The translations under genes and the position numbers were made by a program. From contig JASHOU010000079.1 in NCBI GenBank assembly GCA_030038475.1, forward strand, positions 1 to 33,372: 33,372 bases of DNA, written 5' to 3'. The DNA comes from Terriglobales bacterium (GTDB taxonomy: Bacteria; Acidobacteriota; Terriglobia; Terriglobales; Acidobacteriaceae). Shown piece by piece: positions 1-33,372 of this stretch (positions are counted from its first letter, which is position 1; each line of letters opens with the position of its first letter). Below the pieces are notes generated by a model. The model was not told where the DNA came from, searched no databases, and saw only the letters and a list, made by a program, of their open reading frames with translations.

Positions 1-2
1 CT

Positions 3-209
3 GGCATGGCGAAGCAGGGAATCGAAGACATGCTGCTGCATATTCTGCCTTTCACGGCGGAACATGCTTTTCAGATGTTCGCTTTGCCTCGCCACCACCG
101 CGATCCGTTTGACCGCCAGATTATCGCGCAGGCATTGTGCGAAGACGTCCCCGTTGTAACTCCCGACCGCCAATTCACACGGTACGACAGCCTTAAGATC
201 ATGTGGTAG
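3..209 (+). CDS. PIN-domain (VapC-like) protein, C-terminal part only
   Basis: The reading frame is open to the left edge, so the N-terminal part lies outside the window. The visible 60-odd residues contain LPRHHRDPFDRQIIAQAL followed by VPVVTPDRQF, the C-terminal half of the PIN fold as found in VapC-type ribonuclease toxins. The Asp of HRDPFDR and the Asp of TPDRQF match the acidic residues that hold the metal in that family. A partner antitoxin gene would be expected upstream, outside the window. The Met at position 6 is probably internal rather than a start. Whether the gene is intact cannot be judged from this piece. Confidence 0.72.
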   Translation, partial: GMAKQGIEDMLLHILPFTAEHAFQMFALPRHHRDPFDRQIIAQALCEDVPVVTPDRQFTRYDSLKIMW

Positions 210-213
210 AGAG

Positions 214-1350
214 CTAGCTTCTCCACCTTAGCGTGACCGATCCCGTCATCGGGTGCCGGAACTCGCCGCCATTCTTCTTCATTTCAAGCATCGCGTTCTT
301 CAATCCGAAATACCACTTGGCGGGACGATCAGCGTCATCGATCAACATCAGATGCGGATTGTGTTTCAGACCTTCGGACTGAAGTTCCATCGTCCTGCGG
401 TCCTGCTCCACAAATTTTGCGAAAACAAACTTCAGCAACTGCGGTCCAAACGGAATCCAGCGAAACAAGTTCCACGCGGCCACCACATCGATGCGGCACT
501 GGCTGCGCGTAATGGGAGTCACAGTCGTCAGGCTTGAAAACCAGTATTTGCCCGCGCGAATAATTTCCGAGCGCCGGTTGGGCAGCACGAAGTCGATCGT
601 CGTAGTGATCGAATCGGCATCGGCGTAGAGCCGCAAAAGTTTGTAGGGCGCGCTGTTGGAGCTGGGTGTGTGCGCGCTCATGCGAAACCCGTAGGGGATG
701 GGTTCGAAGTTTTTCTGCTTCTCGTGAATCGAGTGCCGCGAGCGCCACCACCAAGCCTGGTGGACGAACGGACCGTGCGTCGGATCCATCAGGCCGATGA
801 TTCCGTGATCGACGGAGCAAGGCAGATCGGCGGTGAGATACGCGAGCTTGTAACGTTCGCTGAATTTCGGAATCTCCGGAGCGGGTATCGGAGCGGGCGC
901 GGGCTTCGAATACCCAGCTCCGGCCGGCGCGGGATCGGGAATGAAGACCCAGATAAAATCGTCGCGCTCTGCGCAAGGATAACTGCCGGCATAAATGCGA
1001 TCGACTTTCACATTCTGCTCCGGAACGAGCGACGGGATCAGCTTGCACTGGCCGGAGTGAGCATCGAATCTCCATCCGTGATACGAGCATTCAATCTCTT
1101 CGCCATCGAATTGCCCGCAGGAGAGCGGCATGCCGCGATGCGGACATGCGTCGCGCAGGGCAAACGGCTGCCTTTGCCGGTCGCGGCTTCGTCCAATAAC
1201 GAGCGGCTGTTCCAACAGTATGGCCCTGGTCAGGCGTCCGCGGCTAAGCTGATCGGCGGGCAACGCGCGGTACCAGAAGCCGAACAGCATGAGCGCATCC
1301 GGCGTCTGCGGCTGAAGCGGAAGATCTTCGGACGTTGAAAGCTCGGGCAT
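214..1350 (-). CDS. Rieske 2Fe-2S aromatic ring-hydroxylating oxygenase, alpha-subunit type
   Basis: This is a 378-residue protein with an N-terminal Rieske domain: Cys69-Pro-His71 and Cys88-Ser-Tyr-His91 are the four ligands of the [2Fe-2S] cluster. The catalytic half carries LMDPTHGPFVH (Asp189, His192, His197), the D-x2-H-x4-H pattern that binds the mononuclear iron. Length and layout fit single-component-type oxygenases such as vanillate O-demethylase or pheophorbide-a-oxygenase relatives; the substrate cannot be read from the sequence. A separate reductase is needed and none is nearby. The first nine residues are encoded by a 15-bp repeat (see 1335-1410), so Met21 (MLFGFWYRAL) is a reasonable alternative start. 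The next gene (ChaN-like) lies 73 bp upstream on the same strand. Confidence 0.9.
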   Translation of the reverse strand: MPELSTSEDLPLQPQTPDALMLFGFWYRALPADQLSRGRLTRAILLEQPLVIGRSRDRQRQPFALRDACPHRGMPLSCGQFDGEEIECSYHGWRFDAHSGQCKLIPSLVPEQNVKVDRIYAGSYPCAERDDFIWVFIPDPAPAGAGYSKPAPAPIPAPEIPKFSERYKLAYLTADLPCSVDHGIIGLMDPTHGPFVHQAWWWRSRHSIHEKQKNFEPIPYGFRMSAHTPSSNSAPYKLLRLYADADSITTTIDFVLPNRRSEIIRAGKYWFSSLTTVTPITRSQCRIDVVAAWNLFRWIPFGPQLLKFVFAKFVEQDRRTMELQSEGLKHNPHLMLIDDADRPAKWYFGLKNAMLEMKKNGGEFRHPMTGSVTLRWRS

Positions 1351-1410
1351 TGAAAGCTGAGGATAGCGTACAAACGCGAGCTTTCAAAGTTGCCGAGCTT
1401 GAAGGTTTCG
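1335..1410. repeat. Foldback repeat across the Rieske gene start
   Basis: Two 15-bp units beginning TTGAAAG (1335-1349 and 1350-1364) are followed by an inverted arm (GAGCTTTCAA at 1378-1387 and GAGCTTGAAG further on). The two arms could fold on each other. The Rieske gene's predicted start codon (1348-1350 on the minus strand) lies within this element. Confidence 0.6.
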
Positions 1411-1423
1411 GTGTTGCGTCTTG

Positions 1424-3109
1424 CTATCGCAGGCGGCTGCGCAGTTGGAAATAGGTTGCGCGCGCCACGCCCAGCTCTTCGATGTGAGCCAGGAATAGTT
1501 TGCGCAGAGCGGCGGTGGTAAGGCGGCCTTCAAGGTAGGCGTCGTAGAGATCGTTGCCAGTGAGACATCCGAGCTGTTCGACAACATATTCGTACTTGCG
1601 ACCGGTAAAAGCTGGAGCCGGGGCAAACGATTCGGCAGTGCAATCCGGCCTGCGAGAATTGAGCGCGCGATGTCGGGTGAGGAAGTCAAGAACCTCAACG
1701 GCATCGGCAAAGCGCAGCGAAGTCTGTTGTTCGAGATCCTCTCGCGTCACGTCGAACAGATCCGCCAGGTCGGCATCGCGCATTGCTGGACGCACCGGAT
1801 ACAAAATCCGCGATCCAAAAAAGGCGAGCGCGTGTTCCAGCACCGACGTGTAAAACGCGTTGTCGCGGTCGAGCGAAGTGGCCAACGTCGAACACGTTCC
1901 ATGTGCCCTGCCGTTTGAAAGATTCGGCAACCCGCGGCAAGCCTGATGAAGAAAACGAGTGGCATCTTCGGCCGAAGTCATCATGCGAAACTGGCGCACA
2001 TAGATGGCGTTGATCGGAGCCAGGTAAACACTGCCGCGCTCGCGCACTCGATGGACAAGAGAGCGCCGCTCTGCGCTGGTGAATCCTTTGCGCGACAACA
2101 GTCGGCGCAAGAGGGCATTTGAACTGCGCGAATATACCTCAGGCATAAGATCGACCAACAGCCGGGGCTGCGTCGTGTTGTGGGGTGAATACTGATTGAT
2201 GCCGAGGAAGCGCACCATGCCGTCGATCAGGTTATAGAAAGTCGGACCGAGATCGGGCGCGCTGTGGTCATGATCGCTGCGCCGCCAGCGATCGAGGCAG
2301 AGGCGGTAATTTTCGTACTTCTCGAGCGGCGTGGCATTAAAAACGCAGAGCACATGGTCGCGCTCGTTCTTGCGCACTTCCACCGCCTCGACGCGGTCGT
2401 GCTGTTCTCCGGCAGCGCGCCAGTAGAGCGCGTCAACATTTTGCAGAACGGTGAGTACCGGTTCTGAGAGCCGCTGCGCCAGCATGGCTGGCAGATGCTG
2501 CGGCGCAAGATGCGACTCGCCGAACAGAACAAGAATCAGAGCGTCGGAATGCCGGTGGCGAATCTCGGCAATCTTGTCGGCGGCATGGCGATCACGCGCT
2601 CCGATGCGGCGCAGATCTTCGCGCGGCATGCAATCCAGTCCATAGATAAACGAGCCATGCTCACGCGCGGCTGAGAGCAGTTCGTAAAACGGAGCCCACT
2701 CGTATCCCCAATCCAGATCGAAGCGAATGCGCTGGCGAAGTTCGTCTTCATCGATCTCGCGGCGCAACCATTCCTCCAGAATGTGTTGGTCGCGGGAAAA
2801 AATGGTCTCCACTCCGAGCGCTACCGGACGTTGGTGAAAATCGTAATCGCGCAGCAGCGCGGCTAAGTACCGCTGCGAGTTGGGCAGCGCGTGGTAGTCG
2901 CCCACCAGCACGATTCCAGCTTTGGCGATTTCGTAGCGAACGGCGCTTGGCGCCAGAACTCTCTGATACGAACGGTAGGCGTCGCGAAAGTCGCGCAGAT
3001 ACTTGCGCCCGGCGACCGGATCGATAGCGCGAATCTCACGCTCCACGCTGGCGATGGCCAGCAGTTGCGCTGCGCTGCGCCGCGATCGTAAGATGCCCGT
3101 GGTTGCCAT
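1424..3109 (-). CDS. ChaN-family (haem-binding uptake, Tiki-superfamily-like) protein with extra C-terminal region
   Basis: This is a 561-residue protein. Residues about 60-215 match the ChaN/EreA-like fold: LVGDYHALPNSQRYLAALL (Gly70, Asp71, His73), VALGVET (Glu101) and LFGESHLAP (Glu198, His200) are the conserved polar motifs. Known ChaN proteins bind haem and are lipoproteins of about 280 residues. This one has no signal peptide or lipobox and is twice as long. The C-terminal 340 residues have no motif I recognise; they contain LLVDLMPEVYSRSSNALLRR and end in a charged helical segment. It could be a cytoplasmic enzyme built on the ChaN scaffold; the activity is unknown. It may be co-transcribed with the Rieske gene 73 bp downstream. 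Confidence 0.82.
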   Translation of the reverse strand: MATTGILRSRRSAAQLLAIASVEREIRAIDPVAGRKYLRDFRDAYRSYQRVLAPSAVRYEIAKAGIVLVGDYHALPNSQRYLAALLRDYDFHQRPVALGVETIFSRDQHILEEWLRREIDEDELRQRIRFDLDWGYEWAPFYELLSAAREHGSFIYGLDCMPREDLRRIGARDRHAADKIAEIRHRHSDALILVLFGESHLAPQHLPAMLAQRLSEPVLTVLQNVDALYWRAAGEQHDRVEAVEVRKNERDHVLCVFNATPLEKYENYRLCLDRWRRSDHDHSAPDLGPTFYNLIDGMVRFLGINQYSPHNTTQPRLLVDLMPEVYSRSSNALLRRLLSRKGFTSAERRSLVHRVRERGSVYLAPINAIYVRQFRMMTSAEDATRFLHQACRGLPNLSNGRAHGTCSTLATSLDRDNAFYTSVLEHALAFFGSRILYPVRPAMRDADLADLFDVTREDLEQQTSLRFADAVEVLDFLTRHRALNSRRPDCTAESFAPAPAFTGRKYEYVVEQLGCLTGNDLYDAYLEGRLTTAALRKLFLAHIEELGVARATYFQLRSRLR

Positions 3110-3120
3110 GAATGCTTTGG

Positions 3121-3176
3121 TTAGTCGTTAGTCGCTAGTCGTTCGTCGTTGGTCGTCGGCCGTTCGCTTTTCGTTT
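3121..3176. repeat. Degenerate 7-bp tandem array
   Basis: Eight consecutive in-phase 7-mers occupy 3121-3176, beginning TTAGTCG TTAGTCG and decaying through TTCGTCG and TTGGTCG to TTCGTTT. The array sits just upstream of the ChaN-like gene's start codon, in the spacer shared with ubiX. The rest of the spacer (3177-3312) is AT-richer and has no gene. Confidence 0.75.
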
Positions 3177-3312
3177 TCAGTGCGCCGATGTTCGAAAACT
3201 ACAAATCAGAAAACTGCCAACTACAAATTTTCAAATTACAAATTCAATCGCCGCATCGCCTTGACTTGCTTCTGCCGCATCCCTATGCTCAGCTTTCGAG
3301 GCCGCGCATTGG

Positions 3313-3933
3313 ATGCCTCGCGGAGCGCCAATTTTGCTTTTCACGCCGCAAAACCTGACCGTCGCGACCACCGGCGCCAGTGGATCGATATTTCTCAAAC
3401 ACTTTTTACTTGCCGCCGAACGCGATTCTCGGGTAAAGACCGTAAACTTCATCGCCTCTGACAGCGGTTTGCGCGTCATGGCCGAGGAACTCGGCGTCGA
3501 AGGCCGCTCCGACCTTGTACGTCAAATCATCGGCGCGCCTTCGGGAAAAATTCAGCAGCAATCGAACACCGACATTGGCGCCAACGTCGCCAGCGGGTCA
3601 TATCCTTCCGATGCCATGGTCGTCCTCCCTTGCAGCGTCGGAACGCTTGGCCGCATCGCCAACGGCACCGCTTCGCGCCTCATCGAGCGCGCCGCCGATG
3701 TCAGCCTCAAGGAGCGTCGGCCGCTCGTGCTCTGCGTGCGCGAGACGCCGTTGAACAAAATCCACATTCGCAACCTGTCGCTGGCAGCCGACGCCGGCGC
3801 AACCATCTTTCCGATCATCCCGGCGTTTTATAACCATCCCCCCAGCCTTGATGCCATGGCGCAGGAATTTGCTAATCGTGTGCTGGCCCACATCGGACTG
3901 CCACAACCGGGCGCCTACCAGTGGAAAGGCTGA
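3313..3933 (+). CDS. ubiX: UbiX-type flavin prenyltransferase
   Basis: This is a 206-residue flavoprotein. The N-terminal VATTGASGSIF segment is the FMN-binding loop of the UbiX/Pad1 family. VVLPCSVGTLGRIANGTA and LVLCVRETPLNKIHIRNL are the family's conserved central and C-terminal motifs. The family joins dimethylallyl phosphate to reduced FMN to make the prenylated cofactor used by UbiD decarboxylases. Length matches the usual 190-210 residues. No ubiD is visible in the window. The start at 3313 leaves about ten residues before the first strand, as usual. It is transcribed away from the ChaN-like gene; the spacer between them holds a 7-bp array. Confidence 0.9.
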   Translation: MPRGAPILLFTPQNLTVATTGASGSIFLKHFLLAAERDSRVKTVNFIASDSGLRVMAEELGVEGRSDLVRQIIGAPSGKIQQQSNTDIGANVASGSYPSDAMVVLPCSVGTLGRIANGTASRLIERAADVSLKERRPLVLCVRETPLNKIHIRNLSLAADAGATIFPIIPAFYNHPPSLDAMAQEFANRVLAHIGLPQPGAYQWKG

Positions 3934-3940
3934 ATACGAA

Positions 3941-4043
3941 TTCTCAGTTGTCGGTTCTCAGTTCTCAGCAAAAACCATCGAACCCAAAAAGGGAGGGTTC
4001 ACTAGGAACTGGGAACTCACACGAAGAAATGAGAACTTCTTAA
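3941..4043. repeat. Foldback of 7-bp units after ubiX
   Basis: The left arm is four in-phase 7-mers at 3941-3968 (TTCTCAG, TTGTCGG, TTCTCAG, TTCTCAG). The right arm has complementary words GGAACTGGGAACTC (4005-4018) and ATGAGAACTTC (4030-4040). It lies 7 bp after the ubiX stop codon. Confidence 0.75.
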
Positions 4044-4072
4044 AAGATCGATGACTCTGGGTGGACTCGGGG

Positions 4073-4102
4073 AAAGCCGTTTCCTGCTTTGCAGGCTTTT
4101 TT
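4073..4102 (+). terminator. Possible intrinsic terminator downstream of ubiX
   Basis: CCTGC (4083-4087) pairs with GCAGG (4091-4095) around a TTT loop, followed by six T at 4097-4102. An alternative outer pairing AAAGCC/GGCTTT (4073-4078 with 4094-4099) uses the same bases. The stem is short, so this is moderate evidence only. Confidence 0.5.
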
Positions 4103-4239
4103 CAGTCTAGGGAAGGGGCAATAACGACGGTAGGTCTCTGGCGTTCATGTACTGCGAGTCGGACCTAAGTGCCATCGACTTTGTTTCCCTTGGTTTGCTG
4201 TTCGAGGTCCGCGCGCGTCAGCCGACTCCAAGGAAGGAG

Positions 4240-4267
4240 AACTGACAACTGATAACTGACAACGGAG
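4240..4267. repeat. 7-bp tandem array (AACTGAN)
   Basis: Four in-phase 7-mers: AACTGAC, AACTGAT, AACTGAC and AACGGAG. The last position varies. It is a single arm with no clear inverted partner nearby. It lies in the gene-free stretch 3934-4798, about 40 bp upstream of the promoter of the candidate RNA. Confidence 0.7.
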
Positions 4268-4309
4268 AGCCGCCCCTGTTGCTTCCCGTGGCACGCCTCC
4301 TCCGTGCCG

Positions 4310-4339
4310 TTGACTCGCGCCCTCGCTTTTTTGTACCCT
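4310..4339 (+). promoter_or_regulatory. Sigma-70-type promoter for the candidate small transcript
   Basis: A -35 TTGACT (4310-4315) and a -10 TACCCT (4334-4339) are separated by 18 bp. The predicted start is near 4346, a few bases before the extended Shine-Dalgarno sequence. The match is fair; it is supported mainly by the ribosome site and terminator that follow it. Confidence 0.45.
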
Positions 4340-4367
4340 GCAACTACACCGGAAAGGAGGTGGTCGG

Positions 4368-4424
4368 ATGACAAGTTCTGATTGTAGTCATAGTAGTAGA
4401 CCAGGTGAGGTGGCTGAGACTTAG
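4368..4424 (+). CDS. Putative 18-residue peptide in the candidate RNA
   Basis: The ATG at 4368 follows GGAAAGGAGGTGGTC (4351-4365 with the ATG 2 bp further), a match of almost the whole 16S rRNA 3' end, far longer than the usual 4-6 bases. The frame reads MTSSDCSHSSRPGEVAET and then stops at TAG (4422-4424). The codons (AGT, AGT, AGA) are richer in A/T than those of the neighbours. The ATG and its surroundings form a hairpin. This may be a leader peptide or a tiny real protein, or the frame may be accidental and the motif a ribosome- or rRNA-binding element. The spacing of 2-5 bp from the core AGGAGG is short but workable. Confidence 0.3.
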   Translation: MTSSDCSHSSRPGEVAET

Positions 4425-4657
4425 AGCGGTTGCTCTAAGGGGAGTTCCTGCGAACCCTTGGTCAGGGCGAACAGGGACATTCTCTCGCAAACCATCCGTG
4501 AGTAGGGCTGATTGAGTATCGTCTGATCCACCGGGCACAGGCTGTGTCTGGCACCGGAGTGAGCGAGGGGCCACGACGTACACCCCATCACGCCAAATGC
4601 GGCGCGCTGGGGACCCCGTTGAGTGACCACCTCAGTCAATCCCAAACAGTCCACCGG

Positions 4658-4698
4658 ACAGCCCGCAGGCTGAAAAAGCTTGCGGGCTGTTCTTTTTT
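4658..4698 (+). terminator. Strong intrinsic terminator
   Basis: ACAGCCCGCA (4658-4667) pairs with TGCGGGCTGT (4681-4690). The stem is extended inward by GGCT/AGCT (4668-4671 with 4677-4680) around an A-rich loop, and TCTTTTTT (4691-4698) follows. It ends the small transcript described above. The nearest plus-strand coding gene is ubiX, more than 700 bp upstream. Confidence 0.88.
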
Positions 4699-4798
4699 CG
4701 GGGGTCCGGCTCGCGTGGCCGAAACTTCTGCAGAGCATCAGGGAAATCGCCGCAAATCGTCGTAATTTTCCCCGATCCTTGATCGACTTCTGAAACTG

Positions 4799-5593
4799 CT
4801 AATAACGGCCCTGATTTGTCCACAGTCGAACCTTCTCCTCGACGGAAAACGACTGCCCCGGATTTTCCGCAAACTTCGATTCCAACTGGATGGTGTGAAC
4901 CTCCAGCGGCACGGTGACGTGGGAGCGGGTTCGCAGGAAAGCCCGGACAAAAAGCTCGCAGTAGCGTTCCAGACCCAAAACCTCAAACTGCACGGCGTGC
5001 ACCAGAGCATGGAACAAGGGGCGCGTGGTGATCTCCCCCTGGAAGACCACTACGTCTTCGAATGTTAGCGACGGCATTTGCGTCATATCGGGCAGGTTCT
5101 TGATTCCCATGGCTCGCGCCTCCATATAGAAAGCGGGGTTCGTCATCCGCTGTCCGACAAGGCTGACGATTCGAACCTGTTGCAGCAGCGTCGGAGAAAA
5201 AAAGGGCTCCATCAGTTGCCAACGATCCCGATCCAGCGGAACGCCGTTAGGCCGGAAGAGTTCGCGCTGCGCTCGCAGAAAATCGGCCACGAGAGCGATC
5301 GCCTTCTCGACCTTCGCCTCGTTCAACACCGGAGTATCCTGCTTGTCACCCGCACGCGAATCCGGCAACTGCCCGATAATGCTGTCGTAGTACTCATACA
5401 AAGCGCTGGCCGATGACCAGGCTTTGCGCAAAACATCGCGCTGCGCGTAGCGGGCGACGTCCTCCAGCGAATAACGAAGGCGCACACGATCGGTGGCACA
5501 TTGTGCGCTGAGCAATTCCAGTTGAGCGTGACGGAGTTCGGCGTTCATTTGCACGACAGCGCCGCGGCCGCCCGCGTCATCCGACAAAACCAT
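4799..5593 (-). CDS. Hypothetical protein with an HxxxH...E helix (metallopeptidase-like C-terminal half)
   Basis: I chose the start at 5593 (MVLSDDAGGRG) because AGGAG lies 8 bp before it; an upstream ATG at 5611 has no ribosome site. The protein is about 264 residues and has no signal peptide. The N-terminal half is helical and mentions no known motif. The C-terminal half contains RPLFHALVHAVQFEVLGLE (HALVH, His-x3-His) followed by VPLEVHTIQLESKF, a pattern seen in small uncharacterised zincin-like proteins where His-Glu-x-x-His and a later Glu bind metal. Here the usual Glu after the first His is Ala, so activity is uncertain. It is divergent from the TetR gene across an AT-rich, repeat-containing spacer, which suggests the regulator controls it. 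Confidence 0.72.
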   Translation of the reverse strand: MVLSDDAGGRGAVVQMNAELRHAQLELLSAQCATDRVRLRYSLEDVARYAQRDVLRKAWSSASALYEYYDSIIGQLPDSRAGDKQDTPVLNEAKVEKAIALVADFLRAQRELFRPNGVPLDRDRWQLMEPFFSPTLLQQVRIVSLVGQRMTNPAFYMEARAMGIKNLPDMTQMPSLTFEDVVVFQGEITTRPLFHALVHAVQFEVLGLERYCELFVRAFLRTRSHVTVPLEVHTIQLESKFAENPGQSFSVEEKVRLWTNQGRY

Positions 5594-5657
5594 CGATGGA
5601 CTCCTAAACATTGAAATCCCACCTGAAGAAAGGGGAGAGCTGTTAAAAGCGTCACAA

Positions 5658-5687
5658 ACTTTAACATCGTTAGTTTAACATTGTCAA
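5658..5687 (-). promoter_or_regulatory. Promoter for the minus-strand hypothetical gene
   Basis: Read on the minus strand, TTGACA (5682-5687) and TAAAGT (5658-5663) are separated by 18 bp. The -35 is a perfect match. Transcription would start near 5651 and reach the gene start at 5593 after a leader of about 60 nt. Confidence 0.45.
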
Positions 5688-5754
5688 CATAAATTCTAAA
5701 TTTGAAAATAACTTGCAATTAACATTAATATAATTAATAACATACCAGTAACAT
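5662..5754. promoter_or_regulatory. Cluster of six (T/C)AACAT words in the divergent spacer
   Basis: TAACAT or CAACAT begins at 5662, 5676, 5685, 5720, 5738 and 5749, all in the same orientation, in an unusually AT-rich spacer. The first two overlap or flank the minus-strand promoter. They could be binding sites for a regulator, possibly the adjacent TetR protein, or simply a by-product of the base composition. Confidence 0.3.
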
Positions 5755-5782
5755 TCGTTTGCTATCTGGACAATAATCCCCG

Positions 5783-5812
5783 TTGCTGACACACAGATAT
5801 TAGTTGTACAAT
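5783..5812 (+). promoter_or_regulatory. Promoter of the TetR gene with overlapping TTGTACAA palindrome
   Basis: TTGCTG (5783-5788) and TACAAT (5807-5812) are 18 bp apart; the -10 matches 5 of 6 bases. The perfect palindrome TTGTACAA (5804-5811) covers the -10, a usual place for an autorepressor site. Confidence 0.45.
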
Positions 5813-5843
5813 GTGAATCGAACAGGCGGAGGGCCGACCTAGA

Positions 5844-6395
5844 ATGCCGCCGATTCCCGATAAGAACCTTGAGGAGCGAATCCTTAAGGTCGCCCAGCGG
5901 TTGTGGCGGAACCGCGGCGAGAAGGGCTTAACGCTGCGCGCCGTAGCGCGTGAAGCCGGCACAACCACTCCGACCCTTTACAAACGATTTCGCAACAAGG
6001 AAGCCCTGCGCCTGGCGCTGGCCGAACGCTTCCGCGATGAGTTGTCAGGCGAGCTGTTTTCGTCTCCCACTATAGAGCAGATGCACCGGCGTTATTTGGC
6101 CTACGTCGAGGCGCATTCGCGTGAGTATGAATTGCTGCGTCAATCCTGGGGGCATTTTTTTTCGCGGCCGCGGCCGGTGCGCGCGTGGCTAATCGGACAA
6201 TTGGCGGAGCGTTTTGGCGGTCAACCCGAGCAATATGCCGTCGTATTTGACGTGCTCTTCCTGCTATGCCATGGCAGCTCCACTCTACTGATTGTCGCGC
6301 CGGACCAGGAGGTTCGCGCAGCCATTCGAGAAGAGTGCATCAAGGTCTGCGACAAGTTCCTGGAGAATGCAGCACTGCTTCGAGCGAGTCAGTAG
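5844..6395 (+). CDS. TetR/AcrR-family transcriptional regulator
   Basis: This is a 183-residue protein. Residues about 9-55 form the TetR DNA-binding domain: ILKVAQRLWRNRGEKGLTLR then AREAGTTTPTLYKRFRNKEA, the helix-turn-helix ending in the typical tyrosine-rich recognition helix. The C-terminal ligand domain is typical in size, and its ligand cannot be predicted. GGAGGG lies about 10 bp before the ATG. The gene is divergent from the hypothetical gene at 4799-5593; the spacer between them has the candidate operators listed here, so it probably controls itself and that neighbour. Confidence 0.92.
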   Translation: MPPIPDKNLEERILKVAQRLWRNRGEKGLTLRAVAREAGTTTPTLYKRFRNKEALRLALAERFRDELSGELFSSPTIEQMHRRYLAYVEAHSREYELLRQSWGHFFSRPRPVRAWLIGQLAERFGGQPEQYAVVFDVLFLLCHGSSTLLIVAPDQEVRAAIREECIKVCDKFLENAALLRASQ

Positions 6396-6488
6396 CCCGG
6401 TCATGCTAGCACGGGATTGTGCTCAGAGCGCGAATCGGCTGTGAGATTGCGTTGAAGAGATTGCCGTCCACTGCCGCTGCAACGATTT

Positions 6489-6812
6489 TCATTCTTTTTC
6501 GGCGGGAGCGAAAAAAACAAGGGCCTCCAACTCATCCTCAATATCGTAGAAGCGGTGTTCCATTTCCGCCGCGACATATAGGATTGAACCAGGACGCACC
6601 TCGGCGCTTTCCGATCCGATCTGCATGTGCGCGCGTCCGCGGATTACGTAGTACATTTCATCTTCACGATGCGGTTTTTGCGAATCCGTTCCGCCTCTCG
6701 GCAGCACATAGACGCCCGCACTCATCGCCGGAACGCGCAGAAATTCTAGATAGGATTTGTTTTCCTTGGCGCGAGCCAGAACGAGATCGTCAACATGGAA
6801 AAGGTGAGACAC
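6489..6812 (-). CDS. Small cupin-domain protein
   Basis: This is a 107-residue single-domain cupin. The first cupin motif is seen as HREDEMYYVIRGRAHMQIG and the second as PGSILYVAAEMEHRFYDIE. The His and Glu of HREDE and the His of MEHRF can bind a metal ion, as in mononuclear cupins. Such stand-alone cupins are dioxygenases, isomerases or ligand-binding proteins; the sequence does not decide between these. It is downstream of the minus-strand TetR gene at 6844-7488 with a spacer of only 31 bp, so the two are probably co-transcribed. The short spacer contains a 7-bp repeat array. Confidence 0.85.
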   Translation of the reverse strand: MSHLFHVDDLVLARAKENKSYLEFLRVPAMSAGVYVLPRGGTDSQKPHREDEMYYVIRGRAHMQIGSESAEVRPGSILYVAAEMEHRFYDIEDELEALVFFAPAEKE

Positions 6813-6820
6813 GACATTTC

Positions 6821-6841
6821 AGAACTGAGAACCGACAACTG
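6821..6841. repeat. Short 7-bp array
   Basis: Three in-phase 7-mers, AGAACTG, AGAACCG and ACAACTG, fill most of the 31-bp spacer between the TetR gene and the cupin gene. They resemble the arrays at 3941, 4240 and 28337. Confidence 0.6.
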
Positions 6842-6843
6842 AT

Positions 6844-7488
6844 TCACCCCACTGCGCCGTGAAAAAAAATATCCGTATATTGCTTCACCAGCGCATCTCC
6901 GGTCAGCGATCCATCGGGCTTGTACCACTGATAGATCCAGTTGATCATGCCCACTAACGCAAATGCCGCCGCGCGTGGGGTAACCGGAGACTGCGCACCA
7001 CGTCTCTTCTGCACCTCGGCAATGAGGTTCTCGACAAAGTGCACGTAGTCCTTTTTGCGCACGTTGATTTTTCGCCGAAGACTCGGCGGCAGCGGATGAT
7101 TCTCATGCAGCATCACCGTAATCTCCCGGTCTTCCGGACTGAGCACCACCTCAATGTGAAGGCGGATCAGCATGCGCAGCCGCTCTTCCGCTCCCACGGG
7201 ACGGCTTATGTCAATGCGCCGCACCACATTGATCACCCGCTCCTCGGTGATTTCCATGGCGTGCGACATGATGTGGAACAGGATTTCGTCTTTCGACTGA
7301 AAGTGGTGATACAGCCCGCCCTTCGAAAGCTTGAGCGCAGCAGCTACATCGTTCATCGACGTGGCGTCATACCCACGCTGCTGAAATAGCCGCGCCGCCG
7401 TGCGCAAAATTTCCTGGCGCGGCTCCTGCCGGTGTTCTGGTCGGTTTTCTGATCGAGATTCGATGGTTGTTTCGCGGAGCATCACCAC
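6844..7488 (-). CDS. TetR/AcrR-family transcriptional regulator (FadR/KstR2-like)
   Basis: This is a 214-residue protein. After a charged N-terminal tail rich in Arg, Gln and Glu, the DNA-binding domain reads EILRTAARLFQQRGYDATSM then DVAAALKLSKGGLYHHFQSK, a canonical TetR helix-turn-helix. The C-terminal part (RRIDISRP to GSLTGDALVKQYTDIFFHG) resembles regulators of fatty-acid or sterol catabolism in the TetR_C_41-like group; this is a family impression, not a proof. The N-terminal tail EIRSENRPEHRQEPRQE-like segment is repetitive at the DNA level. It is probably co-transcribed with the cupin gene downstream. Confidence 0.92.
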   Translation of the reverse strand: MVMLRETTIESRSENRPEHRQEPRQEILRTAARLFQQRGYDATSMNDVAAALKLSKGGLYHHFQSKDEILFHIMSHAMEITEERVINVVRRIDISRPVGAEERLRMLIRLHIEVVLSPEDREITVMLHENHPLPPSLRRKINVRKKDYVHFVENLIAEVQKRRGAQSPVTPRAAAFALVGMINWIYQWYKPDGSLTGDALVKQYTDIFFHGAVG

Positions 7489-7576
7489 CGATGGTATCGC
7501 GGAACGGCTGCTAAAGTCAGGCCGCCTGAGTTATCGTGCTCCTTCAGACGTCAATTTGCGGGGCTTCAATGACAAA

Positions 7577-9124
7577 TCATCCCGCCAGCGCGTACAAAAA
7601 TTCTACGTAGGAACGCGTAGCTCCATCCATCCCCTGCACTTTCGCGTTCGCCGATTCGATCAAATAATATTCATTCGGCGCGTGAGCCCCTTCGCCGTGG
7701 CCCAAGCCGAAGTGCGTAGCCGGCAGGCGCAACGGTTCGCCCGTGAAAACATAGCCCGGCCACGATCCCGGACTGCGCGGCAAAACGATGGGATCGATTC
7801 CCGCCGCGCGATAGACTTTAATCTGCGTCTGAATGATGCCCGTTTCAAGAGCGGTGCTGTTGGGATCGTACCCGCCCGTCATGTTGACCTCGACGTCCCC
7901 ATAGCCTTGCTTCGCCAGATGCGCTTTCAGCGCAGCCAGCGCCTCGGCCGCCGTCATGTCGGGAACCAGGCGCATATCGATTTTGGCCACGGCGCGATGC
8001 GGAAGAATTGTTTTTCCGCCGGGCCCCGTATAACCGCCGACCAACCCTTCGATGTTGATCGTCGGCTTCGACATCAGCAGTTCAATCGATTCTTCCCATC
8101 CCACGTCGTTCACCCAATGCTTCACGCCAAAAGCTTTTTTGTCGAGTTCTTCATCCATGCGTTTGGCCGCGACCTCGATCATCTGCTTTTCGGCCGGAGA
8201 GAGCGGCCGGGCCTTATCTGCAAAGCCGGGCACCATGGGCTGGTTGCCATCCGCCGAGACCAGCGTGTTCAGTGCGTGAATCAAGTGCCATGCCGGGCTA
8301 TCCACGCGCGCTTTTTCGCTGGAGTGGATGTCGTGCTCCGGCCCGCGTCCCCACTTTTCGCCGCTCGAAACGAGTTCCAGTTCCACCACACCCTTCGCGC
8401 CCAGCGTGATCGTCACGCTGCCGTCCAGTTCCTGCGATGCGCCGGGCATGAAGATTCCGTCCACTTTTTTCAGCGCCGCGAGCGTCTCCGGCCTGCGCAC
8501 AACCTGGGGAAAATGCGGCGAGCCGATCTCTTCTTCGCCTTCGGCTACCAGCACCAGGTTCACAGGAATATTTCGTCCCGCGCCGCGAATCGCATGCAGC
8601 GCCGCCAAAAATGTGGCTTCCGGACCTTTCTGGTTCACCGCCCCGCGTCCGACGACGATTTTTCCCAAGCCCGGCTTTTCCACCAGCGCCGCATCCCACG
8701 GCGGCGACGACCACTCCGACGGCGTGACCTGCTTCACGTCGTACATGAAGTAAACGCCCAGAGTGCGGGGAGCGCCGGCATCGAGCGTAGCAAAAATGCC
8801 GGGCTGCCCATCGGTCGGCGCCTTCATCACCGACTGAAATCCCGCGTCGCGCAGCATCTGCATGGTCAGTTCGCATCCTTCGTCCACACCGCGATTTTCC
8901 GCGGCGATCGAAGGTTGGCGAATCCAGTTTTGCAGCCGTTGCACAGCTTCGTCGTGGCGTTTTTCGATTTCCTTCCAGACCGGAACGAGGTCGGGCGAGG
9001 TTTGATCGGCGTAGGAGAAACGCGGTGACGACAAGGCTGCGGCCGTGGCAGCGCTTCCGATGAGAAAAGCTCTGCGATCCATTTTGGAGGCATCCATAGC
9101 TGAGGAGGTTATCGCGATGAACAA
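7577..9124 (-). CDS. Exported M20-family peptidase with two substituted metal ligands
   Basis: This is a 515-residue M20/M25/M40-type amidohydrolase. MDRRAFLIGSAATAAALSS (from Met15) is a twin-arginine signal sequence, so the protein is probably exported folded; Met10 or Met15 (9097 or 9082) may be the true start, and none has a clear ribosome site. Family motifs are present: YDVKQVTPSEW, GRGAVNQKGPEATFLAAL, AEGEEEIGS (catalytic Glu198, ligand Glu199), a dimerisation domain around MRLVPDMTAAEALAALK, and GEGAHAPNEYYLIES with the last His. The His of the usual HxDV motif is Met127, and the bridging Asp of GRGxxDxKG is Asn164. I recall the NQKG form in a distinct M20 subgroup, so this may still be an active enzyme with altered metal use. 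Confidence 0.9.
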   Translation of the reverse strand: MFIAITSSAMDASKMDRRAFLIGSAATAAALSSPRFSYADQTSPDLVPVWKEIEKRHDEAVQRLQNWIRQPSIAAENRGVDEGCELTMQMLRDAGFQSVMKAPTDGQPGIFATLDAGAPRTLGVYFMYDVKQVTPSEWSSPPWDAALVEKPGLGKIVVGRGAVNQKGPEATFLAALHAIRGAGRNIPVNLVLVAEGEEEIGSPHFPQVVRRPETLAALKKVDGIFMPGASQELDGSVTITLGAKGVVELELVSSGEKWGRGPEHDIHSSEKARVDSPAWHLIHALNTLVSADGNQPMVPGFADKARPLSPAEKQMIEVAAKRMDEELDKKAFGVKHWVNDVGWEESIELLMSKPTINIEGLVGGYTGPGGKTILPHRAVAKIDMRLVPDMTAAEALAALKAHLAKQGYGDVEVNMTGGYDPNSTALETGIIQTQIKVYRAAGIDPIVLPRSPGSWPGYVFTGEPLRLPATHFGLGHGEGAHAPNEYYLIESANAKVQGMDGATRSYVEFLYALAG

Positions 9125-9171
9125 AAGTTGTCTACACGAAGCTGTCTACATCAGGCTGCGGCATGAAAAAA

Positions 9172-9202
9172 GTCAGTCGCTAGCTACAGCTAGTCGATAG
9201 CC
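9172..9202. repeat. Small palindromic repeat
   Basis: A short element built of CTAG/AGTCG words, with the palindrome CTAGCTACAGCTAG at its core, lies in the 110-bp spacer between the Nudix gene end and the M20 gene start. It resembles the longer CTAGCT arrays near rplM. Confidence 0.45.
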
Positions 9203-9234
9203 GTCGAGGGATTCGCCGATGCGAATGCCCGCGC

Positions 9235-10053
9235 CTAGCGCTGGCGCTTCTGCCGCGATGGCGGGCTAGCGCGATGCGGAGCTTCCGTTCTGCGGGCGCT
9301 GTTGATCGGAGTGACGTTCCGCGGCGTTTCTGAAACCGAGGCGTCGCCTGCGCCCAGGCTCAGAGTTGGCTGGCGAATCGTTGTCGCGCTCAGTTGCCGT
9401 GCCAGGTGGAAGTGAGCGCGCATCGCTGCCTGAATTTCCGCGAAATGAGCGTGACTGTTGACCGACGCGTCGAAATGGACTCGGTGCAGCGGGTCCTTAT
9501 AATACGCGGCATTTGCGCTACGGCTGGCGATCTCCTGCTGATGCCGCAGCCGCTGGATGCGCGACACGGCATGACTGACCACGCGCGATAATTCTGCCCC
9601 GAACTCGGGCGTGCGCTTTTGACGCAGGCGGCGTTTGGTCTTTTCCACGCCGAACCAGGTGGGAGCGCGTTTCGATTCCCGCGGCGGCTCCAGGCTTAAC
9701 ACCTCGCAAAGGTGCGCGGTGACCACAAAGACTCGTTCGGAAAATCGGCGGGAAGGTTCCTCTCCGCTCGCGGTGTCAGGTTTCGGGCGAAAATAACGGG
9801 TGAATGCGATTTCTTCCATGCGGCCGTGCACGCCCGCCTCTTCCACCGCTTCGAGCGCAGCCGATTGCGCGGGACTGAGGCCGGGTTCGACGCCGCCTTT
9901 GGGAAATGTCCAGCGCCCGCCGCGGGTTCGCACCAGCAAGAACTCCAGGCCGCGCTTGCCAGCGCGATAACAGACGGCGGCTGCCTGGCGGGGTTCGCCT
10001 TCCACGTTGGTTGCGTTTGCGGTTTTTCGCTGTCCCGGTTCGCTCCGCGCCAT
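9235..10053 (-). CDS. Nudix hydrolase with atypical Nudix box and long basic tail
   Basis: This is a 272-residue protein. Residues about 20-150 are a Nudix domain: FLLVRTRGGRWTFPKGGVEP leads into the box GGVEPGLSPAQSAALEAVEE. The consensus G-x5-E-x7-REUxEE loses its first Glu (Leu here) and its Arg (Leu here), but the metal-binding EE of EAVEEAG remains. The family hydrolyses nucleoside diphosphates linked to another group; this variant resembles the diphosphoinositol/dinucleoside polyphosphate type. The C-terminal 110 residues are His- and Arg-rich, with no recognised domain (SHAHFAEIQAAMRAHFHLAR), and are probably disordered. The gene stands alone on this strand. Confidence 0.8.
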   Translation of the reverse strand: MARSEPGQRKTANATNVEGEPRQAAAVCYRAGKRGLEFLLVRTRGGRWTFPKGGVEPGLSPAQSAALEAVEEAGVHGRMEEIAFTRYFRPKPDTASGEEPSRRFSERVFVVTAHLCEVLSLEPPRESKRAPTWFGVEKTKRRLRQKRTPEFGAELSRVVSHAVSRIQRLRHQQEIASRSANAAYYKDPLHRVHFDASVNSHAHFAEIQAAMRAHFHLARQLSATTIRQPTLSLGAGDASVSETPRNVTPINSARRTEAPHRASPPSRQKRQR

Positions 10054-10240
10054 GCCAGTAGAGTGCGCGATGCGATCGCCTTCTGGCTAGAGCAAATCTT
10101 GGTTCAACAAATCGAAAGCCGCCGTTCCCAAAGCTTCGCTCATCCTTTCGCGCGGCGCATGGGAATCCTTCTACATACTTGTCTCAACAGCGCAGCGTTG
10201 GTGAAAGTAGGGAAAGCGATTTGGGCCGTGGGAGAAACTT

Positions 10241-10585
10241 TTGGACCACCTGTATTGTCTTCGCTGTAATCGCGAACTCGAAGCCGGACAAAAATCGGTC
10301 GCCGTCTTTCTGTTCGCCCAGACCGTAGGAGTCAAGCCGCGGCAGAAATCTCCGGCCCAACGCATCTGTTTTTGTCCGCAGTGCTCGGTTTCGCTGGCGA
10401 TGGGTCCGGCGCCCGAGGGCGCGCTCAACCTCGCCGCCTGGCAAATGATTCGCGACATCGTCGGAGCCGACCCCGCCCTCACCGAAGCCGCCTGGGAAAG
10501 CCTCCACGGAATCGAAGAAACTCTGCTCCCAGCTACGGGAACCACTGGCGCTCTCCCGCGCCCCGGCTTGTATTTCGAGTTCTAG
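10241..10585 (+). CDS. Small zinc-ribbon-like hypothetical protein
   Basis: This is a 114-residue protein starting at TTG (GGGAGA lies 7 bp upstream). Two cysteine pairs, CLRC near the N-terminus and CFCPQC at about residue 45, are spaced as in a zinc ribbon. The middle is hydrophilic (GALNLAAWQMIRDIVGADP) and the C-terminal part is proline- and glycine-rich. I do not recognise the family; no enzyme motif is visible. It is convergent with the frameshifted methyltransferase gene. Small proteins of this kind often bind nucleic acid or serve as structural partners, but that is only a guess. Confidence 0.6.
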   Translation: MDHLYCLRCNRELEAGQKSVAVFLFAQTVGVKPRQKSPAQRICFCPQCSVSLAMGPAPEGALNLAAWQMIRDIVGADPALTEAAWESLHGIEETLLPATGTTGALPRPGLYFEF

Positions 10586-10691
10586 TTACGGAATTCGTCT
10601 ATCTTGCCCAAAAAAAACCAACAGGGGATGCAAGCGCGAAACAACTGACGGCACTGCTTTACCGAGTAAGCATCAATCTCGCAACGCCGAA

Positions 10692-11419
10692 CTACTCCGC
10701 CTTCACGGCGAAGATCAGGAAATAATCCATGCCGTCGGCTTTCACGAAATCCTCCGAGTCGCGCAGTTCTATCCGGCTTGCGCGGCTTCGCGGACGACCA
10801 CATCTTTGCTCACGCCATGATTTTCTCCGTTGCCATTGCGATCGATGATGCCAACCCTCGCTCCCGGTTTCAGCGATGCGCGCAGATTTCTGAGCAACAC
10901 AATGGGATGAGCAACCTCGTGGTAGGCCTTGAGCAGCAGCACGGCATCGATGCTGTCGGGCGGAAGATGCGGATCGTCGGGCGTGCTGAGAATCGTCTTG
11001 ATGTTCTGCAGTTGCTCTTTTTTCGCTCGCTGGTCGATGTATTCAATCGCCTTCGGGTTGATGTCCACTGCGTAAACCGTGCCCGAGCCGCCGACGCGGC
11101 GCGCGGCGCGCACCGTGAACCAACCCGATCCCGCGCCAATGTCAGCAACTTTTTTGCCGGGCGCAATGCCAAGCATATCCATGACGCGGTTGATCTGCAG
11201 GCGCTCATCGCGCCCGGGGGAATCGAAAATGGAGAGGTCGCCGGTGTAAGGCGTGCTGGTCTTGCGTTGCTCCGACGGCGCTGCGGCCCCGGATTGCGCA
11301 CGAACCGGTGCCGGCACGCACAAATCCACCAACAGAAAAGCCGCTAACAACAGACCTGCCAATAGCACTGAGATCGGCCTGAAACGTCGGAGCGCTCTGC
11401 CCATCGATTTCCGGTTCAT
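10692..11419 (-). CDS. Exported class I SAM-dependent methyltransferase, frameshifted near its end
   Basis: The N-terminus has an uncleaved or cleaved signal segment (ISVLLAGLLLAAFLLVDL, then PVRAQ). The methyltransferase core follows: VADIGAGSGWFT is the SAM-binding motif I and VYAVDINPKAIEYI the motif II acidic strand. The open frame stops at 10769-10771, right after REAAQAG. The next 24 codons, in the frame shifted by one base, read ELRDSEDFVKADGMDYFLIF and continue to a stop at 10692-10694. This is exactly the C-terminal end expected for the family. A single missing base between about 10771 and 10773 (GGATAGAA where GGATANGAA is expected) explains this. It may be a real mutation or a sequencing error; the enzyme otherwise looks intact. 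Confidence 0.8.
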
Positions 11420-11456
11420 TGTTCCCCCAAGCGTTTACACTCTTTGCCGCCACGGT

Positions 11457-12317
11457 TCAGTGACCGTGTCTACTTAACACTTCGGCGGCCGCACGGCGTC
11501 CCTGTTCGCGTCCGGCGCGGGCCGCTGGTTCGCGAACCGAGGGGTCGAGCAGGTTCCCGCCGACCGAAGCAAACGCAGCTTGTGACGTTTCGTCCGGATG
11601 GATGACATCGACGTGTGCCCCGCCGCGCCTCAGCTTGTCGACTGCGGCGTTGAGCGATTCGACGCAAAGCGGCGGTACACGAGCCGGCAATGTCAGGATA
11701 AGGACGTGATCGCAGCCCGCCGCCAGATCTGCGTTCTCGATAGAATAGAGGCCGCCATCCATGTAGCGTCGGCCGCGCAGGGTGACCGCTGGCCAGATCC
11801 CTGGCACAGCGCCGCTGGCAGCCACAGCGTCGACAAGGTCAACCCCGCTCGTGCGCTCGAATGCGCGCCGCTCGCCGCTCTCCACATCAACCGCCACGAT
11901 CAGCAAGCGCCGCTCGGACCAGGTATGCGACGGTAGCGCTGCGGCAATCATCTTCCGTCTCGCCTCCAGCAAATCGAGCGGCGTTTGTAGCGCCAGTGCG
12001 CCGAAGCGCTTGAGCACGGCGATGGCGTCGCCGGGGCCCTCCCGGACGCGCATGAAATCGGCACGCCACTTCGTAAAGTCGACTGGCGGCGCAGACTCTT
12101 TCGTTTGCCATTGCGGATCAACCTGCCGCTGAAACAGGTCCTCCAGCGCTAGACCGCCGGCGACTAAGGCGCCAACCCGCGCTCCGGCTGAGGTGCCTAT
12201 AATAACGTCGGCATCGCGAACCTCGATGCCGGCATCAGCCATGCCGGCGATCACCCCGAGTTCCCATGCGACCGCGGCGTGTCCGCCCGCGCCGAGCACC
12301 AATGCGCGCTGCGCCAT
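11457..12317 (-). CDS. Patatin-like phospholipase / esterase
   Basis: This is a 286-residue protein. The oxyanion motif appears as LGAGGHAAVAWELGVIAG, the nucleophile elbow is GTSAG (Ser43) and the second catalytic residue is Asp187 in YMDGGLYS. Together these form the Ser-Asp dyad of patatin lipid acyl hydrolases. It has no signal peptide and no membrane segment, so it is probably cytoplasmic or membrane-associated. AAGGAGA lies about 7 bp before the ATG. It is transcribed divergently from ilvC, with a 233-bp spacer that contains the ilvC promoter and a palindrome. The lipid substrate is not known. Confidence 0.92.
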   Translation of the reverse strand: MAQRALVLGAGGHAAVAWELGVIAGMADAGIEVRDADVIIGTSAGARVGALVAGGLALEDLFQRQVDPQWQTKESAPPVDFTKWRADFMRVREGPGDAIAVLKRFGALALQTPLDLLEARRKMIAAALPSHTWSERRLLIVAVDVESGERRAFERTSGVDLVDAVAASGAVPGIWPAVTLRGRRYMDGGLYSIENADLAAGCDHVLILTLPARVPPLCVESLNAAVDKLRRGGAHVDVIHPDETSQAAFASVGGNLLDPSVREPAARAGREQGRRAAAEVLSRHGH

Positions 12318-12450
12318 ATCGTTCTCCTTAAGTCAGCCGCTCGATCGACGCCCATACCGGCGAAAAGCCCGTGCCGCCGAATAGTAAGGACCAGACGGCT
12401 CTAACATTACGCTAATCGCGGGCCACGGGCTCGACGTGCAGTCCCGCTGG

Positions 12451-12479
12451 TTGACACAGGCATCCATGATTGTTAGCAT
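12451..12479 (+). promoter_or_regulatory. Promoter of ilvC
   Basis: TTGACA (12451-12456), 17 bp, then TAGCAT (12474-12479) with an extended TG motif at 12471-12472. The -35 is perfect. Transcription should start near 12486, at the palindrome that follows, and gives a leader of about 65 nt. Confidence 0.7.
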
Positions 12480-12487
12480 TTTCTCCT

Positions 12488-12503
12488 GACCGACCGGTCG
12501 GTC
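12488..12503. promoter_or_regulatory. Perfect 16-bp palindromic operator at the ilvC start site
   Basis: GACCGACCGGTCGGTC (12488-12503) is fully self-complementary and directly overlaps or follows the predicted transcription start. Its form resembles operators of TetR-family repressors. The window contains two such regulators, at 5844-6395 and 6844-7488, but neither can be linked to it by sequence alone. Confidence 0.6.
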
Positions 12504-12550
12504 TCTAGCGTCGACATAGCGTCTCGACATTTTTCAACAAGGAGTTTTCC

Positions 12551-13633
12551 GTGGCCACTGTCTTCTATCAAAACGATGCCAATCCTTCCACCCTGAAAGG
12601 CAAAACGATCGCCGTCTTCGGCTACGGTTCGCAGGGACACGCACAGGCGCAGAACCTCCGCGACAGCGGATACAACGTCATCATCGGCCTCGACCCCGGG
12701 CGCAACTCGGCCACGCAGGCGCACGCCGACGGCATGACCGTCTTTGCTCCTGCTGAAGCCGCCGAGCGCGCCGACTGGCTTCAGATTCTTACTCCCGACG
12801 AAACCCAGGCCGCTTTCTACGAATCGGCCATCCGGCCGCATCTGCACAAAGGCCCGCGCGGAGGAAAAATTCTCGGCTTTTCGCACGGATTCGCCATTCA
12901 CTTCAAAACCATCAAGCCTCCAAAAGATGTGGACGTGGTCATGATCGCGCCGAAAAGTCCCGGCCATTTGCTGCGCCGCGTCTATGCGCAAGGCGGAGGC
13001 GTTCCTTCGCTCCTCGCCATTCATCAGGATGCAAGCGGACGCGCCCACGAATACGCGCTCAGCTACGCGCATGGCATCGGTTCGACCCGCGCCGGAGTCT
13101 TGCAGACGACCTTCAAAGAGGAAACCGAAAGCGACCTCTTCGGCGAGCAGGCGGTGCTTTGCGGCGGATTAACCTCGCTGATGCAGAAAGGGTTCGAGAC
13201 TCTGGTCACCGCCGGTTACGCTCCTGAGATCGCCTACTTTGAATGCGTGCACGAAATGAAGCTGATCGTCGACATCATCTACGAAGGCGGTTTGAGCCGC
13301 ATGCGTTATTCAATCTCCAACACCGCCGAATATGGCGACCTGACCCGCGGCGAAATAGTCGTCGGCGACGAGACGCGCAAGGCGATGAAGAAAGTGCTGA
13401 AGCGAATCCAGGACGGCAGTTTCGCCAAGGAATGGATTGAAGAGAACAAGAAGGGCGGCAAGAAGTTCGCCAAGCTGCGCGAGGCCGCAAAACAGCATCC
13501 GATCGAGAAAGTAGGCGAACAGTTGCGCGGCATGATGTCGTGGCTGCCGGCGAATCAAGAGCTGCCGAGGGACAAAGCTAAGAAAAAAGCAGCCGAAGCA
13601 AAGCCAGCGGTGCCGACGGCGGTCAACGCCTAG
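12551..13633 (+). CDS. ilvC: Ketol-acid reductoisomerase
   Basis: This 360-residue enzyme converts acetolactate or acetohydroxybutyrate into dihydroxy acids in valine, leucine and isoleucine synthesis, using NADPH and Mg. The start is GTG at 12551; AAGGAG lies upstream at a normal distance. The N-terminal Rossmann motif is [18 protein letters not shown], and the catalytic domain has [35 protein letters not shown] and [10 protein letters not shown] with the metal-binding acidic residues. It is class I in length with a 25-residue basic, Ala-rich tail ([12 protein letters not shown]) that the family does not need. The next gene, ilvD, starts 111 bp downstream, and the two are probably one transcript. 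Upstream lies a palindrome at the start site. Confidence 0.97.
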
Positions 13634-13638
13634 AGAGG

Positions 13639-13711
13639 ATCGGGTCATCTGATCATCGGGCCATCGGGTCATCTAGAGTCAAAGGCTTTCTCAATGACCC
13701 GATGCTCCGAT
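13639..13711. repeat. 8-bp array and inverted arm between ilvC and ilvD
   Basis: The left arm is five in-phase 8-mers: ATCGGGTC (13639-13646), ATCTGATC, ATCGGGCC, ATCGGGTC and ATCTAGAG (ending 13678). The right arm has the complementary units GACCCGAT (13696-13703) and GCTCCGAT (13704-13711). The arms can fold into a hairpin in the ilvC-ilvD message. Confidence 0.78.
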
Positions 13712-13744
13712 CTCTCGCCCTCAGCTAAACTGTCTGCAGCACTC

Positions 13745-15439
13745 ATGGACCTCAAACATCGCAGCCGCAATATCACCGATGGACGCGACCGCGCTCCGTC
13801 GCGCGCCATGTTCAAATCGGTCGGCTTCACCGATGCCGATCTCGCCAAGCCGCTGATTGCCGTCGCCAACACCTGGATCGAAACCATGCCCTGCAACTTC
13901 CATTTGCGGCGGCTTTCAGCCAAGGTGAAAGAAGGCATTCGCGCCGCCGGCGGCACGCCCATGGAGTTCAACACCATCGCCATCTCCGACGGCGAAACTA
14001 TGGGCACCGAGGGCATGAAGGCGTCGCTCGTAAGCCGCGAGGTCATTGCCGACTCGATCGAATTGGTCTGCCGCGGACAGTTGTTCGACGCCGCCGTTTG
14101 CATCGTCGGATGCGATAAAACCATCCCCGCCGCTGCCATGGCTCTGGCGCGCATGAACCTTCCCGGCCTGGTCTTCTATGGAGGAACCATCGCCGCGGGC
14201 AAGTACAACGGCAGGGATGTCACCATCCAGGATGTGTTCGAAGCAGTCGGCGCGAATGCGGCGGGCAAGATGAGCGACGCCGATCTGCTCGCGCTCGAAA
14301 ACGTGGCGTGCCCCGGCGCGGGCGCATGCGGCGGCCAGTACACCGCTAACACGATGAGCACGGTGATGGAGCTGCTCGGCCTGTCGCCCATGGGCTTCAA
14401 CGGCATTCCGGCGATGGATCCGCGCAAAGACGAAGTGTCGTTTCGCTGTGGCGAAGTGGTGATGAATCTTCTGAACCAAGGTATTCGTCCAAGCGATGTT
14501 CTGACCCGCGCCGCGTTTGAGAACGCGATTGCGGGCGTCGCTACGACGGGCGGCTCGACCAATGCCGTGCTTCACCTGTTGGCCATCTCGCGCGAAATGG
14601 GCTTGCCGCTTGACATCGACGATTTCCAGCGCATCAGCGAGCGCACGCCACTGCTGGCCGATCTGAAGCCAGCAGGAAAATATGTAGCCGCCGATGTGGA
14701 CGCAGCCGGCGGCATTCCGGTAATCGCCAAACGATTGCTCGACGGCAAATATGCCCATGGTTCGGCAATAACGGTAACTGGAAAGACATTTTCCGAAGAG
14801 GCCAACGCCGCACGGGAGACTCCGGGGCAGGCGGTGATTGCCCCACTGGCAAAGCCATTGAAGGCGACAGGCGGGCTGGTCATCTTGAAGGGCAACCTGG
14901 CTCCGGGGGGTGGGGTTCTGAAGATGAGCGGGCACGAACGGGCGTCGCAGACCGGACCGGCGCGGGTGTTCGATTCCGAAGAAGCGGCGATGCAGGCGGT
15001 GACCAGCAAGCGGATCAAAGCCGGCGACGTGGTCGTGATCCGCTACGAAGGTCCCAAGGGTGGGCCGGGGATGCGCGAGATGCTGAGCGTGACTGCGGCG
15101 ATCGTCGGCGAAGGACTGGGCGAGAGTGTCGCGCTCATCACCGACGGACGCTTCAGCGGCGCAACGCGCGGCCTGATGGTCGGCCACGTTGCCCCGGAAG
15201 CTGCGCTGGGCGGGCCGATCGCCGCGATTCGCGAGGGCGACCGCATCACCATCGACAGCAAAAGCCGGAAGCTGGAGCTGGAAATTTCCGACGCCGAAAT
15301 CGCCCGCCGCCTGGCGGAATGGAAGGCTCCCGAGCCGCGCTACAAGACAGGAGTCTTTGCCAAGTACGCGGCGCTGGTGAGGTCAGCGTCGGAGGGCGCC
15401 ATCACAACACCCGCTCATCCGGCGCATTCGAAGGCTTAA
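13745..15439 (+). CDS. ilvD: Dihydroxy-acid dehydratase
   Basis: This enzyme makes 2-keto acids from dihydroxy acids after IlvC. Starting at 13745 gives 564 residues ([13 protein letters not shown]), like homologues; an upstream ATG at 13694 lies in a repeat arm. Three conserved Cys fit the iron-sulfur cluster: [23 protein letters not shown] and [22 protein letters not shown]-like and [15 protein letters not shown] motifs, and [12 protein letters not shown] near the end, match IlvD. The last 30 residues are Ala/Thr-rich. No clear ribosome site precedes 13745, so translation may be coupled to the upstream message or use a weak site. Confidence 0.96.
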
Positions 15440-15541
15440 AAACCGGGAGTAAGTAACTGGATTTCGTAACTCCCGCAGCGGGGCTGTGTTTACGCCAAAT
15501 GTGCATACAAATTGTTACGTGAAACTTTTTGTGCTGGTAAT

Positions 15542-15565
15542 AATGTACGTATAATGATGTACATT
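15542..15565. promoter_or_regulatory. Inverted repeat around a TATAAT box
   Basis: AATGTAC (15542-15548) and GTACATT (15559-15565) flank TATAAT (15550-15555). A -35 is weak (TTGTGC at 15529-15534, spacing 15). It looks like a promoter with an operator, but the sequence behind it holds only a gene fossil. It may be a remnant of a removed gene. Confidence 0.4.
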
Positions 15566-15612
15566 TTAGCGGGGGAGATTGTGGCGCACAGAGAGCGAAG
15601 CGCGGGGGCGCT

Positions 15613-15690
15613 TTGTTGCACCATCCGGAGTATCGCGAGCGCTATGCGGCGAACCTGCGACGGGAACTGCCGTGGATTCCGTTTGCGTCC
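15613..15690 (+). pseudogene. Fossil of a type ISP-like restriction-modification enzyme
   Basis: One frame reads LLHHPEYRERYAANLRRELP then WIPFA. This is the conserved segment near the C-terminal target-recognition region of large type ISP / Eco57I-like DNA methyltransferase-nucleases (typically leading to RIPFA). The homology begins and ends abruptly within about 26 codons; neither the upstream methyltransferase motifs nor a downstream continuation is present. The remaining 15440-16175 sequence has no other gene-like frame. It is a small relic of an R-M gene, possibly lost by deletion. Confidence 0.55.
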
Positions 15691-15697
15691 GGCCAGT

Positions 15698-15806
15698 TGT
15701 CATTCAGGGCGACGCGATGCGCCTGTGCAACTTGCCGACACCTCCAACGCTGCGACGGTTCCATAGGTCCTTCGGCCCGCAGAGAAGCGTGGGCCTCAGG
15801 ATGACA
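15698..15806. repeat. Intergenic element with imperfect inverted ends
   Basis: The left end TGTCATTCAGG (15698-15708) and the right end CCTCAGGATGACA (15794-15806) are imperfect inverted repeats, with GTCCTTCGGCCC inside. I recall similar end words (TGTCATCCTGAGG) as a frequent intergenic repeat in acidobacterial genomes. It has no coding capacity. The following 15807-16137 shows no gene and no clear signal. Confidence 0.45.
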
Positions 15807-16137
15807 GTGCAGAGAACCGCTGCGCCGCCCCAAACCAGCGTCAGGACGTTGCAATAGTAATCGTAATAATCATGAAGAGCGCACGAAGGATGCCGCCGCG
15901 GTTTCCCTTCGACTTTGCGCACGGCCGATCGGAATCGCTGGAAACGCCTTGCTAGCACGCCAAAATCGTGTTTGTAGCAAAATGAGACGCCCGCCGATGC
16001 AAATATCTCAACAAAGGTTGCAAATTTACAGGAACGGCAGTACTATGAGTTTTGGGCGCTGTCATCCGGCGTTCATCTTGTTCCCAAAAACCAAATCTTC
16101 CAGGTAGAAACGCAGCCCTAAGTTTAAAAAATCTAAA

Positions 16138-16154
16138 GGGGTGCCCAACGCCCC
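16138..16154 (+). promoter_or_regulatory. Hairpin just before the gvpL/F start
   Basis: GGGGTG (16138-16143) pairs with CGCCCC (16149-16154) around a 5-nt loop. It ends a few bases before GGAGAG and the ATG at 16176, so it could influence translation start. There is no T-run, so it is not a terminator. Confidence 0.4.
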
Positions 16155-16175
16155 GGTGCAATTCGGAGAGAATGC

Positions 16176-16922
16176 ATGTCGTGGTACGCGTACTGCCTCA
16201 TGGAACACCAGACCCTTCCGAACGGTGTTCGCGCCCGACGTCCTTTTCTGCTTGAGGGAATTCAAGGCGTGAACTCCGCTCCCGTCATGAGCTATCCGAG
16301 TGGTGAGTTCGCGGTGATTGTCAGCGAATTCGATCGCGCTACCGGCAAACTCGATGAAAAATCGGTCTTGGAACACGCCCGTGTGGTCAGCCAGAGCTTC
16401 CGCACTGCAACCGTCTTGCCCTTCCGCTTCGGAACGATTTTTGACACCGAGGATGCCATCCGGCAGGCGGTGCGATCCAACCGGCGCACTTTCTGTGAGA
16501 GCGTCGAGCGGCTCCGCGGCAAGTCGGAGATGCGGATCAAACTGACGGTGCGGGACGGTTCGCTGCGCGCCGCCATGGAAGAGATTGAACTTCCGGACAC
16601 CGTCGGCCGCGAGTATCTGACCAAGTTGCGCGAGAAGGCGTCGCGGGATCGCGAGCGCCAGACCAAGGCACGTGCGCTTTCAGTGCAGGTGCACAAGCTG
16701 TTCAATCCGCTAGAAGAGGAGGTCAGCTGCAAGAAGGTCGATGCTGACGGGATGCTGCTCGATATTGCTCACCTGATCGATACCAAGTCGATCGAAAAGT
16801 ACCAGAACCGGTCCAGCAGTGCGGCTAAGCAGCTCAAGAATTGTCGAATGGTGGTGACCGGCCCGTGGCCGCCCTATCATTTTCTGCCCGGTAAGGTAAG
16901 AACGGTTGCGGGAGATAGTTAG
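16176..16922 (+). CDS. GvpL/GvpF-family gas-vesicle-type protein, isolated
   Basis: This is a 248-residue protein of the GvpL/GvpF family. Its characteristic segments are TATVLPFRFGTIFDTEDAIR in the first third, GKSEMRIKLTVRD in the middle, and GPWPPYHFLPG near the C-terminus. In gas vesicle clusters these proteins help assemble the vesicle shell together with GvpA. No gvpA, gvpN, gvpO or other gvp gene is present here. Isolated copies like this may have another function. GGAGAG precedes the ATG at a good distance. Its neighbours (R-M fossil, tag) do not hint at the role. Position in the cell is probably cytoplasmic. Confidence 0.88.
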   Translation: MSWYAYCLMEHQTLPNGVRARRPFLLEGIQGVNSAPVMSYPSGEFAVIVSEFDRATGKLDEKSVLEHARVVSQSFRTATVLPFRFGTIFDTEDAIRQAVRSNRRTFCESVERLRGKSEMRIKLTVRDGSLRAAMEEIELPDTVGREYLTKLREKASRDRERQTKARALSVQVHKLFNPLEEEVSCKKVDADGMLLDIAHLIDTKSIEKYQNRSSSAAKQLKNCRMVVTGPWPPYHFLPGKVRTVAGDS

Positions 16923-17272
16923 ACGACCGCGGAGCTTTCCATCCGTATTCACCGACTGAAGTTGAACTTCTGACAATGTGCACGTTTGTGCATCCGAAAT
17001 GGGATTTCGCGAGCGCACGAGCGCGTAATCTTCCCAGTGAATTGGGGGCAAGTTACTGATTTAATGGATGTTATTGGAATCGCCTCGGAGCGCGTTTGCC
17101 GCTTACCATTTTGGTTCGGCAAGTGCTCATTCCCAGAGTAATAAAGAGGCCGTTCCGTTGGAAGCTGCTTCACTCTCAATTTTGTTCTCGACTTCTCTGT
17201 CCGCTCCACTCTCCCGGAGCGGCGTCAAACTATCTTTCCTCTGATTCCCGCCACTTAGCCTCTTTGAAAAGG
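16923..17272. other. 350-bp gene-free stretch before a strong terminator
   Basis: I see no coding frame with family features in 16923-17272 and no clear promoter. It ends in a strong plus-strand terminator at 17273-17300, 350 bp after gvpL/F. The transcript from gvpL/F may simply run through with a long 3' end, or a small RNA may lie here. Nothing else is supported. Confidence 0.4.
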
Positions 17273-17300
17273 GTGGCCCCGAAAAGGGGCCGCTTTTTTT
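17273..17300 (+). terminator. Intrinsic terminator
   Basis: GTGGCCCC (17273-17280) pairs with GGGGCCGC (17286-17293), with one T-G pair, around GAAAA, followed by seven T (17294-17300). It lies upstream of tag and should stop any plus-strand transcript from gvpL/F or from a hidden small RNA. Confidence 0.82.
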
Positions 17301-17395
17301 GCGCGTTTCGCGGCACGGACCTCATTTCATCCGATTGCGTTAAAATCGCGGACGGTAGGGGCGTGAAGGTAAGTCTGGATGAAAATACGCGAGTA

Positions 17396-17965
17396 ATGAA
17401 AATTCCCCGAACGAATGTCGTGCGCTGCCGCTGGGCGAGCAACCCGCTCGCGATCCTTTATCACGACCGCGAATGGGGCGTGCCGCAGCACGACGACCGC
17501 GTGCTGTTTGAGTTTCTTATTCTGGAGGGGGCGCAGGCTGGGCTGAGCTGGGATACGATTCTGCGCAAGCGGGAAAACTATCGCGTGGCCTTTGACGGAT
17601 TTGATGCGAAGAAAATCGCTCGTTACGATCGGCGCAAAATTGCGCGGCTGCTGCACGATGAAGGGATTATCCGCAACCGGCTGAAGATCGCATCGGCGAT
17701 CCGGAATGCGAAGGCATTTCTCGCGGTGCAGAAGGAATTCGGATCGTTTGACCGCTATATCTGGCAGTTTGTCGGCGGCAAGCCATTGGTGAATGAGTGG
17801 CGCACAAAGAAGCTGCCGGCGCGGTCGAGGGAATCGGATGCGATGAGCAAAGACGTGAAGAAACGCGGCTTCAACTTCGTCGGCTCGACCATCTGCTACG
17901 CCTTCATGCAGGCGGTGGGACTGGTGAACGACCACGCGAAGGAATGCTTCCGGTATCCGCGATAG
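17396..17965 (+). CDS. tag: DNA-3-methyladenine glycosylase I
   Basis: The start at 17396 gives 189 residues, like E. coli Tag (187); longer upstream starts have no homology, although GTG at 17363 is possible. The enzyme removes 3-methyladenine from alkylated DNA in base-excision repair. The zinc ligands are all visible: Cys in VVRCRWA, His in LYHDREWG, and His and Cys in DHAKECF. FLILEGAQAGLSWDTILRKR carries the conserved catalytic Glu of the family. VNEWRTKKLPARSRESDAMS and KKRGFNFVGSTICYAFMQAV match the C-terminal part. Likely a single-gene transcript; no strong promoter was found close by. After it, 17966-18183 contains no gene. Confidence 0.93.
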   Translation: MKIPRTNVVRCRWASNPLAILYHDREWGVPQHDDRVLFEFLILEGAQAGLSWDTILRKRENYRVAFDGFDAKKIARYDRRKIARLLHDEGIIRNRLKIASAIRNAKAFLAVQKEFGSFDRYIWQFVGGKPLVNEWRTKKLPARSRESDAMSKDVKKRGFNFVGSTICYAFMQAVGLVNDHAKECFRYPR

Positions 17966-18183
17966 ACGTTCTCGGGTTTTCGTATCCGTCTTCCCGACTA
18001 TCAGGCTCCTTAATCATTGATATTCTGAATTGGTGGTTGAAAAAGGCTAAACCACAGGGTTCACCGAGCCGCACAGGGAAACTACCGCGAACCTCAGTCC
18101 TCGCCAGGTAGTGCGCGGTCGACGCGACATCGGCGCCGGAAACCATAGGTGACTAAGGAGACAGGACTTGCGCGGATGAGTCG

Positions 18184-18212
18184 TTGACAAGGCGAAACTG
18201 CTCGGCTATCCT
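18184..18212 (+). promoter_or_regulatory. Promoter of the rplM-rpsI cluster
   Basis: TTGACA (18184-18189), 17 bp, TATCCT (18207-18212). The predicted start is near 18219, leaving a leader of about 158 nt before rplM at 18377. This is one of the best promoters in the window. Confidence 0.75.
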
Positions 18213-18288
18213 AAAAGTCTTTGGAAGTCCTGCGGCTGCCCGCCTGGAATACCTAGCGCGCGCGTTCTGCGTGGATTTGTCGTTAGAG

Positions 18289-18324
18289 TAAGATCATAGT
18301 TGAGATCATAAGAATAAGATCAGG
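18289..18324. repeat. Three 10-bp repeats in the rplM leader
   Basis: TAAGATCATA (18289-18298), TGAGATCATA (18301-18310) and TAAGATCAGG (18315-18324) lie in the 5' leader of rplM with spacings of 12 and 14 bp. They may take part in control of ribosomal protein synthesis, for instance by a bound protein, but no known L13 or S9 site is recognised. Confidence 0.4.
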
Positions 18325-18376
18325 GCATTCAGCGGTCTTCATCGTATAGCGTTCTTTAATTTCTGGGAGATTTCCG

Positions 18377-18811
18377 ATGTCAACTTATTTCCCCAAAGAG
18401 GGAGATATTGCGCGCAAATGGTTTGTGGTGGATGCGGCGGGATTGCCGCTGGGACGGCTGGCTTCGCGCGTGGCTCGCATTTTGATGGGCAAGGAGAACC
18501 CGAAATACACTCCGTTTATCGATACCGGCGACCACGTGGTCATAATTAACGCGGAGAAGATCAAGATCACGGGCATGAAGCCGGATCAAAAGCTTTATCA
18601 GCGCTACACCGGCTATCCCGGCGGGTTGCGCACCGAGGCGATGAAGAAGCGCATGGCGCGCAAGCCTGAGCTGGTGATCGAGCAGGCGGTGTCGCGGATG
18701 TTGCCGAAGAACAAGTTGGGCAAGCAGATGTTTACGAAGCTAAAGGTTTACCGCGGCGACAAGCATCCGCACGCGGCGCAGAAGCCGGAGCTTCTAGCTG
18801 CTAGCTCCTAG
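18377..18811 (+). CDS. rplM: Ribosomal protein uL13
   Basis: This 144-residue protein is the large-subunit protein L13, an early assembly protein that binds 23S r[41 protein letters not shown] and [20 protein letters not shown] are family signatures. GGGAGA precedes the ATG. The end is KPELLAASS: the residues after KPELL are encoded by the 7-bp repeat array starting at 18794, which also includes the stop codon. It is the first gene of the rplM-rpsI-rpsB-tsf-pyrH-frr series, with a strong promoter at 18184-18212. Confidence 0.97.
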
Positions 18812-18958
18812 CCGCTAGCTAACGGCTCTTGGCTTTCGGCGGTCGGCTTTCGGCTTTTGGCCACAGCAAGCGTGATGAGTACGAAATCTTGAGGAAAGGT
18901 AAGCGGTTAGCGCTTGGCGCGAAAAAGCTAAGAGCTAACAGCTAAGAGCTAATGGCTG
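18794..18958. repeat. 7-bp foldback array joining rplM and rpsI
   Basis: Nine or more in-phase 7-mers run from 18794: CTAGCTG, CTAGCTC, CTAGCCG and CTAGCTA, then ACGGCTC, TTGGCTT, TCGGCGG, TCGGCTT, TCGGCTT. Four 7-mers at 18926-18953 (AGCTAAG, AGCTAAC, AGCTAAG, AGCTAAT) form an arm complementary to the CTAGCT units. The array covers the last codons and stop of rplM, and the last unit supplies the A and T of the rpsI ATG (18952-18954). Confidence 0.82.
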
Positions 18959-19347
18959 AATTGGTTCAATACTATGGAACCGGGCGTCGGAAGGCGGCGA
19001 TTGCGCGGGTTTTTCTTCGTCCCGGAAGCGGCGAATTCAAAGTTAACGGCAAAGCGTTCGAAGAATATTTTGTGACGCCTTCGCAGCGCATCAGCGCGAA
19101 GTCTCCGCTGGTTTCGACCGAGACCACGGCCAACTTCAATGTGCTGGCGAATGTTTGCGGCGGTGGAGTCGCCGGTCAGGCCGATGCCGTGCGCCTGGGC
19201 ATTACGCGCGCTCTGATGGAGTTCAACGCCGAGTTGCGCAAGAAGCTGAAGGCGGAGGGCATGGTGACGCGTGACCCGCGCGCCAAGGAGCGCAAGAAGT
19301 ACGGACAAAAGGGCGCACGGAAGCGGTTCCAGTTCAGTAAGCGGTAA
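18952..19347 (+). CDS. rpsI: Ribosomal protein uS9
   Basis: This 131-residue protein is S9 of the small subunit. [20 protein letters not shown] near the start and the basic [17 protein letters not shown] tail, which reaches the P-site tRNA, identify it. The start at 18952 fits the family N-terminus ([14 protein letters not shown]). There is no Shine-Dalgarno in the usual place: a 7-bp repeat array runs straight into the ATG, and the nearest GAGGAAAGG lies some 50 bp upstream (about 18891-18899). Translation may depend on coupling with rplM or on the RNA hairpin formed by the repeat arms. Confidence 0.97.
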
Positions 19348-19355
19348 AGCGAAAG

Positions 19356-19417
19356 GGTTCAATGTTTCAAGGGTTCAAGGTCGCATTGAAACCTCGAAAC
19401 TCTGAAACCTTGAAACT
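19356..19417. repeat. 8-bp foldback array after rpsI
   Basis: Left 8-mers GGTTCAAT (19356-19363), GTTTCAAG and GGTTCAAG are followed by complementary 8-mers TTGAAACC (19386-19393), TCGAAACT, CTGAAACC and TTGAAACT (ending 19417). All units are in phase within an arm. Confidence 0.78.
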
Positions 19418-19494
19418 TGGAATTTAGGAGTACAATTCATCCCCCCACCTCCCCTGAGATGGGGTGGACGGGAATGGCAATTGGGAAGAAACAG

Positions 19495-19574
19495 GTTTCA
19501 AAGTTTCATGGTTGCAAGGTTGCAATGACAGAAAACCTTGAGACTCTGAGAGGTTAAAACTTTGAAACCTTGAT
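19495..19574. repeat. Second 8-bp foldback array between rpsI and rpsB
   Basis: Left units GTTTCAAA (19495-19502), GTTTCATG, GTTGCAAG and GTTGCAAT (ending 19526). Right units ACCTTGAG (19535-19542), ACTCTGAG, AGGTTAAA, ACTTTGAA and ACCTTGAT (ending 19574). It is the second such element in the 258-bp spacer. The rpsB Shine-Dalgarno lies 20 bp further on. Confidence 0.78.
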
Positions 19575-19605
19575 TTTCCTGATGCAGACTAATTAAGGAG
19601 GTTGA

Positions 19606-20532
19606 TTGGCAAACATCACGATGAAGGAGTTGCTCGAAGCGGGCGTTCACTTTGGGCATCAGACGAAGCGGTGGAACCCGAAGATGAAGGAGTACATCTT
19701 TGGTGAACGCAACGGGATCTACATTATCGATCTGCAGAAGACGCTGAAGATGTTCAAAGAGGCGTCGAAATTTGTGCAGGATCTGGCGGCCGAAGGAAAA
19801 ATTATTCTCTTCGTGGGTACCAAGCGCCAGGCGCAGGACGCGATCGCCGAAGAGGCGCAACGCTGCTCGATGTTCTACGTCAACCAGCGTTGGCTTGGCG
19901 GATTGCTGACCAATTGGGTCACGGTGCAGAAGTCGGTGAAGCGGCTGAAGGAACTCGACGACATGGCCACGGACGGCCGGTACGAGCTGCTTCCGAAAAA
20001 AGAAGTCATCAAACTCGAACGCGAGCGCAAGCACCTGCAGGCCAATCTCGCAGGCATCAAGAACATGAGCCGGCTGCCGGATGCGATCTTCGTCATCGAC
20101 TCGAATAAAGAGCAGATCGCGGTGCGTGAATCGCGCAAGTTAGGGATTCCAGTAGTTGCGGTGGTTGACACTAACTGCGATCCGAGCGAAGTGGATTATG
20201 TAATTCCGGGCAACGACGACGCGCTACGCGCGATACGGCTGTTCACCTCGAAAATTTCGGAGTCGATTGCCGAAGGCGTACATGCACGCGACGACAAGCA
20301 GACAGCGGATATTCAGGCGGGAATAGAGCCGGAAGCGGCGGTCGCAGTGGTTGAGGGCGACAGCGAGTTTGTCGAAGCTGCGGGCACAGATGGGACGGCC
20401 GCGGCGGCTGGTGCAGATGGCGTTGGCGACGACATCCGCATGGAAGACGTGCTGGGCAAAGGTACGCGGAAGCGTCCGACGGCCGCTACGGAAGACGTGG
20501 ACGAGCTCCAGGCCGAGACGGGCCGGTTTTAG
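19606..20532 (+). CDS. rpsB: Ribosomal protein uS2
   Basis: This 308-residue protein is S2 of the small subunit, which binds the 30S back near S1. The start is TTG at 19606, with AAGGAGG at 19595-19601. [58 protein letters not shown] and [20 protein letters not shown] are S2 signatures. The first 235 residues are the usual protein; the remaining 70 are acidic and Ala/Glu/Gly-rich ([20 protein letters not shown]), a variable tail that several bacterial S2 proteins have. It is followed by tsf in the usual order. Confidence 0.97.
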
Positions 20533-20542
20533 CAAAACACAG

Positions 20543-20690
20543 GTTTCAAAGTTGCAAAGTTTCAAGGTTGCAATGTTTCGGTCGGCGACCCTGATAGCCC
20601 TTTGAGTGTCCCTCCCATCGGTCTCCTTGAACTTTGAAGCTCTGAAACCTTGCGACTTTGAAACCTGCATTGTGAAACTTTGAAACCTGA
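20543..20690. repeat. 8-bp foldback array between rpsB and tsf
   Basis: The left arm has GTTTCAAA (20543-20550), GTTGCAAA, GTTTCAAG, GTTGCAAT and GTTTCGGT. The right arm has CTTTGAAG (20632-20639), CTCTGAAA, CCTTGCGA, CTTTGAAA and further decayed units. The arms are inverted relative to each other, and the loop is about 50 bp. It fills almost the whole spacer. Confidence 0.78.
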
Positions 20691-20704
20691 ATTCTGAGGC
20701 ACTC

Positions 20705-21385
20705 ATGAGCACGACTATGGCAAATATTTCTGCTGGACAGGTTAAAGAGCTCCGGGAAAAAACCGGCGCGCCGATGATGGATTGCAAACAGGCGTTGACC
20801 GAAGCCAAAGGCGATTTGGAAAATGCAATCGTGCTGTTGCGCAAGAAGGGCGTTTCCGTAGCCGCCAAGAAAGCTACGCGCGTCACCAGCGAAGGCTCCG
20901 TCGCCAGCTACATTCACGCCGGAGGCAAAATCGGCGTGCTGGTCGAGGTCAACTGCGAAAGCGACTTCGTGGCACGCACCGACGACTTCAAAGAGCTGGT
21001 GCACGACATCGCCATGCACATCGCGGCGAGCGATCCGAAGTACGTGCGTAAAGAAGACGTCACGCCGGAAGCATTCGAGCGCGAGAAGGATATTTATCGC
21101 GCGCAGGCCGCCTCGACCGGCAAACCACCGGCTGTGGTCGAAAAAATCGTGGCGGGCAAGATGGAAAAGTTCTATGAAGAGGTTTGTCTGCTCGAACAGC
21201 CTTTCATCAAGGACCAAACCGTCAATATCTCACAGCTGATCGCCGCCAAAATCGGCAAGCTGGGCGAGAATATCGCGGTGCGGCGCTTTGCGCGGTTCAA
21301 AGTTGGCGATGTGAACGCAACCGTCGCTTTTGTTACCGCGAAGCCGGATGAGGGCGGAGACGCTTCTGCTCCGGTTGCTAAGTAG
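20705..21385 (+). CDS. tsf: Elongation factor Ts
   Basis: This 226-residue protein recycles EF-Tu by promoting GDP release. KELREKTGAPMMDCKQALTE is the N-terminal UBA-like domain that contacts EF-Tu, and VEVNCESDFVARTDDFKELV is the conserved core motif. The protein is shorter than E. coli EF-Ts (283) and similar to the short form of Thermus (about 196), so it is complete. Met5 (20717) is an alternative start. GAGG lies 5 bp before the ATG at 20705. A strong terminator follows the gene, so pyrH may rely on partial read-through or its own weak promoter. Confidence 0.97.
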   Translation: MSTTMANISAGQVKELREKTGAPMMDCKQALTEAKGDLENAIVLLRKKGVSVAAKKATRVTSEGSVASYIHAGGKIGVLVEVNCESDFVARTDDFKELVHDIAMHIAASDPKYVRKEDVTPEAFEREKDIYRAQAASTGKPPAVVEKIVAGKMEKFYEEVCLLEQPFIKDQTVNISQLIAAKIGKLGENIAVRRFARFKVGDVNATVAFVTAKPDEGGDASAPVAK

Positions 21386-21399
21386 CAGCCGATAATTGA

Positions 21400-21421
21400 G
21401 GGGCGCTGCGGCGCCCCTTTT
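21400..21421 (+). terminator. Terminator after tsf
   Basis: GGGGCGC (21400-21406) pairs perfectly with GCGCCCC (21411-21417) around TGCG and is followed by TTTT. The short U-run suggests partial termination, which would tune pyrH-frr below rpsB-tsf. Confidence 0.75.
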
Positions 21422-21476
21422 GATTTATGCTCTCTTCCAGCCGACTGCCATCCTAAGCGAAGGAAACTGATTTCTC

Positions 21477-22193
21477 ATGGCTGAGCCGATTTTCAAACGC
21501 ATCCTCCTCAAAATCTCTGGCGAGGCCCTGGCGGCCACGCAGGGCTTCGGCGTCGATACGGCGCGCATTCATGAAGTCGCAGCCGAACTGGCCGATGTAC
21601 ACAGCCTGGGCATCCAGATGGCGATTGTCGTAGGCGGCGGCAATTTTTTTCGTGGCGTCGCCGACCAAGCCAGAAATATGGATCGCGTCTCCGCCGATCA
21701 CATGGGGATGCTGGCCACGGTCATCAACGCGCTGGCACTCCAGGACGCGCTCGAGAAACAACATGTCTACACACGCGTACAGACGGCGATTGAGATGAAC
21801 CAGGTCGCCGAGCCATTCATCCGGCGCCGCGCTATCCGCCATCTGGAAAAAGGACGCGTCGTTATCTTCGCCGGCGGCACCGGCAATCCGTATTTTTCGA
21901 CCGACACCGCCGCTTCGCTGCGCGCCATGGAAATCAAGGCCGATGCCATTCTCAAAGCCACGAAGGTGGATGGCATCTACGACGCCGACCCCATGCAGGT
22001 ACCCGATGCCAAGAAATTCTCGCAACTCAGCTACATGGATGTGCTGAAGCAGGGCCTCAAGGTGATGGATTCGACCGCGATCTCGTTGTGCAAAGACAAC
22101 AACCTGCCGATTATCGTTTTCAATCTCAACGAACGCGGCAACATTCGCCGCGTCGTGCTGGGAGAAAAGATCGGGTCACTGGTGAGCGCCTGA
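21477..22193 (+). CDS. pyrH: UMP kinase
   Basis: This 238-residue enzyme phosphorylates UMP to UDP; it belongs to the amino acid kinase fold and not to eukaryote-type UMP/CMP kinases. [20 protein letters not shown] is the N-terminal phosphate-binding region, [20 protein letters not shown] the glycine-rich loop, [20 protein letters not shown] the substrate region and [13 protein letters not shown] the family's characteristic segment. AAGGAAA precedes the ATG by about 10 bp. It follows tsf and precedes frr, the common bacterial order. It is hexameric and allosteric in known examples (GTP activation, UTP inhibition). Confidence 0.97.
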
Positions 22194-22202
22194 AAACCAG
22201 TT

Positions 22203-22271
22203 GCGAGCTTCGAGCCGCGAGCTACGAGCAACCCGGCCTCTGCCTGCTCGAAGCTGGCAGCTCGTAGCTGG
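22203..22271. repeat. 7-bp foldback array between pyrH and frr
   Basis: Left 7-mers GCGAGCT (22203-22209), TCGAGCC, GCGAGCT and ACGAGCA. Right 7-mers CTGCTCG (22244-22250), AAGCTGG, CAGCTCG and TAGCTGG (ending 22271). The arms are complementary with mismatches. Confidence 0.78.
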
Positions 22272-22273
22272 TT

Positions 22274-22279
22274 TATAAT
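22274..22279 (+). promoter_or_regulatory. TATAAT box before frr
   Basis: A perfect -10 lies 40 bp before the frr start codon, directly after the repeat array; no good -35 was seen. It may give frr a weak promoter of its own. Confidence 0.35.
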
Positions 22280-22318
22280 CTAGCGTTTTGGTCCATACCG
22301 ATTTCGGAGCGTTGCGAT

Positions 22319-22909
22319 ATGGCACAAGCCTCGATGGCAGCGAATCCCGCGCTAAAAGAGACCTACGTTCAACTGAAAACGCGCATGGATAAGGCGGTGG
22401 AAGACTTTCGCCGCGAAATGGCCGCCACCCGCACCGGCCGCGCCAACGTCCACATGCTCGACACGGTCTCGGTCGATTATTACGGGTCGCAGATGCCGCT
22501 CAACCAGATCGCGCAGATTCACGCGCCCGAGCCGCAGATGATCACGGTGCAGCCCTTCGATCCGTCGCAACTGGGCGCGATCGAAAAAGCGATTCGCAGC
22601 GCCGACCTCGGGCTCAATCCGATGAACGATGGCAAGTTGGTGCGCGTGCCCGTTCCCGCGCTAACCGAAGAGCGCCGCAAGGAGATGGTCAAACATCTGC
22701 ACCGGATTCTTGAAGAGCATCGGACGGCGGTGCGCAACATCCGGCGCGACGGCAATGACGCCATCAAGAAAACGGTGAAAGACAAAAAAATTACCGAAGA
22801 CGACGAGAAGCGCGCGCTCGACGAAATCCAGAAGCTCACCGACGACGAGATCAAGAAGATGGAAGAGATGAGTAAGGGGAAAGAAAAGGAAGTGCTGGAG
22901 TTTAAGTAG
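22319..22909 (+). CDS. frr: Ribosome recycling factor
   Basis: This 196-residue protein splits terminated ribosomes together with EF-G. MDKAVEDFRREMAATRTGRA with VDYYGSQMPLNQIA, then PFDPSQLGAIEKAIRSADLG and RNIRRDGNDAIKK mark the two-domain RRF fold (three-helix bundle plus beta domain). Length is ten residues above the usual 185 because of a short N-terminal extension; Met6 (22334) is an alternative start. GGAG lies 9 bp before the ATG at 22319. It ends the translation cluster: the expected uppS-cdsA genes do not follow. Confidence 0.97.
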   Translation: MAQASMAANPALKETYVQLKTRMDKAVEDFRREMAATRTGRANVHMLDTVSVDYYGSQMPLNQIAQIHAPEPQMITVQPFDPSQLGAIEKAIRSADLGLNPMNDGKLVRVPVPALTEERRKEMVKHLHRILEEHRTAVRNIRRDGNDAIKKTVKDKKITEDDEKRALDEIQKLTDDEIKKMEEMSKGKEKEVLEFK

Positions 22910-22910
22910 A

Positions 22911-22972
22911 GCAGTTGCCAGCTACCAGAGAAACCAACGTTTGGGTATTGGCAGTTGTCAGCCGGCAACTGC
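22911..22972. repeat. Inverted repeat after frr
   Basis: GCAGTTGCCAGC (22911-22922) and GCCGGCAACTGC (22961-22972) match as inverted copies at 11 of 12 positions, with related CAGTTG words in between. The direct repeat ACTGCTCTCGCCT (22968-22980 and 22991-23003) follows. No T-run is present. Confidence 0.65.
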
Positions 22973-23015
22973 TCTCGCCTTAGAATCTCCACTGCTCTCG
23001 CCTCGTAATCCGCTT

Positions 23016-23021
23016 TATAAT
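23016..23021 (+). promoter_or_regulatory. TATAAT box directly before the molybdopterin oxidoreductase start
   Basis: A perfect -10 (23016-23021) ends 6 bp before the ATG at 23028, so transcription would begin at or next to the A of the ATG. This implies a leaderless message. No Shine-Dalgarno is seen. Confidence 0.5.
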
Positions 23022-23027
23022 CTGACG

Positions 23028-25208
23028 ATGAAGCGCGTCGTCCACGCCGCTTGCCCGCACGACTGCCCGGATGCCTGCGGTGTGTTGATTACCATCGAGG
23101 ACGGACGCGCCACTAGAATTCAGGGCGATCCGCAGCATCCGGTTACGCGCGGATTTCTTTGCGCCAAGGTTGCCAAATATCTTGACCGCGTCTATTCGCC
23201 GGAGCGGGTGCTTTATCCGATGCGGCGGGTTGCGCCGAAAGGACCATGGAACGCGCAGAGCTGCGCTCCGCATGCGGGCGAGGGCGCCCGCGCCACACAG
23301 GTTTTTGAGCGCATATCGTGGGACGAGGCGCTCGACGAGATTACCCGGCGCTTTCGAAGCATCATCGCCGAATATGGTCCCGAAGCCATTCTGCCTTACT
23401 CCTACGGAGGCACGCTTGGGGCGCTGAATGGCGGTTCGATGGACCGGAGGTTTTTCCACCGCATGGGCGCTTCGCAGCTGGAGCGCACGATTTGCTCCTC
23501 GGCTGGCGAAGAAGGCTTGAAGTCGGTGCTGGGCATCAAGCTCGGCACCGAACCGGAGCAGTTTGCCCATTCGCGCTACATCATCGCGTGGGGCGCAAAT
23601 ATTCACGGCAATAATGTTCATCTCTGGCCGTTCATCGCGGAGGCTCGCCGCAAAGGGGCGAAGTTGGTGGTCATCGATCCCTACCGCACGCGCACGGCGA
23701 AATGCGCGGACTGGTATTTGCCGATCAATCCCGGCACCGACGCCGCTCTGGCGCTCGGGTTGATGCACATGATCATCGACGAAAATCTTTTCGACGCCGA
23801 TTATGTCACGCGCTACACGGTTGGGTTCGAAGAGCTGAAGGCGCGGGCAGAGCAGTATTCGCCGGAAAAAGTCGCGCACTGGACCGGAATATCGGCTGAC
23901 GACATTCGTAAACTCGCGCGGGAGTATGCGACGGTGCGGCCGTCGGTGATCCGCGTCAATTACGGCATTCAGCGCTCCGAACGTGGCGGAATGTCAATGC
24001 GGGCGGTCACCATGCTGCCATGCCTGATTGGATCGTGGAAGGAAGTTGGCGGCGGGCTGCAGCTTTCGGTGAGCGAAGCATTCGGCTTGAATTCCGCTGC
24101 ACTCAAGATGCCGGAGCTGATGCTGAAGGCGCTGGGGCGCCCGGCGCGCATTGTGAATATGGTGCAACTAGGGAGCGCCCTCAACACGCTGACCGGGCCG
24201 CCGATTCAGGCTTTGTTCGTCTACAACTCGAATCCGGCGGCGGTGTGTCCTAACCACAACGAAGTGGTTCGCGGATTGATGCGCCCCGACCTGTTTACCG
24301 TGGTGCATGAGCAGTTTTTTACCGATACGACCGACTATGCCGATATCGTGCTGCCGGCGACAACCTTCTTCGAGCATAAGGATTTGCAGGCGGCTTACGG
24401 GCACTACTATCTTCAGGTTTCAAACCAGGCGATGGATCCGCTCGGCGAGTGCAGGTCGAATGTCGAGACGTTTCGAGCGCTGGCGGAGCGAATGGGACTT
24501 GAGGACGAGTGTTTCCGCGAAAGCGTTGATGCGATGATCGACCAGGCGCTCGATTCGCCGAACCCACGGCTGAAAGGGATTACGCGCGAGCGGCTGGAAG
24601 GCGACCCTCACGTGAGGTTGAATTTCGGGCAGAGTTTAGGCCGAGCGGCGCTCGACGAGACAACCGAGGGCGGCTGTTCCCAGGTGGCCGGCGATCCGTT
24701 TTTGCCGTTCGCCGAGGGAAATTTTGCTACTCCCAGCGGCAAGGCTGAGTTTTACAGCGAAACGCTCAAGCGCCAGGGACTCGATCCCGTCGTCGCGTTC
24801 GCGCCGCCGGGAGAGTCGCGGCACGGATCGAAGGCAGCGGGCTTTCCGCTCGAACTGCTCGCGCGCAAGCCTGACAATCATCTCAATTCGTCGTTCGCCA
24901 ACCTGCCAACGGTGCGTGAGATGGAACCGGGGATTGGAAATCTCGAAATGCATCCGGACGATGCGGCGGCGCGCGGAGTGCGCGATGGCGACCGGGTTCG
25001 CGCTTTCAATCCGCGCGGAGAAATTGTGCTGCAAGCCCGCGTCGATGGAACGGTGCCGCCGGGAGTGGTCGCGGCGCGGCTGGATTGGGCGCGATTCAGT
25101 CCCGGCGGGGGAAATATCAACGTGCTTACTTCAGAAAAACTTACCGACATGGGCAACGCGGCGACCTTCTATTCCGTCTCTGTTGAGGTGGAACTTTTTC
25201 GGGCGTGA
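23028..25208 (+). CDS. Molybdopterin-dependent oxidoreductase (formate dehydrogenase / DMSO reductase family)
   Basis: The start at 23028 gives 726 residues. Cys9-x3-Cys13-x3-Cys17 and Cys45 (HAACPHDCPDACGVL, GFLCAK) bind the N-terminal [4Fe-4S] cluster. ERTICSSAGEEG holds Cys156, the probable Mo ligand. YIIAWGANIHGNNVHLWPFI, LVVIDPYRTRTAKCADWYLP and LFVYNSNPAAVCPNHNEVVR are pterin-binding regions; the C-terminal domain near 640-726 is the molybdopterin dinucleotide fold. There is no Tat signal, so it is cytoplasmic. No electron-transfer subunit gene is adjacent and the substrate is not known. The N-terminus of an upstream extension (from 22941) reads through repeats and is rejected. Confidence 0.9.
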   Translation: MKRVVHAACPHDCPDACGVLITIEDGRATRIQGDPQHPVTRGFLCAKVAKYLDRVYSPERVLYPMRRVAPKGPWNAQSCAPHAGEGARATQVFERISWDEALDEITRRFRSIIAEYGPEAILPYSYGGTLGALNGGSMDRRFFHRMGASQLERTICSSAGEEGLKSVLGIKLGTEPEQFAHSRYIIAWGANIHGNNVHLWPFIAEARRKGAKLVVIDPYRTRTAKCADWYLPINPGTDAALALGLMHMIIDENLFDADYVTRYTVGFEELKARAEQYSPEKVAHWTGISADDIRKLAREYATVRPSVIRVNYGIQRSERGGMSMRAVTMLPCLIGSWKEVGGGLQLSVSEAFGLNSAALKMPELMLKALGRPARIVNMVQLGSALNTLTGPPIQALFVYNSNPAAVCPNHNEVVRGLMRPDLFTVVHEQFFTDTTDYADIVLPATTFFEHKDLQAAYGHYYLQVSNQAMDPLGECRSNVETFRALAERMGLEDECFRESVDAMIDQALDSPNPRLKGITRERLEGDPHVRLNFGQSLGRAALDETTEGGCSQVAGDPFLPFAEGNFATPSGKAEFYSETLKRQGLDPVVAFAPPGESRHGSKAAGFPLELLARKPDNHLNSSFANLPTVREMEPGIGNLEMHPDDAAARGVRDGDRVRAFNPRGEIVLQARVDGTVPPGVVAARLDWARFSPGGGNINVLTSEKLTDMGNAATFYSVSVEVELFRA

Positions 25209-25310
25209 CTTTTCGCGAAGATTTCAAGGAGCAAACTGCTGTGCGGGTCTAGGCCTTCATTTCTTAGCCAAATAGCCACGCGCTAAGAGCTAAAAGCGAT
25301 TGTCTCCGCC

Positions 25311-25340
25311 TTGGACGGTTCTCACTCTCTACCGTATAAT
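25311..25340 (+). promoter_or_regulatory. Promoter of bamA
   Basis: TTGGAC (25311-25316), 18 bp, TATAAT (25335-25340). Transcription should begin near 25347, giving a leader of about 60 nt. Just before it, at 25281-25297, are two GCTAAGA-like 7-mers of the repeat class. Confidence 0.65.
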
Positions 25341-25405
25341 TACCGTTTTCCTAACTCTAGTTCTAAGAGGTAGTTGCAATTCATCGCCGTCATCAGGTAA
25401 TCCCT

Positions 25406-28333
25406 GTGTGGGCTCCGCGACTCGGCCACAACACGGGCCCGCAGAGAGAGCCGGATGGGTCTCGATCTTATTCCTTCCAGAGAGTTTGGCGGGATAATTT
25501 CCTTTGGCGTTGGCTGCTTTCCCTAGTTGCTCTTTTGGTGCTGGTTTCGACGGTCGTCGGCCAGCAGGATCTGATCGTCGCCATTCAGGTGCACGGGAAT
25601 CGCCGCATTCCCGTCGATACCATCAAGGCCCGCATTTTCACCAAAGCAGGGGACGTATATGACCCCGCCGCTCTGGAGCGCGACTTCAATGCATTATGGA
25701 ACACCGGTTATTTTGAGGATATTCGCTTCGAGCGCGAACAGAATCCCAAAGGCTGGATTCTCCACATTTACGTGAAAGAGCGGCCGACGATCCGCGAGAT
25801 CAACTACAGCGGTTTGAATGCGGTTTCCACCAGCGACGTGCTCGACCGATTCAAAGAGCGCAAGGTCGGACTTTCGGTCGAAAGCCAGTACGATCCCACC
25901 AAGATCAAAAAAGCCGAAGTCGCGCTGAAAGAATTACTCTCCGAGCACGGCCGCCAGTTCGCGACCATCCGCACCGAAGTGCGGCAGATTCCGCCCTCGG
26001 CTGTCGGCATTACATTCGTCATCAAGGAAGGTCCGAAGGTTAAGGTTGGGCGCATTCGATTCCGCGGCAACCGGCATGTCAGTGACCGCATTTTGCGTGC
26101 GGCAATGAAAAACCTCAAGCCGATCGGCATTCCGCACTCCATCTTTCTCGAGAACATCTTCGCCAAGACTTACGACGCAACCAAGCTCGAAGAGGATACG
26201 GAACGGGTTCGCGCCGAATATCAGGACCGCGGCTATTTCAAGGTGCTGGTCGACGAAGCCAAAACTGAGATCCATGACACCGGCCATACAGGTTTCCACA
26301 TTCCGCTGATTCAGGGCGGGCCCGGGAAAGCGGTCGACATCACCATGCCGATTGAGGAGGGTGAGCGCTATCACCTGGGTTCCATCACCTTCAAGAACAA
26401 CAAAGCCATTCCGAACTCGGCGGCGCTGCGCAGCCTCTTCCCCATGAAGGACGGCGACATCTTCAGCCGCGAAAAAGTTGCCAAGGGTCTGGAGAACCTC
26501 CGCAAGGCCTATGGCGAGAACGGTTACATCAACTTCTCTCCGGTTCCCGACACCAAGTTCGACGACGAAAAGAAGCTCGTCTACCTCATCATCGACGTCG
26601 ACGAAGGCAAACAGTTCTATGTGCGTCGCATCGAGTTCCAGGGCAACACCACCACGCGCGATAAAGTCATTCGCCGCGAAATTGCCCTTGAAGAAGGCCA
26701 GATTTACAATTCGCGCTACTGGGAATTGAGCTTGCTGCGCCTGAACCAGCTCGGCTATTTCGACCAGCTCAAGCCCGACGACCCCAATACGACCGAACGC
26801 CATCTCGACGAAAAGAATGGCACCGTCGATCTCACCCTGAAGGTCCACGAAAAGGGGAAGAACAGTATTGGACTGCAGGGCGGCGTCAGCGGCTTGGCCG
26901 GCGCCTTTGTCGGCCTCAATTACAGCACCAACAATTTTCTTGGACTGGGCGAGACGCTCTCGGTCAATGCCAGCCTCGGCAGCCGTCAGCGCGACCTGGT
27001 ATTCGGATTCACCGAGCCGTATTTGTTTGATCGGCCCATCCAGGCTGGCTTCAACGTTTACGCGAGGAAGACGAACTACGATCAGGCGCGGCAGTATGCC
27101 ATCTTAACTGGACAGAATGTGCCCTCGGCTTATTCGCAGAACTTGCAGAACTACTCGCAGTCCAGCCAGGGCTTGAGCGTGAGCGTCAGCTATCCGCTGC
27201 GCCATTCCTTCAAGCGCCTTGGCATCGCCTACTCCTTCGATCGCTCGTCGCTGGTCGCGGTCAGCAATGCCTCCAAGTTATTGTTCGAAAATCTGAACTT
27301 CAGCGGCGTCACCGGTCCTAACGCGCTCAACGGCATCATCACAAGCAAGATTACTCCCAGCTTCAGCATGAACACGCTGGATTCCCCCTATTCGCCCCAC
27401 CATGGCAGAAGCCTGTTCATCGGCGGGGAGTTCGCTGGTATCGGCGGAACGATTCATACCATCCGTCCTGTCGTGCAGTACAAACAGTTTTTCCCGGTGA
27501 ACCACAGGCGCAACGCCCTTGGATACAACGTGCAGGCCTCGTTCATCACCGGCTACGCCGGAGTGGTTGCGCCACCTTTTGAGCGCGCCTATCTGGGCGG
27601 CGAAAACGATCTGCGCGGTTTCGACATCCGCACCGTATCTCCGATTGCGTATTTGCCGAGCGCGCAGGCTGTATCCCTCAAGAATCCGGATGGAACCTAT
27701 GTTCCCGCCAATCCGCGCTTCCCGGTCTTAACCTCAACTACTGGAGCTTGCACCAGCAATTGCTGGAATATTCCCGTTCTCTACGAGCAACCCGTAACTC
27801 CGGGCGGCGACTTCAGCGTTCACGGCAATGTGGAATACCGCATCACCATCGCCGGTCCGGTCGCCCTCGCGCCGTTTGTCGATATAGGCACCGACCCGAT
27901 TCTGCGCAACTCACAGTTGCAGATCAACCCGGTGCAGTATCAGAACCTGGAGAGCACTCTATTCGGCTGTCCTCAGTTGAGCACCGCTTACGCTTGCGAA
28001 GGTGGCGCGAAAATCACCGGCATCTCGCAATACTTGACGCCGGTTCCGGGAACCAACTGGGTTCCGCGCATGTCGACCGGACTGGAGTTGCAGACCATGC
28101 TTCCGGTGGTCAACGCGCCGTTCCGCATCTATTACGCTTATAACGCGCTGCGCCTCGACGGCAGCGCAACTCCGCCTGTGCCGATTACTCCCGGCATGTT
28201 CCCGAATGTTAATGGAGTGCTCACCGGCGCAGGCCTCTATACCTACCAGACCACGCTGTCGACTTTGGGATCGAAATACACGCTGCTCGAGCCGCGAAAG
28301 ACCTTCCGCTTCACCGTGGCGACAACGTTCTAA
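25406..28333 (+). CDS. bamA: BamA/Omp85-family outer-membrane assembly protein
   Basis: This 975-residue protein starts at GTG 25406; residues about 32-50 (FLWRWLLSLVALLVLVS) are a signal segment, with a cleavage site near GQQ. Residues about 55-445 form a series of five POTRA-like repeats, each with a conserved Gly-Asn pattern (IQVHGNRRIPVDTIKARIF, IRFRGNRHVSD, IEFQGNTTTRDKVIRREIAL). The C-terminal barrel ends in Phe (TFRFTVATTF). LGGENDLRGFD carries the VRGF/LRGF motif (Arg737) of the essential loop L6. An insert of about 50 residues containing two Cys (TGACTSNCWN) sits in an outer loop. It inserts beta-barrel proteins into the outer membrane, so the organism is diderm. Confidence 0.95.
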   Translation: MWAPRLGHNTGPQREPDGSRSYSFQRVWRDNFLWRWLLSLVALLVLVSTVVGQQDLIVAIQVHGNRRIPVDTIKARIFTKAGDVYDPAALERDFNALWNTGYFEDIRFEREQNPKGWILHIYVKERPTIREINYSGLNAVSTSDVLDRFKERKVGLSVESQYDPTKIKKAEVALKELLSEHGRQFATIRTEVRQIPPSAVGITFVIKEGPKVKVGRIRFRGNRHVSDRILRAAMKNLKPIGIPHSIFLENIFAKTYDATKLEEDTERVRAEYQDRGYFKVLVDEAKTEIHDTGHTGFHIPLIQGGPGKAVDITMPIEEGERYHLGSITFKNNKAIPNSAALRSLFPMKDGDIFSREKVAKGLENLRKAYGENGYINFSPVPDTKFDDEKKLVYLIIDVDEGKQFYVRRIEFQGNTTTRDKVIRREIALEEGQIYNSRYWELSLLRLNQLGYFDQLKPDDPNTTERHLDEKNGTVDLTLKVHEKGKNSIGLQGGVSGLAGAFVGLNYSTNNFLGLGETLSVNASLGSRQRDLVFGFTEPYLFDRPIQAGFNVYARKTNYDQARQYAILTGQNVPSAYSQNLQNYSQSSQGLSVSVSYPLRHSFKRLGIAYSFDRSSLVAVSNASKLLFENLNFSGVTGPNALNGIITSKITPSFSMNTLDSPYSPHHGRSLFIGGEFAGIGGTIHTIRPVVQYKQFFPVNHRRNALGYNVQASFITGYAGVVAPPFERAYLGGENDLRGFDIRTVSPIAYLPSAQAVSLKNPDGTYVPANPRFPVLTSTTGACTSNCWNIPVLYEQPVTPGGDFSVHGNVEYRITIAGPVALAPFVDIGTDPILRNSQLQINPVQYQNLESTLFGCPQLSTAYACEGGAKITGISQYLTPVPGTNWVPRMSTGLELQTMLPVVNAPFRIYYAYNALRLDGSATPPVPITPGMFPNVNGVLTGAGLYTYQTTLSTLGSKYTLLEPRKTFRFTVATTF

Positions 28334-28334
28334 A

Positions 28335-28501
28335 AGCAGTTCTCAGTTGCCAGTTCTCAGGAATATCAAGAACTTCTTACCGCAGAGGACGCTGAGATCG
28401 CAGAGCGGATTGGGTGTTTTCTTTTGCTTTTCGCCAAGCTTTTCTCCGCGCACTCTGCGTTCTCGGCGGTGAAAGATTTTTACTGGGAACTGAGAACTGC
28501 T
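28335..28501. repeat. Nested inverted repeat between bamA and the radical SAM gene
   Basis: Outer arms: the 20-bp words at 28335-28354 and 28482-28501 are inverted copies with 19 of 20 matches. Within each arm are 7-mers in phase (CAGTTCT, CAGTTGC, CAGTTCT on the left; ACTGGGA, ACTGAGA on the right). Inner arms CCGCAGAGGACGC (28380 on) and CTCTGCGTTCTCGGCGG (28453-28469) are weakly complementary. The element starts 2 bp after the bamA stop and covers two bases of the radical SAM gene's stop codon. It may terminate both convergent transcripts. Confidence 0.82.
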
Positions 28502-29519
28502 ACTCGATATTCACTAATCCGTTCGCCGGCTGCGCCGCCGGCGCGGGCCATTGCGGAGCGCGCCAGGCATCGAGCGCCGAGACCTGGTGGACGCATGAGA
28601 CCGTGCAGTGCGGCGCGCACGACTTCTCGGTATGGAACTCGCGGCGTAAATCGGCGAGTGTGTATTTCTCCAGAGGAATCGCCGGATAGCCGCGCTGCTG
28701 CGAGCAGTAATGCACGAGGCCGTCTTCGCAAATGTACAGGTAGCGCGCGCCCGCGCGGCAGCGCCACTGATTCGGACGGCCAAGCGCGATGTTGTCCTGA
28801 AACGCATTTACGCGCGTAAAGCTGCGCTTTTCGAGCGCCTTCATCTCGTGATAGACGCGGCGTTCTTCGTCGTTGAGCGGCTGAAGTTGCCCGGTGCCAT
28901 CGTGAATGATGCCGATGGTCGAACTGAATCCCAGCTCCAGCGCGCGTTTGCCGATGGCCAGCGCGTCCTGCGGATGGCTCACTCCGCTGCCGACCACGGA
29001 ATTGATATTCACGTGAAACTCGGCGTGCTCGGCGAGCAGTTGCAGTTTGCGGTCGAGCACCTTCAGGCTTTTTTTGGAAACTTCGTCGGGCTGCACGTTG
29101 TCGATGGAAATCTGCAGCCACTCCAAGCCAGCGCGATTCAGCCGCTGGATGCGGTCGGCGGTGAGCAGATAGCCGTTGGTGATGAGACCGGAGACGATGC
29201 GGCGTCTCCGCATGTGATGAATAATGTCGTCAAGTTGTGGATGCAGCATCGGCTCGCCACCGCTGATGGTGACGACCGACGTGCCCAACTCTTTCAGCTT
29301 ATCCACGCGGCGCAGCATCTGATCGGTGGGCACGGGTTTTGAAAAATTATCGAACTCGTTGCAGTAGGTGCAGGAGAGATTGCAGCGGCGAATGGGGATT
29401 AGATGCGCCAGCAGAGGATGGTCGGTCGACGCCAGCGCCTTCAGGATTTGCCACAATCCGTGAGCGTTCCGTTCGAGCGCCTTGAGGTTGCGGCGCCATG
29501 CGAGTGAGCTGGTTGTCAT
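28500..29519 (-). CDS. Radical SAM protein with SPASM-like C-terminal cysteines
   Basis: This is a 339-residue protein. [16 protein letters not shown] contains the CxxxCxxC motif (Cys46, Cys50, Cys53) for the [4Fe-4S] cluster that cleaves S-adenosylmethionine; [11 protein letters not shown] is the GGEP motif. [18 protein letters not shown] and the partial TIM-barrel strands follow. The C-terminal part has further cysteines ([19 protein letters not shown], then CAPHCTVSC) that could hold an auxiliary cluster as in SPASM/twitch proteins. The substrate is unknown and no small peptide substrate gene is visible next to it. The stop codon lies within the repeat at 28335-28501. Confidence 0.9.
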
Positions 29520-29638
29520 CCTATTGACTAGATTCTATTCCATCACAAGAGCGGGCGTTGTGCCGAGTTGAGGGCAGTAATTGGGCAGAATGCGCGGTTG
29601 AACGGCGAGGACAGAGACAAATTTTGGGTTGGTTAGTT

Positions 29639-29665
29639 CTGCGACTGAAACCCTGAAACTTGATT
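29639..29665. repeat. Remnant of the 8-bp GAAAC array
   Basis: Three CTGAAAC-like units (CTGAAAC, CTGAAAC, TTGATTT) lie in the spacer 29520-29667 just before the stop codon of the secreted protein gene. No other signal was seen in this spacer. Confidence 0.4.
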
Positions 29666-29667
29666 TT

Positions 29668-30270
29668 TTACTGCATATCTCCCCCCATGGGGACGTAGCG
29701 GAATTTCTTGCCGTCGAAGAACAGGGCGGAGCTTATGCCAAAATCGCCGGCTTCCTCTACGTAGACGGCTTCGATGGTTCGCTTCCGCAGCCGCATTTTT
29801 CGCACCGAGAGCGTGCGGAAAGGCAAATTCACGATCACGAACTTCGCTTTCGGAGTCGCCGAGCGCCAGGTATTCGGCCCAGTGCCGTAGATGATGAGCA
29901 CCACCAGTCCGCGCAGCGCGGGATCACCTTCGCTGAACGTGGTGGTCAAGCGCGGGTCGCCGTACCCGAAGAATTCGTTGAAGGGATCGGCGACGATGTA
30001 ATTGTGGTCGCCCTGATCGAGCATGGGATTCTTGCAGCGGGCGGCGATGACCACGTCTTCGACGCCGTCGCCGTCGAGATCGCCGAATGCGGCACCGATT
30101 TCGGGCAGCAGCGTGAACTGGTCGCCGAACTGCTGGTGCACGAAGTCGTTATCGATCTTGATGGGCGGCGCGGAAGGCGCTTGCGCGAAGGCGGGAGTCG
30201 GCGTTGCGATAGTCAGGGTTGCGAGAGCGAGCGCCGGGAGCAAAAAAAAGAAGAAGAATGGTTTGCGCAT
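29668..30270 (-). CDS. Secreted protein with an FG-GAP/calcium-binding-like motif
   Basis: This is a 200-residue protein with a signal peptide (FFFFFLLPALALATLTIATP, then FAQAPS). FGDLDGDGVEDVVIAARC is an FG-GAP or dockerin-like DxDxDG calcium-binding loop, as found once in beta-propeller and VCBS proteins. Here it appears only once, so it is not a full propeller. Segments YVEEAGDFGISSALFFDGKK and RYVPMGGDMQ near the end have no known match. Function is unknown; it is exported and may bind calcium. The first ten codons are poly-Phe and the N-terminal DNA is A/T-rich. No partner is obvious. Confidence 0.75.
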   Translation of the reverse strand: MRKPFFFFFLLPALALATLTIATPTPAFAQAPSAPPIKIDNDFVHQQFGDQFTLLPEIGAAFGDLDGDGVEDVVIAARCKNPMLDQGDHNYIVADPFNEFFGYGDPRLTTTFSEGDPALRGLVVLIIYGTGPNTWRSATPKAKFVIVNLPFRTLSVRKMRLRKRTIEAVYVEEAGDFGISSALFFDGKKFRYVPMGGDMQ

Positions 30271-30342
30271 GATCCTAATCTAGCCCTGCGCGGTGACGAC
30301 GGGCAGGTAACGAAAGTCACATGGGGAGAAGATGGCGGCCGG

Positions 30343-30390
30343 TTTTCAATGTTTCAATGTTTCAAGGTTTCAGGGTTTCAATGTTTCAAC
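30343..30390. repeat. Pure 8-bp array (GTTTCAAN)
   Basis: Six in-phase 8-mers: TTTTCAAT, GTTTCAAT, GTTTCAAG, GTTTCAGG, GTTTCAAT and GTTTCAAC. The last position varies in every unit. It lies in the spacer between thiL and the secreted-protein gene (30271-30446). It is the cleanest array in the window. Confidence 0.9.
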
Positions 30391-30446
30391 GGAGGCCGGC
30401 AGTCCGCCTCGTTGGGGATAAGTTGCCCAATTACAAAATTGCTAGA

Positions 30447-31571
30447 TTACGAACTCTCCTTGAAGTGTTCCCAGCCCTTCACCTCAAGCCGTCGCGCTTT
30501 GCCGTCGGCGCCGATCAGGCGCATTCCGGGAGATTCCGTGGTGCGGCCGATGCGGGTTACGCGAACTCCCACGATCTGCGCGGGGATGCGGGCCGGTATA
30601 CGCTCCGGTCGTCGTTCCGATCTTGGTTCCGACATTCGTTGTTCCGATCTTGGCTCCGAAATTCGCTCCGATGAGGTGAAGAGCAGTTCGTAGTCGTCGC
30701 CGCCGTGCAGGGCGAAGTCGAGCGCGACCGGTTCTTTTTCCGATGCTAGCCACTTCTGGCGAAGCTGCTCTGGCGCAATCTGCTCGCGTGGGAACTGGGC
30801 CCGTGGAATCAGGCTGGCTTCAATCTCGGCGCCAACGTGGCTCTCCTGGCAGATATGTTGGAGATCGGTGGAGAGGCCGTCGCTCAAGTCAATCATGGCG
30901 GAGGCAAGTCCGCGGCGGCGTAGAGCGAGGCCGACGGTGATGCGCGGCTGCGGAAGCGGCGATTCGACGGGCTTCGATTCGTCAAACCTTGATTCGTCAG
31001 GCATTGATTCGGCGGACTTCAATCTTGCCGGCTGCGATTCCGCGAGGCACGCCAATGCAGCCGCGGCTCCGCCCAGTTCGCCGGTCACATAAATGTACTG
31101 GTTTGGCTTCGCGCCCGATCGCAGCACGGCTTGGCCTTTCGGGACCGATCCGACTACGACGATGTCGGCCTGGATTCCGGCGGCCGATTGCGCGGTATCG
31201 CCGCCAGCGAGCGGAACGTTGAATTCCCGGGCAAGGTCGAGGAGCCCGTGGAGGAAGCGATCGACCCACTTCTGCGGCACGTCACTGGCGACGGCTAACG
31301 AGAGAAATGCTGCCCGAGGTTCGCCGCCCATGGCGGCGATATCGCTGAGGCCACGCGTCAGGCAACGCCGTCCTACGAATTCTGGCGGATGCCAGTCGCG
31401 GCGAAAATGCACGTTCTCGATGGTGAAATCGGTGGTAACAAGTAACTCGTGCCCAGGTGGGAGGCGCATCACGGCGCAGTCATCACCAATACCAATGCCG
31501 GTCATGACCGAGGCTCCGCCAGAGGCAAGGCGCCGAATCCGGCTGATGAGCTTATTTTCGGCAAGTGGCAT
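30447..31571 (-). CDS. thiL: Thiamine-monophosphate kinase with two repeat-derived insertions
   Basis: The start at 31571 (MPLAENKLISRIRR) gives 374 residues; an earlier start (31763) adds 64 unrelated residues. ThiL phosphorylates thiamine monophosphate to the cofactor thiamine diphosphate. GIGDDCAVMRLPPGHELLVT, TDFTIENVHFRRDWHPPEFV, GRRCLTRGLSDIAAMGGEPR, ELGGAAAALAC and AMIDLSDGLSTDLQHICQES are the family's motifs; HGGDDYELLFT is near the C-terminus. The enzyme is 40-50 residues longer than usual. The extra residues come from 15-bp and 27-bp tandem repeats in the DNA (30961-31050 and 30615-30668), placed in two loops. A -10-like TATATT lies 7 bp before the start on the minus strand. Confidence 0.92.
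   Translation of the reverse strand: MPLAENKLISRIRRLASGGASVMTGIGIGDDCAVMRLPPGHELLVTTDFTIENVHFRRDWHPPEFVGRRCLTRGLSDIAAMGGEPRAAFLSLAVASDVPQKWVDRFLHGLLDLAREFNVPLAGGDTAQSAAGIQADIVVVGSVPKGQAVLRSGAKPNQYIYVTGELGGAAAALACLAESQPARLKSAESMPDESRFDESKPVESPLPQPRITVGLALRRRGLASAMIDLSDGLSTDLQHICQESHVGAEIEASLIPRAQFPREQIAPEQLRQKWLASEKEPVALDFALHGGDDYELLFTSSERISEPRSEQRMSEPRSERRPERIPARIPAQIVGVRVTRIGRTTESPGMRLIGADGKARRLEVKGWEHFKESS
30615..30668. repeat. 27-bp tandem repeat inside thiL
   Basis: Two copies of a 27-bp unit (30615-30641 and 30642-30668), about 23 of 27 bases the same, each starting TTCCGATCTTGG. They encode a 9-residue repeat in the enzyme (ISEPRSEQR, MSEPRSERR). Confidence 0.85.
30961..31050. repeat. 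15-bp tandem repeat inside thiL
   Basis: Six in-phase 15-bp units (30961, 30976, 30991, 31006, 31021, 31036), four of them starting GATTCG. The period is exact and a multiple of three. It encodes a 5-residue periodic segment with the pattern E-S-x-x-x (ESMPD, ESRFD, ESKPV). Confidence 0.88.
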
Positions 31572-31723
31572 GCCAATCAATATAACCTGATGAGGCTGCA
31601 GCCGATGCGCAACCCGGGCAGCGGCAGCAAATCGCTTACGTTGGTCATCTTCCAGGGTAATCTGCCCAGGCGGGCAGCCCCAATTACGCTGCCTTGGTAA
31701 CCACTCGGAGGGACGTAAGAAGG

Positions 31724-31752
31724 TTGACAGCCGGAGGCGGGTTTGGTACCGT
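31724..31752 (+). promoter_or_regulatory. Promoter of the M23 peptidase gene
   Basis: TTGACA (31724-31729), 17 bp, TACCGT (31747-31752). Start near 31759 gives a leader of about 180 nt. The spacer 31572-31939 between thiL and this gene has no coding frame; I looked for c-di-AMP or other riboswitch signatures and saw none. Confidence 0.6.
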
Positions 31753-31939
31753 TTACTCGCCATTTACATTACTTTGCCGAACCAAGGTCTGTAAGCTATT
31801 GCAGCTGCAGAAAATTGGCTTTCGGCTTTGCCTGGTTCCGTGGTTTACAAAGCAAGGCCGGCGCGCATCTAAAAGCGGCTGGTGGAATCAGGGTTCCGAG
31901 CCCAGAGCATGACGGTTCAGCTCAGGCAGGATTCCCAAA

Positions 31940-32875
31940 TTGAAATTGTTGCGCGGAAAAAGAATATTGCGTAAACGATTCTACATATTTTTTGTAGCTC
32001 GCGACGAAGCTGGACAGCTTCGCAAAATCTCCATTCCCGTACAGTATTTGTATGTACTGCTGGCGGGGGTGGCGATTGGCGCACTCTGCTTGACGGGAAT
32101 CGCCAGTTCCTATACGCGGATGCTGCAGAAGGTGGAGCATTACAACGAGCTCCGCTCCGAGCAAGCCCAGCTCAAAGACAATTACACCCGCCTGGAACAG
32201 GTGGCCAAGGAGCGCGATATTCAGGTCGCCTCGCTCGGCTCGCTGGCCAGCGAAGTTTCGGCGCTTTATGGACTCAAATCCAATCCGACCATGGTCGCCT
32301 CCAGCGAACAGATTCAGGAAGCGCAAGTCGATTCGTCGCTCGACCAGCTTTACACCTTGAAACGCACGGCGCTAAGCGGGGCGGCGAGCGTGGGCATCTC
32401 ACTTGGCCTTACGCGGAACTCGACCACGGCCGACTGGATCCGCGCCAATTCGGCTCCGAACCTCTGGCCGGTGGAGGGCCAGGTCACGGCTTCTTTCGGC
32501 GAGCGCATCGATCCGTTTAACGGCGAGGGCGCGTTTCATTCCGGCGTGGATATCTCCGCGGGAATTGGATCGCTGGTGATCGCTCCGGCGGATGGCACCG
32601 TTACTTACGCCGACTTCCTGGGCGGTTACGGGCGCGCCGTCATGATCGATCACGGGCACGGGATCTCGACGCGGTTTGGCCACCTTTCCAGCTTCGCCGT
32701 CGCCGCCGGGCAATACGTTCACCGCGGCGATACCATCGGTTATGTCGGCTCCAGCGGCCGCTCCACCGGCCCGCATCTGCACTATGAAGTGCGCATCAAC
32801 GATGTTCCTGTGAACCCCTACAAGTATCTGCGGCTGACCGTCGCAAGAGTAGGCGTATACACAGCGGGCGAGTAA
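31940..32875 (+). CDS. Membrane-anchored M23 (LytM-type) peptidase
   Basis: This is a 311-residue protein starting at TTG (AGGCAGGA lies 8 bp upstream). Residues about 33-57 (VQYLYVLLAGVAIGALCLTG) are a single membrane segment; a coiled-coil of about 40 residues follows (HYNELRSEQAQLKDNYTRLE). The C-terminal domain is M23: FHSGVDIS (His, Asp) and HLHYEVRINDV (the HxH) are the zinc ligands, and GYGRAVMIDHGHGISTRFGH and GYVGSSGRSTGPH complete it. It probably cleaves peptidoglycan cross-bridges or activates amidases as in EnvC/NlpD; all four zinc ligands are present, so it may be active. It faces the periplasm. It is divergent from thiL. Confidence 0.93.
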   Translation: MKLLRGKRILRKRFYIFFVARDEAGQLRKISIPVQYLYVLLAGVAIGALCLTGIASSYTRMLQKVEHYNELRSEQAQLKDNYTRLEQVAKERDIQVASLGSLASEVSALYGLKSNPTMVASSEQIQEAQVDSSLDQLYTLKRTALSGAASVGISLGLTRNSTTADWIRANSAPNLWPVEGQVTASFGERIDPFNGEGAFHSGVDISAGIGSLVIAPADGTVTYADFLGGYGRAVMIDHGHGISTRFGHLSSFAVAAGQYVHRGDTIGYVGSSGRSTGPHLHYEVRINDVPVNPYKYLRLTVARVGVYTAGE

Positions 32876-32911
32876 TCAAGAAATCTAGAGATTCGGCCAA
32901 CAGCGGTGGGG

Positions 32912-33372
32912 TTACCCTTTCGCTTTCTTCACTTCCTCGATCAGCGGCGGGACGATGTCGAACAGGTTACCGACTACGGCATAATCGGCAATCTCGAAAA
33001 TCGGCGCCTCGGAATCTTTGTTGATGGCCACGATGGCTCGCGAACCCTTCATGCCGACGATGTGCTGGATCGCGCCTGAGATGCCAAGGGCGAGATAGAG
33101 CTTCGGCGCGACCGTCTGGCCTGACGATCCGATCTGGCGATCCATGGGCAGCCATCCGTTATCGCAGATGGGGCGCGAGGCTGCAAGTTCGCCGCCGATC
33201 GCATCGGCCAGTTGTTTGGCCAGTTCGATGTTTTTCTGCTCCTTGATGCCGCGGCCAACAGCAACGATGAGTTCGGCCTGCGTCAGATCGACAGCCTGCT
33301 TCGCTTCCTTAAATACTTCCTGCGGCTTGGTGCGGATCACTGGCTCGGCGATCTGTACGTTGACCGTTTCCA
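32912..33372 (-). CDS. etfA: Electron transfer flavoprotein alpha subunit, C-terminal part only
   Basis: The frame runs off the right edge, so the N-terminal half is missing. [60 protein letters not shown] and [20 protein letters not shown] are the FAD-binding domain of EtfA/FixB. The protein accepts electrons from acyl-CoA dehydrogenases, with EtfB, and passes them to the quinone pool. An etfB gene is expected just beyond the edge. The Met at 33340 is internal. Confidence 0.95.

Follow-up and report, generated by a model that had tools for sequence, protein, structure and literature searches.

The window, by which we mean the whole 33,372-nucleotide stretch of DNA that was analysed, carries at about positions 4346–4692 of its forward strand a member of a mostly single-copy RNA family, one larger than the first-pass annotation had supposed. 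We assign a probability of roughly one half to the reading that the locus is a stand-alone RNA gene, representing an undescribed family, with a fold coupled to translation of its own micro-ORF. Comparison of relatives shows the gene to be present in single copy, with its own promoter and terminator, a Shine-Dalgarno sequence (SD) that spans the whole 16S tail and an in-frame ORF with a conserved stop. Predicted helices, supported by the same comparison, link the last codons of the ORF (helix P1) and the stretch that follows the stop (helix H1 or P2') with one another and with the 3' part. The letters were re-read in the window.

Distribution of the RNA family

An exact 23-mer around the SD and start codon was found at 65 loci of genome_contigs, all of them labelled Acidobacteria, Terriglobia or Candidatus Sulfotelmatobacter. 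Within the order, a 21-nt signature of the ORF end matched 297 of 397 sampled genomes, representing 62 of 80 genera; it occurred once in 294 of these genomes and twice in three, and the reversed control matched 1 of 397. The covariance model R1, built on the 3' core, recovered 93 of the 397 genomes, very diverged members included, and therefore misses most of the family. A second R1 match in one genome (locus L123 in G090) was rejected as a false positive. The 21-nt signature also missed true relatives: in a second family of the order (14 sampled genomes) it found one, and two further genomes were seen to carry the RNA on inspection (L115 in G009 and L250 in G001).

In a sample of the phylum, a composite pattern of SD, ATG and ORF end matched 41 of 44 genomes of the window's family, and its reversed form matched 5 of 396 genomes. 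Eight of the 13 matches outside that family were judged by eye to be chance-like and were set aside. Homologues were identified in five genomes from two families outside the window's class (G420, G466, G575, G739 and G608), all with the promoter, SD, tail and terminator of the family and a frame of 11 codons (MSSNHSEVAET and similar). In most of the phylum's sampled families these patterns found nothing, a result that is no proof of absence. R2, a model built from other lineages, detected 30 of 34 loci outside its training set at E <1e-5; on the window it returned only two weak pieces (E 7e-4 and 9e-4), and the window's own genome was missed in the phylum search. A viral origin was considered and rejected, as the three matches of a shorter pattern in viral_contigs stand before unrelated ORFs.

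Promoter and terminator

The first-pass annotation had proposed a promoter here. A 601-nt scan of the window found no consensus sigma-70 promoter, but the alignment of 146 upstream sequences from the family does support one: a TTGAC-like -35 element (T at 90%) and an extended -10 element of the form TG..TANNNT (T 83%, A 91%, T 89%), with the -35, the -10 and the extended TG all at a fixed distance from the ACAC at whose A the transcript appears to start. In the window these elements read TTGACT (4310–4315) and TACCCT (4334–4339), and the distance from the -10 element in the logo places the inferred start at the ACAC of 4346–4349. The intrinsic terminator is present where it had been reported, at 4656–4692, with 16 pairs when G-T is allowed, 10 of them G-C, followed by a T run; the same 601-nt scan found one terminator against 0.5 in shuffled sequences.

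Between these ends, the 3' part of the window RNA contains a palindrome-like insertion of 38 nt (4581–4618), which is probably a dispersed repeat since a stretch on contig C144 of the same genome is 87% identical to it. In some members of genus g2 (L195 and L196), the stretch between H1 and the tail is far longer than in other members.

The micro-ORF

The ATG (4368–4370) and 18 codons noticed at first reading are there in the letters: the frame, MTSSDCSHSSRPGEVAET followed by TAG, occupies 4368–4424. An in-frame start is kept in all 221 parsed records of the 226 collected. The frame is 14–22 codons long in 158 of 159 unique frames and 11 codons long in the five genomes of two other families. 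Stops divide into TAG (157) and TAA (9) among 166 parsed unique members. Because the record search demanded TA[AG] as the stop, TGA could be seen only through the phylum-sample searches, in which it ends the frame in G575, G466 and G002, with TAA in G608. The use of all three stops at one place points to termination rather than to fixed letters. Third codon positions vary most (463 of 1064), and among close pairs, which are not independent of one another, the nonsynonymous-to-synonymous ratio is 0.51 in frame versus 0.85 and 0.89 in the shifted frames. Among the peptides, a serine- and acid-rich start and an end of the form [S/G/R]EV[A/T]E[A/T] are recurrent. These comparisons argue for a micro-ORF that is translated, as in a dual-function RNA.

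Conserved helices around the stop codon

The description of the locus as a stand-alone structured transcript draws support from its own promoter, the conserved frame, the SD and the spread across genomes. The fold of the window RNA has a z-score of -3.58, with none of 100 shuffles as stable; for 36 family members folded without the terminator the mean is -1.86, and 26 of the 36 lie below -1.

Three helices are proposed, each with 8/8 pairs in the window. P1 joins the last ORF codons (4411–4418) to CTCAGTCA at 4631–4638. H1 is a hairpin at 4420–4439, its 5' arm CTTAGAGC holding the stop codon and its 3' arm being GCTCTAAG. P2', which was found by pairing the post-stop segment with the bases immediately 5' to the 3' strand of P1, joins the loop and 3' arm of H1 (4428–4435) to GAGTGACC at 4621–4628. 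H1 and P2' share the H1 3' arm, so only one of them can be complete at a time. A conserved 3' tail, AGTCAATCCCAAACAGTCCACCGG (4634–4657), is evident in both alignments (A1, 49 of 54 selected sequences; A2, 41 of 64).

In the 41 diverse sequences of A2, the proposed helices are paired in 87.9% of cells, versus 31–47% when the strands are slid, and 11 of 24 pairs have changed on both sides versus 6.3 in shuffles. Conserved sequence and covarying helices, whose lack in relatives was to have told against the first-pass annotation, are thus both present, which on these comparative grounds marks the RNA as belonging to a structured family. A mutual-information ranking on the first alignment reflected mostly lineage differences and was set aside.

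The three helices differ in their individual support. Covariation in relatives is seen for P1, of which unconstrained RNAalifold proposed a longer version: at the column pair 7–154, A-U is replaced by G-C on both sides in 14 of 41 sequences, a switch that turns a Thr codon of the frame into one for Ala. With their own partners the P1 strands score 8.35 versus 7.79 when shuffled (0/500), a small gain. Support for H1 is modest (6.81 versus 6.47 shuffled, 0/500), and in three of the 41 rows a change of TAG to TAA is accompanied by the matching change on the opposite arm. For P2', the 226 records less 20 with no recognised tail gave 155 unique members, of which 8 more could not be parsed; in the remaining 147 the mean is 7.50 bp versus 4.82 shuffled, with P2' weak (3 bp or less) in 24. 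A second test on 75 distinct strand combinations gave a mean run of 5.97 bp versus 3.43, with none of 1000 shuffles reaching it. The four aligned columns of P2' are paired in only 67.4% of A2 cells.

Other pairings were considered. A helix pairing the 5' end with the stretch that precedes the terminator was rejected (mean run 3.53 versus 3.71 shuffled, 300 of 300 shuffles equalling or exceeding the true value). The hairpin said to hide the start codon is predicted in the window; the sequence involved was not seen in relatives, and the hairpin is not supported as a feature of the family. In the window's lineage the 3' strand of P2' has a possible third partner: GGCCAC (4569–4574) can pair with GTGACC (4623–4628) in 5 of 6 positions in the window, and L020 is changed on both sides.

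The helices bear directly on the view that the RNA is simply a small mRNA, with the micro-peptide as its product and a 3' fold that only protects the message or tunes its translation. The invariably kept frame and start codon, the excess of third-position changes and the recurring peptide ends all speak for it. However, the end at which the peptide is most conserved falls on P1, the 5' strand of which tolerates amino-acid changes that keep the pairing (Ala/Thr, GGCCA/GGTCA); the product varies from 11 to 22 residues; and the 3' part is conserved beyond the needs of a plain 3' UTR. We consider this view unlikely, while still a credible competitor.

Complementarity to the 16S rRNA tail

The SD, GAAAGGAGGTGGTC (4352–4365), is complementary, with one G-U, to the whole 3' tail of 16S rRNA, the end of which reads GGATCACCTCCTTTCT in four relatives. 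That it is exceptional, as the first reading had it, is borne out across the family: in 150 of 151 parsed unique members (of 159) the SD core is followed by one or two bases and then G[AG]TC, which allows pairing with the second half of the 16S tail as well. This second-half pairing is kept also in the 59 members with an extra base between the SD halves. A search of 11 genomes for the 14-mer GAAAGGAGGTGRTC returned 11 matches, five in this RNA and six in the antisense of the 16S end; in the window's own assembly this RNA is the sole match because that assembly has no recognised 16S end. Equilibrium folding, which excludes pseudoknots, gave the SD mean unpaired probabilities of 0.50 and 0.42, with no clear state. 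A second SD-like element, GAGGTG[AG], lies inside the frame about ten bases before the stop, at 4409–4415 in the window and likewise in relatives; it too is complementary to the 16S tail, and it might keep a ribosome in place at termination.

The conserved complementarity is consistent with an RNA that binds the 30S subunit, as the first-pass annotation had also suggested. A ligand or sponge for the 16S tail would take this further, with the RNA holding 30S subunits and its short frame, structured at the end, keeping or delaying them. Preservation of full-tail complementarity despite the inserted base, and the absence of the 14-mer from all other genes of the 11 genomes save the 16S antisense, are as such a sponge would have them. 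But it would require high abundance, and the genuine stop that closes the in-frame ORF suggests that ribosomes pass right through. Moreover, the conserved 3' tail shows no complementarity to 16S rRNA beyond chance (longest runs of 7–9 versus shuffled means of 8.0–8.9). We regard the sponge as rather improbable, although it and the small mRNA are the chief competitors of the preferred reading.

A possible lock on the Shine-Dalgarno sequence

A further proposal was that pairing with GACCACCTC (4625–4633) switches the SD between an open and a closed state. The complementarity is real, with 9/9 Watson-Crick pairs to GAGGTGGTC, although the partner lies at 4357–4365, one base 5' of its first assignment. 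Runs of at least 8 bp between the SD and the 3' part occur in 28 of 32 window-like members, a group set by the letters of the ORF end that takes in a few outliers such as L118 and L119, versus only 9 of the 66 others. In the latter the mean run is 5.6 versus 4.6 in letter shuffles, mostly from GAGG:CCTC. The 16S tail itself resembles GACCACCTC, and the match therefore follows in part from the SD. As GACCACCTC overlaps the 3' strands of P1 and P2', the lock would exclude both helices. It may operate in the window's own lineage but is not supported as the mechanism of the family; as an explanation of the RNA, an SD switch of this kind is improbable.

A competing element had been named as well, TGAGGTGG (4406–4413), which was to pair with CCACCTCA (4627–4634). 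The letters of both are as given and the proposal is close, but the pairing conserved for the 3' strand is with the ORF end (P1), shifted by a few bases.

Genomic neighbourhood

Upstream of the RNA, the window encodes a Flavoprotein-family protein (3313–3933), which we take to be UbiX. This flavoprotein gene is the upstream neighbour in a cluster of 20 of 93 loci, with other neighbours in other lineages. The downstream neighbour (4799–5611, minus strand) has no Pfam match. When ORFs of 100 aa or more are considered at 82 loci, the first one downstream runs towards the RNA in 49 (convergent) and in its own direction in 33 (co-directional), and the RNA therefore does not lead into a gene, in agreement with the first reading of the terminator. 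Neighbouring ORFs differ between lineages (300 ORFs, 118 of them singletons). A leader with a transcription attenuator for a downstream gene is highly improbable: an attenuator is built of just such parts (a short ORF, alternative helices, a terminator), and a gene that is presumably thiG lies downstream in several relatives, but no consistently co-directional downstream gene was found among these loci and the neighbours vary.

Comparison with known RNA families

The first-pass annotation recognised no family and advised a search of Rfam. With Rfam 15, nothing in the window exceeded the curated threshold, and at E up to 10 the region 3950–4800 gave three sub-threshold hits; for 28 relatives the search returned tRNA neighbours and sub-threshold hits only, including Ms_IGR-5 on both strands. 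Among the open-licence papers listed in literature searches, nothing was recognised as this RNA.

tmRNA is a structured RNA with an internal short frame, the stop of which lies within the structure. The window RNA resembles it as a structured RNA with a short frame; unlike tmRNA, it has an SD and a start codon, and ARAGORN detects no tRNA-like end. An identity with tmRNA was rejected: neither RF00023 nor ARAGORN matches, and a separate tmRNA is found at C87 in the same genome. 6S RNA (RF00013) is likewise a single-copy stand-alone structured RNA; it carries no ORF, whereas the window RNA does, and a separate 6S locus is present at C57. RNAIII and VcdRP are dual-function RNAs. With them the window RNA shares the combination of a stand-alone structured RNA and a small ORF; it differs in that the end and stop of the ORF lie within conserved helices and the SD spans the whole 16S tail, and there is no shared sequence.

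Attenuator leader peptides and upstream ORFs with extended SDs have been described, for example in S. aureus (PMC13009471), and are alike in having a short frame, alternative structure and SD pairing beyond the core; unlike them, the window RNA has no controlled gene downstream. Acido-1 (RF01686) is listed for Acidobacteria as an RNA that is probably not cis-regulatory (PMC2864571). Its 64-position model matched neither the window RNA nor the 28 relatives; in the window's own genome no place for Acido-1 was found, and the search control was likewise without a match anywhere.

A proposed model of translation-gated folding

Most likely, as far as comparison of sequences can guide us, the RNA acts in trans and its fold is opened by the ribosome that translates the micro-ORF; both the switch and the action in trans are what we infer from the conserved parts. 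A 30S subunit would be captured with high affinity by the SD, and the captured ribosome would translate 11–22 codons and have to open P1 and H1 at the end. The freed strands could then re-pair, so that the fold would report whether and how the frame is translated. Since no gene is consistently placed downstream, the output would be in trans or through the stability of the RNA itself. In the window's lineage, GACCACCTC would be released once P1 and P2' open and could then mask the SD, so that ribosomes would be admitted singly.

A bolder version can be put forward as a speculation that we hold to be doubtful: a dedicated single-copy ligand of the 16S tail would sample free 30S subunits by translating its own frame, and the pseudoknot at the stop codon would signal in trans on translation at large, making this a new kind of regulatory RNA in Acidobacteriota.

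The RNA joins three things that do not usually occur together: complementarity to the whole 16S tail, a micro-ORF with an end that doubles as one strand of a helix, and alternative helices that enclose the stop codon. Kept in single copy by most of the order's sampled genomes, and having relatives beyond the class, it likely does something important. If the preferred reading of a fold coupled to translation of the micro-ORF is true, the family would represent a translation-gated RNA with no attached gene, and would open the sensing of free ribosomes in bacteria to study.
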